Shown piece after piece: positions 1 to 64,000 of a stretch of DNA of 64,000 nt. The notes under the pieces are model-generated. The model was not told the DNA's origin. It was given only the letters and a program-made list of their open reading frames with translations, and did not search any database. Position 1 is the first letter of the stretch, and every line of letters starts with the position of its first letter. The position numbers and the translations under genes are program-made. Source of the DNA: Vulcanisaeta souniana JCM 11219 (GTDB lineage Archaea > Thermoproteota > Thermoprotei > Thermoproteales > Thermocladiaceae); the NCBI RefSeq assembly GCF_026000775.1, contig NZ_AP026830.1:62001-126000 (forward strand). The letters are read 5' to 3'.

Positions 1-389
1 TAATCCCTGAGAGACCTCCAATTCCAATCAAGGAGATAACTCAAGCCGGGGAAGTACTGATCAACGAACTTCTTCAGTAGCTCCAATCCATCCTTACCTA
101 CAGGAGCCATGGATACGCCGCAATTACCAACAACCTCCGTAGTGACTCCCTGCCTAATCTTACTACTTGATTCTGGGTAAATCAGAATAGTATTGTCAGA
201 GTGGGAGTGCATGTCTATGAAGCCTGGAACCACAACCTTCTTACTAGCATCAATAATAATGTCCGCCCTCGCATCCCCTAAATCACCAACATACACTATC
301 CTCTCACCCTCAACAGCTATGTCAACCCCCTTAGGCTCAACACTAATCCCATCATAAACAAGACCATTCTTAATCACAACATCATACAT
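1..389 (-). CDS. N-acyl-D-amino-acid deacylase (D-aminoacylase), N-terminal part
   Basis: This is the first 129 codons of an amidohydrolase-superfamily gene; the rest lies beyond the left edge. Reading leftward from the ATG at 389 gives the MYDVVIKNG opening of the beta-sandwich domain, then the metal site PGFIDMHSHSD at about residues 64-74 and the VTTEVVGNCGVSMAP segment at about 85-99. The HSHSD metal motif and the GNCG segment are typical of N-acyl-D-amino-acid deacylases, which hydrolyse N-acylated D-amino acids in the cytoplasm. Dihydroorotase- or D-hydantoinase-like members share the first motif, but the NCG segment favours the D-aminoacylase branch. The substrate cannot be told from this part. 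Confidence 0.8.
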   Translation of the reverse strand, partial: MYDVVIKNGLVYDGISVEPKGVDIAVEGERIVYVGDLGDARADIIIDASKKVVVPGFIDMHSHSDNTILIYPESSSKIRQGVTTEVVGNCGVSMAPVGKDGLELLKKFVDQYFPGLSYLLDWNWRSLRD

Positions 390-434
390 ACTGAATCACA
401 TCCCCTTAAGGCAAGCCCCTACTTTATAAAGCAC

Positions 435-545
435 CGCTTAATGATGACTGGTTCGCAAAACCCAGCCAAACCCACGTAACAACAAAAACAGGGAGAACAG
501 GTTGACCCACGTAAATATCGAATTAAGCATATCAACAACGGCACA
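435..545 (+). pseudogene. Decayed fragment of an OsmC-family domain
   Basis: About 110 bases resemble, at roughly 75 percent by eye, the OsmC-coding part of the E2 fusion gene (16888-16997). In pieces the translation reads TGSxNPAK, then TKTGR, then LTHVNIELSISTTA; the fusion protein has TGSLNPAK, AKTGR and LTRINIELSISTTA. Two one-base deletions, near 477 and 501, break the frame, and no start, Cys motif or intact C-terminus is present. It therefore looks like a dead remnant of a second OsmC gene or domain, not a working gene. The remaining bases of the 390-717 gap show nothing recognisable. Confidence 0.65.
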
Positions 546-717
546 ACATGGAAACACTCCTTAATAGAAAGGGATTCATGCGTAGATTATTCACGGCAAA
601 ATACAGGGAGAACCATTAATAGACGAAAACATCAAACAAACTAAAAGGACATACAATACCAAAATTATAGTTAGGTGTTACGCATTGGCTGTCTTAATTA
701 TTGCCCGCTTTATGTCT

Positions 718-1548
718 TCATATTCTTTCGGCGTCCATTGTTAGGTCGAGAGATCTGGCGCTGTGTGTTATGTAACCACTGGATATTACATCAATGCCTG
801 TCCTCGCGTATTCAATTACGTTGTCGGGCGTTATTCCGCCACTGGCCTCGAGTATTACCCTTCCCTTCAATTCCCTGACTACTGGCACTATATCGCTGGG
901 CCTCATGTTGTCAAGTAGTATTGCATCTGCACCCGCCCTATAGGCCCTAATGGCGTCCTCATACGTAGACACCTCCACCTCAACCTTCTTGGTGAAACTC
1001 GTCCTCCCCTTGATCAACTTAATAAGACCTTCGAGATCCCCATAAACCGCTATGTGATTATCCTTAATTAGTACTGCATCAGCTAGGTTGAACCTATGTG
1101 GATCACCACCGCCAATCTCTATGGCGTACTTCTCGAATGCCCTAAACCCTGGTGTTGTCTTTCTCGTACCTGCAATCCTAACCGTTGGGTTGACGGACCT
1201 AGCCAACCTGACCATTGTGTTTGTGGCTGTGGCTATCCCAGAAAGCCTTGATAGGAGGTTTAGGGTCAATCGTTCAACTGCCAATAACCTACCCCCATCA
1301 CCGATTATCTCCATTATAACATCGCCTTTACGTATCACATCACTGTCATGCTTATACGTAATTACCTCGAAGCCGAGGTATTTGAGGAATGGGATCATGA
1401 ACCTAAGCCCAGCGATTATTCCCTCATCCCTCGACTTAATAATTCCCCTGGCCCTAATGCCTTCAAGGAACCTACTGGTTATGTCCTCAGGGTATGCATC
1501 CTCCTCCAGGTAATTGAGGAACCTATTTACGTACAACTCCTCAATCAT
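718..1548 (-). CDS. nadC: Nicotinate-nucleotide pyrophosphorylase (quinolinate phosphoribosyltransferase)
   Basis: It converts quinolinate and PRPP into nicotinate mononucleotide, the third step of de novo NAD synthesis. The protein shows the family hallmarks: the N-terminal domain with YPEDITSR, then the barrel with [13 protein letters not shown], the [17 protein letters not shown] substrate loop, a [10 protein letters not shown] segment and VLIKDNH. The phosphate-binding end reads LDNM, LEASGGI and [12 protein letters not shown]. The open frame extends to 1581, but the ATG at 1548 overlaps the nadB stop (ATGA) and follows a GGGGTGATC ribosome site, so a 276-residue product is preferred. It is the last gene of nadA-nadB-nadC. 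Confidence 0.95.
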
Positions 1549-2996
1549 GAGATCACCCCGAGGTAAATCCTCCTCCGCCAATTAATGTCCTTGTCGGGGT
1601 AATCAACCCTATAGTGAGTTCCTCTGGACTCGGTCCTAAGTAGGGCAACGTATGCCGTTAGGTAGGATACCAGGACTGCATTGGATTCCCTGCTGTTGAT
1701 TGTCGTGTTTACCCGCTCGTAAAGTTCCACGGCCTTCCTCAACCCATCACCACTCCTGAGTATGCCCACGTACTCCCAATTAACCCTCCTAACCTCATCA
1801 ATGCCCATTATGGGCCCGTGATCCCTTAACTTCACAGTTACTAATGAACCGTCATCCAGTCTCGGTCCATCCCAAGGCTCACCAAGGTACCTGGGCAGGT
1901 TAAACCCCATGACCAAGGCCTCAAGCAGTGAATTACTGGCGAGCCTATTGGCCCCATGCAGACCGGTGTCAGCAACCTCACCAATGGCATATAGACCCCT
2001 AATGTTAGTCTCACCCCTGACATTAACCCTCAACCCACCAATGGTGAAGTGGGCACCTGGGTAAATGGGTACCCTATCCTTACTACTTAATCTGTGCCTC
2101 CTCAGGAAATCACTGACGCCGGGGAATTTCCTCTCGAAGTCCTCAATGCTGCTTAAGTCCATGTACACCCTATGTCCATTCATTAATTCCATGTATATTG
2201 TCCGGGATAGTACGTCCCTTGGGGCCAGCTCACCTCGTTCATGATACTTAAACGCGAATCTTTCACCGAATTCATTAACCACCCTCGCGCCCTCACCCCT
2301 CAGGGTCTCTGTTAGGAGCATTGTTTCGCCGTCCAGGGTTGTTATGGTTGGGTGGAATTGAACAAACTCCATGTCCGAGGCCACGGCACCAACTCTAAAG
2401 GCTATGGCTATTCCATCACCAGTATTAGTTGGCGGGTTTGAGGTGTATTGCCATAGGTATGCGTAACCACCGGTCGCTAGTACTAGGTAATCCACATTAC
2501 CCATGGTACCGTGATTCCTAGTCGTAAAACCTCTAACTATTCCGTCCTTTACCTGCAGAGCTACTAGCTCATCTTCTGCAATGTTTATGCCGAGCTCCAC
2601 GGCCCTCCTAAGTAAGAATTCTGTTAAGACTCTACCGGTTTCATCAGCCTTATGATGAACTCTCCTCCTTGAATGCCCGCCCTCGAGTCTTAAGTCGCTA
2701 TCAAACTTAAAACCCATTTTAGTCAATTCCCCAATAATCACGGGTGCCTCACTAGTGAAGTACCTAACGGCCTCCATGTCGCAGAGACCATCACCGACCT
2801 TCAACGTATCCTCCGCATGGAGCTGTGGCGAGTCATCAATTGACGTGGCGGCCGCAATGCCACCCTTGGATATGAAGCTTGATCCACCACGCGATCCCTT
2901 GGTTATTACCGTAACATCATAACCAGCCCTCCTGAGGGCAATAGCAGCTGATAAACCGGCAATACCATTACCGACTATGTATATCAACAACCTCAC
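1545..2996 (-). CDS. nadB: L-aspartate oxidase
   Basis: This FAD enzyme oxidises L-aspartate to iminoaspartate, which NadA condenses with dihydroxyacetone phosphate. The N-terminus carries the FAD dinucleotide fold ([20 protein letters not shown]), then [14 protein letters not shown], typical of the succinate dehydrogenase/NadB flavoprotein family. Further on are [34 protein letters not shown] and [21 protein letters not shown]. At 483 residues it is a little shorter than bacterial NadB, with a reduced C-terminal helical domain. The start is a GTG at 2996 forming a GTGA overlap with the nadA stop; TTG codons just downstream are alternatives. Confidence 0.94.
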
Positions 2997-3919
2997 CCTT
3001 CAAGGAGTTTTCGAGTCCTTTCAAAGGCCTCCCTAATGGCTTCGGCTATTGACTTCGGTATTTCAACCCTATGAACCAGGTCCCTGAGGGATCCGTGGAC
3101 CTTTTCGAGGGTCACCATGCCCATGAAGGGACACCTGGCGTAGGGACCCGTGGACAGTGGATGAAATACCTTGCCCGGTACCTTGATCCTTAGGGCATTA
3201 AGCATGCCGATTTCCGTGCCGATCACAAACTCATTATAGCCGCTACTCCTCGCATACTCGATCATTTGGTTCGTCGAACCCACGAAATCGGCTAATCTCA
3301 GTACGTTAATCGGCGCCTCTGGGTGTATCATTACCCTAGCCCTTGGGTACCTAGCCCTCGCCTCCTTAACCAGCCTTGCCGTGTAGCTTCCATGGACCAC
3401 GCACCTACCGCTTGGTGGCACCTTGATTATCCTCTTACCGGTCATGTGGGCGACGTAATCCGCCAGGTTTGAGTCGGGGCCGAAGATGACCACATCACTG
3501 CCCAACTTCTTCACTACCCTGACAGCGGTGGATGAAGTAACTATGTAGTCTGCCAGCGCCTTAACGTTGGCATTACTGTTCACGTAAAGGACCACGGGGA
3601 CGTTGGGGTACTCCTCCCTAACACGCCTCAGTGTATCTACGTCGAGGGCATCGGCGATCGTGCAACCGGCGTTGGGGTCTGGCGCAAGCACAATCCTGTC
3701 ATAGTTAAGGGCCTTGGCCTGCTCAGCCATGAACCTAACGCCCGCGAAGACTATGACCTCAGCATTGGTCTCCATCGCCTTAAGTGCTAGGTCGTATGAA
3801 TCACCGATGAAGTCCGCTACGACTTGTACGTCGTGGTTCATGTAGTTATGGGCGAGTATTACGGCTTTCCTCTCGCGCTTTAGGGTCAGAACCTCATTGA
3901 TTATGTCCTTGCCTCCCAT
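2993..3919 (-). CDS. nadA: Quinolinate synthase
   Basis: It forms quinolinate from iminoaspartate and dihydroxyacetone phosphate using an oxygen-sensitive [4Fe-4S] cluster. The protein (308 residues, the usual short NadA length) shows [28 protein letters not shown], a cluster Cys in [11 protein letters not shown], the second in PSGRCVVHG and the third in [13 protein letters not shown] and STNQMIEYA are also conserved. It heads the nadABC operon. The start ATG at 3919 has an AT-rich TATA-like element about 28 bases upstream and lies inside a short perfect palindrome. Confidence 0.95.
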
Positions 3920-3952
3920 TACTAATGGGTCTATCTATATCGTAAGATATTC
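3915..3952 (-). promoter_or_regulatory. nadABC promoter with palindrome over the start codon
   Basis: The start ATG at 3917-3919 sits inside CCCATTA-C-TAATGGG (3915-3929), a perfect inverted repeat with 7-base arms. An AT-rich TATA-like stretch lies at about 3946-3952, 27-33 bases before the start, fitting leaderless transcription. A palindrome at this place could be an operator covering the transcription start; that function is inference. Confidence 0.45.
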
Positions 3953-4018
3953 TCTACCCGGCAAATAAATGACGGTGGGAATAAAGTGGAATATTAAGGT
4001 ACAGGGCAAAAAACGCCA

Positions 4019-5698
4019 CTACGATGCATATGCACCCTTCCTTATGCTCTCCTCATACACGTACCTACCACCCCTCATGTAAGACAGCACGGCGCCTATG
4101 GCCACAAAGACTATGGATATGTATAGCGAGAACCTGAGGCCCATCATGAATGGGGGACCAAGGACGCTGGGTAGGAATGTGTTACTGTCCAGTAATTTCA
4201 TTATGCTTGTCGGTAAGCCATTGGTTAAGGAGCTTGGTAATACTGAGACTGGGTCCATGCCGAGGAATGTTGCGAAGAGCAAGCTTGATGCAGGTATGCT
4301 AGCTAATGTATTCGCTATGTCACTTGGTAATTCATAACTTAGGGCTATTTCATGAATCCTAATTGGTACGTATTGAGAGAATATGCTTATGGCTATTGTG
4401 AAGAACATTGCCATACTTATTGTGGAACCAACATTACTAAAGGTCTGTCTCATACCATTACCTGCACCCCTATCTCTTGGGTGAAGAGCATTCATTATTG
4501 ACGTTGTGTTTGGTGAGGCAAATAGGCCATTACCAACACCATTAAGGAATAGTATCGATTCAAACTTCACCAAGTCGAAGTTATAGGGTAGTAGAGTGAG
4601 TAGGTAGAGTGATATTGCTATTATTATCATGCCGACGGTAGCTATGACCCTGGCGCCATACTTATCCGTGAGTGATCCGCCTATTGGCGCCATTATCACA
4701 GTACCCACGAGCATCGGTAACATGTATATACCAGCCCAAAACGGAGTCTCCGTGTAACTAAAACCATGGAGCGGTAGGTATATGCCCTGTAGCCATATTG
4801 TTAGTAGGAACATTATAGCACCCCTCGCAAGCGATGAAAGAAAGAGGGCCATTATACCGTAGGTAAACGGCCTAACCCTAAACAGCGACAACTTGAAGAG
4901 TGGTTCCTCCTGCCTAAGTTCTATTGGTATGAATGCGATGATCAATGCCGTACCAGCTATGAAGGACGCAATGACAAGTGGGCTTGTCCAACCCATCTCT
5001 GAATTACCATAGGGCATTAATGCGTATGTAAAGCCGAGGGTTATCAACACAAGGCCAAGAGCCAGCGTCAGGTTGCCCCAGTAATCAATCTTAACCCTCA
5101 CGTTTCTTCTATCAACTCTCTTTAGCTTGAATATGGACCATAGGGCGCCGGCTATGGCGAAGGGTACATTAACGAGGAACAAGAGGTGCCAATCATAATT
5201 AGAGAGTAGGCCGCCCAGTATTATGCCAAGGAAGGAACCAATAATAAATGATGCCTGGTTCAAGCCAAGCGCCTTACCTCTCTCGCCAGGTGGGAAGGCG
5301 TCCGTCAGTAATGCCGTGCTATTAACCATAAGGAAGCCACCACCAATTGCCTGGACAATCCTAAATACTATTAGGAGTAACGCACCAAAATTACCTGAGT
5401 TACTTGGTATTAATGAAAGCAATACTGAGGCTACTGTAAATATTATGAAACCAAGGGTGTAAAGCCTAGTCCTTCCGAATAAGTCAGAGATTCTACCGAA
5501 GGTAACGAGGACACTGGCGAGGACTATGCTATAGCCCATGAGCACCCAAAGAAGGTAATCAAACTCCCCAGGTAGGAATGGATTAACATTTAATCCCCTA
5601 AAAATCGTGGGTAGCGATATTAGGACAATGTACATGTTTATTGAGGACATGATCACCCCGAGCGTTGTGTTGGTCAGCACAACCCACTTATACTCCAT
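4019..5698 (-). CDS. MFS transporter, DHA2-type multidrug exporter
   Basis: This integral membrane protein of about 559 residues resembles 14-helix DHA2 drug:proton antiporters. The loop between helices 2 and 3 carries the MFS motif A (GRISDLFGRTR), followed by RIVQAIGGGFL and the FPPGERGKALG loop. A second motif-A-like segment, GGSLTDKYGARV, occurs in the C-terminal half. The C-terminal region has a large extracellular insert between the last helices, common in this family. The ATG at 5698 is preferred over a TTG at 5704; a TATA-like TTTTAAATA lies at 5731-5739. Substrate unknown. It is a single gene between nadA and the lactonase-like gene. Confidence 0.85.
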   Translation of the reverse strand: MEYKWVVLTNTTLGVIMSSINMYIVLISLPTIFRGLNVNPFLPGEFDYLLWVLMGYSIVLASVLVTFGRISDLFGRTRLYTLGFIIFTVASVLLSLIPSNSGNFGALLLIVFRIVQAIGGGFLMVNSTALLTDAFPPGERGKALGLNQASFIIGSFLGIILGGLLSNYDWHLLFLVNVPFAIAGALWSIFKLKRVDRRNVRVKIDYWGNLTLALGLVLITLGFTYALMPYGNSEMGWTSPLVIASFIAGTALIIAFIPIELRQEEPLFKLSLFRVRPFTYGIMALFLSSLARGAIMFLLTIWLQGIYLPLHGFSYTETPFWAGIYMLPMLVGTVIMAPIGGSLTDKYGARVIATVGMIIIAISLYLLTLLPYNFDLVKFESILFLNGVGNGLFASPNTTSIMNALHPRDRGAGNGMRQTFSNVGSTISMAMFFTIAISIFSQYVPIRIHEIALSYELPSDIANTLASIPASSLLFATFLGMDPVSVLPSSLTNGLPTSIMKLLDSNTFLPSVLGPPFMMGLRFSLYISIVFVAIGAVLSYMRGGRYVYEESIRKGAYAS

Positions 5699-5897
5699 TA
5701 ACAATCAAAACCGTTATCAAAAACAAGTCATATTTAAAACTAACGCCAATAAAATAAGTAGAAATAACATCACTTTAAGTACAGTTATTATGCCATACAT
5801 AATTCACACTGTAAAAACCTGGCGGCAATTATGACGCGCCTAAATGATCAGTAAATGCGATTGATTTTAAAGTTTAAATCAATATAATTATTTACCT

Positions 5898-6716
5898 TTA
5901 CTCGAGGTATTTAGGCGCCCTTGGGTATTTGTTCCATAGTTCTGGGTCGTGGCTGATCACGAGCTTTACATTCGGCCTCCTGAGCCAGAGCTTTAACATC
6001 TTTATGCCTCTGAGGAATTCCTCGGCATTGCCAAGTAGCCAACCTTTATTCTCGACCTCTAACTCCCTTGGTAGGTGTAGGAAGTCTCCCGTGAATACGT
6101 AGGTATTGCCTGCATCCGTAGTTACCTTAATTAACATGCTACCTGGTGTGTGACCGCCGACTAGGTACAGCTCAACACCCGGTAGTAATTCAAAGTAATC
6201 GGTACTCACTGGGTTTAGGTTGGCACCCCTTAGGTTATCGATATCCACAGGAACGTAGGCGCCGGTCTTCCCGAGCCAAATCATGTATAGCGCGTGCTTT
6301 AATTCCTTCTCATGCATTACAAACATGGTCCCAGTGTCCTTGAGCAGGTAGGCCTGTCCTGTATGGTCGAGGTGCAGGTGTGTGAAGACCACGAAGTGTA
6401 TATCACTGGGCTTCAAACCGATTAGTTTCAATTGATTCTCAAGTCTATTCTCATCGGTGAATTTCGTCATTGGGAATACATCCCAGGAGGATTTCGGCCA
6501 AACCCTCTGAGCCTCCGGGTGAGAGCCAGTGTCTATTAAGATGAGCCCATCCTTATGCTCAACTAAGGCCCCGGTCACTGGGATATCGACCCAAGTCGCT
6601 GGTTTGGAAACGCCTCTCTCGCCAATGACTGAGGGATCAGGTATGAACCAACCCATTTCGCCGGATAGAACACCATAGTCAAGTAGGTAGATCCTCTTTA
6701 TTCCAGTACTCATCAT
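5898..6716 (-). CDS. Metallo-beta-lactamase hydrolase, N-acyl-homoserine-lactonase-like
   Basis: This 272-residue binuclear-zinc hydrolase carries the full signature: HLHLDHTG at about residues 112-119, a later metal His in VGGHTPGS, the bridging Asp in FTGDFLH, and the last His in LVISHDPELW. The overall arrangement (LIDTGSHPEA near the front, GHTPGSML later) is that of the AiiA-like AHL lactonases, but archaeal members with proven AHL activity are few and the family also opens other lactones and thioesters. No acyl-homoserine-lactone synthase is visible nearby. A TATA-like element (about 6738-6745) sits 25 bases before the ATG, suggesting a single-gene leaderless transcript. Confidence 0.82.
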   Translation of the reverse strand: MMSTGIKRIYLLDYGVLSGEMGWFIPDPSVIGERGVSKPATWVDIPVTGALVEHKDGLILIDTGSHPEAQRVWPKSSWDVFPMTKFTDENRLENQLKLIGLKPSDIHFVVFTHLHLDHTGQAYLLKDTGTMFVMHEKELKHALYMIWLGKTGAYVPVDIDNLRGANLNPVSTDYFELLPGVELYLVGGHTPGSMLIKVTTDAGNTYVFTGDFLHLPRELEVENKGWLLGNAEEFLRGIKMLKLWLRRPNVKLVISHDPELWNKYPRAPKYLE

Positions 6717-6773
6717 AATTAGATGAAAATGGTAATTTTAAGTTTTACTTCTTCAACTTCTTTAATTAACAAA

Positions 6774-8081
6774 TTACCAATACTGCATTGCATCTTTAAA
6801 CATTTGCTCTAAATCTCTCTTACCAGGCACCTTTGGTGAGACCACGAGTAGGCGCTGCTGGGCGTAGGCACCCTCAGCTAAACCTGGTATATCTGCATCC
6901 TTAAAGCCCATCTCCTTAAGTCCACTTGGTAGTCCAAGGTCCTGCATGAGCCTTATCAATGCCTCATATATGGCCTCTCCAATCCTCTTGGGAGTCTCTG
7001 TGGGCTCAACATGAACACCAAGCAATTGCGCAGCCCTCGCAACCCTGTCAGGCGCCACTGCCGCTATGTACTTCATGGCCGCCGGAGCACCCATCGTAAC
7101 CGATATACCATGGGGGACCAACGGATAATCAACTGGGTAGTCCGGCGGCTTCCACTCCTTAACCATGCCAGCTATTGGGTAGGCCATTGCATGAGGTATG
7201 TGAACGCCTGCGTGCCCAAAACCTATACCGGCTATTGAGGCACCAAGCATCATGTAGTATCTAGCCTCAATGTCATTGCCGTTATACGTAGCCCTCCTTA
7301 AATACCTGGCAACCCACTCAATGGCCCTCTCGGCGAACATGTCTGAAATCGGTGTGGCGCCAACGTAGGCAGGTCTCTCCGCTGGGTTCTTCGGCCTCGG
7401 CCTTGAGTAGTATGGCCTGGCCGTATATGATTCAATGGCGTGCATTAGCACGTCAAGCCCCGTGGACGCCGTAATCATCGGAGGCATACTAAGTGTGTTA
7501 AGTGGGTCAATAAGCGCAACCGTGGGCCTTATGTATGAGTGTGAAATCCCGGTCTTGACGTGGTACTTTAAGACATCAAGCACGATAACGCCTGTATTCT
7601 CGGCGCCTGTACCTGCGGTTGTTGGTATGGCAATCAATGGCTTTAACGGGCCTGGTGGAGCCTTACCCTGACCGATTGGCTTGTTTATGTAGTCCATTAT
7701 TGGCGCGGGGTGAGTCGTTAGTAAATTAACGGCCTTAGCCGTATCCATGGCACTACCGCCACCGAAGGCCACAAAGCCATCGTAATTCTTATCCTTAGCG
7801 TAATTCACGGCATCCATAATGGACTCATCAGTGGGTTCAATATGCACGTTATAATAAACATCAACCTGAATACCCTCATTCTCAAGGGACTGCTTAACAG
7901 CCTCATACCTACCACTTTCATATAAGGTCCTACCAGTGACCAGGAGAACCCTCTTAAGTCCGAGCCTCTTAGACTCATAACCAGCCTCGCTCGTCACGCC
8001 AAAACCAAACTTAACAACTTGTGGAATACTCAACGAAAAAACTGTGTCCAACTCACCCATACCCATGAAAGAGAAAGCCAT
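6774..8081 (-). CDS. Iron-containing alcohol dehydrogenase, hydroxyacid-oxoacid transhydrogenase type
   Basis: A group III (Fe-type) alcohol dehydrogenase. Motifs include VEPTDESIMDAV, the cofactor loop FGGGSAMDTAKA, PTTAGTGAENTGV, HAIESYTARPYY and IGFGHAGVHIPHAMAYP with metal-binding His residues. The long run of agreement with animal ADHFE1/HOT, including PLKPLIA-PTT, IDPL-TLSMPP, NPAERPAY-G and DYPLVPHGISV, points to a transhydrogenase moving hydride between 4-hydroxybutyrate-like and 2-oxoacid substrates with a tightly held cofactor. A plain alcohol or semialdehyde reductase is possible. The frame opens at 8105, but a TATA-like stretch at 8107-8115 argues for the ATG at 8081. Confidence 0.83.
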   Translation of the reverse strand: MAFSFMGMGELDTVFSLSIPQVVKFGFGVTSEAGYESKRLGLKRVLLVTGRTLYESGRYEAVKQSLENEGIQVDVYYNVHIEPTDESIMDAVNYAKDKNYDGFVAFGGGSAMDTAKAVNLLTTHPAPIMDYINKPIGQGKAPPGPLKPLIAIPTTAGTGAENTGVIVLDVLKYHVKTGISHSYIRPTVALIDPLNTLSMPPMITASTGLDVLMHAIESYTARPYYSRPRPKNPAERPAYVGATPISDMFAERAIEWVARYLRRATYNGNDIEARYYMMLGASIAGIGFGHAGVHIPHAMAYPIAGMVKEWKPPDYPVDYPLVPHGISVTMGAPAAMKYIAAVAPDRVARAAQLLGVHVEPTETPKRIGEAIYEALIRLMQDLGLPSGLKEMGFKDADIPGLAEGAYAQQRLLVVSPKVPGKRDLEQMFKDAMQYW

Positions 8082-8380
8082 TACTAATAAATCATGATTT
8101 GCCATTTTAAATTTTACCCTATAATCCTGATTAGAAATTCTAAGTTTTATCTGTTATAAAGGACCATAAATAACTGATAGAATATCAAACACATAAGCAA
8201 GTAGCATTTAATAAACTAAATACATAATGAATGGGGTACTACCATGTACAGTATTAAAACAATTTTATTTATACCCTATATACATGAAATTATTTATAAA
8301 ATAATGCGTCATAATTATGTTGAGTTATTAATTATATGATAAGTAAAGCTTTAATGCAATTAACCTTATATTTAATATGT

Positions 8381-10417
8381 ATGGTTGAGCTCACGAGAGA
8401 CGTAGCTCTTAAGATGTATGAATTGATGGTTAAAATACGTTATTTCGAGGACACGATTAGAAAGTGGTATTGGGAGGGTAAGGCGCCAATCTTCGATATT
8501 GGTTCCGGTCCAATACCTGGTGAAATGCACCTGGCCGCTGGTCAGGAGCCTGCGTCTGTCGGAGTTATGATTCACTTAACTCCAGCCGATGCAGTATTTG
8601 CGACTCATAGGGCTCACCATGTGGCCATCGCCAAGGGTGTTGACTTGAAGAAAATGGCGGCTGAGATTTTTGGTAAGAAGACTGGACTTGGTAAGGGTAA
8701 GGGTGGGCACATGCACTTATTCGACTCGATCGTCAACTTCGCATGTAGTGGAATTGTTGGTGCTGCGTTTCCGCAAGCCATTGGCGCCGCACTTGGCTTT
8801 AAACTTCAGGGGAAGAATAATGTGGCGGTTGCTTACGGTGGTGATGGTGCAGCCAATCAGGGGACGTTCCATGAGGCAATTAACCTAGCTGCAATTTGGA
8901 AGTTACCGGCAATATTCGTGATTGAAGATAATAAATGGGCAATATCGGTGCCTAAGTCGAAGTCAACAGCGATAGCTAGGAATAGTGATAGAGCCGTGGC
9001 CTATGGAGTACCTGGAGTCTTCATACCTGATAACGATTTATTTGCCCTATTTGAGGCTGCTAGGGAGGCTGTTGATAGGGCTAGGAGGGGTGAGGGACCA
9101 ACACTCATTGAAATTGAGACCTATAGATTCTATGGGCATTTTGAGGGTGATCCCGAAATTTATAGGCCTAAGGAGGAGGTTGAGGAACTTAGGAAGAGGG
9201 ATCCGGTAATTAGAGTTAAGGATGAGTTAATGAGGAGGGGTTGGCTTGATGATAAGGAGGACGCCCAAATACAGGCTAGGGCTAGGGCTGAGGTTGATGA
9301 GGCCGTGAAGTTCGCTCTGGACAGTCCATACCCAGAGTCCGAGGAGGCTCTTAGAGATGTATTTTCATTACCAGAACCGGTTGGTAAGGTTGATGTTGGT
9401 TGGCCATCCACAAGTGGTAGGGTATTACCTGCTTATATGGCGATTTCCGAGGCAATAGCCCAGGAGATGGAGCGTGATTCAAGGGTTTTCTACATGGGTG
9501 AGGATGTATGCGCCTATAATGGCATATTCGGCATAACTCAGGGCTTATGCTCGAAATTCGGGCCTGATAGGGTTAGGGATACTCCGATTTCCGAGGCTGG
9601 GTTTATAGGGGCTGCGGTTGGTGCGGCGGCAGTCGGTATGAGACCGATAGTGGAGTTAATGTTTGTGGATTTCCTGGGTGTGACTTTCGACCAAGTATTT
9701 AATCACATGGCTAAGAACCACTACATGTCTGGTGGGCAGGTTAAAATGCCCATAGTATTGACAACAGCAATCGGCGGTGGCTATAACGATGCAGCCCAGC
9801 ACTCTCAAGTACTTTATGCCTTATTTGCTCATGTACCTGGGCTTAAGGTTGTTGTACCTTCCAACTCATATGATGCTAAGGGATTAATGATAAGTGCCAT
9901 TAGGGATGATGATCCCGTGGTGTACATGTTCCACAAGAAGATACTTGGCCTGCCCTGGATGTCATATCCAAAGACTGCGCTGACGCATGTACCTGAGGAG
10001 GAGTATACAGTACCAATTGGTAGGGCCAGGATTGCTAGGGAGGGTAGGGATGCTACCATAATTACGGCTGGTCTCATGGTACACTATGCATTGGAGGCTG
10101 CTGATAAATTGGTCAATGAGGGTATTAGTGTTGAGGTGGTTGATTTGAGGACGATAAAGCCACTTGATAGGGAGACAATAGTGAATAGCATTAAGAAGAC
10201 TGGCAGGGTACTCGTGGTTGATGAGGACTACCTGAGCTTCGGCCTGACTGGTGAGGTGGCGGCCATAGTCTCCGAGGAAGCTCATGGGTACTTGAAGGCG
10301 CCATTTAAGAGGTTAGCTGTGCCAGATGTACCGATACCCTATAGTAGGCCTCTTGAGCAGTTCGTAATACCGTCAACGGACAAAATAGTGAGTGCCATTG
10401 AGGATTTAATGAAGTAA
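8381..10417 (+). CDS. Fused E1alpha-E1beta of a 2-oxoacid dehydrogenase complex
   Basis: A thiamine-diphosphate decarboxylase component with both chains on one polypeptide (678 residues). The alpha half has ATHRAHHVAIAKG, GKGGHMHLFD and the ThDP motif starting GGDGAANQGTFHEA and ending EDNKWAIS. The beta half begins near GRVLPAYMAISEA and shows FYMGEDVC, RVRDTPISEAGFIGAA, DAAQHSQVLYALFAHVPGLKVVVPS and a typical C-terminal transketolase domain. Fused E1s are known in some bacterial branched-chain and acetoin-type complexes. The frame opens at 8336, but CTTTAATG about 28 bases before 8381 and homology of MVELTRDVALKMYELM to E1alpha starts favour 8381. It shares long near-identical stretches with the separate E1 pair downstream, so the two arose by duplication. 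Confidence 0.9.
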   Translation: MVELTRDVALKMYELMVKIRYFEDTIRKWYWEGKAPIFDIGSGPIPGEMHLAAGQEPASVGVMIHLTPADAVFATHRAHHVAIAKGVDLKKMAAEIFGKKTGLGKGKGGHMHLFDSIVNFACSGIVGAAFPQAIGAALGFKLQGKNNVAVAYGGDGAANQGTFHEAINLAAIWKLPAIFVIEDNKWAISVPKSKSTAIARNSDRAVAYGVPGVFIPDNDLFALFEAAREAVDRARRGEGPTLIEIETYRFYGHFEGDPEIYRPKEEVEELRKRDPVIRVKDELMRRGWLDDKEDAQIQARARAEVDEAVKFALDSPYPESEEALRDVFSLPEPVGKVDVGWPSTSGRVLPAYMAISEAIAQEMERDSRVFYMGEDVCAYNGIFGITQGLCSKFGPDRVRDTPISEAGFIGAAVGAAAVGMRPIVELMFVDFLGVTFDQVFNHMAKNHYMSGGQVKMPIVLTTAIGGGYNDAAQHSQVLYALFAHVPGLKVVVPSNSYDAKGLMISAIRDDDPVVYMFHKKILGLPWMSYPKTALTHVPEEEYTVPIGRARIAREGRDATIITAGLMVHYALEAADKLVNEGISVEVVDLRTIKPLDRETIVNSIKKTGRVLVVDEDYLSFGLTGEVAAIVSEEAHGYLKAPFKRLAVPDVPIPYSRPLEQFVIPSTDKIVSAIEDLMK

Positions 10418-10472
10418 GGCGATACATTGAAGTTATTAATGCCTCATATTTAAAAATAAAAGGTGATCACTA

Positions 10473-11450
10473 TTGCGTAAGGTTGGCCTGGTCGTTAATC
10501 CAGTGTCTGGAACTGACATTAGGAGAGCTACATCGACAGCTGGGTTTATTGATAACATGCAAAAGGCACGCATTGTTAAGAGTATACTAAGGGGTATTGA
10601 GTCCGCGGGTGTTGATGAAGCCCTAATAATGCCTGATTTCTATGGAATTGCTGCCCATGCACTTTGGGACTTACCACAATTAAGCCTTAAATGGAGTTTT
10701 ATAGACATGAAACCCAGGGGTGACTATACAGATACTGTTAATGCCGTTAGGTACATGGTTAAGGAGAACGTAGGTAGTATAGTGATCCTCGGTGGCGATG
10801 GCACCGTTAGAATAGCATCAAAGGTCTCCGGCGATACCCCACTACTCCCAATATCCACTGGCACTAATAATGTAATACCGTACTTCATAGACGGCACCCT
10901 AGCAGGTATCGCAGCTGCTGCGGTGGCTAATGGCCTAGTTAATGACAGTGTCACGTATAGGTTAAGGAGAATATTACTGATAATAAATGGCGAAGTAATT
11001 GATCAGGCATTGGTTGATTTGGGGGCTACGCTTTACCCATTCAGGGGCGCTAGGGCTGTTATTGACCCTAACATGGTAACTGAGGCCTTCATATCACTGG
11101 TAAAACCACTTAGTATTGGTTTGGCATCAATAGGCAGTGTTCTGAGACCCAATGGCTTACCTAATGACAAAATACTTCATGTGACCATTGGATCAAGGTT
11201 TAGTATTAGGGCCGTACTAATGCCCGGTTATGTGACTAACATGGGTATTGATAGGGTTGAGGAGATAGGCCTTGGTGTTAAGGTGCCAATAAGTAGGGCG
11301 TACACAATTGAGCTTGATGGTGAGAGGGAAGTGGAGATTTTCAACGGTGATTATGTTGAGGTAATGGCTGATGATAGGGGTCCCGTCATCATAGATGTCA
11401 ATAAGGCAATGCAGGAATTATTTTTAAGGCAATGTTCTAACTGCCCGTAG
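10473..11450 (+). CDS. AcoX-like ATP-NAD kinase-fold protein, copy 1
   Basis: A 325-residue protein of the ATP-NAD/AcoX kinase family. It has the N-terminal VGLVVNPVSGTDIRRA (phosphate-binding start), the GGDGT motif in VILGGDGTVRIA, and PISTGTNNVIPYF, which replaces the GTxNDFA-type loop of diacylglycerol kinases. The C-terminal beta domain ends with AYTIELDGERE. AcoX genes are known from acetoin dehydrogenase operons, where their role is unsettled; NAD phosphorylation is inferred from fold only. The TTG start at 10473 follows an AGGTGATC ribosome site at 10461-10468. It follows the fused E1 by 55 bases and is convergent with E1beta, leaving two bases between them. Confidence 0.8.
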   Translation: MRKVGLVVNPVSGTDIRRATSTAGFIDNMQKARIVKSILRGIESAGVDEALIMPDFYGIAAHALWDLPQLSLKWSFIDMKPRGDYTDTVNAVRYMVKENVGSIVILGGDGTVRIASKVSGDTPLLPISTGTNNVIPYFIDGTLAGIAAAAVANGLVNDSVTYRLRRILLIINGEVIDQALVDLGATLYPFRGARAVIDPNMVTEAFISLVKPLSIGLASIGSVLRPNGLPNDKILHVTIGSRFSIRAVLMPGYVTNMGIDRVEEIGLGVKVPISRAYTIELDGEREVEIFNGDYVEVMADDRGPVIIDVNKAMQELFLRQCSNCP

Positions 11451-11452
11451 GA

Positions 11453-12451
11453 TTAGGGCTTCTTGAAGTAATAAACGTCCTTTATAGCCTTCATTATCTT
11501 CTCGGTGCTTGGTATCCACTCACGCTCCAGAGCCTCACTAAATGGTACTGGTGTTGCTGGCGGTGTGACTAACTTAACGGGAGCCTTAAGATGCTCAAAG
11601 GCCTTAGAGACTGCGAGAGCTGCTATGTCGGTTGCGAAGGATGCCCTTGGGTAACCTTCATCAACCACCACTAGCCTACCCGTCTTCCTTATTGAATTCA
11701 GTATGGTGTCTTCATCGAGTGGTACTAGGGTCCTTGGATCAATAACCTCAACACTAATACCCTCATTAGTCAGTTTCTCTGCGGCTTCGAGAGCCTTGTG
11801 ACCCATCCATGCAGTTGCGACCACAGTTACGTCCTTACCCTCCCTCTTAACATCAGCAACACCAAACGGTATTTTATAGGGTCCCTCGGGTACTGGGCCT
11901 CTAACGCCATAGAGCATCTTGTGCTCAATGAATATTACTGGGTCCTCCTCATCAAGTGTTGCTGTTAGTAGTAGGCCCTTGGCATCGTATGGTGTTGAGG
12001 GCATTACAACCTTAAGGCCAGGAACGTGGATAAATATCGCATGCAATGACTGGGAGTGTTGGGCGGCTGCTTGAATACCTGCGCCGCACACTGTCCTGAG
12101 GACCATGGGTATCTTAACCTTACCACCTGTCATGTACCTAAGCTTAGCCGCCTGGTTGTATATTTGGTCGAAGGCTACGCCCAGGAAGTCTATGAACATG
12201 AGCTCAGCAACAGGTTTCAAACCCATCATTGCGGTGCCCACGGCAGCTCCTATAAACCCAGACTCAGCTATTGGAGTATCCCTAACCCTCTCTGGGCCGT
12301 ATTTGTCGTATAGACCCATTGTAACTCCAAATACACCACCATAAACACCCACATCCTCACCCATTATTACTACCCTCTTATCAACGGACATTGCATAGTC
12401 CAACGCCTCATTTAGGGCCTGGACAAACGTTATCTCCCTCGTGCTCGCCAT
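11453..12451 (-). CDS. 2-oxoacid dehydrogenase E1 component, beta subunit
   Basis: The beta chain of a ThDP-dependent E1, about 332 residues, normal for the family. Conserved parts are ITFVQALNEALDYAM, IMGEDVGVYGGVFG, RVRDTPIAESGFIGAAVG, AAQHSQSLHAIFIHVPGLKVVMPS and the C-terminal KTGRLVVVDEGY. It pairs with the alpha gene just upstream (stop 12462, ribosome site GGTGAT at 12456-12461, ATG at 12451). The substrate is not readable from sequence; neighbours resembling acetoin clusters (AcoX) suggest acetoin, pyruvate or branched-chain 2-oxoacids. Confidence 0.92.
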   Translation of the reverse strand: MASTREITFVQALNEALDYAMSVDKRVVIMGEDVGVYGGVFGVTMGLYDKYGPERVRDTPIAESGFIGAAVGTAMMGLKPVAELMFIDFLGVAFDQIYNQAAKLRYMTGGKVKIPMVLRTVCGAGIQAAAQHSQSLHAIFIHVPGLKVVMPSTPYDAKGLLLTATLDEEDPVIFIEHKMLYGVRGPVPEGPYKIPFGVADVKREGKDVTVVATAWMGHKALEAAEKLTNEGISVEVIDPRTLVPLDEDTILNSIRKTGRLVVVDEGYPRASFATDIAALAVSKAFEHLKAPVKLVTPPATPVPFSEALEREWIPSTEKIMKAIKDVYYFKKP

Positions 12452-12461
12452 ACTCATCACC

Positions 12462-13472
12462 TCACTCCCACCTCCAAACTAATACTCCATTTGTCGGCCT
12501 TGCAAATACATCCTCATAAAGCTCCTCTGGGCCTGGGTATGGACTGTCCAGAGCGAACTTCACGGCCTCATCAACCTCATTAGACACACGCTTCCATACT
12601 GCATCAAGCTCCTCCCTAGTTGCCATGCTTCTCTCGAGCAGGTACTTCTCGAATAACTTAATTGGGTCCTTATTGTTCATCCACCACTCAAGCTCATCCT
12701 TAGACCTATAGATCTGTGGATCACCCTCAAAGTGCCCCCTGAACCTATATGTCCTGGCCTCTATTAGTGTTGGTCCCTCACCCCTCCTAGCCCTATCAAC
12801 AGCCTCCTTTGTTGTCTCGTAAACTGCCAGTACGTCCTGCCCATCAACGCTCACGCCAGGTATTCCATAGGCCTTTCCTCTCTCGGCAACGCTGGTTATT
12901 AATTGCTGCTTCGAGTAGTGAAGTGATATTTGATATAGATTATTCTCACATACGAATACAACGGGTAACTTCCAAATTGCAGCTAGGTTAATTGCCTCAT
13001 GGAAGTTCTGCTGATTTGAGCCTCCCTCCCCGAAGAAGGCGACTGCGACGTTATCCTTACCCAATAACTTAAAGGCCAATGCAGCGCCAACTGCATGTGG
13101 TATACCGCCGCCAACCATGCCGTTTGCACCAAGCATACCAATACTTGGGTCAGCAATGTGCATTGAGCCTCCCTTACCCTTGTTACTACCCGTCCTCTTG
13201 CCAAATAATTCGGCAAAGGATGCCTTCAGGTCACCGCCCTTGGCGATGTAGTGGCCGTGGCTCCTGTGGGTGCCCGTAATCACATCGCCGGGTTTGAGCG
13301 CGGCCATGACGCCAGTGGCCACGGCCTCCTCACCGACATATAGGTGTACGAAGCCCTTGATCTTACCCTGGGCGAAGAGTTCTGCGGCCTTATTTTCATG
13401 GAGCCTTATCTTGACCATGGTCTCGTACATCCACATAAGCTTATCCTTACTTAACTCCTCCCTCTGTGCCAT
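12462..13472 (-). CDS. 2-oxoacid dehydrogenase E1 component, alpha subunit
   Basis: The alpha chain of the same E1. It has the THRSHGHYIAKGGD loop, NKGKGGSMHIAD, the ThDP-magnesium motif opening GEGGSNQQNFHEA and closing with ENNLYQIS, and PTLIEARTYRFRGHFEGDP, which is nearly repeated in the fused E1. The diphosphate motif reads GEG where most relatives have GDG. The frame runs to 13520, but the ATG at 13472 has a GCTTAAAA TATA box about 26-31 bases upstream, so a leaderless 336-residue product is likely. It is the first gene of an alpha-beta operon. Confidence 0.92.
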   Translation of the reverse strand: MAQREELSKDKLMWMYETMVKIRLHENKAAELFAQGKIKGFVHLYVGEEAVATGVMAALKPGDVITGTHRSHGHYIAKGGDLKASFAELFGKRTGSNKGKGGSMHIADPSIGMLGANGMVGGGIPHAVGAALAFKLLGKDNVAVAFFGEGGSNQQNFHEAINLAAIWKLPVVFVCENNLYQISLHYSKQQLITSVAERGKAYGIPGVSVDGQDVLAVYETTKEAVDRARRGEGPTLIEARTYRFRGHFEGDPQIYRSKDELEWWMNNKDPIKLFEKYLLERSMATREELDAVWKRVSNEVDEAVKFALDSPYPGPEELYEDVFARPTNGVLVWRWE

Positions 13473-13585
13473 AACAATGTTTCTAATTTTACTTCTTTTA
13501 AGCTTTGCTATGATTTGCATATTTATGGTCTATGAATGTAATTCATGACAAAAAGTAAATAAATAGTAATGACTTATGTTCATTT

Positions 13586-14596
13586 ATGCCTAGAAACCCC
13601 GTGATAGGTCTCGTGATTAATCCACAGGCAGGTAGGGACATTAGGAGGTTGGTTGCCTACGCCAGTGTCTTTGATAATTCTGAGAAGATGAACATCGTGC
13701 GTAAATTAATAATGACCTTACTCGATCTTGGCATTAATAGGTACGTAATAATGCCTGAGCCCGAGGGCATCGTAACCACTGCATTGCACTCACTACCAAG
13801 TAATGCTATTGAGGGTATTGAGTATGAGTATGCCCCAATAAGGGTTAGTGGTACTTGGGTTGATACTTATGATGCCGTTAGGTACATGATTGGTAGAGTT
13901 GATGCATTAATAGTCCTTGGTGGTGATGGTACGAATAGGATAGTTGCAAAGACGGGTATTGAGGTGCCTGTCATGCCCATATCCACGGGTACGAATAACG
14001 TGTTTCCATACATGATAGAGGCCACTATTGCGGCGGAGGCAGTGGCTGCAATAGTACTTGGTTATGTTGGAGTTGAGGAGGGTGCGTACAGGAGTAAGGT
14101 GATTAGGATTTATGAGGATGGTGAGTATAGGGATGTGGCCATCGTGGATGCTGTATCCACTTCCTATCAGTACATAGGTGCCAGGGCAATTTGGGAACCT
14201 GAGTACATTAGGGAGGTTTTCACAGTGCTTAGTGCACCATATAATATTGGCCTATCATCAATAGCCGGCCTATTTAAGGAGGTTGGGCATGAGAATGATG
14301 AGGCAATATACGTTAGGTTATCAAGGGATGGAACTGGTAAGTCGTTTAGGACTGCAATAACGCCAGGCCGCATGAGTAGGCTCAGCGTTGAGGAGGTCAG
14401 GGAGGTGAGGCTTGGTGAGAGGGTTCGGTTAAGTCCTGGTTCGACGTTAATAGCCCTGGATGGTGAGAGGGAGTTCATGGTTGATCCAGGGAGTGAATTG
14501 GTGGTTGAGGCTGTCAGGAGAGGCCCATTTGTCATTGATTATAGAAAAACCCTCAGTATGGCGAAGGAAAGGGGGTTCTTCGAATCATTCAAGTAA
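13586..14596 (+). CDS. AcoX-like ATP-NAD kinase-fold protein, copy 2
   Basis: A paralogue of the 10473-11450 protein with the same plan: IGLVVNPQAGRDIRRL at the start, GGDGTNRIVAKTG, MPISTGTNNVFPYM and a C-terminal STLIALDGEREF segment. Each of the two E1 sets thus has its own AcoX-like neighbour. Transcription is divergent from E1alpha; AGTAAATAAATAG at about 13552-13564 lies at TATA distance from the ATG. Its last 12 bases overlap the convergent lplA gene. The biochemical role of AcoX in 2-oxoacid dehydrogenase loci is not established. Confidence 0.8.
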   Translation: MPRNPVIGLVINPQAGRDIRRLVAYASVFDNSEKMNIVRKLIMTLLDLGINRYVIMPEPEGIVTTALHSLPSNAIEGIEYEYAPIRVSGTWVDTYDAVRYMIGRVDALIVLGGDGTNRIVAKTGIEVPVMPISTGTNNVFPYMIEATIAAEAVAAIVLGYVGVEEGAYRSKVIRIYEDGEYRDVAIVDAVSTSYQYIGARAIWEPEYIREVFTVLSAPYNIGLSSIAGLFKEVGHENDEAIYVRLSRDGTGKSFRTAITPGRMSRLSVEEVREVRLGERVRLSPGSTLIALDGEREFMVDPGSELVVEAVRRGPFVIDYRKTLSMAKERGFFESFK

Positions 14597-15376
14597 TTCC
14601 CTGGGTATTTCCACACTTATGAATTCTCTACCGAAGACCCATTCAGGCCTATTATACTTATTATAATATAGGTACTCAGCAAGTCTGAGTTCACGTTCAG
14701 TTAATTCATCCCTATAGTACTCGAAGCCCAGGTACTCCGAGTAACCCCTGAGTAACGCATACTTAACATCATCCATGTCCTTACCTGTTAGGTCATAGAC
14801 ATTACCAACCCTATGACTGACCTGGGTAATACCCTTATCCTGAAGCTTGGTCTTGGGCACCTTAAGGACCCTGGCAAGCATATCTAGGTTGCTACTTATG
14901 AGCATGGTTGCGTGGAATAGCACGAAGCCCTCCCTCAATCCCGCGGCTGAGCCAAGGACCTTCCTATCATTAATCTCCACATCATTAAGTCCCGGGCTCT
15001 CCGCCCTAATACCAAGCATCTTAAAGGCCAGTAATACTGGTTTTATCATTGCTTCGTACATCCTAATAACATCATTACTAACCCCATAAATATCAGGTAT
15101 TATGACGGAGTATATTAGGTTGCCGAGGTCCTGATAAACGGCGCCACCGCCGGTGTCCCTCTTGGCTATTTGAACGTTGTACTGCTGAACCACGTCCATG
15201 TTAACCTCCTCCTCAGCAATCTGGAACTTACCAATGATCACCGCATTCCTATGTCTCCAGAACCAGAGGGTTGGTGGTGACTTACCAAGCAACATGAGCC
15301 TAAATATCGCCTCCTCAACCGCCAGGCTCATCCTTGGGTTATCCAAGAACTCGTGCTCCACGAGCCTAACTCTCAT
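14585..15376 (-). CDS. lplA: Lipoate-protein ligase A, catalytic large subunit
   Basis: This enzyme activates lipoate to lipoyl-AMP and transfers it to the lysine of lipoyl domains. The sequence has the biotin/lipoate ligase fold markers: NPRMSLAVEEAIFR, FWRHRNAVIIGKFQ, the RDTGGGAVYQDLGNL motif and GRKVLGSA-like NDRKVLGSAAG. It lacks the C-terminal accessory domain of E. coli LplA; that part is encoded separately just upstream (lplB), as in Thermoplasma. The ATG at 15376 overlaps the end of lplB; a GTG at 15385 is an alternative. It is expected to lipoylate the adjacent E2 fusion protein. Confidence 0.93.
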   Translation of the reverse strand: MRVRLVEHEFLDNPRMSLAVEEAIFRLMLLGKSPPTLWFWRHRNAVIIGKFQIAEEEVNMDVVQQYNVQIAKRDTGGGAVYQDLGNLIYSVIIPDIYGVSNDVIRMYEAMIKPVLLAFKMLGIRAESPGLNDVEINDRKVLGSAAGLREGFVLFHATMLISSNLDMLARVLKVPKTKLQDKGITQVSHRVGNVYDLTGKDMDDVKYALLRGYSEYLGFEYYRDELTERELRLAEYLYYNKYNRPEWVFGREFISVEIPRELLE

Positions 15377-15647
15377 GGTGAGCACCCATTATTGCTTCCA
15401 CGAAGTCCTCCTCAGTAACGAAGGGCACCTTAACACCACTACTGAAGAACTCATGAATAACCCTACTAACATCACCCCTACTGAATTTAACACCAGTCAA
15501 CGACTTCTCAAGCATGAGCAATGCCTCCTCTGGATACATGAAGAAGTCACCCGTTATCCTAATCCAGGTTATCCTACCATCATCACTAAGTCTCAACCTA
15601 ACTCTTATCAAACCCTTCTTAGCCTTATACTCATTAATTAAGGACAT
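15366..15647 (-). CDS. lplB: Lipoate-protein ligase accessory small subunit
   Basis: A 93-residue protein matching the separate C-terminal domain of two-part lipoate ligases. It has KKGLIRVRLRLSDDGRITWIRITGDFFMYPEEALLMLEKSL, given here only for position (residues about 10-50), followed by a helical end. In the archaeal two-protein enzyme this subunit is needed for lipoate activation. It precedes and overlaps lplA by 11 bases, so both are probably cotranscribed. Its promoter is shared with the divergent E2 gene. Confidence 0.85.
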   Translation of the reverse strand: MSLINEYKAKKGLIRVRLRLSDDGRITWIRITGDFFMYPEEALLMLEKSLTGVKFSRGDVSRVIHEFFSSGVKVPFVTEEDFVEAIMGAHHES

Positions 15648-15668
15648 CTATAAATAAAGTTCTGGTCA

Positions 15669-15680
15669 ATATTTAAAAAT
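15669..15680. promoter_or_regulatory. Single palindromic TATA element serving lplB-lplA and the E2-OsmC gene
   Basis: ATATTTAAAAAT-like sequence is centred at about 15674, some 27 bases from both the lplB ATG (15647, leftward) and the E2 ATG (15701, rightward). Only 53 bases separate the two starts, and no second TATA-like element fits. One TBP site could therefore drive both leaderless transcripts, coupling lipoate ligase to its target. Confidence 0.55.
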
Positions 15681-15700
15681 TCCCACTAGGTGCAATTGTT

Positions 15701-17098
15701 ATGCTTATTACAGTACCCAATCTGTGGAATTACGATAGGTACGGGCCAGGAGTCATCACAGAGTGGTACAAGAAGGAGGGTGACCTAGTGAAGAAGAAGG
15801 AACCCCTGTGCCAAATAATGGTCATTAAAGCCACATACATAGTGGAGAGTCCAATAGATGGTAAATTAACGAGGATAATAGCCCAGAAGGGCACTAAGGT
15901 CAAGCCTGGCGATCCACTCGTGGAGATTGAGGAGGTGGCCGCGCCGCCAGCACCAACGCCAGTGCCCGCACCACAGCCAGCACCACAGGTTATCACCGCA
16001 CCCGAGGTTAAGGAGTACTCAGTAATTAAGATCGAGGGTCTTAGGAGAGTTATTGCTGACAGGATGACCGAGAGCCTGAGAACCGCAGCACAGTACACAT
16101 TACACATGGATGCCGATGCTACAGAGTTAGTGGAGCTCAGAGAGTCAAGATTTAAGGATTACTCATACACGGAACTACTCTCATACATAGTAATTAAGGC
16201 GCTTAAGGACTACCCAAGCCTTAATGCCCACGTTGTTAATGATGAAATGAGAATATTCAACCATGTACACCTAGGCATCGGAATACAAACGGATAATGGT
16301 CTCCTCGTGGGTGTCGTTAAGAATGCCGATACTATGGATCTGGATGCCCTTGCCAAGGGCATTAAGAGGGTTATTGACGATGTTAGGCAAGGCAGGGCAA
16401 TACCGGAGGAATTGACTGGGTCTACATTCACAATAAGTAACCTGGGAATGACGGAGGTCATTTACTTCACACCAATAATAAACCCGCCGGAGGTTGCGAT
16501 ACTCGGTGTTGGGAAGATTAGGGACATAAACGGTAAGAAACTCATGCCATTAAGTCTAACCCTTGATCACAGGGTAATTGATGGTTATGTTGGTGCCCAA
16601 TTCCTGGGTAGACTCAAGGAATTGATTGAGAAACCACACGAAGTACTGCCTGGACTACCACCTCCACCCGAGGTTTCCTTCAACCTAACCGCAATATCAC
16701 TATCCAACACTAAGATTGAGGCTACCATAAGGAACTTCAGGGTAATGGTTGATGAGCCTGAGGATGCGGGAGGCACAAACGCAGCACCAAACCCAATAGA
16801 ATACCTACTACTCGCTTTAGCCGGGTGTATGAATGTGACAATTAGGAAGATAGCCAGGGAGAGAGGCATTAAGATAGACTCAATGCAATTATCAATAACT
16901 GGATCACTAAATCCAGCTAAGTTCGAAGGAACAGCAAAAACAGGGAGGGCGGGCCTAACACGCATAAACATTGAACTAAGCATATCAACAACAGCACCAA
17001 GGGATGTAATAAACGACATAATTAAGGAAGCTGAAGAAAGATGCCCAGTACACGACACACTAACCCAAGGAACGCAAATAAAAATCACGATCAAATAA
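15701..17098 (+). CDS. 2-oxoacid dehydrogenase E2 (lipoyl acyltransferase) fused to an OsmC peroxidase-like domain
   Basis: Three domains on 465 residues. Residues 1-79 are a lipoyl domain with Lys43 in VIKAT as the lipoylation site (the usual DK is IK here). A Pro/Ala-rich linker (80-107) follows. Residues 108-315 are the acyltransferase core, ending in SLTLDHRVIDG with catalytic His290. Residues 325-465 are a full OsmC/Ohr-like domain: Glu367 in NPIEY, Cys376 in LALAGC, Cys448 in EERCPVHDTL, matching the dithiol peroxidase pair. The peripheral-subunit-binding domain that normally holds E1/E3 is absent. Bacterial Ohr-type peroxidases are known to take electrons from lipoylated proteins, so the fusion suggests an in-built peroxide sink for the dihydrolipoyl arm (inference). 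Start ATG has a TATA box 24-29 bases upstream. Confidence 0.9.
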   Translation: MLITVPNLWNYDRYGPGVITEWYKKEGDLVKKKEPLCQIMVIKATYIVESPIDGKLTRIIAQKGTKVKPGDPLVEIEEVAAPPAPTPVPAPQPAPQVITAPEVKEYSVIKIEGLRRVIADRMTESLRTAAQYTLHMDADATELVELRESRFKDYSYTELLSYIVIKALKDYPSLNAHVVNDEMRIFNHVHLGIGIQTDNGLLVGVVKNADTMDLDALAKGIKRVIDDVRQGRAIPEELTGSTFTISNLGMTEVIYFTPIINPPEVAILGVGKIRDINGKKLMPLSLTLDHRVIDGYVGAQFLGRLKELIEKPHEVLPGLPPPPEVSFNLTAISLSNTKIEATIRNFRVMVDEPEDAGGTNAAPNPIEYLLLALAGCMNVTIRKIARERGIKIDSMQLSITGSLNPAKFEGTAKTGRAGLTRINIELSISTTAPRDVINDIIKEAEERCPVHDTLTQGTQIKITIK

Positions 17099-17121
17099 TT
17101 TAAACAACCCAGGTAAAACTT

Positions 17122-18057
17122 TCATTGCCGTATCTTTCCTACTATGTTTCTTGGTATTGTTAGTGTTACTACGTAATTTGGTTCATCAACTATCTCTGAA
17201 ATCCTAAGGTTTCCAATCACACTACTCAGTACGTAACCCTCCTCAGGAGTTAACCCATAGAGCCTATTCAATATCGTTAGCATATCCTCAAGCGCATCCC
17301 TAGCTGCTTGGTAAAGATCACTGGATATGCCCATGGTTGCGATAATATCAGTGGGCTCATCCCTTACGGGAGCCACCGTGAATGGCCTCCTTATACCCAT
17401 GCCCTTAATCACATTAACCCTAATCCTAACCGTGGCACTGGTCTCAATGGCTGTCCCAGTCACCTCACCATCACCCTGACTAGCGTGGGGATCAGCAAGC
17501 GATAACAACGCACCCCTGACATTGACTGGTAAGTAAACCCTAGCCCCAATACCATGAAGCCTATTATCCATATTACCACCGAAGTACTGAGGCGGTATCA
17601 TCTCAAACTCGCCCTCCCTAGGTGCAACACCAATAACGCCAAGGAATGGCCTAACCGGTACTTTAATGCCCTTGAGGAAGTCGCCCACGGTCTCCGCATA
17701 ACCATTACTGATCCTCCAATGAACAAGTAAATCCCTAAACTTACCCTTAAGAAGACCTATGAAGCCAAGTATTGCTGACCAACCCCAATCACCCACTTGG
17801 ATATCCAGTATATCAACGGCTAAGGCATCACCAGGCTCAGCACCCTCCACGTAAATAGGGCCGACAGCCGCATCGAATTTCGAGGAGTCAAGCCTAGCCA
17901 AGTCCTCCGCGGTCATTCCTGGCTTAACCTGCATTGTTGATGAGTCCGGTATTATGACCCTAACCTCATCACCATCCCTAACATGGGCGATCGGCTTTAA
18001 ATTAGGACTCCACTTATAATGCAGGTTCTCCTCCTTAGTTCCATCAATGGTAATCAC
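17122..18057 (-). CDS. Acetamidase/formamidase family amidase
   Basis: A 311-residue FmdA/AmdA-family protein that hydrolyses short amides such as formamide or acetamide to ammonia and an acid. Visible marks are the KPIAHVRDGDEVRV opening, GPIYVEGAEPGDALAVDIL, the glycine-rich GVIGVAPREG, PPQYFGGNMDNR and the metal-site-like LADPHASQGDGEVTGTAIET. The GTG start at 18057 forms a GTGA overlap with the upstream permease gene and follows a GAGG ribosome site, so transport and hydrolysis of an amide or amino compound are probably coexpressed. Exact substrate unknown. Confidence 0.92.
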   Translation of the reverse strand: MITIDGTKEENLHYKWSPNLKPIAHVRDGDEVRVIIPDSSTMQVKPGMTAEDLARLDSSKFDAAVGPIYVEGAEPGDALAVDILDIQVGDWGWSAILGFIGLLKGKFRDLLVHWRISNGYAETVGDFLKGIKVPVRPFLGVIGVAPREGEFEMIPPQYFGGNMDNRLHGIGARVYLPVNVRGALLSLADPHASQGDGEVTGTAIETSATVRIRVNVIKGMGIRRPFTVAPVRDEPTDIIATMGISSDLYQAARDALEDMLTILNRLYGLTPEEGYVLSSVIGNLRISEIVDEPNYVVTLTIPRNIVGKIRQ

Positions 18058-19439
18058 AACTCCTCACCCTCCTCCAGCCTTGGAATTACTGGTTTCTTCC
18101 AGGATATAAAGCCTGTGATTATAAACCAAGCTATTAGGAAGGCCATGGCTACGATTACCGGTAAGCTTATCGCAGTTGTTACTGCGGTGGCGTATAGTAC
18201 GAATACATACAGTATTGAGGCTATGGTGGGTATTACAACATGAGCCCACTTAAAGAAGTTCCTCTTCCTCGAGTATAGTGGTAATGCGGTATTCACTAGG
18301 AAGTGCTCTATTGATGTCGCAACACCACCCCAAAGACCGGTAATTAGGAATGCATTTAATGGCCCTAGTGTCCAGCCAAGTACGGTGAATAGTACTAGGC
18401 CAATTATTGTGTCTAGAATCAACGCTCTATGTGGAGTCTTATACTTGGGATGCGTCATGGAGAGCCATTGTGGCAATGCGCTGTCCTTAGCCATTGTGTA
18501 CATGTCCCTGGCCACAGCGTTTAGTATTGCCATGGTATCTGTAAATCCACTATTCGTAACTAATACTAGCCATAGAATGGCTATTGGAATTAAACCATAC
18601 TTAACAGCCTCGGTTATGCCCGGTATGAAGTATTGGAAGTAAGATGAGGCGTTGCTAGGTCCCCAACCAATTATTAATGCGTATATCATGAATATGAAGA
18701 ATACGCTTAAGAGCGTTATGACGGCAATGACACCTCTCCTAATGTTCATATGTGCCTCCCTAGCCTCGGCGCCTAGGAATGTCATTGAGCCCCAACCAGC
18801 AAAGGCCGTGAAGGCGAAGACAAGGCCCATACCAACACCTGACCAACCACCAGGTGCATAGGCCGGTGTGAATACGAGTGGGTCCCAGGGCTTGGGGGAT
18901 AGGGCTATTATTATTGCTCCGCCAAGCATTAGGGCGGCTATCTCAATCATCCCTGTCCAGAGCATGTACTTAACCGAGGGTTTAATGCCTAGGTAGGGCA
19001 GTATTAATGCGAGCAATGCATCGGCAATGCCCAGTGGGAACCAGGACCAGCTTGGGAGATTAATGCCTAGTGCTGATAAGCCGTATTGAACGGCAAGGGC
19101 AGTTTCCAAGTAAATGAATGGTGTCGCCGCAACACCAGCATATAGTATGTACAACCAGCCACCCCAGGCACCAACCCTAGAGCCAAAACCCCTCTCAATA
19201 TACCTATAATACCCACCACTTGATGCAACCTTAAGGGAGAACTCATAAACGGCGTATGCCGCGGATGCAACACCAAGTGCTGCAAGAACGACTGAAAGAG
19301 GCGCCGAACCATAGGCAAAGGCCACAGCACCGCTCAACGTAGCTAAGGCCGCAATTCCAGGAGCCGTGAAACTTAGAGACTGAAAAACAAGTTCCCAAAA
19401 GGTTACAACACCCCTCCTTAAACCCGTTGAGGAACTCAC
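18054..19439 (-). CDS. APC-superfamily amino acid/amine permease
   Basis: A 461-residue membrane protein with about 12 hydrophobic helices. It has the APC-type first helix FWELVFQSLSFTAPGIAALATLSGAVAFAYG and a following KVASSGGYYRYIERGFGSRVG segment (positions about 14-44 and 70-90). FAFTAFAGWGSMTFLGAEARE fits helix 6 of this superfamily. It is cotranscribed with the amidase downstream. The GTG start at 19439 is preceded by a TATA-like ATTTATAA (19463-19470) about 28 bases away. Whether it carries amino acids, amides or amines is not visible. Confidence 0.87.
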   Translation of the reverse strand: MSSSTGLRRGVVTFWELVFQSLSFTAPGIAALATLSGAVAFAYGSAPLSVVLAALGVASAAYAVYEFSLKVASSGGYYRYIERGFGSRVGAWGGWLYILYAGVAATPFIYLETALAVQYGLSALGINLPSWSWFPLGIADALLALILPYLGIKPSVKYMLWTGMIEIAALMLGGAIIIALSPKPWDPLVFTPAYAPGGWSGVGMGLVFAFTAFAGWGSMTFLGAEAREAHMNIRRGVIAVITLLSVFFIFMIYALIIGWGPSNASSYFQYFIPGITEAVKYGLIPIAILWLVLVTNSGFTDTMAILNAVARDMYTMAKDSALPQWLSMTHPKYKTPHRALILDTIIGLVLFTVLGWTLGPLNAFLITGLWGGVATSIEHFLVNTALPLYSRKRNFFKWAHVVIPTIASILYVFVLYATAVTTAISLPVIVAMAFLIAWFIITGFISWKKPVIPRLEEGEEL

Positions 19440-19474
19440 AAAATTATATAAACTCCCACAATTTATAAATATTA

Positions 19475-19936
19475 TCTAGTGCCAACACAAAACTAAGGCA
19501 ATTGATGAAAAAGCTTAAAATCATTAAGTTACGATTTAATATATGATTACTTAAATAACGATAATATTAACAATTTTTATTCAAATTAAAAATCTCAAAT
19601 AATGAACCAATAAGTACCTTACATAATAATATCTTTATCCAACTAAAGCTATATAAAATACGTAATTATCATAATCTCAAAACAATTAATAACTCACTAA
19701 GGGTGTGATTAACGAGACAGAATTAAGCACAGGGCATGGTAGTTATTTGATCTATGAAGTATTGAGAGATAATATTGTTAATATGAAGCAAAACCCGCCG
19801 GTGTTATGAAATTAAAATTCATAGATGTGAATATTATTAGTGCTTATGCCGTAAAATCTAATAATTATTAATAGATAATGATTATTGACCATAGAAAATT
19901 TTTCATAAGATAACCAATAAGTCATGAAAAAGTTGT
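19475..19936. other. Intergenic, AT-rich, no gene recognised
   Basis: About 460 bases of very AT-rich DNA between the permease promoter and tRNA-iMet. A 34-codon frame from a GTG at 19705 was seen but has no recognisable product. No convincing RNA fold or repeat was found. Confidence 0.5.
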
Positions 19937-20032
19937 TGGTAGCGGGGCCCGGATTCGAACCGGGGACTTCCCGACCCGATTGGGTTCTCGGGGTTATGAG
20001 CCCCGCAGGCTACCAGGCTACCCTACCCCGCT
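19937..20032 (-). tRNA. Initiator tRNA-Met (CAU), probable non-canonical intron in the variable loop
   Basis: The acceptor pairs AGCGGGG (20026-20032) with CCCCGCT (19941-19947), discriminator A at 19940 and encoded CCA at 19937-19939. The anticodon arm is CGGGG-CTCATAA-CCCCG; three G:C pairs next to the loop and the A1-U72 pair identify the initiator. The T arm is CCCGG-TTCGAAT-CCGGG. Between anticodon and T stems lie 24 bases (19965-19988) where about 5 are expected, so roughly 19 extra bases look like an intron at a non-canonical site, as is frequent in Thermoproteales. Confidence 0.92.
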
Positions 20033-20054
20033 GCAGGTCATTATTTCTACGTGC

Positions 20055-20066
20055 TTTTTAAGTCTT
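20055..20066 (-). promoter_or_regulatory. tRNA-iMet promoter
   Basis: CTTAAAAAGC on the minus strand lies about 25-33 bases before the mature 5' end of the initiator tRNA, the usual archaeal TATA position for a tRNA transcript with a short leader. Confidence 0.55.
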
Positions 20067-20529
20067 TCTTCATTTGTGAATACCTTGAATGAGCCTTATT
20101 GGAGCCTTCGTAGACTTACCACTTCTCTTTGGCCCATTGACGGCTTTATGTCTATTACTTGGTTTTTATGATGCCTTTCATTTATTTCATCTTCTTTGTC
20201 ATTAAATAACCTGAGGTGTTGCTGAAGTCGGTATTTAGGTTGAGGGATTATTGCAGGCATTCATGTTCTTACGACACTCGTGTAGTTTAGGATGCGGTGA
20301 CGGAGTGACCACGCCGTTAATTAGGGATGTTATAGTGGGTCTTATTATTGGGTTCAAGAATAATGAGGATAACATGGAGTAGATTAATAAGTCGTAAATA
20401 TGCCAAGGAAGTAAAGGACTGGGCTCTACTGACTATTAATAGGAATAAAAACAAAGGAAAAAGAAAACAAAGGTATTTGATTAGTTTGTAAATGCAGTTA
20501 TGATATGCGGAGTAGGGGTGAACATTGTT
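20067..20529. other. Intergenic between the two tRNA genes, no gene recognised
   Basis: About 460 bases. A 39-codon frame at 20263-20382 encodes two Cys residues (CSLGC) but has no recognisable family, promoter or ribosome site. One copy of a 14-base direct repeat lies at 20096-20109. Confidence 0.45.
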
Positions 20530-20723
20530 TGGGGCCGGGGCCGGGATTTGAACCCGGGTTCACGGGCTCCACAGGCCCGCATGCTTTCCAGGCTGCACCA
20601 CCCCGGCACGGTGTTCCTATTATTCATGCTTTTAAGTTTTTGTCCTTAATATCTCCGTATATTTGGGCATTTTTGGTTTTGCTGTTGCCTTATTGTTTTT
20701 GTCCTATTTTTATTGGAGCCTTC
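20096..20723. repeat. 14-base direct repeat upstream of both tRNA genes (TTATTGGAGCCTTC)
   Basis: Identical copies occur at 20096-20109 and 20710-20723, about 65 and 105 bases upstream of the 5' ends of tRNA-iMet and tRNA-His. The first copy also overlaps a short internal repeat of GAGCCTT (20091-20097 and 20102-20108). Between the copies lies the tRNA-His gene. They may be remnants of a duplication or element junctions; no function is shown. Confidence 0.4.
20530..20607 (-). tRNA. tRNA-His (GUG)
   Basis: Acceptor GCCGGGG (20601-20607) pairs with CCCCGGC (20534-20540), the discriminator is C at 20533, and CCA is encoded at 20530-20532. The anticodon arm is CGGGC-CTGTGGA-GCCCG with anticodon GTG, and the T arm is CCGGG-TTCAAAT-CCCGG. 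The body is 75 bases with no intron. The base before position 1 is T, so the extra G-1 of tRNA-His is not encoded. A TATA-like GCTTAAAA-type element (CTTTTAAG around 20629-20636) lies upstream. Confidence 0.95.
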
Positions 20724-20920
20724 TAACGTTTCTCACGTAATATATTGCGTATGTTCCTCATCATTACAATCTATGTAAATATTATCTCTTTGGTGCCTAG
20801 TGGTTTTTATCCAACGATGTACCTTTAACATGATCAATAAGTCGCTGCATTTGTACCTTAGTTAAGGATTTAGGAATTTAGGGTTACTGGTTGTCTTGAT
20901 CGTTTTGCCTTTGTAGAATG
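20637..20920. other. Intergenic, no gene recognised
   Basis: Roughly 280 AT-rich bases between tRNA-His and the small membrane protein gene. It contains the second 14-base repeat copy at 20710-20723. Nothing else is recognised. Confidence 0.45.
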
Positions 20921-20954
20921 GTTTAAATACCCAATTTTGTCCATCGTTTGCGGT

Positions 20955-21389
20955 ATGAATGAGGAGATTCAGGAATACGTGGTTTTGGTAAACTTCCTAT
21001 TCATAGTAATGACTGCCATATATGTATTGGTGCCTCAGTTAATACTGTTGTTTACTAACTCGGTCGTTGCAGTGGCGATTGGCACGATTGTATGGACGCT
21101 GCTTGCTTATACTCTTGTAACGAGGCGTGGGCTCTGGGCATTGATATATGCAAAGGTACATAGTGCCCTAACTGGGATCAAGGTCATTGGCATCACTAGG
21201 GTTGAGCGCATGTTATTGGTACCATACGTCATTACCTACGCCATTGATTTACTGCTTTCAGTGCTCATTAGTAATCCATTGGCTAGTATTGCTCTTAGAA
21301 TCATCTCCGCATCTCCATTGATCATAATGATCATGGAGTTTGCCATAATGCCCCGCTTAATTACCAATAATGGTTTAGAGCAATATTAA
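20955..21389 (+). CDS. Hypothetical small membrane protein
   Basis: A 144-residue protein with about four hydrophobic helices: VVLVNFLFIVMTAIYVLV, LLFTNSVVAVAIGTIVWTLL, MLLVPYVITYAIDLLLSVL and the last near IISASPLIIMIMEFA. No family is recognised and there are no conserved charged or Cys motifs. The ATG at 20955 is chosen over an upstream frame start because GTTTAAATAC at 20921-20930 lies at leaderless TATA distance. It is convergent with the TPR-protein gene. Confidence 0.6.
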   Translation: MNEEIQEYVVLVNFLFIVMTAIYVLVPQLILLFTNSVVAVAIGTIVWTLLAYTLVTRRGLWALIYAKVHSALTGIKVIGITRVERMLLVPYVITYAIDLLLSVLISNPLASIALRIISASPLIIMIMEFAIMPRLITNNGLEQY

Positions 21390-21406
21390 GCTGAGTTGCA
21401 TTTTAC

Positions 21407-21991
21407 CTATTGGTTGCATTCAAAACTATGGTTTGTGATGGACTTCCTTAATAATTCCTCTGTGAGCCTGATGATGCTGCTATTCACGTCATTAATTTCC
21501 CTGAGGGAGTTATGCGCGTTGCTCAGCATTTCAATTCCTTCACACACCCTCCTTTTATACGGTCTCTCCCTTATCAATGCCCTATATTTGCTCATTGCCT
21601 CCTCACCCTCATTGCGATTACCCACCTTGAATGCCGCAATGGCTAGGCTAAGCCAGGTATATGCATAACCCGGCTCCCTTCTCGCTGATTCCTTGAACAA
21701 CTTGTACGCTAGTTCATACCTACCTAGCTTAAAGGCGCACCAGCCTCCCCAAAGTAGGTCCTGCGGATCATCATGCCCCAGGTAAAGTTGTAATGCCCTC
21801 TCATAGGCACCCAGGGAACCCTCCCTATTCCCTATCGCCTCAAGGCATATGGCTAATCCATGCCATGCACCCGGACTCTCAGGGCAATACGCAAGGTACT
21901 CCCTGTATAGTGTCACTCCGTATGAATACTCCATTAGGCATATCGACGCCTCGGCGGCTTCATAAAGTGCCCTGCAGTATTCCGCACTCAC
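21407..21991 (-). CDS. TPR-repeat protein
   Basis: About 194 residues, mostly helical, with tetratricopeptide-like repeats: a run around SYGVTLYREYLAYCPESPGAWHGLAICLEA, then REGSLGAYERALQLYL, then RYELAYKLFKESARREPGYAYTWLSLAIA (positions about 24-140). W-LG, A and P positions fit the TPR consensus. Such proteins usually hold partners together; none is evident here. The frame opens with GTG at 22006, but the TATA-like TATTTAAAAG at 22011-22020 makes the GTG at 21991 the likelier leaderless start. Confidence 0.72.
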   Translation of the reverse strand: MSAEYCRALYEAAEASICLMEYSYGVTLYREYLAYCPESPGAWHGLAICLEAIGNREGSLGAYERALQLYLGHDDPQDLLWGGWCAFKLGRYELAYKLFKESARREPGYAYTWLSLAIAAFKVGNRNEGEEAMSKYRALIRERPYKRRVCEGIEMLSNAHNSLREINDVNSSIIRLTEELLRKSITNHSFECNQ

Positions 21992-22076
21992 CGCACTAGG
22001 ATACACACCCTATTTAAAAGAATAACCACAACAACATCATCACGACACATCCAGGACGGAAAACACATTACTTGCC

Positions 22077-23246
22077 CTAACTGCTGTTAATCGTTGTTAA
22101 TGCATGACGGGAGTCGTTGCTTTCCACGGCATCCCATGGCGGTATGTACCTACTTATTTCATTACCATAAACTACACCCAAAACCTCATTGATCCTCCTC
22201 CCCAGCTCATCCATGTTATTGGCTATGATGTTTACATGGCCCATTTTACGCCTTGGCTTGACCTTTGTCTTCCCATACCACCAAACGCTGGTTCCTGGTA
22301 TCATCAATACCCTCCTGATTAAGTCGTCGCCGTACGGTACACCGAGCATGTTTACGATAGCAGAGGGCTTCAGCAATTCAGTAGGGCCTATGGGCATGCC
22401 TAGGATTGCCCTGATGTGGTTCTCGAATTGACTCACAGCCGCACCCATTAACGTCCAATGCCCCGAGTTATGAACACGGGGTGCAAATTCATTAATCAGT
22501 ACCTCGCCGTTTCTAGTCACGAAGAACTCAACGGTAAGGACGCCTACGTAATCCAGGGTATTGGCAAGCCCTATAGCTAACTCCCTAGCATTATTGGCCG
22601 TCTCATCATCGATCCTCGCAGGTGATATACTATAGAGGAGTATTCCGTTGTGGTGGTGATTCTCGGTCACGGGATACGTGAGGACATGGCCGTCACTTGA
22701 CCTAACGAGTATCACCGACACCTCCCTATGAATGTCCACGAATTCCTCAGCTAATAATGGGAATTCCCTGGGTACCCTATTGGCATCGTCATCATTCATT
22801 ACGTAGTACTGGCCCTTACCGTCATAGGCACCACGAGGTACCTTAAAGACCACCCTACCGAATCGCCTAATTGCCCTATTCACATCCTCCACATTGTTAA
22901 TAATCATGAAACTGGGTGTTGGAAAGCCATTGTCCCTAAGGAAGGACTTCTCAATTATCTTATCCTGCTTTAGCCGTATTGTTAATGAACCAGGTCTCAA
23001 TTTACCATCCTCCTCAGCCATCTTTATGGCGCTTGGGTTAACATGCTCGAATTCAAAGGTAACAATGTCTGACCTATTCACAAGCTCCATCCAGGAATCA
23101 CCGATGTACCTACCATCCGAGGCACCGAGGGCTGGTGCCTGTGGATCCTCATCGTGAACCAGGAACTTTACCCCTAATTTCCTGCCCTCCAGGATCATCA
23201 TTAGGCCCAGCTGCCCACCGCCCAGTATGCCCACTACCTTACTCAT
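22077..23246 (-). CDS. purK: 5-(carboxyamino)imidazole ribonucleotide synthase
   Basis: An ATP-grasp enzyme that joins AIR with bicarbonate to give N5-CAIR. The N-terminus shows [18 protein letters not shown]; the ATP-grasp core has [34 protein letters not shown] and [24 protein letters not shown]. At 389 residues it has normal length. It overlaps the purE stop by a few bases, so PurE and PurK are coexpressed; together they convert AIR to CAIR. Confidence 0.95.
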
Positions 23247-23727
23247 ACCTGAGCACCGTGTTCAATACGTCTCTCTTCATCGAATCCATGAGTTCCACAA
23301 CCCTTGCCCTGAACTCGGGGTACTTAATGCCCAGTATCCTGGCTGCGAGTAAGGCCGCGTTCTTGGCGTTGCCGATTGCCACGGTGGCCACTGGAGTGCC
23401 GTAGGGCATCTGGACTATGGATAGTAATGAGTCGAGGCCATTTAGGTGCTTGCTGGGTATTGGTACCCCTATCACGGGTAATGGTGTTAGTGCCGCCGTC
23501 ATGCCCGGCAGGTGCGCAGCTCCACCTGCGCCTGCGATTACCACCTCTAAGCCATTATTAATCGCGGATTTCGCGTAATCAAACATTAACTCAGGCGTTC
23601 TATGGGCTGACACAACCCTTGCCTCGTTTGGTATGCCCAATTGGTTTAGTAGTTCCACGGCCTCCCTCATCACGTCCCAGTCATTTTTACTGCCCATTAT
23701 CACGCCCACGAGTGGTTTTGTGCTCAT
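23239..23727 (-). CDS. purE: N5-CAIR mutase
   Basis: A class I PurE of 162 residues that moves the carboxyl group of N5-CAIR to make CAIR. It shows [14 protein letters not shown], the active-site [32 protein letters not shown] and [23 protein letters not shown]. The partner purK follows in the same operon. An upstream ACTTTTAAAAG TATA-like element at about 23748-23757 faces this gene; purL is read from the other side of the same 100-base gap. Confidence 0.96.
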
Positions 23728-23829
23728 TATGGTTATTGTTTAAAGAAAACTTTTAAAAGTATTTTTTCATTATTAACCGTAGTATGCCCGTGTATTGTTT
23801 AAATAAAGAATTAAATGAGGTGCCAACAC

Positions 23830-26010
23830 ATGCCCCTCAGCGATAATGAGAGGACCATCATTAGGAAATACCTGGATAGGGAACCAACACAGACCGAGTG
23901 GTTGGTGTTTGATGCTGAGTGGAGCGAGCACTGCTCATACAAGAGTAGCAGGAGGTTTCTCAAGCTACTACCCAGCGAGGCACCGCACGTACTTAGGGGA
24001 CCTGGCCTTGACGCCCCACTAATTCGCGTAGGGAATCTAGTGGTTAGCTTCAAGATAGAGAGCCATAATCATCCATCTGCCGTGGATCCCTACGACGGTG
24101 CCGCAACAGGCGTCGGCGGCATAGTGAGGGATATACTGACCACGGGATTAAGGCCCATCGCGTTAATGGACAACCTACACTTCGGCCAATTGAATAATCC
24201 CCACGCCCAATGGCTAATGAGAAACGTCATTAGGGGGATCTCGGACTATGGAAATAGGATCGGAGTGCCTGTAGTTGCTGGCGAGGTGTGGTTTGATGAA
24301 TCGTTCACCACTAACCCAATAGTCCTGGTGACGTGCATCGGTGCTGGTAGGCTGGAGGATGCCGTGATGGGTGAGGCAAGCCCTGGTGATTTAGTCCTGG
24401 TGATCGGCAATGACGTGGGCAGGGACGGCATGCTCGGCAGCTCCTTCGCCTCTAAGGTACTGGATAAGTCGAGAGACGAAATAGGCGCTGTGCAGGTGGG
24501 TAATCCGCTACTTGAGAAGTTATTGATTGATGCAATAATCGAGTTAAGGAACGGCGGTTTGGTTAGGGCTATTAAGGACGTGGGCGGCGGGGGTTTGGCC
24601 ACTGCATTGAGTGAACTTGCTGATCAATTTGGCCTTGGTATTGAGATCCACCTGGATAGAATTAGGACAAGGGAGAATATAATGCCTGAGGAGATCCTGG
24701 TCTCTGAGTCCCAGGAGAGGGTGGTTATTGTGATAAGTAGAGATAAGTTAAAGGAAGCTGAGGAGGTGCTGAGGAGGTACGGTGTTGGTTATGACGCAAT
24801 TGGTGCATTAACGGGTAATAACAGGTTTGTGGCTTACTATGGGAATGAGGTGGTTGTTGACTTACCAATAAAGTTCATAACGCATGCACCGGAGACTAAT
24901 TACGAGTTTAGGGAACCGCAGTACCTAAATGGGTTGAGGGTTATCCCTGAGCTACCCGAGGTGCCGCTCAATGAGGCGCTACTTAGGGTATTGAGTAGTC
25001 CCAACATTGCATCGAAGGAACATGTATTCAGTCTGTATGATTATGAGGTTGGTGTTAGGACAGTGATTAAGCCAGGTAGGGCCGGTGCAGCAGTGCTTAG
25101 GCTCCTTGATATTGATGGAGGTGATGGTAAGTTGGGAATTGCCGTGAAGGCTGATGCGAACCCGAGGTACTCGTTCCTTGATCCATTCATTGGAGCCGCC
25201 AATTCCCTGGCCAAGGCCTATAGGAATGTGGTTGCCGTTGGTGCGGAGCCCCTGGCCGTCGTTGACTCAATAAACGTGGGCAACCCCGAGAAGCCCGATA
25301 GGTATTGGTACTTCGTGAACTCAGTAATGGGTCTTGCCTGGATTGCCCGTGAACTCAACATACCAATAGTGGGTGGCAAGGTTAGTTTCTATAATGAGGA
25401 TTCCAAGGGCAATGTCATTAAGCCCGTGGTTGCCGTGGCCGCGTTAGGCCGGGTGGATGATGTGGATAAGGTTGTAGATGGCGGGCTCGTTGATGGCGGT
25501 TCATTAATAGTCATAGGTGATACGGCAATGGACATAGGTGGTTCTGAATATCTTTATGCCGTTCATGGTATTGTCAGGGGCATGCCGCCGAGGCCTAGAC
25601 CTAGGGATGAGGTTAGGAATTCCAGGGCTGTCCTTAGGTTGATACGGGAGGGCTTGGTGAGGGCCGCCATGGACGTGGGCGTTGGTGGTTTATTAACTAC
25701 CCTGAGTAAGATGGCTTTGATTAATGGGGTTGGCCTTAGTGTTGATTTGTCTAGGGTGCCCACTGGGGATTGTTACCTTGACCCAACCATGGTTGCCTTC
25801 TCAGAAACCAATGCAAGGTACGTAGTGGAGGTTAGTGAGGGTGACCTCGGTGAGGCAATGGGCATTCTCCAGAACCTCAACGTGCCATTTTCTGTGATTG
25901 GTAGGTCAAGTGGTAGTGGTATTATCGTTCGTTGGGGCTCCCGGGAATTAATAACATTGAGGCTCGACGACCTGGCAAGTGCCTATTATCCGCAGTGGGG
26001 TGACCTGTAG
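23830..26010 (+). CDS. purL: Phosphoribosylformylglycinamidine synthase, large subunit (short-form PurL)
   Basis: The synthetase subunit that works with PurQ (glutaminase) and PurS. About 726 residues, the short archaeal/Bacillus form. Two AIRS-like halves are seen: EWSEHCSYKSSR near the start, FKIESHNHPSAVDPYDGAATGVGGIVRD (positions about 75-100), KDVGGGGLATALSELA, and in the second half DPFIGAANSLAKAYRNVVAVGAEP and VGVGGLLTTLSKMA. The frame opens at 23815, but GAGGTG at 23818-23823 as ribosome site and a TATA-like GTTTAAATAAAG support ATG 23830. First gene of purL-purF-purF2-purM. Confidence 0.96.
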   Translation: MPLSDNERTIIRKYLDREPTQTEWLVFDAEWSEHCSYKSSRRFLKLLPSEAPHVLRGPGLDAPLIRVGNLVVSFKIESHNHPSAVDPYDGAATGVGGIVRDILTTGLRPIALMDNLHFGQLNNPHAQWLMRNVIRGISDYGNRIGVPVVAGEVWFDESFTTNPIVLVTCIGAGRLEDAVMGEASPGDLVLVIGNDVGRDGMLGSSFASKVLDKSRDEIGAVQVGNPLLEKLLIDAIIELRNGGLVRAIKDVGGGGLATALSELADQFGLGIEIHLDRIRTRENIMPEEILVSESQERVVIVISRDKLKEAEEVLRRYGVGYDAIGALTGNNRFVAYYGNEVVVDLPIKFITHAPETNYEFREPQYLNGLRVIPELPEVPLNEALLRVLSSPNIASKEHVFSLYDYEVGVRTVIKPGRAGAAVLRLLDIDGGDGKLGIAVKADANPRYSFLDPFIGAANSLAKAYRNVVAVGAEPLAVVDSINVGNPEKPDRYWYFVNSVMGLAWIARELNIPIVGGKVSFYNEDSKGNVIKPVVAVAALGRVDDVDKVVDGGLVDGGSLIVIGDTAMDIGGSEYLYAVHGIVRGMPPRPRPRDEVRNSRAVLRLIREGLVRAAMDVGVGGLLTTLSKMALINGVGLSVDLSRVPTGDCYLDPTMVAFSETNARYVVEVSEGDLGEAMGILQNLNVPFSVIGRSSGSGIIVRWGSRELITLRLDDLASAYYPQWGDL

Positions 26011-27341
26011 TGTGCGGTATCTGGGCTTACCTGGGTCTCAATGCCGGCGGTAATGCCGCTAAACTGATACCATGGCTGATACATAGGGGTCAGGAGGGCG
26101 TCTCGTTCGCATGCCATGTAAACGGCGGGATCCTCAAGCTTAATGATGCATCTACCGTTAAATCAACACTGTGCCTTGGGCATGCTAGGTATAGTACGAG
26201 TGGTCCATATGGCGTTGAGCTTCAGCCTATCGTGATTGGCAATGACTTTGCCCTGGTATTTAATGGCACAATAAGTAATTACATTGAATTAATCAAGAGG
26301 TTGAGGGATCTTGGTGTCGATATTAGGACAAACTATGATGCCTTGGTTTTGGCTCATTACGTGAGGGAATTACTTACTAGGCTGGGTGTTGATGGTGGCG
26401 TCAATGAACTTTTCCGCACACTCCGTGGCGGCTACTCCATAATAATCATTTGGAGAGACTCCTTAATGGTGGTTAGGGATCCCTGGGGCATTAGGCCTCT
26501 TGCCATTGGTAGTGATGGTAATGGCATAGCCATAGCGTCGGAGACGGCGGCGCTTGAGGCCTTGGGCATGAATTGGCGTGAGGTGGAGCCTGGTAAGGCC
26601 CTGGTACTGCATGGATCAGGCGGGGAGTACTGGGTTGAGGGTCCTAGGGTTAGGAGGGCCCATTGTGCGCTTGAGTACATATACTTCCTAAGGCCTGATT
26701 CTCACTTTAATGGTATTAGTGTTTATGATGCTAGGCGGAGGCTTGGCATGGCACTGGCCCGTAAGGAGAAAAACCATGATATTGACCTTGTGACTCCTGT
26801 GCCGGAGACCGCTAGGATTGCGGCGGAGGCCTATGCGGAGGGTATTGGTAAGCCAATACATGAGTTGATAATTAAGAATAGGTATGTTGGTCGTGGTTTT
26901 ATCAAGCCTCCCAGTGAGAGGTCTGTGAATATGTATAATGTGATTAGGGATGTAGTTAGGGGTAGGTCTATAGCCCTTGTTGATGACTCCATTATAAGGG
27001 GTGATACCCTCGAGAAAGTTTTGCCTAGGTTCAGGAGGACGGGGGCAAGGTCCATACATGTCAGGGTTTCTTCACCGCCAATCAGGTACCCATGTTTCAT
27101 GGGCATGGATTTCCCAACGAGGAGTGAGTTAGTGGCCCACGGCAGATCAGTAGATGAGGTTAGGGATCACCTCGGTGCTGATTCCCTGGTTTACTTAACG
27201 GTTGACGAACTCATGGATGCCATAGGAACCACCGAGCTTTGTACTGCGTGCTTCACTGGTAATTATCCATTCAATATCAACATTGACGAGACAGAGAAGG
27301 CATTCTCTGGGGATAGGGTATGGGAGTCTCAGGCTTTGTAG
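26010..27341 (+). CDS. purF: Amidophosphoribosyltransferase
   Basis: It makes phosphoribosylamine from PRPP and glutamine, the first committed purine step. The N-terminal Ntn glutaminase has catalytic Cys2 (MCGIWAYLG), HRGQEG, GHARYSTSG and FNGTISNY. The phosphoribosyltransferase half has the PRPP loop ALVDDSIIRGDT. Cysteines in RAHCALEY, YPCFMGMD and LCTACFTGNYP match the four [4Fe-4S] ligands of the Bacillus-type enzyme. The usual propeptide before Cys is missing, so only Met must be removed. GTG start overlaps the purL stop by one base after a GGGGTGACC site. Confidence 0.95.
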   Translation: MCGIWAYLGLNAGGNAAKLIPWLIHRGQEGVSFACHVNGGILKLNDASTVKSTLCLGHARYSTSGPYGVELQPIVIGNDFALVFNGTISNYIELIKRLRDLGVDIRTNYDALVLAHYVRELLTRLGVDGGVNELFRTLRGGYSIIIIWRDSLMVVRDPWGIRPLAIGSDGNGIAIASETAALEALGMNWREVEPGKALVLHGSGGEYWVEGPRVRRAHCALEYIYFLRPDSHFNGISVYDARRRLGMALARKEKNHDIDLVTPVPETARIAAEAYAEGIGKPIHELIIKNRYVGRGFIKPPSERSVNMYNVIRDVVRGRSIALVDDSIIRGDTLEKVLPRFRRTGARSIHVRVSSPPIRYPCFMGMDFPTRSELVAHGRSVDEVRDHLGADSLVYLTVDELMDAIGTTELCTACFTGNYPFNINIDETEKAFSGDRVWESQAL

Positions 27342-28552
27342 GCGTGATTTCCTTCCACGAAGGGTGGGACGTGAGCAAGATACTTAGGTATGCACTACCT
27401 GTGCTTAGGCACAGGGGTAATGATACTGCCTGGGCTGCCCTACTAAGCAGTGATAGTAGGTTCGTTATACAGGAAGTTAAGGAGGACAGCAATATCCCAA
27501 GTGGTTGGGCAGGGCTTCTGTGTCTATACACCAATGAGGCATCAAGGGGCCTTGTTAAGTGCGGTAATACCGATATTGCCTATTGCGTCGAGGGCGTTGT
27601 AGTGAAACCCACGGAGGTATGCAAGTTGGTTAACGGTGATGGCGAGGCCCCTGCCTACACGTCCCTCGTGGCCTTGACCAGCTACGGTGAGTTAATAGCC
27701 TATCGACCCGTCACTGGATTGAGGAACCTAGTCCTCGGTGCCTACGGCTTCGACCTAGCCATGATATCCAACGAGAGTTCCGCCATAAATGCACTGGGTG
27801 GTGAAGTAAGGCTCTTTGTCGAACCTGGATCCATAGTAAAAGCCAGTAAGTTAAACCTATCGATAGGTAGGTTCACGGACAATACCCGCAGTAAACTATG
27901 TGTCATGGAGTTCATATACCTATCGAGGCCTGATTCCGAGGTAGATGGGCACCCTGTCTATGAATTTAGGAAGGCGTTGGCTAGGAGACTGGCCCTTAGG
28001 TTGATGAATAGGGTTGATGCAGATCTCGTTATCGGAATGCCCGAGACCGGTATAATTTATGGAATTAAGGCCGCTGAGACCCTGAGGAAGCCCTTTGAGT
28101 ATGCTCTTCTTAATATCGAGAGACGCAGATCGGCGCTGAGAGACGACTTACTGGACAAGGTATCCTCCGTGCACCTAAAGCTCAGTCCAGTAATTAGTGC
28201 GATTAGAGGCAGGAGAATTCTATTGGTTGATGATTCGTTACTTACGGGAATATCCATTAAGGAGGCATCACAGGTGCTTAGGCACAGGGCTGGGGCTAGG
28301 GAGGTCCACGTCGCCATAGCTAGCCCAAGGATCATTAGAAGTTGTCCCTACGGTATTGACATGCCTCCAGACAATCAACTACTTGCCAATGCCTTCAGTA
28401 ATTATGCCGATGCCCAGAGGGTTCTTGAGGTTGATTCATTGACGTGGTTGAGCCTTGATGATCTATACGCCACGGCTGATGAGGCAGGCATAGACAGGGA
28501 TCACCTGTGCACCTATTGTCTCAAGGGTGATAAACATGAGCTGGACCTATGA
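27320..28552 (+). CDS. PurF paralogue with degenerate glutaminase domain
   Basis: A 410-residue second PurF-like protein directly after purF, overlapping it by 22 bases. The transferase half is kept: VVGMP-like LVIGMPETGI, ILLVDDSLLTG as the PRPP loop, and the Fe-S cysteines in SKLCVMEF, RSCPYGIDM and HLCTYCLKG. The glutaminase half has lost its chemistry: Cys is replaced in VSGFVGVI, HRGQ is HRGN, the GHARYST motif is gone, and the NG oxyanion segment reads VEGVV. It could be an ammonia-using or regulatory partner of PurF in a mixed complex; this is inference. A similar pair may exist in other crenarchaea, but function is unknown to me. Confidence 0.85.
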   Translation: MGVSGFVGVISFHEGWDVSKILRYALPVLRHRGNDTAWAALLSSDSRFVIQEVKEDSNIPSGWAGLLCLYTNEASRGLVKCGNTDIAYCVEGVVVKPTEVCKLVNGDGEAPAYTSLVALTSYGELIAYRPVTGLRNLVLGAYGFDLAMISNESSAINALGGEVRLFVEPGSIVKASKLNLSIGRFTDNTRSKLCVMEFIYLSRPDSEVDGHPVYEFRKALARRLALRLMNRVDADLVIGMPETGIIYGIKAAETLRKPFEYALLNIERRRSALRDDLLDKVSSVHLKLSPVISAIRGRRILLVDDSLLTGISIKEASQVLRHRAGAREVHVAIASPRIIRSCPYGIDMPPDNQLLANAFSNYADAQRVLEVDSLTWLSLDDLYATADEAGIDRDHLCTYCLKGDKHELDL

Positions 28553-29537
28553 GAGGGCTGGGGTTAGCCTAGGTAAGCATGAGGAAATGCATGTGATGGC
28601 TCACGATGTTATACGTGATGCAGCAAGTAGATTAGGCATTACATTGATGGAGGGTGGCTTCACTAGGTCTATGCAGCTTGACAATCATGAAATAACACTG
28701 CACACTGATGGTGTCGGTACTAAGTCCATGATTGCGTGGACCACGGGCAGATTGGAGGTGCTTGGTTGGGATTGCGTTATTGGTAATGTTAATGACATAG
28801 CCTGTGACGGCTTTACACCCATTGCACTTACTGACTATATAGCCATATCCGGTAATGATGCGGATGCCGTACGCAAAGTCCTCAGTGGTATTAGGGACGC
28901 AGCCCTAGCGGTTAAGGCTGCCCTCTTGGGTGGTGAGACGGCCATAATGCCTGACCTGGTCAATGGAATTGACGTATCATGCACAGTACTCGGTATTAAG
29001 AACACTGGGAATTATGAAATGACGAAGGCTGGTGATATAGTTATTGGTATTGAGTCCAGTGGGTTGCACATGAATGGGTATACGCTTGCCCGTAAGGTTT
29101 TACTGGGCAGGTATGGCCTGGAGGATGAGATTTGCGGTGATAAATTAGTTAACTGGCTTCTAAGGCCCACTGCCTACTATGGGGACTTACTGATTAGACT
29201 CTATGGCGGTGGCTTAATTAAATCGGCTGTTCATGTGACCGGTGGAGGCTTCACCAAGATGAGGAGAGCAATTGGTGATTTAGGTGTTGAGCTAGAGGTG
29301 CCTGAACCGCCATGTATATTTAAGGTCATTAGGGAGACGGGCAATATTGAGTGGGGCGAGATGTATAGGGTGTTTAATATGGGTATTGGTCTTATGGTGA
29401 TGACAAGTGAGGAACGCGTGGATGATGCTGTTAGGGTGATCAGGAGTTCGGGCTTTAATTACTGGGTTCTTGGAAGGGTGGTTGATGGTGGCGGGATTAA
29501 TATTTCAATGAATAATGGTGTTAAGTTACGTGTTTAA
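28536..29537 (+). CDS. purM: Phosphoribosylformylglycinamidine cyclo-ligase (AIR synthetase)
   Basis: It closes the imidazole ring of AIR from FGAM and ATP. The protein shows TDGVGTKSMIAW, GWDCVIGNVNDIACDGFTPIALTDYIA (positions about 70-96), LLGGETAIMPDL, GIESSGLHMNGYTLAR and HVTGGGFTKMRRAI. Starting at the ATG at 28536 with ribosome site GGGTGA at 28525-28530, it has 333 residues, the normal length. It overlaps the end of the PurF paralogue and is convergent with purC, overlapping by 12 bases. Confidence 0.95.
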   Translation: MSWTYERAGVSLGKHEEMHVMAHDVIRDAASRLGITLMEGGFTRSMQLDNHEITLHTDGVGTKSMIAWTTGRLEVLGWDCVIGNVNDIACDGFTPIALTDYIAISGNDADAVRKVLSGIRDAALAVKAALLGGETAIMPDLVNGIDVSCTVLGIKNTGNYEMTKAGDIVIGIESSGLHMNGYTLARKVLLGRYGLEDEICGDKLVNWLLRPTAYYGDLLIRLYGGGLIKSAVHVTGGGFTKMRRAIGDLGVELEVPEPPCIFKVIRETGNIEWGEMYRVFNMGIGLMVMTSEERVDDAVRVIRSSGFNYWVLGRVVDGGGINISMNNGVKLRV

Positions 29538-30254
29538 TGGCACACCGAGTATTTTATTCATTTCCTCATAGGATTTGACTAAGTCCATGGCTGAAGCGCC
29601 CTTCCTGAATAATTCCTTATCTAAGTGTCTGCCATTGATTAGTACCCTCATGGTATCGCCGCTTAATTCATCAGCAAGAACCAGGTTATTTGACTTATCA
29701 AATCCAAACTCCAGTTTAAAGTCCACGAGCATCAATCCCCTACTCACCATGTAATCGCTTAAAATCTCATTAACCCTTAATGCAATGCTTATTATTTCAT
29801 TCAATTGCTCCTGACCCGCCAACCCGGCCTCTATTATATCGTCAGTGGTTATTAATGGATCATGAAGTTCGTCACTCTTCAGGTGAAACTCAACGAGGGG
29901 TTTGCTGAACTTCGTCATTGGCTTCATTAGGGGCATCCTCTTTAGGAACGAACCATAGGCGTAATTCCTAACAATAACCTCTATCGGTATCATCCTGAGT
30001 TCCCTCACCAGTATTTTCCTGTCGCCATCCCAATCAACCAAGTGATTCCTAATGCCATGCCTACCCAGTAATCCCATGAGGAATGCCGTCTGGGCCGCGG
30101 CTAACCTACCCTTACCCGGCGCGTGCTCTTTCCTGGCGCCGTCGAATGCCGTGACTTCATCCTTGAATTCCATAACGAGGAACTCATTATCAACCCTGTA
30201 AACCCTCTTGGCCTTACCCTCGTAAATTAACTCCCCGGTCCAGTTACTGGCCAT
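29526..30254 (-). CDS. purC: SAICAR synthetase
   Basis: It condenses CAIR with aspartate using ATP. The 242-residue protein has LIYEGKAKRVYRVDNEFLVMEFKD at the start (positions about 9-32), TAFDGARKEHAPGKG, EVIVRNYAYGSFLKR, LVEFHLKSDELHDPLI and LVDFKLEFGFDKSNNLVLADE. Normal length for a single-domain PurC. It is transcribed alone toward purM from the purC-purD divergent region. Confidence 0.96.
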   Translation of the reverse strand: MASNWTGELIYEGKAKRVYRVDNEFLVMEFKDEVTAFDGARKEHAPGKGRLAAAQTAFLMGLLGRHGIRNHLVDWDGDRKILVRELRMIPIEVIVRNYAYGSFLKRMPLMKPMTKFSKPLVEFHLKSDELHDPLITTDDIIEAGLAGQEQLNEIISIALRVNEILSDYMVSRGLMLVDFKLEFGFDKSNNLVLADELSGDTMRVLINGRHLDKELFRKGASAMDLVKSYEEMNKILGVPLNT

Positions 30255-30438
30255 ACTCAGTAATGATTTCTTCTTGTTATTTAAGGTTTACTTAATTAAT
30301 TAAATAAATACCCTGGATTATATTGGTAATTTCTTCCTGTATTATTTAATTAATTATTTAAATAATATGTTTAATAATTTAATTGAATAATTTAAGGGAA
30401 ACAATTATTAAGGCTGTAACGCGATTATTTAATCAACT
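30255..30438. promoter_or_regulatory. purC-purD divergent promoter region, AT-rich with palindromes
   Basis: For purC, GTAAACCTTAAATAAC (minus strand, about 30277-30292) gives a BRE-plus-TATA arrangement. For purD, TAAGGGAAACAATTATTAAGG (about 30395-30414) does the same. Between them ATTATTTAAATAAT at 30353-30366 is a perfect 14-base palindrome amid several TTAATTAA runs. The GGGAAAC block recurs before purS. A shared regulator site is possible, but low complexity makes chance palindromes common. Confidence 0.4.
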
Positions 30439-31914
30439 ATGATAAGGAGCAAGGTCCTAATTGTGGGCGATGGCGCCAGGGAGCACGCCCTAGCTGCAAG
30501 GCTTAGTTTGAGCGTTCACGAACCAAGGATAAGCGCATTGGTTGTGCATGAAAATCCAGGGATTAGGAGGATCGTTGAGAGGAGCGGCGGTGAGTTAGTG
30601 AAGTCTGGACTGGACCCAAGGGGCCTGGTTGAAGCCGTTAATAGGGTTAACCCTGACCTAGTGGTAATTGGACCCGAGGAACCTCAGTTTGCCGGTGTTG
30701 CCGATAAGGCCGCTGAACTGGGTATACCAACCTTTGGGGTCCCTAGGTCTTTAGCCATGATAGAGCAGAGCAAGGCCTTCGCAAGAGCCTTAATGTGGAA
30801 GTACAGGATACCCGGTAGGATTGCCTTTAGGGCATTTAGGGATATTAACGAGGCGCTTCATTACATATCCAGCGCAGGCTCCGTTGCGATAAAACCAGCC
30901 AGACAGAGCGGTGGTAAGGGAGTTAGGGTGTTTTGGGATAGACTGGCCTACCTTAGAGATGGCGTTAATGAGGCTAAGGTATCCCAGGTACTTGCTGTAT
31001 CCAGGGATATGGCCGCCTACGACGATATTGACGCGCGTATCGTTGTTGAGGAGGCCGTAACAGGCGTCGAGTATACAGTGCAAGTGATAAGTGACGGTAA
31101 ATCCATTATTGCGTTACCGCCAATTCAGGACAACCCACACGTATTCGATTATGATGTAGGCCCTGAGTGCGGTGGAATGGGCGCCATAGTGGGTCCAGGT
31201 TCATCACTACCCTTCCTAACCCAGGAGGAGTATGAGGAAAGCGTAGAAATAACTAGGAAGTCATTGGATGCACTACAGCGTGAGACCGGGCTTAGGTATG
31301 TTGGTGTGTTGGGTGGCCAATTCATGCTCACCACATACGGACCGACGCTCATTGAGTACTACAGCAGGTTCGGTGACCCTGAAGTCTTAAACGCATTGGC
31401 GATGCTCAATGATGATTTGCTCGAAATAATGGAGGCAACCGTGGATGGCAGATTATCAAGCATAAAGTACTCATTTAAGAGGAGTGCTGTGGCCATTTCA
31501 AAGGCCGTGGCACCCATGGGCTACCCACACAATAGGGACTTGGCTCGTGGCAGATCAATAACTATCGATATTGATAGAATAAGGAAGTTGGGTTGTGAGG
31601 TTTACTTTGGGTCGGTTATCGAGGAGGACGGACTTTACAAGACCCTGGGCTCAAGGGCAGTGGAGGTTCTAGCCGTGGGTAATACATATAGGGAGACCTA
31701 TGAAAAAATCGAGAATTGCATAGCCCATATCAAGTCGCCGGATTGGCAACTAATACATAGGCGGGATATAGGGAGCAGGGAATTAATTGAGAGGAGGGTG
31801 AAGGAAGCCGAGCGCGTCAGGGCAGTTTATAAGTGGAGGAGGAGTCATGGGCTGGGCAGGGTAAGAATTGACTGGGTACCTGGTGGCGAAATCACCGTAT
31901 ATGACTACACATAA
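30439..31914 (+). CDS. purD: Phosphoribosylamine-glycine ligase (GARS)
   Basis: It joins phosphoribosylamine to glycine with ATP. The 491-residue ATP-grasp protein shows VLIVGDGAREHALAARL, LVVIGPEEPQFAGVADKA, GVPRSLAMIEQSKAFARALM, IKPARQSGGKGVRVF, EEAVTGVEYTVQVI and YYSRFGDPEVLNALA. The C-terminal part is somewhat longer than in bacterial PurD. It has its own promoter divergent from purC. Confidence 0.95.
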   Translation: MIRSKVLIVGDGAREHALAARLSLSVHEPRISALVVHENPGIRRIVERSGGELVKSGLDPRGLVEAVNRVNPDLVVIGPEEPQFAGVADKAAELGIPTFGVPRSLAMIEQSKAFARALMWKYRIPGRIAFRAFRDINEALHYISSAGSVAIKPARQSGGKGVRVFWDRLAYLRDGVNEAKVSQVLAVSRDMAAYDDIDARIVVEEAVTGVEYTVQVISDGKSIIALPPIQDNPHVFDYDVGPECGGMGAIVGPGSSLPFLTQEEYEESVEITRKSLDALQRETGLRYVGVLGGQFMLTTYGPTLIEYYSRFGDPEVLNALAMLNDDLLEIMEATVDGRLSSIKYSFKRSAVAISKAVAPMGYPHNRDLARGRSITIDIDRIRKLGCEVYFGSVIEEDGLYKTLGSRAVEVLAVGNTYRETYEKIENCIAHIKSPDWQLIHRRDIGSRELIERRVKEAERVRAVYKWRRSHGLGRVRIDWVPGGEITVYDYT

Positions 31915-31938
31915 GGGTACGCTACTGGATATGCCGTA

Positions 31939-32091
31939 TCACAATATATTAAGACTCCCTGCTTCATTGCTCCACCTTGCCCCTGGAGTGTTTGCCCCAG
32001 AGGTAGAGGGCGAGGCTCTGCAGTTAGGCTGGCTCCTAGTCCCATGCTTTGGGATACTAATGCTCGCGTTCAGGACCCTATAATCAGCAAA
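31939..32091 (-). pseudogene. C-terminal remnant of a TnpB-like (IS200/IS605 OrfB) gene
   Basis: In this GC-richer patch of an otherwise AT-rich gap, the minus strand encodes ADYRVLNASISIPKHGTRSQ and ends ARWSNEAGSLNIL. This resembles the tail of TnpB nucleases: the zinc-finger exit ADRDVNAxxNI, a Gly, a variable Pro/Ser-rich stretch and a closing EAGSP-like end. Upstream codons do not show the Cys pairs or RuvC motifs, and the DRD motif is scrambled, so only a dead fragment remains. The rest of 31915-32401 shows nothing recognised. Confidence 0.5.
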
Positions 32092-32401
32092 ACGTCTTGT
32101 AATGGATTCCGTATCAGTGCCATTGATGCTCTTAATAGAGTGATTCCTACTTTCCCGGTTAATTTCCATTTTTCCTGAATAGTGAACCGTCGTCAAATAT
32201 TTATTTGCATAACTCCGCTAATGGCCATCAATGCTTAACAACCCACTATTTACCCATATGATATTTCATGAAATGTTATTAAATGGCGAAAAACTGGTAA
32301 TACATAGTTAGGCATAGATAACTATAGTAACATTGAGTTATACATTAGTTACTAACTTTACAAGCACAAGTCAAATTAATTCTGTGAAATCATCAAAACC
32401 G

Positions 32402-33799
32402 ATGAGCACAGGCAACAATCCCTTTAAACTACTGGATGACATAAGCATGAGATCCTTCCACCTTAAGTACATGTTAGTAGCTGCCATGGGCACCTTCACT
32501 GATGGTTACGACCTATCAACATTAGGTGTTGTACTGCCCTATGTGTTAATGAGTTATGGAATATCGAGCCTGAAGTCACCAGCTGGGGTTTTCTGGTCAA
32601 TATGGCTGAACGCATTACCCGTGTTCGGCTTCTTCATGGGTGCACCACTGTTTGGTTACCTAAGTAAACTAGGTAGAAAGACATTCTACGGGTGGGATGC
32701 ACTATTGATGGCCGTAGGTGCAGCACTTCAACCCTTCATGCCCAACCTAATATTACTGGGCGCGGCTAGGTTCATTATGGGCATTGGGCTGGGTGCAGAT
32801 TATGTCTTGTCTCCCACCATAATTGCCGAGGTATCGAATGCGAGGGATAGGGGTAAGTTATTGGCGCTTGGTTTTGGTGGTTTTTGGAATTTTGGAGCGG
32901 CTGCGGCGGCCATTACCGTGCTCATAATGTTAATTGCAGGATTCAACCCAGGCCTAATATGGAGAGTTGCATTAGGCATTGGTGCCGTGTGGCCAGCAGG
33001 CGTTGTTTACCTAAGGAGAAGATTCCCAGAGACTCCTAGGTACTCTGCGATAATTGCCAGGAACCTTGAGGAATTTAGGAGGTTTGTGATGGCGATACTT
33101 GGTACTCACCACAATATTCAAGAAGGTACCCTGAGTCACGAGGAGATAGAGGAAATAATGCTATTTAGGAAATACCTTAAGTACATAGCGCTTGGTGCAT
33201 TGCTATGGTTAATCTTCGACATACCTGCCTATGGACTGAACTTCTTCGTATCATACATAGCACAAAGCATCAAGATGACCCCTGTTTACCTGCAATTACT
33301 CGGCACAGCCTTCACACTACCCGGCATAGCGCTAGCGTGGTTACTACTCGATAGATGGGGTAGACGCAATGCCCAGGGATACGGCTTCTTACTCACTGGC
33401 CTAACATTCCTAATATTCTCATACTTCGTCTACACATACTCCAGAAGCCCTAATGCCGCCGCACTACTGTTTCTACCCACAATAATATCCTTTGGACTCG
33501 CTAAGACTTGGATGCAGATGGGACCAGGTTCGGTAGTTGCTGTTGGAGCGCATGGCGTCGAGTTTTCCCCAACAAAAATTAGGGGTATTGGGCAAGCAAT
33601 CAATGTCATTGGCGGTAGAACCGGTGTCCTAATAACTACCTTCGTATTCCCAACACTCTTTGTTGCCAGTTCATACACGGCCTACATATTCCTCGGCCTA
33701 GTCTCAGTGATAGGCGCCGTGCTAACCTTCACTCTGATACCCGAAACGAAGGGGCTAGGGCTTGAGGAGATATCGTTAAAGCTCTCAGGGGATTCTTAA
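32402..33799 (+). CDS. MFS sugar-porter-like transporter
   Basis: A 12-helix MFS protein of about 465 residues. Family marks are GTFTDGYDLSTLGVVLP in helix 1, the motif-A loop GYLSKLGRKTFYG, RFIMGIGLGADYVLSPTIIAE in helices 4-5, RRRFPETPRY (the PESPR motif of sugar porters), LLDRWGRRNAQ and the terminal PETKGLGLEEIS. Sugars or organic anions are likely substrates; phosphate-type porters are related. The frame opens at a TTG at 32333, but the ATG at 32402 fits the usual short N-terminus. It sits between purD and purT with no clear link to purines. Confidence 0.85.
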   Translation: MSTGNNPFKLLDDISMRSFHLKYMLVAAMGTFTDGYDLSTLGVVLPYVLMSYGISSLKSPAGVFWSIWLNALPVFGFFMGAPLFGYLSKLGRKTFYGWDALLMAVGAALQPFMPNLILLGAARFIMGIGLGADYVLSPTIIAEVSNARDRGKLLALGFGGFWNFGAAAAAITVLIMLIAGFNPGLIWRVALGIGAVWPAGVVYLRRRFPETPRYSAIIARNLEEFRRFVMAILGTHHNIQEGTLSHEEIEEIMLFRKYLKYIALGALLWLIFDIPAYGLNFFVSYIAQSIKMTPVYLQLLGTAFTLPGIALAWLLLDRWGRRNAQGYGFLLTGLTFLIFSYFVYTYSRSPNAAALLFLPTIISFGLAKTWMQMGPGSVVAVGAHGVEFSPTKIRGIGQAINVIGGRTGVLITTFVFPTLFVASSYTAYIFLGLVSVIGAVLTFTLIPETKGLGLEEISLKLSGDS

Positions 33800-33853
33800 A
33801 ATAATGAGTACCTGGTTTCAACTTCAAAAATATCTGAATATCCGATTTATCTT

Positions 33854-35050
33854 CTACCTAACCTTAATCAGTGATGCAGCCGATCTAGCCTTCTCCCTGG
33901 CCTCCTGTACGGTATTCCCCGTGGCTAGCACAATGCCCATCCTCCTGTACCTATATGTGAAAGGTTTCCCAAATAACCTAACCTGGACCCCGGGTATCTT
34001 CAGTGCCTCCTCAAGTCCCGTAATCCTCGGTGCCCAGGTCTCGGTCTCCGCAAGGATCACGTGCGCCGCTGCTGGCGTTACCAGTCTGACCTCAGGTGTT
34101 GGTAGCCCCAGGGCACTCCTCACATGTACCTGGAACTCACTTATGTTTGTACTGACCAGTGTGACTAGGCCCGTGTCGTGGGGCCTAGGCGATGCCTCAC
34201 TGAATAGTACCCTGCCGTCCTTGGTGATGAGTATTTCAACACCGTATATGCCGAGGCCTCCCAACTCATTGACAATCCTAACTGCGTACTCCCTGGCCTT
34301 CTCAACAACTCCGTTACTCACCATGGCTGGGTGCCAGGACTCTATGTAGTGATAGACACCCTCAGGTCTCTGGTGTTCTATTGGCGGTATAGTGGCAGTC
34401 ACCACATTATTATTTAGTGAATACCTATACGTTAATACCGTTAACTCCCTGCCAATCTTAACGTACTCCTCAGCCACGACTCTCTTACCGCCACCCCTAG
34501 CATGGGCTAGGGCTTCCTTGAACCCCCGTTCAGCATCGTCATAATTATTCACAAGCACGTGTCCATGCCCACTGGAACTCATTTCTGGCTTTAGTAGGCA
34601 TGGGAAGCCCAGGTCCTTACATACCCTTCTTACGTCATCAACATCCTCAACAAAGAAGTACCTAGTAGTTGGTAATTGGAGTCTCTCGGCAGCTAACCTC
34701 CTAAGCTCAATCCTGTTCATACAGACCTTGACCGCCCTGGCGTTGGGCACGACCCTAAAGCCCTCCTCCTCGAGCTCCGTAAGCGCCCCCGTGTCTATGG
34801 CCTCTATCTCAGCAATAATAGCGTCAGGGCCTTCCCTACGTACCAGTGACTTGATGGCATTACCATCAAGCATATTGATTACGTACCTCCTATGTGCCAC
34901 GTGCATAGCTGGGGCCATGTCATATCTATCCACTGCGATGACCTCAATACCCATGCGTTGAGCCTCAATAGCCATCTCCTTACCCAATTCACCACTGCCC
35001 ATTAGCATTATCTTCTTAGAGCCCTCGAGTAAGGGTGGGCCTATCTCCAT
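33854..35050 (-). CDS. purT: Formate-dependent phosphoribosylglycinamide formyltransferase
   Basis: It makes FGAR from GAR, formate and ATP, replacing the folate enzyme PurN. The 398-residue ATP-grasp protein shows [89 protein letters not shown] and [17 protein letters not shown]. The ATG at 35050 shares one base with the purQ stop (TGATG), so it belongs to the purS-purQ-purT operon. Confidence 0.95.
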
Positions 35051-35730
35051 CACCAACCACCACTAAGACTCTCCCTAAGACTAAGCCAAAGTTTGAGCCC
35101 ACCTGGCATAAACCTCCTTGGAGCCAGTACTGACTCTGCTGACCTCTCTGGATGTGGCATGAGCCCGAGTACGTTACCACCGTAATTAGCGACACCTGCT
35201 ATTGAAGCCACTGAGCCATTTGGGTTCTCTCCGAAGTACGTAAATGCTACCCTGGCCTCATCAACATTGTCTATAAAGTACCTGCCCTCACCGTGGGCAA
35301 TGGGCATTGATACAACCTCATTAGGTTCATAGACCTTGGTGAAGGGTGTCTTGGAATCATTAACCCTGACCCAAACCCACTTGGTTATGAACCTGGGTGG
35401 GTCATTGGGTAGTAACGCGCCGGGCAGTAGTCCCGCCTCCACTAGTATCTGGAACCCATTGCAAATACCCAGTACGGGCATGCCGCCCTCTGCGTCCATA
35501 ATGATCTCCTTCATCGCCCGGGACCTTGCCGCGATAGCTCCGGCCCTCAACCAATCCCCGTAACTAAAGCCTCCAGGAACAACCACGGCATCGTAAGTAC
35601 CGTGCCTATAATCATCGTACCAAACAAGCTCCGTATTAACCCTAACGACATTTTTGAGTGCATGAACTACGTCAAGATCACCATTGGTACCTGGAAACCT
35701 AATCACGGCGACCCTAGGCACCCTCAACAC
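35050..35730 (-). CDS. purQ: FGAM synthase glutaminase subunit
   Basis: The class I glutaminase that feeds ammonia to PurL. It has [38 protein letters not shown], the nucleophile Cys in [10 protein letters not shown], and a catalytic His/Glu pair in [10 protein letters not shown]. The open frame runs to 35832, but the extra N-terminal residues are not PurQ-like; the GTG at 35730 gives a normal 226-residue protein overlapping the end of purS. A GTG at 35721 is an alternative. Confidence 0.94.
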
Positions 35731-35986
35731 CCAACACCAGCAGTTTATGGACTGTTGGGTTGTAAATGCGAGTCCTCGTACAAAGATCCTCAACGTACTT
35801 AATAGCTTCGGACTCACTGTTGGACTCAACAACGAAACCCAGGTACTTACCGCTAATCACCCTATTAATGCTATTGAAACCGTTGGTAATAACGAGATCC
35901 CTATGTATGGTTTCACCCTCGGGATCACGTGAACCCTTGAGGATAATGACCACGTGAACCAAGTACCTGCCCTGTGCCTCGCTCAT
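35714..35986 (-). CDS. purS: FGAM synthase small subunit
   Basis: The 90-residue PurS protein that bridges PurL and PurQ and helps channel ammonia. It begins YLVHVVIILKGSRDPEGETIHRDLV and has SINRVISGKYLGFVVESNSESEAIKYVEDLCTR (positions about 40-72), typical of the family: a conserved start with DP-GE-I and a C-terminal alpha/beta part. First gene of purS-purQ-purT. Confidence 0.94.
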   Translation of the reverse strand: MSEAQGRYLVHVVIILKGSRDPEGETIHRDLVITNGFNSINRVISGKYLGFVVESNSESEAIKYVEDLCTRTRIYNPTVHKLLVLGVEGA

Positions 35987-36006
35987 TGATTAATCAAATA
36001 ATTAAA

Positions 36007-36028
36007 TATTATTTAAAGGTTTCCCTTA
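36007..36028 (-). promoter_or_regulatory. purS-purQ-purT promoter
   Basis: On the minus strand the sequence reads AAGGGAAACCTTTAAATAAT, a strong BRE plus TATA arrangement whose TATA part lies about 25-32 bases before the purS ATG (35986). The GGGAAAC block is shared with the purD promoter. Confidence 0.55.
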
Positions 36029-36069
36029 ATAATCTTCGTTTATTATTTAATAAATTAATTAAACAACAC

Positions 36070-37086
36070 CTAGGTCACTATGTCCATTAACCTACCCCTG
36101 CCCAAGGCATCCTTAATCTCAATGGCAATTCTCTCGCCCATATCAATGGGCTTATCAAAGTAGAGGGTGGAGTATGGACTTCCAACGCCCATGTAAACAT
36201 TTGTTCCAGCGACGATCCTCCCGGAGAACTCGAAGACCACTATGCTCATGTCATCCCTGATGATTGATTCAAGGCTGAAGGGACCAATCATACCTGGTGG
36301 AACCAACTCGTGCACAGCCTTCACGAAGTCCTCCCCGTACCTCTGCACCGTGGGTAATAGCGATTCTCTTAGAACCATTGGTAAGTTCCCGACTACCACG
36401 AACGTAGGCTCCTCAAACCCGAAGACCCTACCGTCAACATTACTCTCATACCTAATGTCCATGCCCATGATCTCAACCCTATCACGCATTCTCGATGTGA
36501 AGTAATGATAATAGGCGGGTACTCCAATGACATACTCCTGTATTATGAAGTCCTCCTTAATGCTACTTAACCTCCTAATGAGCTCATCTTTATCCCTGGC
36601 AATGAAGTAGCCCTTACCGCCCTTGGCCCCATAGAGCTTAACAATGACTGGACCATCCACCATACTTGGGTCATCAAATGACTTGGGTATTGATATTCCA
36701 GCATGCCCCAGGAGCTTCATCTTCAACCTCTGATCAGCCTCCCACCTAATCAGGTACCTATTTCCAAAGGTCGGTATTGGCATACTAATTGCCCTTCTCC
36801 AACCAACATACTCCACGTAACTACCGTGAGGAATAAACACCGTGTTCCTCTCAATTAAGTAATCAATTACCGACTCGAAGTCACTGAAGTCAACCTCAAG
36901 GACTTCATTAATGAAACTGAAACGCTTGTAGAACCATGCAGTTGATGGCTTGGCCACGGCTATCGTGTAGAAGCCAAGCCTACTGGCGCCCCTGAGTATC
37001 TGTAACGCAGTGTGACTGGCCACGGTGGCCACACTGACTCTATCCAGGTCGTAATTTCTTATTATTGACTCAATGTTCACGTTCAC
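36070..37086 (-). CDS. purP: Formate-dependent AICAR formyltransferase, copy 1
   Basis: PurP uses ATP and formate to convert AICAR to FAICAR, replacing folate-dependent PurH. The 338-residue protein has [21 protein letters not shown], the [12 protein letters not shown] segment, [64 protein letters not shown] and [16 protein letters not shown]. It follows the second purP gene with a GTGA overlap. Which copy is the main enzyme is not certain. Confidence 0.92.
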
Positions 37087-38141
37087 GTAACCACCTCCTC
37101 AAGCTTACCCTGCTCAACTGCCTCCCTGATCTCAATGGCAATTCTCCTACCAATGGATATTGGATTACCGAAGTATAGCTTACTGTATTGCGAGCCTATT
37201 CCCATGTGTATGTTCGTGCCACCGCCGATCCTGGGCGCCACGTCATAAACCACCAAGTCCAATTCAGGGGTTACCATGAACTGCAATGTGAAGGGCCCAA
37301 TTACGCCAGGTGGGACTAACTTCCTGGTTGCCTCAACGAACCTATGCCCAATCTCGAAGACTCTCTCCAGGAGACTTTCCCTTATTGTGGCCATCTCATG
37401 CCCAACCTCTATATACCTAACATCCACGTCAATGTCCAATTGATCCCTAGCGGGAATCCTAAACACACCATCAAGGTTACTTTGAATCCTCCTGTCGAAA
37501 CCGTGCAATTCAAGCCTATTCCTAACCCTGGACAGGAAGTAATTGGCATTGAAGTGGGCCCCTATTATCAACTCCTCTATCGACGCGCCATCCAAGTCCT
37601 CGGGCCTAATAATGCCCCTATCAATTAACTGCCTAGCCTTCCTCATTAGGTCATCTCTATCCCTAGCGATAAAGAAACCGCGCTCAACGCGCCTGGAGGC
37701 CTCGGGAAGCTTCACCATGACCGGCCTATCAACATCCTCAGCACTGGGGAAGGTTCTCGGTCTCCTAATCCCGGCCTCATCAAGTAACCTATAGTAATTC
37801 CTTGGACCGCTCCTCTCCTCCCAACGCAGTAAGTACCTATTGCCAAATATTGGTATTGGGAATTTACCCTCTATATTGTCGTAACCCACGTAAACCGCGA
37901 AGGACCTATTCGGAACAAACACTGCATTTGAATTCCTAAGGCTGGAAACAGTATCGTCGCTGACCATCATCCTAAAATCATCAAGCACAATCAACTCATT
38001 AATAATAGGAAACTCCCTATACGGTAACTCCCTACCCCTCTTGGCGATGGCTATGGTCCTAAAACCCTCATCTCTAGCACCATCAAGGACATCCAAAGCC
38101 GAGTGACTTGCCAAAACCGCTATGGAGTGCGTAAGCCCCAT
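37083..38141 (-). CDS. PurP-like AICAR formyltransferase, copy 2
   Basis: A paralogue of the downstream PurP with the same ATP-grasp plan: [99 protein letters not shown] and [18 protein letters not shown]. It carries extra residues (a tract around RRVERG in place of GGKG), so nucleotide binding could differ. The frame opens at 38273, but the ATG at 38141 has a CTTATAAG TATA box 22-30 bases upstream and matches the homologous start. Paralogues of PurP occur in several archaea and not all have a proven role. Confidence 0.9.
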
Positions 38142-38285
38142 TAACACATTTAATAAAAGAATCCTTATAAGCCTATTGCAGCCCAAACATACATGAATAC
38201 CGAGATTGTTTAAAAAAATGATTAAACAAAATCCAACCCCGAGTCCCACCAACCCACAAAAATCACTGGACAAAATTAAGCTAAG

Positions 38286-38308
38286 CCTGCAATGCTATGC
38301 AGTGCAGG
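38286..38308. repeat. Inverted repeat (possible terminator or operator)
   Basis: CCTGCA and TGCAGG flank an 11-base loop, between the 3' end of the 5S rRNA gene and the purP copy 2 promoter, both read leftward. It may be part of 5S transcription termination or a control site; nothing decides between them. Confidence 0.3.
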
Positions 38309-38412
38309 TATTAGTATGGCATTGAGGTATCTTGATCGGTAAGTCCATTAAAAATGATCGAGAGCCCGTCATTATAACAAATAAGATTGGTAAATAGAAT
38401 TAGGATTATAGC

Positions 38413-38543
38413 CCCGAGGTCCCAGCACGCCGGTTTCCCGCGGCCTCACGGACCGCAGTACTCCCGTGCGCGGCAAGGCGTTTCACTTCCGGGTTCTGGC
38501 GAGTCCGGGTGGTGCCACCTTGCCTATGGCCGGGTTACCTCGG
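38413..38543 (-). rRNA. rrf: 5S ribosomal RNA
   Basis: The minus strand folds as 5S rRNA. Helix I pairs CCGAGGT (5', 38537-38543) with ACCTCGG (3', 38413-38419). Helix II pairs GGCAAGG with CCTTGCC. Helix III and loop C contain CACCACCCGGACTC and GAACCCGGAAGTG, the conserved CCCGGACTC...GAACCCGGAAGT core of archaeal 5S rRNA. Helices IV-V use GCACG/CGTGC and a GC-rich hairpin. Length about 131 bases; exact ends could shift by a few bases. It is not linked to 16S or 23S genes here, as usual in crenarchaea. Confidence 0.93.
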
Positions 38544-38570
38544 TTTGGCCGTTATGCCATGCTTGACCTA

Positions 38571-38582
38571 GGTTTTTAAGCT
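38571..38582 (-). promoter_or_regulatory. 5S rRNA promoter
   Basis: AGCTTAAAAACC on the minus strand is a BRE/TATA-type element about 30-35 bases before the 5S 5' end, implying a short leader removed during maturation. Confidence 0.55.
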
Positions 38583-38790
38583 CTTCCTCCCTAAGTCCCA
38601 ACTTGGCCCTAACGCAGTGCATAATATGCACCCCTCTTCCTGGGTTTATCATACGATTTTCATACCGCCCCTTAGTGCTGGCCTTTTATAATGGGTGTGC
38701 ATGCCTGTTTGCTTGTCCTGTTGGGTCCGCGTTGGTTACACGTAGTATGTAAAATAATGTATTAATTAAGGGTTCTTGGGCCGTTAATTA

Positions 38791-39972
38791 ATGAAGAGAG
38801 TCGCCATTGTAGGTGCGAGCTTCGCTGGCGCTGAGGTCGCCAATAAACTTGCTAAGAGATTGAGATGGGAGTTGGCTAGGGGTGATGTGGAGATTAGTGT
38901 GTTTGATAAGGATAATGATTTCCTTGTCCAGGCGATGTACCCGCTCATAGTATTTAACTCATTAAGTGAGGAGCATGCCAAGTGGAGGAAAAGTGAATTG
39001 CTTGATCCTCGTGTTAAGTTTTATCATGGACCTAGGGGTGAGTTGGTAAGTATTGACCTTAGGAATCGGGAGTTGGGGTTTGCTGATGGGAGTAAGTATA
39101 ACTATGATTACCTCGTTATCGCCACGGGGGCTGAGTTTGCGCCGCAGGAGGTACCTGGATTAATGAAGGATTATCACACGTTCTTCACGTTGGATGGCGT
39201 CTTGGAATTAAGGGATATTCTCTCGAAGTTTAGTAGGGGTACGATCGTGGAGTTGTTCGTGGATTTACCCATAAAATGCCCAATAGTTCCCTTGAAGTTC
39301 GGGTTATTGCTTGATTCATACCTTAGGGACAGGAATGTTAGGGGTAATGTTAACATAAAGCTCCTTTACCCAATAGATTACCTGCATGCCCAACCTGAGG
39401 TTAATAGGCTTGGTAAGATAATGTGTGAGCAGAGGAATATTGAGTATATATTTAGGTTCATGGTTTCTGAGGTGAATGCCGAGGAGAAGGTTGTTATTAG
39501 TGATAGCGGCGAGAAGATAAAGTATGACCTACTAATAACAATACCACCCCACAGGGGCGCCAGGGTATTCAGAGACTCAGGGCTTGGCGACCCACTTGGC
39601 TTCCTGCCAGGTGATAAAAACACCCTGAGGTATCGAAAGGGTAAGGAAATATACGAGGAGGTTTACATAATTGGTGATGCAACCGCATTACCAGTTACTA
39701 AGGCTGCATCAGTGGCGCATTACCAGGCAGATGTTATCGCTGAGAACCTAGTTTCCGACATACTTGGGACTGGGCCTAGGAAGATTTACAGAGGTGAAGA
39801 CATATGCCCAATGCTCACAGACTTATATACACATGAGGGCAGGGGTAGGGCGTGGCTACCCTGGTGGAACTACACTGTTAATGAAACACCGTTCATCACA
39901 ACGAGGTTTGGGTGGTGGTTTTTGAGGGCATTTTACATGACTTTACCTGCGGTGGTGAGGGGAGGACTATGA
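38791..39972 (+). CDS. Sulfide:quinone oxidoreductase-like flavoprotein
   Basis: A 393-residue FAD protein of the disulfide oxidoreductase fold. The N-terminus has VAIVGASFAGAEVANKL for FAD, then YDYLVIATGAEFAP and, late, VYIIGDATALPVTKAA. Two cysteines stand at SQR-typical places: Cys163 in LPIKCPIVPLKF and Cys339 in GEDICPML. They would form the sulfide-oxidising disulfide at the flavin. An amphipathic C-terminus (FGWWFLRAFYMTLPAVV) could dip into the membrane and reach quinone. The DUF1641 gene follows with an ATGA overlap, a common pairing in archaea. A generic NADH dehydrogenase role is less likely given the Cys pair. Confidence 0.82.
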   Translation: MKRVAIVGASFAGAEVANKLAKRLRWELARGDVEISVFDKDNDFLVQAMYPLIVFNSLSEEHAKWRKSELLDPRVKFYHGPRGELVSIDLRNRELGFADGSKYNYDYLVIATGAEFAPQEVPGLMKDYHTFFTLDGVLELRDILSKFSRGTIVELFVDLPIKCPIVPLKFGLLLDSYLRDRNVRGNVNIKLLYPIDYLHAQPEVNRLGKIMCEQRNIEYIFRFMVSEVNAEEKVVISDSGEKIKYDLLITIPPHRGARVFRDSGLGDPLGFLPGDKNTLRYRKGKEIYEEVYIIGDATALPVTKAASVAHYQADVIAENLVSDILGTGPRKIYRGEDICPMLTDLYTHEGRGRAWLPWWNYTVNETPFITTRFGWWFLRAFYMTLPAVVRGGL

Positions 39973-40418
39973 GCATAAAGATCCCAAGTAAGATCCTTGA
40001 GGAGAGAATAAAGGATGCGGATAAGGATAAGGCGATAATGGACCTCATGGACCAATTAATCATATTGCATGAGTCGGGGGCGCTGGACACAATCGTGGAC
40101 CTAGCCCTCACCTTGAAAGACGTGAGCAGCGTGATCACTGATGATATGTTCGATAACATGGTAATAATGATACGTAACCTACTCGAGACCATAAATAATA
40201 TTGTGGGTAATCCAATTATTAAGGTAATTGCGGATTCAATAAACGACCCAAAGATCGATAGGGCAATAATGGAGTTGGAAAGCAAGGATATAAGTCTGGC
40301 AAAGGTCATAGGCATGCTTAGGGATCCCGACGTATTACGGGGCGCGTACGTATTACTCACGTTGGTAAAAGCCATAGGCGCAGGATCCAGAGAATATCTC
40401 AAGAACCACTCAAGGTAA
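39969..40418 (+). CDS. DUF1641 family protein, partner of the SQR-like enzyme
   Basis: A 149-residue helical protein: IMDLMDQLIILHESGALDTIVDLALTLKDV (positions about 18-47) resembles the DUF1641 opening, where a hydrophobic helix repeat with Gly is conserved. The ATG at 39969 overlaps the SQR stop, and an upstream extension of the frame lies inside the SQR gene. DUF1641 proteins are often encoded beside SQR or formate-dehydrogenase-like genes and may act as small subunits; that role is inferred from context. Confidence 0.75.
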   Translation: MSIKIPSKILEERIKDADKDKAIMDLMDQLIILHESGALDTIVDLALTLKDVSSVITDDMFDNMVIMIRNLLETINNIVGNPIIKVIADSINDPKIDRAIMELESKDISLAKVIGMLRDPDVLRGAYVLLTLVKAIGAGSREYLKNHSR

Positions 40419-40485
40419 GGTAACGCTTTAAGGGCCTCATTGTAATTTACTTAATACCTTAATGTCCTTTTGAACCCATTAGTCA

Positions 40486-42033
40486 TTAATGAACTAGGTC
40501 TGGGTAGTACTCACGTAGAACCCTCTTGATGTCCACCCTCGGTACGAAGCTCAGTATTGCACTCAGGCTGACTAGGTAGAAACGCTCCTTATCTGTGTTG
40601 TACATATCGTATACCTGGGAAAACCTGGCCTTGAACTCATCATACTCCTTCTCATCTATCTCCTTACCTCTTGGGTCATTCGCGAAATCCACCAGATCCC
40701 TAACATCACTGCCAAATAACCAACCGTTTACACCATCAGTTATTAACTCAACGGCGGCTCCATCCCTCGAGGATATGCTCGGCACTCCATTTATTGCAGC
40801 CTTCATGAAACTCGTTCCACTGGCCTCCCACCCAGGGAATGGCGTGAATAGTAATACGTCAATGCCCTTGAGTATTGTCTTGGCCTTATTAACATCATAG
40901 TCATGGATATAGACCACATTCTTATACTTCCTATGCAACTCCCTGAACTTCTTCATGTAGATTAAGCCGTCCTTATCCATGGGGTGCGATTTGCCGCCAA
41001 GGATAAAGATAACGTCGTTAAACTCCCCCTCCTCTATTAACCTAGTCACGAAGTGCGGTCTCTTATAAAGCGTCATCCTCCTGACCCACGCGGTTATGAA
41101 GGCATTGTTACTCAGATCAATGGACTTGTATGACCTAATTAATCCCTGTAATTCATTCCTCAACCTTGCCTTTATTAGCCCCAGGCCCTCCCTAGTTAAT
41201 AGGCCCTTCTCGTATAGCATCCTTATCTCGGGATCCATCCACCTGTTAAGGTCTACACCATTCGTTATGAACCGAGCCTTGCTAATGAATTGGGGTATCA
41301 CCTTCTTCATTATATCGTAGTGCTTCGACGACACCATGATCACCTCCCACGCCATGGCAGCACCAATGCTTGTCAAGACCACGGGATCCTCAATAAACCT
41401 ATAACCGGTCTCCTCCTCAAACAGTTTATTTGGGAAGGACGGGTGGCCCCAGGGACCGGGCGTATGTATTATCAGCCTATACCTACCTGGTATTTTTAGT
41501 GTTATTGGTACCATGGCTGCATAGGCCTCCTGCAAATCTATGTACTTAACATTCTCCAGCCCAACATTCCTCCTTATGAATTCCACGGCGCCCTTGGCAA
41601 GGAATATGTACTTCAGGAACTTCTCCTCAATACCACTCTCTATGTATACCCTATCAACTAACCTAAGCGCCCAACTGGGGCTCCTTGGCTCCAGAAACAC
41701 CGCATGCGCTGAGCCTAGGCGGTATTCCCACGCATTGACCTCCACCTCCTCACCCCTCAGTTTCACAGTGAATGTGTCAACCAACCTTAATGAGTCAAGG
41801 AAGGACTTGGGTTGCGGCTGCGGTTTTGGTATTGGGTCATCACCTTCATTAAAGTCGTAATCAACATAACCACTCCTATAAAGCAGGGTTATTACGTAGT
41901 AGTTAAGACCTAGTGCTGCGGCTCCATAGAATTTATCACCCTCAAGGACACCAAGGCCGCCTGCGTAGGTGTACCCCATGTCTAGGGCTAGGTCTGGCGT
42001 TATACTTATTATTACAGCCACATCACTAGTCAT
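40486..42033 (-). CDS. Short alpha-glucan (glycogen/maltodextrin) phosphorylase-like enzyme
   Basis: A 515-residue GT-B enzyme, far shorter than the 750-850 residues of classical phosphorylases. Near the front YAGGLGVLEGDKFYGAAALG matches the phosphorylase GGLG motif region. Near the end GWEASGTSFMKAAINGV corresponds to the EASGTxxMKxxxNG motif, whose Lys binds pyridoxal phosphate in family GT35. FITNGVDLNRWM and AWVRRMTLYKRPHF also fit. It probably releases glucose 1-phosphate from stored glucan. A glycogen synthase-type role is possible but the Lys motif favours phosphorolysis. CTTTAATAAT at about 42057-42066 is its likely TATA region. Confidence 0.78.
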   Translation of the reverse strand: MTSDVAVIISITPDLALDMGYTYAGGLGVLEGDKFYGAAALGLNYYVITLLYRSGYVDYDFNEGDDPIPKPQPQPKSFLDSLRLVDTFTVKLRGEEVEVNAWEYRLGSAHAVFLEPRSPSWALRLVDRVYIESGIEEKFLKYIFLAKGAVEFIRRNVGLENVKYIDLQEAYAAMVPITLKIPGRYRLIIHTPGPWGHPSFPNKLFEEETGYRFIEDPVVLTSIGAAMAWEVIMVSSKHYDIMKKVIPQFISKARFITNGVDLNRWMDPEIRMLYEKGLLTREGLGLIKARLRNELQGLIRSYKSIDLSNNAFITAWVRRMTLYKRPHFVTRLIEEGEFNDVIFILGGKSHPMDKDGLIYMKKFRELHRKYKNVVYIHDYDVNKAKTILKGIDVLLFTPFPGWEASGTSFMKAAINGVPSISSRDGAAVELITDGVNGWLFGSDVRDLVDFANDPRGKEIDEKEYDEFKARFSQVYDMYNTDKERFYLVSLSAILSFVPRVDIKRVLREYYPDLVH

Positions 42034-42099
42034 ACTGGGTACCCATGAAAACGAAATTATTAAAGTTACTGCGCAACCAAACCTGGGTTTATTTGCGGA

Positions 42100-42882
42100 T
42101 CACGTGATCAATAGTGGCATTAGTATTACTAATATAACTAATATAAGCGCCCTTGAGACCTCGAGTGTGAAACCATACAGATCACCAACGGCGCCACCGA
42201 GAACTCTCTGGATGACCATAAACAACAATAAACACAGAACCAATGTTATTAATGAGGCTACTACACCCATGGTACCAAGGAGTAAGTAAATAATCACAAA
42301 GCCAACCACTGTTGATGTAATCACTAAATGACCATTCTCCTTACTGTACCTAGTTAATAACCAACCCAGGCCCTTATAACCAGGTTCCCTACCCACCAAT
42401 CCACATAGGCAGCATGATGCCTTGGACACAATCTCGGCGGCGAATAACGACTGCCATAGAACACTCACCAGGTTGGTTGATGCAGAGACCGCTATTATGA
42501 TCAATAGCACTACCATGGCTATTGACGCGGAACCCCTATGTGGGTCCTTAAGTACCCTAATTCTATCCTCAATTGAGCCCCTAACCATCAGTGCATCGAT
42601 TACATCAGCAAACCCATCAATGTGATTAAGTCCCGTCAACATGAGTACCGCTGCGTATGATACGGATGCTATGAGTAGATCACTGTGCACAACATCCCTA
42701 AGGTAAAAACCAAGAAGCCCAGGCAGTAACCCAGTTATTGGTGGTACGATTATTACCGCGAACCATGAACTCTTCAACGCGCTTGATACATCGTGAGAAC
42801 CACCAATGGGTATTACAGTAAAGAACGTAATTACTGCCCTCAGGTCATTAATGGCATCACGAAGCCTCAGTGAGACCACCAT
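42100..42882 (-). CDS. cobS: Adenosylcobinamide-GDP ribazoletransferase (cobalamin synthase)
   Basis: A membrane enzyme that joins adenosylcobinamide-GDP to alpha-ribazole in the last steps of cobalamin assembly. The signature TGLNHIDGFADVIDALMVRGSIEDRIRVLKDPHRGS (positions about 83-119) has the conserved DG-D-aspartates; several hydrophobic helices surround it. The protein has about 260 residues, the usual length. The ATG at 42882 is preferred over a TTG at 42891, given CTATTTAAG at 42902-42910. No other cobalamin gene is in the window. Confidence 0.92.
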   Translation of the reverse strand: MVVSLRLRDAINDLRAVITFFTVIPIGGSHDVSSALKSSWFAVIIVPPITGLLPGLLGFYLRDVVHSDLLIASVSYAAVLMLTGLNHIDGFADVIDALMVRGSIEDRIRVLKDPHRGSASIAMVVLLIIIAVSASTNLVSVLWQSLFAAEIVSKASCCLCGLVGREPGYKGLGWLLTRYSKENGHLVITSTVVGFVIIYLLLGTMGVVASLITLVLCLLLFMVIQRVLGGAVGDLYGFTLEVSRALILVILVILMPLLIT

Positions 42883-43072
42883 ACTGCCCAAGTTTACTTC
42901 CCTATTTAAGTAAGTACATTCAGTAAGGCTTATGTTACTATCATTCGATCAAGCCTCTCGAGCATCATCATTGGCAGTACCACATGGGTTTACTTATTAA
43001 GTTTTTATTGCCGTCACTGGATTTATCGAGAACAAAACTTTTTATTCCCGCAATACTGTGGTGGGCTTGTCG

Positions 43073-44362
43073 ATGGCCATGGCACCGATGAGGTTTATGG
43101 AGGATATAATCATATTAGTGATTACCTACGGTTTGATAGCCCTTAGGGGCGTGGGAAGAATTAATGTACAGCCTTGGGCCGCCATGCTGCTGGGCGCGGC
43201 ACTTACTGTGGTACTTGGTGTTCTAACCCCAGGCCAGGCCCTGGCCTCTATTAATCTTAACGTGATCCTGTTCCTAATATCGATATTCACGATATCATCC
43301 GCACTCGAGATCAGCGGATTCTTCAGTTACCTGGCATATAGAATACTCATTAGTAGCCGTGGGATGAGGAAACTATTATTCAGGGTGTTTGGGTTATCCG
43401 CCTTCCTGGCGCTCGCCCTTTCAAATGACGGCATAGCCGGGGCCTTCACACCCGTTATAGTGTCCATGAGGAGGCAGGCCAAGATCGACGTAAAGCCACT
43501 ATTGTATGCCCTGGCCTTTGGTGTAACAATAGGCAGTGTGGCGCTTCCTGTCGGTAATCCACAGAACCTGCTAATAGCCCTGGAGTCAGGAATGCCAAGG
43601 CCCTTCATTGCATTTGCGGTGTACTTGTTACCGCCAACTATAATTAACGTATTAATAACATACCCATTGCTCCTGTTGCTATTCCGTAATGGCACTAATG
43701 ATATTGTGATAGAGGAGGTTAGAAAACCCGAGGAGTTACTCGTTAATAGGAGGCTTGCGTACATGGCCCTCGCGATACTGGTAATACTGATACCGCTTTA
43801 CTTCATAACGGACATATTCAACGTGAGTCCGTATTTAACACCAGTAACACTCACATTCACAGGTGCATCAATAATATACCTACTGGGTGGCAGCGATAGG
43901 AGGAATATTGCGCATAATGTTGATTGGACCACCATACTCTTCTTCATAGGGCTATTCATAGTTAGTGAGGGTGCCCTTGAGTCGGGAGTGCTCAATGCGC
44001 TGGCCCATTACCTACCACAACCTACAACATTGCTTGGAGTCTTCATATCGGGCCTACTCCTTAGTCAGGTTATTAGTAATGTACCCATGGTGGCCCTCTA
44101 TATACCACTAATGAGGGAGTTGGGTGTGGCATCCAGTAATTACATGGTGTGGATTGGACTTGCTGCGTCAAGTACAATAGCCGGTAACCTGACACTGATT
44201 GGGGCAGCCAGTAACGTGATCATAAATGAGGCCAGCGAGAAGAGGGGTGGTGAGGGATTTGGGTTTCTCGAGTTCATGAAGTACGGCGTCCCCGTCACCA
44301 TAATCAATACCGCGATATACTACGCATGGTTAAGCTACATACACCTGCCTCTGGGTTTCTAA
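43073..44362 (+). CDS. SLC13/ArsB-type anion permease
   Basis: A membrane protein of about 429 residues and 11-12 helices in the ion-transporter superfamily (ArsB, NhaD, CitM and SLC13). LNVILFLISIFTISSALEISGFFSYLAYRIL, SNDGIAGAFTPVIV, GSVALPVGNPQNLLIA (a reentrant NPQN segment) and a second repeat near SNVPMVALYIPLM and TLIGAASNVIINEASEK show the duplicated fold; each repeat has the Asn-Pro/Ser-Asn binding hairpin. Substrate (arsenite, sulfate or a carboxylate) cannot be named. The ATG at 43073 suits the TATA-like CTTTTTAT at 43038-43045; a GTG at 43058 is possible. Confidence 0.83.
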   Translation: MAMAPMRFMEDIIILVITYGLIALRGVGRINVQPWAAMLLGAALTVVLGVLTPGQALASINLNVILFLISIFTISSALEISGFFSYLAYRILISSRGMRKLLFRVFGLSAFLALALSNDGIAGAFTPVIVSMRRQAKIDVKPLLYALAFGVTIGSVALPVGNPQNLLIALESGMPRPFIAFAVYLLPPTIINVLITYPLLLLLFRNGTNDIVIEEVRKPEELLVNRRLAYMALAILVILIPLYFITDIFNVSPYLTPVTLTFTGASIIYLLGGSDRRNIAHNVDWTTILFFIGLFIVSEGALESGVLNALAHYLPQPTTLLGVFISGLLLSQVISNVPMVALYIPLMRELGVASSNYMVWIGLAASSTIAGNLTLIGAASNVIINEASEKRGGEGFGFLEFMKYGVPVTIINTAIYYAWLSYIHLPLGF

Positions 44363-44424
44363 GGGTCTCTGTTTTTCACTGGTTATTGGACAAAATGTTT
44401 TTAAACCATAATAATGCTGGTGTC

Positions 44425-44826
44425 ATGGAGATTGAAATGCGTGTTTATGGCATTGCAATATTTGAGGTTAATAAGGACCTCGATGTCGCTATCCTTGACC
44501 TTGAGAACTCCGGGTTGCATAGACTTGAGTACATGGAGATTGACCCAGACCTAGCTGCCTATCTGGACATGGCTGAGGAGGAGTTCAGTGACACGCTTGG
44601 TAAATACAGGACAATCAAGGACTTCGTCTTTGAGTATGAGAACGAGAGACTCGTCCTCATTAGGTTCTTCATGCAAGGCAAGCGTGTTAATAAGGTACTC
44701 CTCGTAAGTCTCAGGGCCGGCACACTAAGGAGCATCGTAAGGAGACTAGAGAATGTTGGATGGAGCAGGTTATTCATGTTCGAAATAAAGAAATTAATGA
44801 GGAGTGTTAAGTACACTGATCACTGA
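44425..44826 (+). CDS. Hypothetical protein
   Basis: A 133-residue soluble protein rich in charged residues, beginning MEIEMRVYGIAIFEVNKDLD. It has beta strands in the first half (KDFVFEYENERLVLIRFFMQG) and a C-terminal helix pair ending MFEIKKLMRSVKY. No family is recognised. The ATG at 44425 lies about 25 bases after TTTTTAAAC (44397-44405), so it is taken as the leaderless start; the open frame itself begins inside the permease gene. It overlaps the convergent kinase gene by seven bases. Confidence 0.65.
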   Translation: MEIEMRVYGIAIFEVNKDLDVAILDLENSGLHRLEYMEIDPDLAAYLDMAEEEFSDTLGKYRTIKDFVFEYENERLVLIRFFMQGKRVNKVLLVSLRAGTLRSIVRRLENVGWSRLFMFEIKKLMRSVKYTDH

Positions 44827-45401
44827 GCCAGGCAATCATCCAGTTCCCTGCTTAGGTTAAGTATGAAATCGGTATCCAGTGTATCAAGCCAATCAACAAC
44901 GCCTATGACGGGTACTCCAACAGTTAACTGATTGACTATGTGGTTTGCTACTTCATGAGCATCCTTATTCGTGGTATCAACCTCTATCACCCTATCTCTG
45001 CCAAATACATCAATTGCCAGGTTTAGTGGGGAACCTACGACTTCAGCAAGCACGTTCTCAACAATCTTACAACGAGGCCAATTCCTCTTTAGTAATCTAT
45101 CCATGACTTGCCTTGGGTCGAGCCTAAGTACTATGCACCAATCAATTAGTGATTTATCGATTAGGTTAATGGCCACTGTATCGATTATATACGATCCGGC
45201 ACCGCCTAGGTCCTCCCTTATTAACTCACGTGCCTTAACCTCATCGATCACAAGGCTAGTCTGTAGCTCTGGGTCCCACTTGAGCACTGGTCTTATGATC
45301 TCGTTAATATCCACCACCGGTGCATCATACGCCTTTGATAGCTCTATGGCTACCGTGGTCTTCCCAACACCTGGAGTACCTGTTACCACTAAACGAACCA
45401 T
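44820..45401 (-). CDS. Adenylate kinase-like NTPase of the AK6/Fap7 type
   Basis: A 193-residue P-loop protein. Walker A is VTGTPGVGKTT at residues about 6-16, followed by DINEIIRP, an LLxxDP-like WCIVLRLDPRQVMDRLLKRNWPRCKIVENVLAE core (positions about 90-122) and VIEVDTTNKD. These fit archaeal AK6/Fap7 homologues, which combine adenylate kinase or ATPase activity with a late role in small-subunit ribosome assembly. It lies ten bases after asnS in the same direction, so the two may be cotranscribed. Confidence 0.87.
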   Translation of the reverse strand: MVRLVVTGTPGVGKTTVAIELSKAYDAPVVDINEIIRPVLKWDPELQTSLVIDEVKARELIREDLGGAGSYIIDTVAINLIDKSLIDWCIVLRLDPRQVMDRLLKRNWPRCKIVENVLAEVVGSPLNLAIDVFGRDRVIEVDTTNKDAHEVANHIVNQLTVGVPVIGVVDWLDTLDTDFILNLSRELDDCLAQ

Positions 45402-45410
45402 TTTAATTAC

Positions 45411-46700
45411 CTATGGTTTAATGCGCCTTATGTCTCGTGGGAATGGCACTGCGTCTCTAATGTGCTCGAGACCGCAGATCCACATGATCAGCCTGTCAAT
45501 ACCAAGCCCAAAACCTGCGTGCGGTACTGAACCATACCTCCTTAGGTCTAGGTACCAATCATAGTCCTCAGGCTTCAAACCGAACCTCTTAATCTTGCTA
45601 ATCAACTCCTCATAATCATAGATGCGCTCACCACCGCCAACGATCTCCCCATAGCCCTCAGGGGCAAGTACATCAACGCTTAGAGTGGTTTCTGGCCTAC
45701 TTGGATCATTCCTATGGTAGAATGCCTTGATCTGCTCAGGGAAGTGGTGAAGCAGTATTGGCTTATCAAACTGCAGTGTTAGTACCCTCTCCTCATCAGC
45801 ACCTATGTCATCGCCCCACTTAATGCCCACTCCCTTGGACTGAAGTATGTTGATGGCCTCGTCATAACTAACCCTTTGGAAAGGCGGTTTAACATTCTCA
45901 AGAACCTTAGCATCCCTATTCAACAATTTCAATTCATCCTGCCTTTCCTCAAGAACCTTATTAACAATATATGTTATTAAGTCCTCAAGTAGGTTGAGCA
46001 ACCCGTCGAATTGCAACCAAGCCTCCTCAGCCTCGGCATGCCAAAACTCGGTTAGGTGTCTCCTAGTCCTTGAGGGCTCAGCCCTAAAACTGGGTGCTAT
46101 GGTGTATACCCTCTCCAGGGCATAGATCAGGACCTCTAGGTAGAATTGGGATGACTGGGTTAGGTAAACGTCCTCCCTGTCGAAGTACTTAACCGGGAAT
46201 AAGGTGGAGCCGCCCTCAACAGCTGCTGACACGAACATGGGCCCCTGAACCTCATAATAACCCCTAGACCTAAAGAACTCATGAATTGCACCAAATACGG
46301 TATGCCTAACCCTGAGCACCGCCCACATTTTCCTGCTCCTAATCCAAAGGTGCCTGACGTCAAATAGGTACTCGCTGTCTGCCTTAGCGGCGTCTTCGTT
46401 TATCGGGAACGCATAACCGGCGTAGTACCAGTTAATGCTCTTAACGTGGATCTCTGCACCGCCAGGAGCCCTTGGTTCCCTCTTGATTACACCAGTCAGT
46501 ACCAATGACGACTCTACATTTAACTTTGAGGCAATACTCGACAGGTCTTGGTCAGACTTATTAATTACCGCCTGAACTATGCCGCTTCCATCCCTAACCA
46601 CAAGAAATATTTTATCCCTTAACTCCCTCTTCCTGTAGATCCAGCCTCTCACGGTAACCTCGGTTCCCTCACTTAGATTGAAAACGTCCTTTATACTCAT
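45411..46700 (-). CDS. asnS: Asparaginyl-tRNA synthetase
   Basis: A class II synthetase of 429 residues. The N-terminal OB fold binds the anticodon (EGTEVTVRGWIYRKRELRDKIFLVVRDGSG, positions about 13-42). The catalytic domain has motif 1 around FFRSRGYYEVQGPMF, motif 2 in FRAEPSRTRRHLTEFWHAEAEEAW, and motif 3 as GLGIDRLIMWI. HLTEFWHAE and the VEGGSTLFPVKYF segment fit archaeal AsnRS better than AspRS, which would carry FEMVD-type residues. AspRS-like alternatives are unlikely. Confidence 0.9.
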   Translation of the reverse strand: MSIKDVFNLSEGTEVTVRGWIYRKRELRDKIFLVVRDGSGIVQAVINKSDQDLSSIASKLNVESSLVLTGVIKREPRAPGGAEIHVKSINWYYAGYAFPINEDAAKADSEYLFDVRHLWIRSRKMWAVLRVRHTVFGAIHEFFRSRGYYEVQGPMFVSAAVEGGSTLFPVKYFDREDVYLTQSSQFYLEVLIYALERVYTIAPSFRAEPSRTRRHLTEFWHAEAEEAWLQFDGLLNLLEDLITYIVNKVLEERQDELKLLNRDAKVLENVKPPFQRVSYDEAINILQSKGVGIKWGDDIGADEERVLTLQFDKPILLHHFPEQIKAFYHRNDPSRPETTLSVDVLAPEGYGEIVGGGERIYDYEELISKIKRFGLKPEDYDWYLDLRRYGSVPHAGFGLGIDRLIMWICGLEHIRDAVPFPRDIRRIKP

Positions 46701-46768
46701 TACCTTATTACCTATTAAAATAGGTCACAGGTACTTGAGAAGGAAAGTACCAGTTATAAAACTTACCT

Positions 46769-47101
46769 TTATGACTGTTGCTCGGCTGACCTCGATGAGT
46801 AAATTGCATGAACCACCAGTTTCTCGCCGTCCTTGGGACACGTATCCTCAACAACCTTACCAATGTAATCCCCAACCCTAAATGGTATTACCTTTGAATA
46901 ACCGCAGCGGGGGCACATAAGCACCTCGAGCTCACTGGCGGTGGACATCGGTGAGCCCTTCAATTCAGCCTCTTCCTTAGTTTGCGAAAGCATTTCTTTA
47001 ATTACCCTGTAGTACCTGGTGTTCATTATTATGCCTATCAGTAGTGCAACCACGAAGATCGCTAACCCCACCACCGTTATGTAGTAGTACTCGAAACTCA
47101 C
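46769..47101 (-). CDS. Membrane-anchored zinc-ribbon protein, hypothetical
   Basis: A 110-residue protein with one N-terminal transmembrane helix (TVVGLAIFVVALLIGIIM, residues about 9-26), a charged linker, and a zinc-ribbon-like end with CPRCG at about 62-66 and CPKDG at about 87-91; the second half has only one clear Cys, so zinc binding may use another residue. The GTG start at 47101 is followed upstream by TTTAAATGC at TATA distance. It lies between DUF1512 and asnS in the same direction. Function unknown. Confidence 0.65.
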   Translation of the reverse strand: MSFEYYYITVVGLAIFVVALLIGIIMNTRYYRVIKEMLSQTKEEAELKGSPMSTASELEVLMCPRCGYSKVIPFRVGDYIGKVVEDTCPKDGEKLVVHAIYSSRSAEQQS

Positions 47102-47136
47102 CGCAACAATAGGTACTAAGCATTTAAATAAATTAC

Positions 47137-48324
47137 TTACTGGGCGACACCACCCGTGTTACCAACACCAATCAGTATTACCTCCTCACCCTCCCTGACA
47201 CTCTCCCTAATGACCCTCTTAACCCTCTCCACAGCCTCATTAACGGCATTCTCCACGTCCTTGGACATCGCAGATAACGCCTCAGGCAACCCCATCTTAA
47301 TCAACACGGCATAGAGAGGTATGTCGTATTTACTAGCCGTCCTCTCAATGTTAAATCTCTCAACACCAATGCCACCCATGGCAACACCTATACCCTCTGC
47401 AATGGAGCCCGTCTTCTCACCCTCAAGCTTTAATGCCGCATCTACGGTAATTATCAACTTAGGCCTAACCCCAACCCTCTCCACTAGGTATGTTATTCCA
47501 TCATCAAGACTACCAACTGTGCCCCCAGGACCCCTTGCCTTAATGACGTATACCCTCCTACCCTCAAAGTTGCAAAGGCCTATGTAGGTATCCCTAACGT
47601 TGTGCGTTATTTCGGAAGCGCCGGAGCAACTCCTCATGAACCTATATACGGTTAGGGGACCGGCTGCATCACCAACTGGTTGTCCCTTTAGGAACGTGGA
47701 TATTGCCCCATTGAGCGCGTTTACATACTCCTTAATAATTGGTAACAACATGTAGACCTGAAGCATTAGGTATGGATTCTTGTACTTATTGCTCAACTTA
47801 TAGTAATGCATAATTACCTTGTATATATAGTTTAATTCCCTCAAGCCATCAACTGCATCAACCACATTCTGCACGAGTGGCTTATCGACGCTCGGCAATA
47901 ATGTCTTTATCGAACTCTCCAGCTTCTCATTATACGTCGTCACCAATAACTTAAGAGTCCTCATGAGCCCAGTGGGCTCCGCATTCACAGGCTCTATCAC
48001 CACAAATTCCATCAAATCCTGCACGATTTTCTCAATATTACCCCTATTTGTTGGCTGGGGCGAACCGTTTGACTTCAGTAACTGATCAATATGGCTAATA
48101 ACCAGGTTAACATTGTTAGTTATTAACTTACTTAGGCTGGTGAGGAAGTTGCCCACGCTGTATGAAAACCACATTATTGACATGTAATTCTGGAAGTAGG
48201 GCGTGAGGAATAGTATTAGTATTACGATCCAGAGTATTGTGGAGATCAAATTCCAAAAACTGCTTTGGCTACTTCCCAATCCAACCTGCAGTAGTATATG
48301 TTGTAAAACCACGAGTATTCCCAT
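47137..48324 (-). CDS. DUF1512 family membrane protein
   Basis: A 395-residue archaeal protein with one strong hydrophobic helix near the start (FWNLISTILWIVILILFLTPYF, residues about 23-44) followed by a large helical domain and an alpha/beta C-terminal domain. The end has glycine-rich segments GEKTGSIAEGIGVAMGGIGVER and ILIGVGNTGGV, which are typical of DUF1512 as I recall it. Role unknown. The ATG at 48324 lies 25-31 bases from a GTTTTTAAAGC TATA element placed in the gap shared with the divergent radical SAM gene. Confidence 0.75.
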   Translation of the reverse strand: MGILVVLQHILLQVGLGSSQSSFWNLISTILWIVILILFLTPYFQNYMSIMWFSYSVGNFLTSLSKLITNNVNLVISHIDQLLKSNGSPQPTNRGNIEKIVQDLMEFVVIEPVNAEPTGLMRTLKLLVTTYNEKLESSIKTLLPSVDKPLVQNVVDAVDGLRELNYIYKVIMHYYKLSNKYKNPYLMLQVYMLLPIIKEYVNALNGAISTFLKGQPVGDAAGPLTVYRFMRSCSGASEITHNVRDTYIGLCNFEGRRVYVIKARGPGGTVGSLDDGITYLVERVGVRPKLIITVDAALKLEGEKTGSIAEGIGVAMGGIGVERFNIERTASKYDIPLYAVLIKMGLPEALSAMSKDVENAVNEAVERVKRVIRESVREGEEVILIGVGNTGGVAQ

Positions 48325-48347
48325 CAATTAGCAAAGGCAAGGACTAG

Positions 48348-48358
48348 CTTTAAAAACA
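48348..48358. promoter_or_regulatory. TATA element in the DUF1512/radical SAM divergent gap
   Basis: GCTTTAAAAAC sits 25-31 bases before the DUF1512 ATG (48324) on one side. On the other side it would start transcription near 48378, giving a leader of about 19 bases to the preferred radical SAM start at 48397. It may serve both genes. Confidence 0.4.
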
Positions 48359-48396
48359 TTCTGAGCATGATTAGGCATCAATACCGGTGCACATTA

Positions 48397-49458
48397 ATGT
48401 TATGGTTAGTATTCACAACAGGTGCCTGCAACCTAAGGTGCACATACTGTGGAGGCTCATTTGAACCCCACGTGGTGCCCTGGAGGGTAACCTATGATAT
48501 CAACAAACTTAGGCATTTAGTAGAAAACGACAAAGACGCTACTGTGATATTTTACGGCGGTGAACCACTCCTTAACCCAGGCTTCATAATGAGGGTCATG
48601 GATAATGTTAAGGCAAGGCGGTTTGGTATCCAAACAAATGGTACCCTCGTTAATTTACTGCCCAGGGATTATTGGAGTAGGATGGATGTCGTTCTACTAT
48701 CAATTGATGGCAGGGAGGATGTAACTGACGCTAATAGGGGTAGGGGTGTTTATAGGACTGTTGTTAATGCATTCAATTACCTAAGGAACACTGGGGTTGG
48801 GAGGATTATTGCTAGGATGACCGTTACGGAATTAACGGATATCTATAAGGACGTAACCCAACTACTAAGCATCGGCTTTGATTACGTCCACTGGCAACTA
48901 AATGTCATATGGACAGACAGGTGGGACGTAAAAACCTGGGCAGACAACAATTACCTACCAGGGATTAGGAAACTGGTGGATTTATTCCTAAAAAAGGCTG
49001 AGGAAGGCAGGGTACTGGGCATAGTACCAATACTGGGTGTACTAAGCGCATACCTATTCAAGCCGTATGAAGGACCGCCCTGCGGCGCCGGCTATAGGGC
49101 AGTCGCCGTGTCAACAGACGGCAGGGTACTGGCATGCCCAATAGCCGTTAGAGAGAGGTGGGCGATTCTCGGTAATGTGAACAATGGGTTTAAGTTAATG
49201 AACATAAGACTACCTGAAAGGTGCATGAAGTGCGAACTCAGGCCCTACTGCGGTGGTAGGTGCCTATACGCTTTAATGGAAGGTGAGAGGTACTGGGGTA
49301 AGGACGACATTGAGGTTGTGGATTATATAACAAGGGAAACCATAAAATCAATACTAACAATAGCGCCTCGGATCAAGGAACTAACTAACAAGGGCGTTAT
49401 TAGGAACCATGAACTGATGTACGATCCAGTACTAGACTCGACAGAAGTGATACCGTGA
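48397..49458 (+). CDS. Radical SAM enzyme with SPASM-like Cys-rich tail, putative peptide modifier
   Basis: A radical S-adenosylmethionine protein of 353 residues. The cluster motif CNLRCTYC begins near residue 11, then FYGGEPLL and QTNGTLVNLL follow, typical of anaerobic sulfatase-maturase-like and peptide-modifying members. The C-terminal half has a Cys set in PPCGAGYRAVAVS, VLACPIA, ERCMKCELRPYCGGRCLYA, which fits auxiliary iron-sulfur clusters of SPASM or twitch type. It resembles the archaeal AF1577-type putative peptide-modifying group. The frame opens at 48367, but homologues begin near MLWLVFTTGACN, so 48397 is used. No short precursor peptide gene was found beside it. Confidence 0.8.
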   Translation: MLWLVFTTGACNLRCTYCGGSFEPHVVPWRVTYDINKLRHLVENDKDATVIFYGGEPLLNPGFIMRVMDNVKARRFGIQTNGTLVNLLPRDYWSRMDVVLLSIDGREDVTDANRGRGVYRTVVNAFNYLRNTGVGRIIARMTVTELTDIYKDVTQLLSIGFDYVHWQLNVIWTDRWDVKTWADNNYLPGIRKLVDLFLKKAEEGRVLGIVPILGVLSAYLFKPYEGPPCGAGYRAVAVSTDGRVLACPIAVRERWAILGNVNNGFKLMNIRLPERCMKCELRPYCGGRCLYALMEGERYWGKDDIEVVDYITRETIKSILTIAPRIKELTNKGVIRNHELMYDPVLDSTEVIP

Positions 49459-49509
49459 GTTACCAGACACACCTAAAAAATAAAAGGGCAATTAAGGAAA
49501 TAAAGGATT

Positions 49510-49586
49510 GGCCCCGTAGCTCAGCATGGAAGAGCGGCGGCCTTCGGAGCCGTAGGTCGTGGGTTCGAATCCCACCGGGGCCGCCA
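49510..49586 (+). tRNA. tRNA-Arg (UCG)
   Basis: Acceptor GGCCCCG (49510-49516) pairs with CGGGGCC (49576-49582), discriminator G at 49583 and encoded CCA at 49584-49586. The D arm is GCTC-AGCATGGAA-GAGC, the anticodon arm GCGGC-CTTCGGA-GCCGT with anticodon TCG, and the T arm GTGGG-TTCGAAT-CCCAC. It has 74 bases before CCA and no intron. An A-rich AAAAAATAAAAG at about 49475-49486 is the likely promoter element. Confidence 0.96.
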
Positions 49587-49700
49587 TGTAATGTTAGTCC
49601 TTTTATTCTGTCCTGACTCTTTGTATAATGAACGAGAACCTTTCAAGAGTTTTTACATCATACTTTCAGAACCGATTTATATTCTTGTATCTATAATTAT

Positions 49701-50021
49701 TTATATATTTAAAGATTGTTTTACCTTTCTTGCGAGCTCCTTATTTATATCTGATACAAATTTTGCGAACTCTTCGGCACTATACATCAGTAGTACAACG
49801 CCTTTATCTAACTCCTTTTCCATCTCCTGCAGGTCCTTTAGTAATTCCTCGTCCTTTATAATTCCGAGACTTAGTACTAGGTCTATGAACCTTTTCATAG
49901 CATCAATACATCTTAATGGACCATACTCCTTAGGCTCCACGAAAAGGCCCGAGGCACTTGATGATAGAAAGGCTAGGTACTCGAGGATCCTCTCCCTTAA
50001 CTCAACACTTTCACTACTCAT
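49701..50021 (-). CDS. Small helical protein, DUF6092-like
   Basis: A 106-residue all-helical protein. LEYLAFLSSSASGLFVEPKEYGPLRCIDAMKRFIDLVLSLG (positions about 12-52) resembles the DUF6092 family as I recall it, where an EP-YGPLR motif is conserved. The rest is a charged coiled-coil-like helix (LQEMEKELDKGVVLLMY). It starts at ATG 50021 right after the nitroreductase stop, with GGGTGGG as ribosome site, so the two are cotranscribed. Function unknown. Confidence 0.6.
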   Translation of the reverse strand: MSSESVELRERILEYLAFLSSSASGLFVEPKEYGPLRCIDAMKRFIDLVLSLGIIKDEELLKDLQEMEKELDKGVVLLMYSAEEFAKFVSDINKELARKVKQSLNI

Positions 50022-50022
50022 A

Positions 50023-50577
50023 TTACCCACCCATCCATAGGGTTAATTTATCAAGGGGTAATCTAGGCGTTGGTTCTGGTATTGACCTTGGGTAGCCGAT
50101 TAGGAGCAGTATTATTGGTTCCCAGTCCTCAGGTAACTTCAGTAATTCCTTTATGGCATCCTTGGAGAAGGATAGTATTGGATTTGTTCCTAATCCCAGT
50201 GAGTACGCAAGCAATGCTATTGACTGGAGGACTATGCCGGCGTGGATCAAGTACATAGTGTCCCCACCCAGGATACCACCCTTCTCATAAGCCCATTTCC
50301 TATCAGAACATATAACAATAACAGTAGGTGAACCTCTGCCTATCCATCCCGGCGAGAACATTTTTAATGCCTTAATTAACTTCTTATCTCGAATTATCAC
50401 GAATCTCCAATCCTGGAGGTTACTACCTGATGGTGACCACCTGGCAACATCAAGTATCTTAACTATTACGTCTCTAGGGACATCCTTATCCTCAAAGTCC
50501 CTTATGGTCCTTCTGGACATTATGATCTCGGAAAGAACGGAGAATTTACTGGAAGAATATTGCTCATTCATATTCAT
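50023..50577 (-). CDS. Nitroreductase family flavoprotein
   Basis: An FMN-dependent nitroreductase-fold protein of 184 residues. It begins IIMSRRTIRDFEDKDVPRDVIVKILDVARWSPSGSNLQDWRFVII (positions about 18-63), whose SRRTIR and WSPSGSNLQ-W segments bind FMN; GDTMYLIHAGIVLQSIALLAYSLGLGT and an LIGYP segment complete the fold. It likely uses NAD(P)H to reduce a quinone, nitro or enal compound. CTTAAATAC at about 50596-50604 lies at TATA distance from ATG 50577. Confidence 0.88.
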   Translation of the reverse strand: MNMNEQYSSSKFSVLSEIIMSRRTIRDFEDKDVPRDVIVKILDVARWSPSGSNLQDWRFVIIRDKKLIKALKMFSPGWIGRGSPTVIVICSDRKWAYEKGGILGGDTMYLIHAGIVLQSIALLAYSLGLGTNPILSFSKDAIKELLKLPEDWEPIILLLIGYPRSIPEPTPRLPLDKLTLWMGG

Positions 50578-50664
50578 ACAATTTTTATTCTTTATGTATT
50601 TAAGTTTTCCTAGGATTTAAAAATCATGAAATTAATTTTTACAAATTTAATACTTAATTACAAA

Positions 50665-51033
50665 TCACAGCCTTAATACATGTACCTTGCTTCTCCATGC
50701 TATGTATAGATCAGCAATCCAAATGATCGTTACAATACTTGCCGCGGTTAACTCCAGCGGCTTAACTGGATTATTAAAGAACGGAGATACTTGTATAGCC
50801 AAGTACGCTGTAACTATGGATAGTATTAGCCAAGCATCCGCAACTATCCTACTTAATTGCTCCTTAAGCGAGAAATAGATCCCCATTAATGACGTTACTA
50901 GCATAAACAACGCTATTGCCATTGTATGGTACCTGGCATACAGATTGTTGTTGATCCCAAGTGACCCTAACAATGCAATTGAGAATACTAGCTGTATTAC
51001 GAAGAAGTAGAGACTAAGTCTTGAGATGCTCAT
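50665..51033 (-). CDS. Small four-helix membrane protein, hypothetical
   Basis: A 122-residue protein with four hydrophobic helices (LSLYFFVIQLVFSIALLGSLG; MAIALFMLVTSLMGIYFSL; AWLILSIVTAYLAIQVS; LTAASIVTIIWIADLYIAW). Its ATG overlaps the stop of the NCS1 permease by four bases (ATGA), so it may be an accessory of that transporter. No family recognised. Confidence 0.65.
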   Translation of the reverse strand: MSISRLSLYFFVIQLVFSIALLGSLGINNNLYARYHTMAIALFMLVTSLMGIYFSLKEQLSRIVADAWLILSIVTAYLAIQVSPFFNNPVKPLELTAASIVTIIWIADLYIAWRSKVHVLRL

Positions 51034-52403
51034 CTAACCACCCCACCCCTATATACGTATTTTCCAAACTCATATTTCATATGCGCCTTCTTAAATATAT
51101 ACGCCAACAATAAGTGCGCTGCAAATGCCGTAAGTATTGCGTTTATTGCCGCAATACCAATGGGTACGAATATACCGACTATAGCACCAATGGAGAAAGA
51201 TAATAATCCCACTAGGTTTACCTCAGGGTATTCCTTACCTGCCTCTAACTTAAAGCGTTGCTTTGGATCCTTAATACCATCAAGATAAGGCTTTACTACG
51301 AAAAATTCCGCAAAGACGGAACCACCAGCCGCCGGCAGTAATGAACCTAGTAATGATATGAAGCTCTCGAAGGGCGCTAACGAGGCACCTGCGGTATAGC
51401 CCCAATAAGCCGCCAATAATGTGCCTACTATACCTATTATCACTGAGGAGTAATCCCTCCTAATTGGTACAGCATTTGTGAAACTTAGGCTACCGCTATA
51501 TAAGTTAACCGTATTTATTATCCACTGACCAAGCACTATTATTAGCAAGACGCCAACACCCATACCCAGCTTAAGCATGTCCTCAGTTATTATCACACTA
51601 CCCGTTAATAGTACTATAGCCACAGCACCCAGTATCAGGAATGGGTAGAATACGTACATATGCAGTACCCATGCTGTCACCGCATCCCTGGCCCTCCTGG
51701 CAAACCTAGTTATGTCAGGGGCTATTAATGAACCGGCTATGTACAAACCCACCGTGTCTGTTATCGCCTCTGTAAGGGTCATGTGCGACTTGGGTACTGC
51801 CGTTAATACTGCACCCCATCCACCATGTATGGATATCGCCAGAAGAAGACCCACGGCAACTAGCCACACATGTTGCGGTAGTATGAAGTAACTTAGGAAT
51901 GATAACGCCCTATAGCCTATATACGTTGATAAAATCATCAATGCGCCTCCCCACAATGCTGCTGCCCACACGGAGAAGAATGGATTGTGCGGGAATATTT
52001 CATTCATTACAACACCAAAGAACCAACTCTCCACTGCGAACCAACCAATGCCCGTTGTTATTGTTATTAATGCAAATCCCAGGATCTTACCGCCAGCCCT
52101 ACCGAATGGGAACCTCCAACCAACGTACGTGGATAAACCGGAATAAGCACCAATAGCGCCGCTGAGCGCACCTATTATAGCCAATACAGTTGTGCCTCCG
52201 GTTAAAACAGCTATTGTTGCGCCAACGAAATTAAGCCCACCGCCAAGAACACCGCCAGCAAACAGGACAGCTATTGCACCAAACGATGCACTCAATGTCA
52301 GGAACAAATTATAAAGTCCGTATCTTTCCGTTATTGGTACCTCCTCAAGAGAGTAGTCATCAAACGTAAAGCGCTTATGTCGTGTTGAGTCCGGAGATGA
52401 CAT
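51030..52403 (-). CDS. NCS1-family permease (cytosine/hydantoin/purine type)
   Basis: A 457-residue, 12-helix transporter. The start DDYSLEEVPITERYGLYNLFLTLSASFGAIAVLFAGGVLG (positions about 15-54) is typical of the nucleobase-cation-symport-1 family, including CodB and the hydantoin transporter Mhp1. IAGSLIAPDITRFARRARDA is the family loop with P-D-RF. It is downstream of a HyuA-type gene, so hydantoin-like cyclic amides are possible cargo; cytosine or other bases are equally allowed by sequence alone. A TATA-like AATAAATTAA stretch is present at about 52420-52430. Confidence 0.85.
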   Translation of the reverse strand: MSSPDSTRHKRFTFDDYSLEEVPITERYGLYNLFLTLSASFGAIAVLFAGGVLGGGLNFVGATIAVLTGGTTVLAIIGALSGAIGAYSGLSTYVGWRFPFGRAGGKILGFALITITTGIGWFAVESWFFGVVMNEIFPHNPFFSVWAAALWGGALMILSTYIGYRALSFLSYFILPQHVWLVAVGLLLAISIHGGWGAVLTAVPKSHMTLTEAITDTVGLYIAGSLIAPDITRFARRARDAVTAWVLHMYVFYPFLILGAVAIVLLTGSVIITEDMLKLGMGVGVLLIIVLGQWIINTVNLYSGSLSFTNAVPIRRDYSSVIIGIVGTLLAAYWGYTAGASLAPFESFISLLGSLLPAAGGSVFAEFFVVKPYLDGIKDPKQRFKLEAGKEYPEVNLVGLLSFSIGAIVGIFVPIGIAAINAILTAFAAHLLLAYIFKKAHMKYEFGKYVYRGGVVR

Positions 52404-52472
52404 CTAAAAAGCAACATTAATTTATTTATTATTAAATTTTACCTAGCGAGTTTATTTAGTTATTGATTACAT

Positions 52473-54041
52473 CTATAGTTTTAGTTTTCCAACTGCCTTA
52501 ATTCTAATCTTTACCGCATTACCCGGTAGGTATGGCATTGCTATTTCCTCGATTTCCGCCACCTCGATCGTGGAAGGATCAGCACCAGCTTCAATAGCTC
52601 TTTTCCTGGCTTCCTCACTTGCATCCTGTATTGCCTTATCCCTTGAAACCTGCTCATATGAGTAGGCCTTCTCGACCACGGCACCCACAAGGGCCGTGGC
52701 GGCACCTATGGCATTTGCATATTGCGCATGTCCAGGTCTTATAACTTCACGAGCACCTCTTAACGTTTTAGGCCACATGGCCGAACCACCACCAACAAGG
52801 ATAACGGTTTCTGGCTCAGGCCTTAACTTTATCCTATCAAGGGCATCCTCAAGCATCTCAACCATCTTAGCATAAGCCCTCTCAACAAGCCAACTTGGTA
52901 TCTTACTCCTTGCCAGTTCTGGGTTGCATTTCGGATCATCTATCTTCATTGCGTCCTTAGCCAATGCAATATCTGTTGCGGTAATCGTGTCGCCACCCCA
53001 TGCAATGCCCTCATAAATTAATCTATAACCAACACTAACTGGGCCCACCTTAACGTCCCCGTCCCTAACCTCGACAATACTACCGCCAGCGAGCCCTATT
53101 GCGATTATGTCTGGCGCCCTTATATTCGTCCTAACACCACCAATCTCGACCTCCAGCGCCTCCCTAGGATAACCATTCACCAAGGCACCTATGTTTGTTG
53201 TTGTACCACCTGTATCAGCAACTATAGCGTTCTTTATGCCTGTAAGTACGTAAGCACCTCGTATACTATTTGATACCGGTGCTATTACTGTGAATATTGG
53301 GAACTTTGTTATATAATCCGCCGAAGCTGTTGTTCCGTCGTTCTGAGCAAAATACATTTTAGCGTGACCAAGGCCCATATTAATTAAGGCAGTTCTTAAT
53401 GCGTTGACTGCATTAATCATTACATTAATAGTCGCTGCATTCAGGATTGTCGCGTTCTCCCTTTCTAATAGTCCTATTGAACTTATTTCATGAGATAAAA
53501 CAACGGGTAAACCAGGTACTAATTCATTGGCTAATTCCCTAATTCTTAACTCATGTTCCGGATTAACGACAGACCAGACGGACGTTACGGCAATCGCATT
53601 TACCTTATTCTCGACGAATGTCCTTAATGCATTCTTTACAGAGTTCTCATCAAAGTCAGCCAGCGGTTCGCCTGTATAATCGTGTCCACCTCTTATCATT
53701 GCAATTCCTCCATTCACTGTAGATCTTAAGTCACTTGGCCAATCGAGCATTGGTTCAATAGCCTCGGTAGCTGGTAATCCAACCCTAATGACTCCAACCT
53801 TACCAAGGCCTCTACGCTGAACTATTGCGTTTAATATATGCGTTGTGCCGAACATCACGGTCGCAACATCGTCCACATTAATACCCGACCTCTCAAGGAC
53901 AACCCTTAACGCATTTATTATCCCTGTCGTTACGTCTGGCGTCGTCATAGTCTTCTCTGCATGTATGATATTATTTTCATCAAGTATTACGGCATCTGTA
54001 TGCGTACTTCCAACATCAATTCCTATTTTATATTTAGTCAT
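52473..54041 (-). CDS. Hydantoinase/oxoprolinase-family ATPase, HyuA-like
   Basis: A 522-residue protein of the HyuA/5-oxoprolinase N-terminal family, an ASKHA-fold ATPase that opens cyclic amides such as N-methylhydantoin or 5-oxoproline. The phosphate-1 motif is GIDVGSTHTDAVIL near the start, phosphate-2 is VADTGGTTTNIGALV at about 270-284, and an adenosine motif VILVGGGSAMW is near 430. The HyuB partner usually encoded next to HyuA is not present; instead DUF917 precedes it with an ATGA overlap. It is short compared with full oxoprolinases. Confidence 0.87.
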   Translation of the reverse strand: MTKYKIGIDVGSTHTDAVILDENNIIHAEKTMTTPDVTTGIINALRVVLERSGINVDDVATVMFGTTHILNAIVQRRGLGKVGVIRVGLPATEAIEPMLDWPSDLRSTVNGGIAMIRGGHDYTGEPLADFDENSVKNALRTFVENKVNAIAVTSVWSVVNPEHELRIRELANELVPGLPVVLSHEISSIGLLERENATILNAATINVMINAVNALRTALINMGLGHAKMYFAQNDGTTASADYITKFPIFTVIAPVSNSIRGAYVLTGIKNAIVADTGGTTTNIGALVNGYPREALEVEIGGVRTNIRAPDIIAIGLAGGSIVEVRDGDVKVGPVSVGYRLIYEGIAWGGDTITATDIALAKDAMKIDDPKCNPELARSKIPSWLVERAYAKMVEMLEDALDRIKLRPEPETVILVGGGSAMWPKTLRGAREVIRPGHAQYANAIGAATALVGAVVEKAYSYEQVSRDKAIQDASEEARKRAIEAGADPSTIEVAEIEEIAMPYLPGNAVKIRIKAVGKLKL

Positions 54042-55138
54042 AATTGATCACCCTTTCTCATTCTAACTTCAATAGGTACGTAATCAATGTCGTAACCAAA
54101 GTACTTAGGCCCAACAGTCTCAAGGCCTTTTGGTGTCCTCCATTTCTCATTACACGGTATTCCAATAACTATAACCCTTAATCCGTATCTAAGTCTCTCC
54201 GTGGTTATTGGCTTCCCAGACTCACTGTCAAGTACTGTTATTAGGTCAGGTACGGACGCCATAATCTCCCCATCCCTAATAGCCACTAGATTCTCGTTTT
54301 GGAACCTTATGACTAGTTTAGAACCCTTATGTTCATCTAATCCCTCTATTGTGGCTTCACCACGTGCAAAACCACCAATGTTAAACCTTTGAATATCAAC
54401 TATCTTACCTTTAAAGAGCATAAAACCATGGGTAACATCAAGTAGGGCATCTATTGGGTTTTCGCCATGAGCCTTCGATTCTCTTAATGCCCTGCCTATT
54501 TCAATTGCTAATGAAATACTCCCTCTAATTGCGGCCTCCTTATATGGTTTACCGAAGGTTGGATATATAGCTATCCACGCAGAGCCTCCGAACTTAACCG
54601 TAATGACCCTAGCTATTTTCTCCGCCCAGAAATTATCTACAGTATCCAGTATCGCTGCATTGCCCCTCTCATCCGAAATAGCCATTGGAGACGCCTTAAT
54701 TCCATATACATGATACGTCACCATCTGAAGTTCCGGAAAAGCCCTACCCATGCCGTCTGCATCAATGACTGGGAGGCTTCTTTCAGCTGCAATCACAAGC
54801 GGTATTGTGGAATTGATACCACCTGCCTCTATTGGCGATATAAAATCAACCTTCCTCTTAAAGTAATTCTCAAGAAGTTTCAAGGAGTAAAGCGCCTCCT
54901 TACCACTCGGTATTTTCTCTATGAGTACCACGGGCGTACCCATAGCCGCTACGGGCACTACGAAAGCCTCATCATCAACATCATCAACACCCACAACTCT
55001 TATTTTCCTGCCCTTTTCCAATTCCTGAAGAACCATCAATTTGCCAATGTATGGATCACCACCTCCACCGGTGCCTAGAATTGCGGCGCCTATTACTAAA
55101 TCTTCGACGTCCTGCTTTGAAAGATAGAACTCTGTCAT
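54038..55138 (-). CDS. DUF917 family protein (S-methyl-thiohydantoin desulfurase-like), copy 1
   Basis: A 366-residue protein. The N-terminus VEDLVIGAAILGTGGGGDPYIGKL is the family hallmark, followed by FISPIEAGGINSTIPLVIAAERSLPVIDADGMGRAFPELQM (positions about 97-137), then VTHGFMLFKGKIV and a beta-rich end. Pfam now names this family after an S-methyl thiohydantoin desulfurase of ergothioneine breakdown; whether this member does that reaction is unknown. It is cotranscribed with HyuA and follows DUF1177, and a second copy begins at 62912. GTTTTAAAATAC at about 55166-55177 is a likely TATA region. Confidence 0.87.
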   Translation of the reverse strand: MTEFYLSKQDVEDLVIGAAILGTGGGGDPYIGKLMVLQELEKGRKIRVVGVDDVDDEAFVVPVAAMGTPVVLIEKIPSGKEALYSLKLLENYFKRKVDFISPIEAGGINSTIPLVIAAERSLPVIDADGMGRAFPELQMVTYHVYGIKASPMAISDERGNAAILDTVDNFWAEKIARVITVKFGGSAWIAIYPTFGKPYKEAAIRGSISLAIEIGRALRESKAHGENPIDALLDVTHGFMLFKGKIVDIQRFNIGGFARGEATIEGLDEHKGSKLVIRFQNENLVAIRDGEIMASVPDLITVLDSESGKPITTERLRYGLRVIVIGIPCNEKWRTPKGLETVGPKYFGYDIDYVPIEVRMRKGDQL

Positions 55139-55180
55139 AATCTCAATAAACTATTGATTTTTCGTATTTTAAAACATTAC

Positions 55181-56140
55181 CTAATTAGACGCAACTGGTG
55201 AACCCTTTAACAATAACTCCCTAATACTTCCATGGATTTTTACTATTGTGTTCCATTCATTTTCATCATAAAATCTAATATTGCCACTTGTAAACTCTTT
55301 AGCTATTTTTATAACGAATCTAGATCCTTCATCAAGACTTACTATATTTGCCACATCTGTAGCTGAGCCAGGAACAACTGTCTCTGTTATTGTGGCAATA
55401 CCGACTACGGGCGCATGCGTATATAGCCATGGCTGTATAATACTATTTATATGATAAACAGGGGTTGAAAAGGGCAATACGTCTTGCAGGGTTATTGGTA
55501 CAATTATTGGTAAGTGGCCGGTTATCCACATGTATATGTTTATCAGGTCCTCACTAACCTTAAGTATCCAGCCATCCTTAATTGTGGGCGTTATTGCAAA
55601 GCCCCTTCCCTTAACAACCAAGTTAGCCTTAGTAGCATCAATGCTCAATATACCATCCATTTGAGAATCAACTTCCCTCCTCAATAATTCAAGGATATCA
55701 ACAGGGCTTGATATTAAAGGCGCTGGCTTATGAGAAGTAACTACGGCATTTGGGCATACATGAGTTGTTATAATAACGTCCCCCACTAGCTCATCGCCAC
55801 GAGAAACCATATCAGCTAATTTATATGCAACGGCTAGGGCTATTATGGCGCCGTCAGCGTCAGATACCAAGCCCTTAATTAGTGGTCTTGCACCTACACC
55901 GCCGAGCCTACCAATAACGCCTAAGGTAGGCGCATTACCACCTTTAGACTTACCATTCGTGCCCGGTATTATGATTTTTATAAAGTCGGTACTGCCCTTA
56001 TCGCCCTTAATTCGCTCAACATTGATAACCATATACTTATCAAGCCCTTTCTCCTTAAAGAACCCGTGAACCTTATCGCCATCGACCTTAGGATCATCCA
56101 ATAAACCAATCACATCCAGTATATATTTAACCAACGACAT
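55181..56140 (-). CDS. DUF1177 family protein
   Basis: A 319-residue protein with GTNGKSKGGNAPTLGVIGRLGGVGARP near residues 59-85, DADGAIIALAVAYKLADM, ITTHVCPNAVVTSHKPAPLISSPVD and LSIDATKANLVVKGRGFAITPT. These match the conserved DUF1177 pattern, a bacterial and archaeal family often beside AroM and amide-metabolism genes. Possible metal ligands are the His and Cys in THVCPNAV. It follows aroM by 24 bases, in the same direction. No enzyme activity is established. Confidence 0.8.
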   Translation of the reverse strand: MSLVKYILDVIGLLDDPKVDGDKVHGFFKEKGLDKYMVINVERIKGDKGSTDFIKIIIPGTNGKSKGGNAPTLGVIGRLGGVGARPLIKGLVSDADGAIIALAVAYKLADMVSRGDELVGDVIITTHVCPNAVVTSHKPAPLISSPVDILELLRREVDSQMDGILSIDATKANLVVKGRGFAITPTIKDGWILKVSEDLINIYMWITGHLPIIVPITLQDVLPFSTPVYHINSIIQPWLYTHAPVVGIATITETVVPGSATDVANIVSLDEGSRFVIKIAKEFTSGNIRFYDENEWNTIVKIHGSIRELLLKGSPVASN

Positions 56141-56164
56141 TAATTACCAGGTATAACTGCGGTT

Positions 56165-56833
56165 TTAATCTTTACCTATTAATTCCCTTATTGTACGTGC
56201 TAATACTGTCCTCGGTAGCATTATGGGCCTGTTCGTAATTTTACGCACAATTTCCTTCATGCCTATCGTATAACCCAGCGAGTCAAGAATTATTAAGTCG
56301 ACATCGAGAAGCTTATTCGCCACTTTCACAAAGTCATCCGTGGAACCCCTATACGCAGATACTGCTGTAACAATAACCTCATTAACAATTTTAGACCATC
56401 TATTTACCTCTAGGTTTATTTGGTCGGGGTCATGTACTATGATCCCAAGCCTATTAACATTACTTATCGATTTAATAACGTTCATTACTAGGTTTGATGG
56501 TTCAATAAGCAACCTCCTTGACCTAAGTTCTGGAAAATCACCAGTGCATAGTAACGCTATTAAGTCAACCTTATCCTCAATTTTATTAATGCATTGTTGC
56601 ATGCGATCAACGATTAAATCCCTACTTAACTTAACCTGGGTACCGTTCCTTAACCTAGTAACTAAGACATAATCACCGGGTTTAGGAATGAATGATGCTA
56701 TATCCTCTCTACTCAACCCATCAAGGGCACCACACTCAGTAATACCAACATCATAGCCAATGATGGGCTTAATCTCACTGGTAATATCATCCCTAGGAGA
56801 CTCACCAATAGTAACAAAACCAACACTAACCAT
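56165..56833 (-). CDS. AroM family protein
   Basis: A 222-residue protein with VGFVTIGESPRDDITSEI, the front motif of AroM proteins, then ITECGALDGLSREDIASF, VTRLRNGTQV, LIALLCTGDFPEL and LDSLGYTIGMKEIVRK. AroM has no known reaction; the fold resembles Asp/Glu racemase-type proteins, with Cys in LCTGDF and a later Ser instead of a second Cys. It sits between the OppF ATPase gene (25-base gap) and DUF1177, so it probably belongs to the peptide/amide import operon. Confidence 0.8.
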   Translation of the reverse strand: MVSVGFVTIGESPRDDITSEIKPIIGYDVGITECGALDGLSREDIASFIPKPGDYVLVTRLRNGTQVKLSRDLIVDRMQQCINKIEDKVDLIALLCTGDFPELRSRRLLIEPSNLVMNVIKSISNVNRLGIIVHDPDQINLEVNRWSKIVNEVIVTAVSAYRGSTDDFVKVANKLLDVDLIILDSLGYTIGMKEIVRKITNRPIMLPRTVLARTIRELIGKD

Positions 56834-56858
56834 ATAGTTCTATACCCATAATACCCTT

Positions 56859-57839
56859 TTAACCCTTATTATATATGTGGCAATAAACCTCCCTATTTTC
56901 AATAATCCTTCTCTGGGGATATACGGCTTTACATGCATCAGTTGCATATGGGCACCTTGGCCAGAACGGACAACCCTTTGGTGGGCTAATGGCGCTTGGT
57001 ACCTCACCGATTATTGTCTTCGGCAATCCACGTGTACCCACCGTGGGTACTGAGGAAAGGAGGACCTGCGTATATGGATGCAATGGTTCATTAAATACAT
57101 CATCAGCACTACCATACTCAACAACCTTCCCTAGGTACATGACCGCCACGTAATCAGCGATGAACTTGGCCACCCTCGCATCGTGAGTTATGAAAACGTA
57201 GGTCAGGTTTAACTCCCTCTGAAGTTTGACAAGTAGGTTAAGTATTTGTGCCTGTATTGATGCGTCTAATGCTGATGTAGGTTCATCAAGCACCACAAGC
57301 TCCGGCCTAGTGATTATTGCTCTCGCAATAGCGACCCTCTGTCTTTGACCGCCTGATAAATCGCTGGATCTTCGATTTAAAAACGATTTATCAAGACCAA
57401 CGAGTTCCAATGCCTCATTCACTGCCTTCATTACTTCATTTTTTGATAAATGTAATTTAGTAAGTGGTTCAGAAACTATTTCCTTTACTGACATGAATGG
57501 GTCAATGGAGGACGACGGATCCTGAAACACCATTTGTAACTTTCCCCTGAGCTTACTATTAACATACGCCTTATTACCTACATACGGTACCTCCTCGCCA
57601 TCAACGAGGATCCTACCTGAGTCAGGTCTTTCAAGACCAACTATCAATCTACCAAGCGTTGTCTTGCCTGAACCACTCTCGCCAAGCAATACCAGTGTCC
57701 TGCCCCTATCTAGTTTTAGTGATGCACCATTTACTGCATATATAAGCGGTACCCTTCTCCTCAATATGAAGTCCGCTATAGTCCTTCTGCGGGCTGGGTA
57801 TGTTTTAACTACGCTGTCCACGATAAGGAACTCACTCAT
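56859..57839 (-). CDS. Oligopeptide/dipeptide ABC transporter ATP-binding protein OppF-like
   Basis: A 326-residue ABC ATPase with Walker A LGESGSGKTT at about 53-62, Q-loop MVFQDPSSSIDP, signature LSGGQRQRVAIARA and Walker B LVVLDEPTSALDASIQAQ. The C-terminus carries the oligopeptide-type Cys cluster (KGCPFWPRCPYATDACK) that can bind an iron-sulfur cluster. It overlaps the OppD gene by eight bases, and powers OppBC with it. Confidence 0.9.
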   Translation of the reverse strand: MSEFLIVDSVVKTYPARRRTIADFILRRRVPLIYAVNGASLKLDRGRTLVLLGESGSGKTTLGRLIVGLERPDSGRILVDGEEVPYVGNKAYVNSKLRGKLQMVFQDPSSSIDPFMSVKEIVSEPLTKLHLSKNEVMKAVNEALELVGLDKSFLNRRSSDLSGGQRQRVAIARAIITRPELVVLDEPTSALDASIQAQILNLLVKLQRELNLTYVFITHDARVAKFIADYVAVMYLGKVVEYGSADDVFNEPLHPYTQVLLSSVPTVGTRGLPKTIIGEVPSAISPPKGCPFWPRCPYATDACKAVYPQRRIIENREVYCHIYNKG

Positions 57840-58809
57840 ACATGAAGCACCTCACGAGCCTACCCTTAACCTCTTTCAATTCAGGTACCTCCTTCATACA
57901 TGCCTCCTTAGTATATGGGCATCTTGGCCAGAATGGGCAACCCTTAGACTTAGTAGGTACATAAACACCCTTAATCTCGGGTAAATAGCCCTCATGCTTA
58001 CGCTTACTTGGTATACTAGTCACGAGGCCCATCGTGTACGGGTGCAATGGTTCCTTTAACACATCAAGGGTATTACCAACCTCCATGAAGTAACCACCGT
58101 ACATCACAGCCAGCCTATCACTTATGGTGCTTGCAAGCGCAATATCATGCGTTATGAATATTATTGATGTCCTAATATCATCAACCAATTTCTTTAACTC
58201 ATGGAGAACCTGTATCTGCGTTATTACGTCTAATGCGGTTGTTGGCTCATCAGCTATTAAAATCCTTGGTTCGAGGATCAAGGCCATTGCAATCATCACT
58301 CTCTGTATCTGTCCACCAGATAGCTGATGAGGATACCTATAGAGAGTCACCTCTGGGTCTGGAATGTTAACCCTTTTTAAGTAATTGATCAATTCCCCAT
58401 CATCCACATCATTTATACTCATCCTAATACCCTTCGTTCGTTTAACCCTAGTTATATAAGCCTCGGCCAATTGCTCGCGAATTCTTATTAATGGATTAAG
58501 GCTTGAAAACGGGTCTTGAAATACCATGAAAATACCAACCCCACGTAGATCCTCAAGGGCCTTTCTTAGACTTGCTGCATCAATATTGCTATTTAAAATC
58601 ACTATTTTCTTAGCACCAACGTATGCATTTCGTGGAAGTAAACCCGCCAGAGCCAACGCAAGTGTGGATTTACCACTCCCAGACTCACCAACAATACCTA
58701 GTATCTCACCTTCATTCAACCCAAATGACAAATCTCTAACTGCAGGTATATCCCCGTCTGGCGTGTGGTACGTCACATAAAGACCCTCTACATCAAGTAC
58801 TAGACCCAT
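57832..58809 (-). CDS. Oligopeptide/dipeptide ABC transporter ATP-binding protein OppD-like
   Basis: A 325-residue ABC ATPase: Walker A VGESGSGKSTLALALAG, Q-loop MVFQDPFSSLNPL, signature LSGGQIQRVMIAMALIL, Walker B ILIADEPTTALDVITQ, H-loop FITHDIALAS. The oligopeptide-type C-terminal Cys cluster (KGCPFWPRCPYTKEACM) is present. It overlaps oppC by ten bases and oppF by eight, so translation is coupled. Confidence 0.9.
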   Translation of the reverse strand: MGLVLDVEGLYVTYHTPDGDIPAVRDLSFGLNEGEILGIVGESGSGKSTLALALAGLLPRNAYVGAKKIVILNSNIDAASLRKALEDLRGVGIFMVFQDPFSSLNPLIRIREQLAEAYITRVKRTKGIRMSINDVDDGELINYLKRVNIPDPEVTLYRYPHQLSGGQIQRVMIAMALILEPRILIADEPTTALDVITQIQVLHELKKLVDDIRTSIIFITHDIALASTISDRLAVMYGGYFMEVGNTLDVLKEPLHPYTMGLVTSIPSKRKHEGYLPEIKGVYVPTKSKGCPFWPRCPYTKEACMKEVPELKEVKGRLVRCFMYE

Positions 58810-59726
58810 TTCTCCTCACCTCCAAGTAGATCCCTTAGTCCATCGCCGACCAGTGCTGACGCGGCAGCTATTATTAATATTACAAGTCCAGGCATTAATG
58901 AATACCACCACCATTTTGGGAAGTATTCAAGACCTAGCGCCACCATCGAACCCCACTCAGGATAAGGCGGTTGCTGACCCAGGCCTAAAAAGCTAAGCAT
59001 TGAGTAGAACAATATCACATTGCCTAAATCCAGTGTTGCGTATGGTAATATGGTGTTTAATGCAGGTTTTATCATGTGCTTTCTTATTATATTTATTTTA
59101 GAGAGTCCTGATAACATGGCGGCATCTATATACTTCATGTTCTTGATCCTAATGGCCTCGGCCCTAAATAACCTCGCATACGATGGCCACCAAACAACTA
59201 TCATTGCTATCATGGCATAAATATAACCGTGGCCAAAGGTAGCCTCAATAACCATTGCCAGAATCAACGCTGGAAACGCAAGGAAGAGATCTGTAAGCCA
59301 CATGTTAAACTCCTCGGTTTTGCCACCGTAAAACCCAGCTATCAAGCCTATTATACTCCCGATTAGTACACCACCGCCAACCACTACCAGTGAAATTAAC
59401 GCGTCCGAAGGCGCCGCATAAAGTACCCTGCTAAGTATATCCCTACCTAGGTCGTCGGTGCCCATTATATGGGCTAAACTTGGAGGCTGTAGGGAGTGGG
59501 ATAGGTGTGGTTGAAATGGGTTATAAGGCAGTAATTTCCAACCTAAGGCTGGGTTACCTGTGAGTAGGCCAATTACCTGAAGCGCCCCCTCGATTATTGA
59601 CCAGGCGTAAAATAATGCCAGTATGACCAGGCCAAATGCTGTATCAGGCTTCCTTAAAAGCCTGACTAAAGCATGGAGACCTTTATGACGCATAACGTAT
59701 TCAGTTATCGAGTTCATATTAATCAC
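58800..59726 (-). CDS. Oligopeptide/dipeptide ABC transporter permease OppC-like
   Basis: A 308-residue permease. The extended N-terminal region precedes HIMGTDDLGRDILSRVLYAAPSDALISLVVVGGGVLIGSIIGLIAGF (positions about 88-134), a DppC/OppC hallmark. The cytoplasmic EAA-type loop reads LFRAEAIRIKNMKYIDAAMLSGLSKINIIRKHMIKPAL. Six hydrophobic helices. It overlaps oppB and oppD. Confidence 0.9.
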   Translation of the reverse strand: MINMNSITEYVMRHKGLHALVRLLRKPDTAFGLVILALFYAWSIIEGALQVIGLLTGNPALGWKLLPYNPFQPHLSHSLQPPSLAHIMGTDDLGRDILSRVLYAAPSDALISLVVVGGGVLIGSIIGLIAGFYGGKTEEFNMWLTDLFLAFPALILAMVIEATFGHGYIYAMIAMIVVWWPSYARLFRAEAIRIKNMKYIDAAMLSGLSKINIIRKHMIKPALNTILPYATLDLGNVILFYSMLSFLGLGQQPPYPEWGSMVALGLEYFPKWWWYSLMPGLVILIIAAASALVGDGLRDLLGGEEKWV

Positions 59727-60736
59727 CCAAGCTTGATTCTAGGATCAATAATTGCATAGAGAACATCGGCTACGAAGTTTGCCAAAACCACCGCTATACC
59801 TATTACTATGCTACATCCAATGACTGTTGGGTAGTCATAGTTATAAAGGGCCGTCGTGAGTAGCCAACCAAGTCCTTGGTAACTGAATATTGTTTCTATT
59901 ATGACTGATCCTGATATCATCCAGCTAAAGACGAGGGCTAAAAGCGTCACTATGGGTATCATTGAGTTTTTAAGCGCATGAACGTAAACAACCCTCCTTT
60001 TCTCAACGCCTCTCATAATTGCGGCCCTTATGTAATCAGCCTGCAGTGATAAAAGCATTGAGGATCTTGTGATCCTAGTTATGATCCCAAATGATATCAA
60101 GGCCAGGGCAAAGGCAGGCAGTACTAAGTGTCGAAGACTTGACCAAAAGTACGGCCAATTACTTTCAATTAACGCATCAATTGTTGGAAAACCTGTTATG
60201 AATTTAGGCGCAGATAATGTGGGGTCCGCAATTAAGTTAGGTGGTAATACCCCCCAGTCATATGCTATGAATAACTGAAGAAGAAGAGCCGCAAGAAATG
60301 GTGGCATACACCAACTTATTAAGTATAGCACCTTCACTGTGTAGTCGCCCCACTCATCCTTATATTCAGCAGCAAAGGCGCCGGAGAAGATACCGATTAG
60401 GCCAGTGAGTATTAGGGCCACGAAGATTAATTGCAATGTCCTAGGTAAGTAAACTGCTATTAGTTCGCTTACGGGTTGCTTGAAGAATGGCGACACACCA
60501 AAGTTAAACGTGAGTGAAGATATTAAGTAGTAATATAATTGTACATAAAGCGGTTGATTTAAATGGTATTCCTGAACTATGGCTTGAATAACCGAGGGCG
60601 CCGCATGCGGACCCGCCCATACATGTGCAGGATTTGGCGCCAAGACATGGGATAAAAGAAAGGTTAGCACTATTATACCTAGTATTAGGATAAAAGCCCT
60701 TATTGCCCTGTTAATAATGTATGTCCAGATAGACAT
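59723..60736 (-). CDS. Oligopeptide/dipeptide ABC transporter permease OppB-like
   Basis: A 337-residue permease with the N-terminal YIINRAIRAFILILGIIVLTFLLSHV helix, the LNQPLYVQLYYYLISSLTFNFGVS segment of the DppB/OppB family, and the EAA loop DYIRAAIMRGVEKRRVVYVHALKNSMIPIVT. The end DVLYAIIDPRIKLG is also typical. It overlaps oppC by four bases (ATGA). A 65-base gap separates it from the binding-protein gene. Confidence 0.9.
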   Translation of the reverse strand: MSIWTYIINRAIRAFILILGIIVLTFLLSHVLAPNPAHVWAGPHAAPSVIQAIVQEYHLNQPLYVQLYYYLISSLTFNFGVSPFFKQPVSELIAVYLPRTLQLIFVALILTGLIGIFSGAFAAEYKDEWGDYTVKVLYLISWCMPPFLAALLLQLFIAYDWGVLPPNLIADPTLSAPKFITGFPTIDALIESNWPYFWSSLRHLVLPAFALALISFGIITRITRSSMLLSLQADYIRAAIMRGVEKRRVVYVHALKNSMIPIVTLLALVFSWMISGSVIIETIFSYQGLGWLLTTALYNYDYPTVIGCSIVIGIAVVLANFVADVLYAIIDPRIKLG

Positions 60737-60801
60737 ACCTGCTATGATAATATAGAAAATCTATATTTTAAAGGTTTTCTCACTAAAAATTAAATAATGA
60801 C

Positions 60802-62793
60802 TTACTTTGATACACATACAGTTGCGTTGTAATACATTAATGGAAAGTAATAACCGAGAACCCCTGGGTTCCAATAAGTGCCATTTACGTAACAACTCTG
60901 CACCCAGTACTGCCTAATTGCATATAGCCACATATCCGGTGCCTGCTGATAAATTATATTATAAACCTCCGTTACATACTTAGTAATTAATGTGGTATTC
61001 GTTACACTTGGCAATATATTAGTTATGCTATTTACCTCAGTATTATTGAAACATGATACATCGCCCGCTATACCACTATACATGGCATTAGTCTGGACAA
61101 CTAGGTCCTGGTAAATCGGGTCAGGCCAGCTTGGGTACCAATACCAAATAAGCATTTGTGGATATGTAGGTGCAGTGCATGACTGCGATATCAAGTACTC
61201 CTCCTGCTGCGTGGTTACTGGATTAAGCGTTAATTGCACGCCTATTTGGGACAGCATTACCTGGACCTCCTGGGCTATCTTCACCTGCGCCGGATCATCG
61301 GATGTATACGTTAATGTTAATGATAATGGTTGCCCATTCGGATTTATTACAGTACCGTTAAGCAGAACTAACTTAAATCCCAGGCTCTTTAGGATCTCTA
61401 TTGATAGATTAGGGTCGTAATTATACGGCGGCAGATTACTGGGGTTGTAGAACGGCATTCCTGGACTAATTGGGCCTACGTATGGTAAGCCAACCCCTGG
61501 AGCCACAGTATCTATAATCTCAGTATAGTTAATGGCATGCACCAATGCCACCCTAACCGCGGTTACATTTAATGGATACTTCTGCGCATCCAGGGTTATC
61601 ATTAAAATTAACCACGTTGGCGCACTTGGAGGCTCTACAACGACTTTTAAACATGGATTCTGCTCTAAAGTTGATAGGTATAAGGGTGGTAATGCTGGTA
61701 ATGAGAGGGGCCCCATTAATTGGGCTTTTCCACTTTCCAACATTGACATCACTTGATTAGCTGAGCTTGTGTACTCAAGGATTACGGTCTTTATCTTAGG
61801 CGGTGTTAGCATAATATTCGTCTCATTAGGTGGCAATTCAGCAGCCCAGTAGTTTGGATTTGCCTGAAGTACCACCATTTGTCCAGGGACCCACTGAACC
61901 ACTTGGTAAGGTCCTGTACCCATCGTGTGAGTATTCATGTACGTATTCTGCTGATTCGGTACAACACCGCCATTCTGATCAACAAAGACCGGATCAACGG
62001 CAGAGGCCGAGTACTCAGCTAAGTCCTGTAGGAAGAACATGTATGGTTGTAATAACTTAAATTCCACCGTGTATGGGTTCAGGACAACTATTGCTTGGTC
62101 AGGGTAACTCATTACCTTCTGTATTGTTTCATTATGTACATTGTAATTACTCAAAATATTAGCTAGGCCATAGGCGCATAGGGTCTTATTAATTATGAAG
62201 TTATTATTGCCTGTGGCAAATGCCAATGCGTGACAGGCGCCCCAGGGAATTGCGTAACCAGTTATTGATGCCTCAGTACCGTTGTATAGTATGTTTGTGT
62301 AGAAGCTTGAGTCAACCTGGTTCATCAATATTACCCTGTAAATGCTGAACCAGAATGTTGTCGCGTTAACCGGGTCACCATTTGCGAAGTACGCTCCATG
62401 CCTTATGTAGAATATGTACATGGTATAATTAGGCGCCACCCACCAGGAACTAGCTAACATAGGCATGAATTGCGTAACACTGGTGTTAGTGACATCGAAG
62501 GCAATAAGTCCCTGGTAAACATTGGTCATTATTTCATCCTCACCTGCGTAAAAGCCGGTGGCTGGATCCACTGAGTTAGGTGGTTCGTTTTCTATCGAGA
62601 CTATGACACTTGTATTAGATGGTAGTGGGCACGTAACTGTAGTCGTAGGTGGCGGTGTCGTAACATTCGTTGTCGTTTTTATAGTGGTGGGTTTATGGCT
62701 TGCCGTCATTATATAGTAATAAGCACCTATGACTATTGCTACTATTATTATAAACACGACTGCTATGTATACTGTTTTGCTTATACCATGCAT
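60802..62793 (-). CDS. Oligopeptide-type ABC transporter substrate-binding protein (SBP family 5)
   Basis: About 663 residues. The N-terminus is a membrane helix (TVYIAVVFIIIVAIVIGAYYYIM) and a Thr/Pro-rich stalk, the usual anchor for archaeal binding proteins. The family 5 pattern follows: NEPPNSVDPATGFYAGEDEIMTNVYQGLIAFD, a WWVAPNYTMYIFYIRHGAYFANGDPVNATTFWFSIYR segment and NVTAVRVALVHAINYTEI. It should deliver peptides or similar compounds to OppBCDF. The frame opens at 62820, but GCTTAAAAAT at 62817-62826 lies at TATA distance before the ATG at 62793. Confidence 0.9.
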   Translation of the reverse strand: MHGISKTVYIAVVFIIIVAIVIGAYYYIMTASHKPTTIKTTTNVTTPPPTTTVTCPLPSNTSVIVSIENEPPNSVDPATGFYAGEDEIMTNVYQGLIAFDVTNTSVTQFMPMLASSWWVAPNYTMYIFYIRHGAYFANGDPVNATTFWFSIYRVILMNQVDSSFYTNILYNGTEASITGYAIPWGACHALAFATGNNNFIINKTLCAYGLANILSNYNVHNETIQKVMSYPDQAIVVLNPYTVEFKLLQPYMFFLQDLAEYSASAVDPVFVDQNGGVVPNQQNTYMNTHTMGTGPYQVVQWVPGQMVVLQANPNYWAAELPPNETNIMLTPPKIKTVILEYTSSANQVMSMLESGKAQLMGPLSLPALPPLYLSTLEQNPCLKVVVEPPSAPTWLILMITLDAQKYPLNVTAVRVALVHAINYTEIIDTVAPGVGLPYVGPISPGMPFYNPSNLPPYNYDPNLSIEILKSLGFKLVLLNGTVINPNGQPLSLTLTYTSDDPAQVKIAQEVQVMLSQIGVQLTLNPVTTQQEEYLISQSCTAPTYPQMLIWYWYPSWPDPIYQDLVVQTNAMYSGIAGDVSCFNNTEVNSITNILPSVTNTTLITKYVTEVYNIIYQQAPDMWLYAIRQYWVQSCYVNGTYWNPGVLGYYFPLMYYNATVCVSK

Positions 62794-62878
62794 ACGTAGT
62801 AACATATAAATCCGTCTCATTTTTAAGCATTAACTTTTCTTAAAATAATGCATCGAAATATCAATAGGTATGGATAAG

Positions 62879-62886
62879 GCTTAAAA
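62879..62886 (+). promoter_or_regulatory. Promoter of the second DUF917 gene
   Basis: GCTTAAAAT lies 26-33 bases before the ATG at 62912, consistent with leaderless transcription divergent from the ABC transporter operon. Confidence 0.45.
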
Positions 62887-62911
62887 TGACTTCGTCAGGC
62901 TATTAATAGGT

Positions 62912-64000
62912 ATGTATATATTAAATAATGAGGAAAACGTAAGAGACCTGGTAATAGGCGCGACGATTCTGGGCACTGGCGGTGGTGGAGACCCCAATGA
63001 GGGATTAAAACTGCTTATGAATGTACTTAATTCAGGTAAGTTAATTAGGATAATGGAATTAAATGAGACTCAGTATTCTACAGTTCTGGCCGTGCCGTAT
63101 TACGTGGGTACTGTTGCTCCCATGGCATCCTTGAGAAAACCAAACAGGATCAAGGACCCGGTATACACAGCTTATATCGAGTACACGAAGGTCCTCAATG
63201 GTGATATAACAGGCTTTGTGGCGACAGAGATGGGTGGTGGAAATACGCCGGTCGCCATGTACATAGCATCCATGCTTGATAAGCCCGTGATTGATGGAGA
63301 CATGATCGGCCGCGCAGCGCCGGAGCTGCTTCAAAGTACCGCTAACATTGTTGGTACATCTCTATCTCCAGCCGTAGTGGTGAGCGAGACTGGTAACATT
63401 GTAATCATTAAGGAGTATAGTGACCTGGATGATTATGAGGCAATAGCACGATACATATCGGTATTGGCCGGTAAGCATGCAGTCGTTATGGACACTCCAA
63501 TGACTAAGCAACAAGCTGAAAAGGCCGTGGTTAGGGGCACCCTATCATTGGCGATGAAGCTGGGTAGGGCAGTACGTGAGACTATAGAGGGGGGATACGA
63601 TACTGCATTAACAGTAGCTAAGGTATTGAATGGTTGGATCATTTTTCGAGGAATTATTGATAAGTATGACTGGAAGAATGAGGGCGGGTTCTTAATAGGT
63701 GATTTATTAATAAGGGGTGTTGGTAAATGGAGAGGTATGGCGTTTAGGTCCTGGATTAAGAACGAGCACATAATAGCGTTTGTTAATGATAAACCTGTGG
63801 TCATGCCACCGGACTTAATAATGGTTCTGGGGCATGAAGGCCCCATAACTAATGATAAAGTAAGGGTAGGTGATGAAGTGTCCGTTGTCACTACTGCTGC
63901 ACCAGTAATATGGCGAAGTAGTAGGGGGCTTGATTTATTTGGACCACGTCACTTCGGATTTAACTATGACTATGTGCCGGTTGAGGAGTTGGTGAGGTCT
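62912..64000 (+). CDS. DUF917 family protein (S-methyl-thiohydantoin desulfurase-like), copy 2, cut by the right edge
   Basis: An open frame of 363 codons with no stop before the window ends. Start MYILNNEENVRDLVIGATILGTGGGGDPNEG matches the family opening of copy 1 (VIGAAILGTGGGGDP). Further shared points are FVATEMGGGNTPVAMYIASMLDKPVIDGDMIGRAAPEL, GTLSLAMKLGRAV, a LNGWIIFRGII segment and the closing FGFNYDYVPVEE, like YFGYDIDYVPIE near the end of copy 1. Copy 1 is 366 residues, so little is missing. It is divergent from oppA and probably part of the same catabolic unit. Confidence 0.88.
   Translation, partial: MYILNNEENVRDLVIGATILGTGGGGDPNEGLKLLMNVLNSGKLIRIMELNETQYSTVLAVPYYVGTVAPMASLRKPNRIKDPVYTAYIEYTKVLNGDITGFVATEMGGGNTPVAMYIASMLDKPVIDGDMIGRAAPELLQSTANIVGTSLSPAVVVSETGNIVIIKEYSDLDDYEAIARYISVLAGKHAVVMDTPMTKQQAEKAVVRGTLSLAMKLGRAVRETIEGGYDTALTVAKVLNGWIIFRGIIDKYDWKNEGGFLIGDLLIRGVGKWRGMAFRSWIKNEHIIAFVNDKPVVMPPDLIMVLGHEGPITNDKVRVGDEVSVVTTAAPVIWRSSRGLDLFGPRHFGFNYDYVPVEELVRS

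What the first reader, a model, noticed from the sequence alone, without database searches (positions are those of the whole stretch)
15701..17098. E2 acyltransferase fused to an OsmC peroxidase-like domain
The chain carries a lipoyl domain (Lys43), an acyltransferase core (His290 in DHRVIDG) and a complete OsmC domain with Glu367, Cys376 and Cys448. The peripheral-subunit-binding domain is missing. Bacterial Ohr/OsmC-type peroxidases are known to use lipoylated proteins as reductant, so this fusion would join electron donor and peroxidase on one protein. It could act as a peroxide sink or as a bypass of E3 for reoxidising the dihydrolipoyl arm. I know of no description of this fusion.
Basis: partly seen in the sequence, partly recalled or inferred. 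Interest (0 to 1): 0.85.

Follow-up and report, generated by a model that had tools for sequence, protein, structure and literature searches.

The report
Lipoyl acyltransferase fused to OsmC-like domain
In a heat-loving archaeon, the swinging-arm (E2) subunit of a 2-oxoacid dehydrogenase complex is fused to a domain related to peroxide-destroying enzymes that take electrons from such arms; the fusion is real but very rare, and no function has been tested.

Summary
Window 15701-17098(+) is one 465-aa ORF: lipoyl domain (Lys43), no peripheral-subunit-binding domain, acyltransferase core (His290, Asp294) and a complete OsmC-fold domain (Cys376, Cys448, Glu367). It is not a frameshift: a congener carries it at 87% identity with a purely synonymous junction, and another keeps a rearranged E2-OsmC remnant. 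No other fusion appeared in 81 genomes of the class, about 400 of the phylum, 398 Pseudomonadota, 72,556 plasmids or 50,697 phages. Its lipoyl domain is the only one found in the genome; no GcvH was found. Two E1 sets and a two-part lipoate ligase flank it, but no E3. In another archaeon (G294) an OsmC gene and a stand-alone E2-core gene sit in tandem beside the same kind of E1/lipoyl cluster. 'E3 bypass' is possible but untested: an E3-like gene is present, yet it occurs genus-wide even without lipoyl proteins. Best explanation: a cis-acting, dihydrolipoyl-fed two-cysteine reductase on the E2 core. A new domain architecture, not a new chemistry.

The parts
15701..17098 (+). E2-OsmC fusion gene, 465 aa
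15701..15934 (+). lipoyl domain, residues 1-78, Lys43; closest relatives found are stand-alone lipoyl proteins (66% identity in G159, 56% in G294, 65-68% in two Thermoproteota MAGs)
15935..16012 (+). Ala/Pro-rich linker, residues 79-104, where other E2s have the peripheral-subunit-binding domain
   Evidence: alignment A3, disordered in model
16013..16648 (+). acyltransferase catalytic core, residues 105-316, His290/Asp294; model close to the Thermoplasma E2 core 3rqc (TM 0.91 on the target)
16667..17095 (+). OsmC-like domain, residues 323-465: Glu367, Cys376, Cys448; model pLDDT 94, best structural match 1lql (TM 0.87)
15366..15647 (-). LplB, lipoate-protein ligase small subunit, divergent from the fusion (53-bp intergenic gap)
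   Evidence: NF053749 above cut-off
14585..15385 (-). LplA, lipoate-protein ligase
   Evidence: TIGR00545 194 bits, below its full-length cut-off of 280
13586..14596 (+). AcoX-like NAD-kinase-fold protein (copy 2)
   Evidence: PF01513 above cut-off
12462..13520 (-). E1 alpha (split set)
   Evidence: TIGR03182 370 bits, just below its cut-off of 393.85
11453..12460 (-). E1 beta (split set)
   Evidence: NF006667 above cut-off
10473..11450 (+). AcoX-like NAD-kinase-fold protein (copy 1)
   Evidence: PF01513 above cut-off
8336..10417 (+). fused E1 alpha-beta, 693 aa
   Evidence: PF00676, PF02779, PF02780; about 71% identical to those of G294 and G159

Best explanation
The gene encodes the only lipoyl-bearing E2 subunit found in this archaeon, with a C-terminal OsmC-like two-cysteine domain. 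Most likely the dihydrolipoyl arm, charged when E1 and the E2 core have made acyl-CoA, also swings to the OsmC domain and reduces its Cys376-Cys448 disulfide; Cys376 then reduces a hydroperoxide (or a related oxidant such as a polysulfide). This would give the complex its own lipoyl-fed antioxidant step, and it would let some of the arm be reoxidised without E3. OsmC proteins work as dimers and E2 cores as trimers or higher, so the OsmC domains would pair between neighbouring E2 subunits. Shown here: domain architecture, conservation of the residues, purifying selection, the cluster, and exclusivity of the lipoyl domain. Inferred: lipoylation of Lys43, the electron transfer, the oxidant, the pairing.
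For: All three domains pass Pfam cut-offs. Cys376, Cys448 and Glu367 are unchanged in G000, G025 and G018. OsmC part dN/dS 0.07-0.14. Lipoate ligase genes are adjacent and this is the only Biotin_lipoyl domain found in the genome, with no GcvH, so the arm next to the OsmC domain is the only lipoyl arm seen that E1 could use. Ohr and OsmC disulfides are reduced by lipoylated proteins, not by thioredoxin or GSH systems (PMC8945050). OsmC of Thermococcus kodakarensis reduces inorganic and organic peroxides (PMC8773360), and M. genitalium OsmC MG427 reduces hydroperoxides with DTT (PMC9262362). In G294 an OsmC gene (both Cys) lies 6 bases upstream of a stand-alone E2-core gene, divergent from an E1 alpha-beta/lipoyl/AcoX cluster of the same kind.
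Against: Not Ohr by profile (20.9 bits against 88.85); Glu offset by one residue and no catalytic Arg identified. The G294 adjacency could be chance: my rough estimate is about 0.1-0.2 such neighbours expected in the 71 E2-bearing genomes searched, and G294's OsmC is only 30% identical over 103 aa. Related clusters in G159 and two MAGs show no adjacent OsmC, and G159 has none over the Pfam cut-off. The fusion is intact in only two of 12 species of the genus. Position 448 is Ser in two of the 12 aligned OsmC members. Dimer versus trimer geometry was not modelled.
Confidence: 0.5

Rival explanations
1. E3 bypass: the OsmC domain is the main oxidant of the dihydrolipoyl arm, replacing E3, and electrons go to an abundant acceptor such as polysulfide or peroxide rather than NAD+.
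For: No PSBD to tether an E3; no E3 gene identified in the cluster, whereas relatives G026, G031 and G042 of the same order have E3 directly after E2. The E3-like protein shared by both fusion-bearing species (L096 type) is also present at 78-92% identity in congeners in which no lipoyl domain was found, so it is not tied to the complex.
Against: An E3-like protein over its family cut-off (611 bits against 432) is encoded elsewhere, and E3 need not be clustered. Peroxide is unlikely to be abundant enough as a bulk acceptor (general knowledge).
Confidence: 0.15
2. Independent passenger: two neighbouring genes fused by loss of a stop; the OsmC domain works as a peroxidase or thiol protein on its own, with no electron transfer from the lipoyl arm.
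For: Narrow distribution; OsmC part evolves faster than the E2 part; in G018 a remnant with the OsmC domain persists although no lipoyl domain or E1 was found there.
Against: The fusion has persisted through large synonymous divergence (dS about 0.6-1.4 by region) with a conserved junction, and the partner is the one protein class known to reduce Ohr/OsmC.
Confidence: 0.2
3. Structural or regulatory module: the OsmC fold serves as a dimerising element that links E2 trimers, or as a redox sensor that gates the complex, rather than as a catalyst.
For: OsmC and Ohr are homodimers (PMC8945050); some OsmC-fold proteins lack parts of the active site (PMC8945050 on YhfA).
Against: Both cysteines and the Glu are conserved in all three sequences; a pure scaffold would not need them.
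Confidence: 0.1

Closest known systems
2-oxoacid dehydrogenase E2 (PF00198 with PF00364)
   Same: lipoyl domain with Lys, flexible linker, catalytic core with DHRxxDG; next to E1 alpha and beta genes
   Different: no PSBD; extra C-terminal OsmC domain; no E3 gene identified in the cluster
OsmC-like proteins (PF02566; NF041052; structures 1lql, 2opl)
   Same: fold (TM 0.87-0.88); NPxEYLLxALxGC motif shared with 2opl, second Cys of the RCPxxxTL motif shared with 1lql
   Different: these are stand-alone; here fused to an E2; just under the NF041052 cut-off; 2opl has Ser for the second Cys and 1lql lacks the Glu
Ohr / OsmC lipoyl-dependent peroxidases (TIGR03561)
   Same: two-Cys arrangement and OsmC fold; lipoylated proteins are their reductant
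   Different: profile score far below cut-off; Glu at Cys-9 rather than Cys-10; no catalytic Arg identified; electron donor on the same chain
Other OsmC fusions (400-aa 'osmotically inducible protein C' 9wo1; OsmC/YcaO TIGR03549)
   Same: OsmC as part of a larger protein
   Different: partner is not a lipoyl acyltransferase
Stand-alone lipoyl protein / E1 alpha-beta / AcoX-like clusters of G294, G159 and two MAGs
   Same: E1 alpha-beta about 71% identical (G294, G159); lipoyl protein 56-68% identical to the fusion's N-terminus
   Different: lipoyl protein is a separate gene; in G294 E2 core and OsmC are separate genes too

Membership tests
2-oxoacid dehydrogenase E2 | lipoyl domain with acceptor Lys | tested here: met
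   PF00364 over cut-off, K43
2-oxoacid dehydrogenase E2 | catalytic core with His/Asp of DHRxxDG | tested here: met
   PF00198 225 bits; H290, D294
2-oxoacid dehydrogenase E2 | peripheral-subunit-binding domain (usual, not universal) | tested here: not met
   alignment gap and disordered linker
2-oxoacid dehydrogenase E2 | lipoylation and acyltransferase activity | not testable with these tools
   needs protein
OsmC-like superfamily (PF02566) | OsmC profile and fold | tested here: met
   81 bits against 27.5; AlphaFold pLDDT 94, PDB OsmC hits E down to 1e-11
Ohr peroxidase (TIGR03561) | family profile cut-off | tested here: not met
   20.9 bits against 88.85
Ohr peroxidase (TIGR03561) | two active-site cysteines | tested here: met
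   C376 and C448
Ohr peroxidase (TIGR03561) | catalytic Glu ten residues before the peroxidatic Cys (XfOhr E51/C61) | tested here: inconclusive
   Glu367 is nine residues before Cys376; spatial equivalence not measured
Ohr peroxidase (TIGR03561) | catalytic Arg in the N-terminal loop (XfOhr R19) | tested here: inconclusive
   residues 326-343, the first hairpin, hold no Arg; R344 and R347 lie after it and are not conserved in the subfamily; no superposition done
Ohr peroxidase (TIGR03561) | lipoyl-dependent peroxidase activity | not testable with these tools
   needs assay
NF041052 OsmC-related (seleno)protein | curated cut-off of 95 bits | tested here: inconclusive
   94.8 bits

The most novel reading that the evidence does not exclude
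A 2-oxoacid dehydrogenase complex that disposes of the electrons of its own lipoyl arm through a built-in OsmC module to peroxide or sulfur species, making E3 and NAD+ optional.
Probability: 0.15. Interest if true: 0.85.

Novelty: new variant of a known kind. Interest (0 to 1): 0.6.

Why it matters
Ohr/OsmC enzymes are thought to draw electrons from lipoylated dehydrogenase subunits, but that link rests on biochemistry with separate proteins. A natural fusion of the two is genome-level support for it and gives a single, presumably thermostable protein in which arm, acyltransferase and thiol reductase can be tested together, including for OsmC-like branches whose function is open.

Tried and rejected
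Frameshift or misassembly: rejected. OsmC gene next to E2 in G274/G269: a divergent hydroxyacid dehydrogenase gene lies between them in G274 and the second Cys is Ser, so not counted. E2 matches with read-through stops in G360 and G392 that seemed to run on into OsmC: only the E2 aligns; nothing OsmC-like follows. Haladaptatus halobius E2 followed by 'OsmC': real tandem, but the OsmC is 5'-truncated and six related haloarchaeal E1 clusters show no annotated adjacent OsmC, so it is a lead only. Viral contigs: no relative; phages: the listed matches cover E2 only. The second Thermoproteota draw largely repeated the first. The genome-contig scan used the lipoyl domain, so fusions elsewhere with another lipoyl type would be missed.

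Full report
What is there. The window lies in a single-contig archaeal genome of 2,432,148 bases. ORF 15701-17098(+) codes for 465 aa. Pfam finds Biotin_lipoyl at 4-76, 2-oxoacid_dh at 105-316 and OsmC at 358-462, all above their cut-offs. The stretch 79-104 is an Ala/Pro linker; the PSBD present in E2s of the phylum is missing.

It is a real gene. G025 of the same genus has the same protein at 87% identity without stops. Codon comparison gives dN/dS of 0.025 for the lipoyl part, 0.056 for the core and 0.13-0.14 for the OsmC part; the nine junction codons differ by five synonymous and no nonsynonymous changes. In G018 a 246-aa remnant (end of the E2 core plus OsmC) remains, its DNA inverted relative to the neighbouring amidase gene. 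No lipoyl domain and no E1 homologue were found in G018. The remnant's private substitutions in core and OsmC are still mostly synonymous (46 to 15), so either the break is recent or the remnant is used.

Distribution. No other E2-OsmC fusion appeared in 81 genomes of the class, in 398 genomes of the phylum, in 398 Pseudomonadota, in the plasmid collection or in the listed phage matches. Halobacteriota and Thermoplasmatota chromosomes could not be surveyed.

Surroundings. The window has a fused E1 alpha-beta (8336-10417), a split E1 beta/alpha pair (11453-13520), two AcoX-like NAD-kinase-fold proteins, LplA and LplB, and the fusion. The fusion's lipoyl domain is the only Biotin_lipoyl match in the genome, and GcvH was not found in any of the 12 genus genomes. 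E1 homologues were found only in G000 and G025. No E3 was identified in the cluster. Of five Pyr_redox_dim proteins in the genome, L095 is MerA-type, L096 exceeds a dihydrolipoyl dehydrogenase cut-off, and L097 is E3-like but below cut-off. L096-type proteins occur widely in the genus, 72-92% identical, in species without detectable lipoyl domains; G025 has only three Pyr_redox_dim matches, one of them L096-type and the other two much weaker.

Origin. The lipoyl part is closest to stand-alone lipoyl proteins in clusters with fused E1 alpha-beta and AcoX-like genes (G159, G294 and two MAGs). In G294 the E2 core is also a separate gene, with an OsmC gene 6 bases upstream in tandem, divergent from that cluster. 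This is what an unfused precursor could look like, but G294's OsmC is only 30% identical over 103 aa, and one such neighbour among 71 genomes is not strongly beyond chance (my estimate, 0.1-0.2 expected).

The OsmC domain. An alignment-based model has pLDDT 94. Its best PDB matches are OsmC-like proteins 1lql, 2opl and 2onf (TM mostly 0.83-0.88); most Ohr and OsmC proper match less closely (0.68-0.78). NCBIfam places it at the edge of 'OsmC-related (seleno)protein' and far from Ohr. Both cysteines and a Glu are present; the Glu is one residue nearer the Cys than in Ohr, and the first hairpin has no Arg. Activity without that exact constellation is not excluded: M. genitalium MG427, an OsmC, reduces hydroperoxides (PMC9262362); 1lql is, from memory and not checked, its M. 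pneumoniae orthologue, and it lacks the Glu.

Mechanism. The likeliest reading is a dihydrolipoyl-fed two-cysteine reductase acting in cis. The lipoyl part of that reading rests on published work with separate proteins (PMC8945050, PMC5962072, PMC4069020); the oxidant, the direction of flow and the assembly are inference. In archaea, lipoylated complexes track aerobic life (PMC3904984); Vulcanisaeta is described as anaerobic (PMC8773360), so, if the genus is right, a complex with its own antioxidant module would make sense there. E3 bypass, an independent passenger domain and a structural role remain open.

Verdict. Confirmed observation, rare and apparently undescribed architecture, function untested: a new variant of known parts.

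Noticed in passing
window 8336-13520: Two E1 sets (fused alpha-beta and split) share one genome-wide lipoyl domain; each has its own AcoX-like NAD-kinase-fold protein.
   Followed up: partly
L077 8287-9027: In G018 the fusion gene survives as an inverted 702-bp fragment with an open frame while no lipoyl domain or E1 was found in that genome.
   Followed up: partly
L131 4038-9663: Haladaptatus halobius plasmid: lpdA, fused E1 alpha-beta, E2, then a 5'-truncated OsmC reading frame in tandem.
   Followed up: partly
L074 9909-11096: G294: OsmC and stand-alone E2-core genes in tandem, divergent from an E1/lipoyl/AcoX cluster.
   Followed up: partly
window 15648-15700: The 53-bp gap between LplB and the fusion holds an AT-rich TATA-like stretch (TTTAAAAATT) that could serve both directions.
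   Followed up: no
L081 2024-2584: A second, stand-alone OsmC in the own genome has Ser in place of the second Cys.
   Followed up: no
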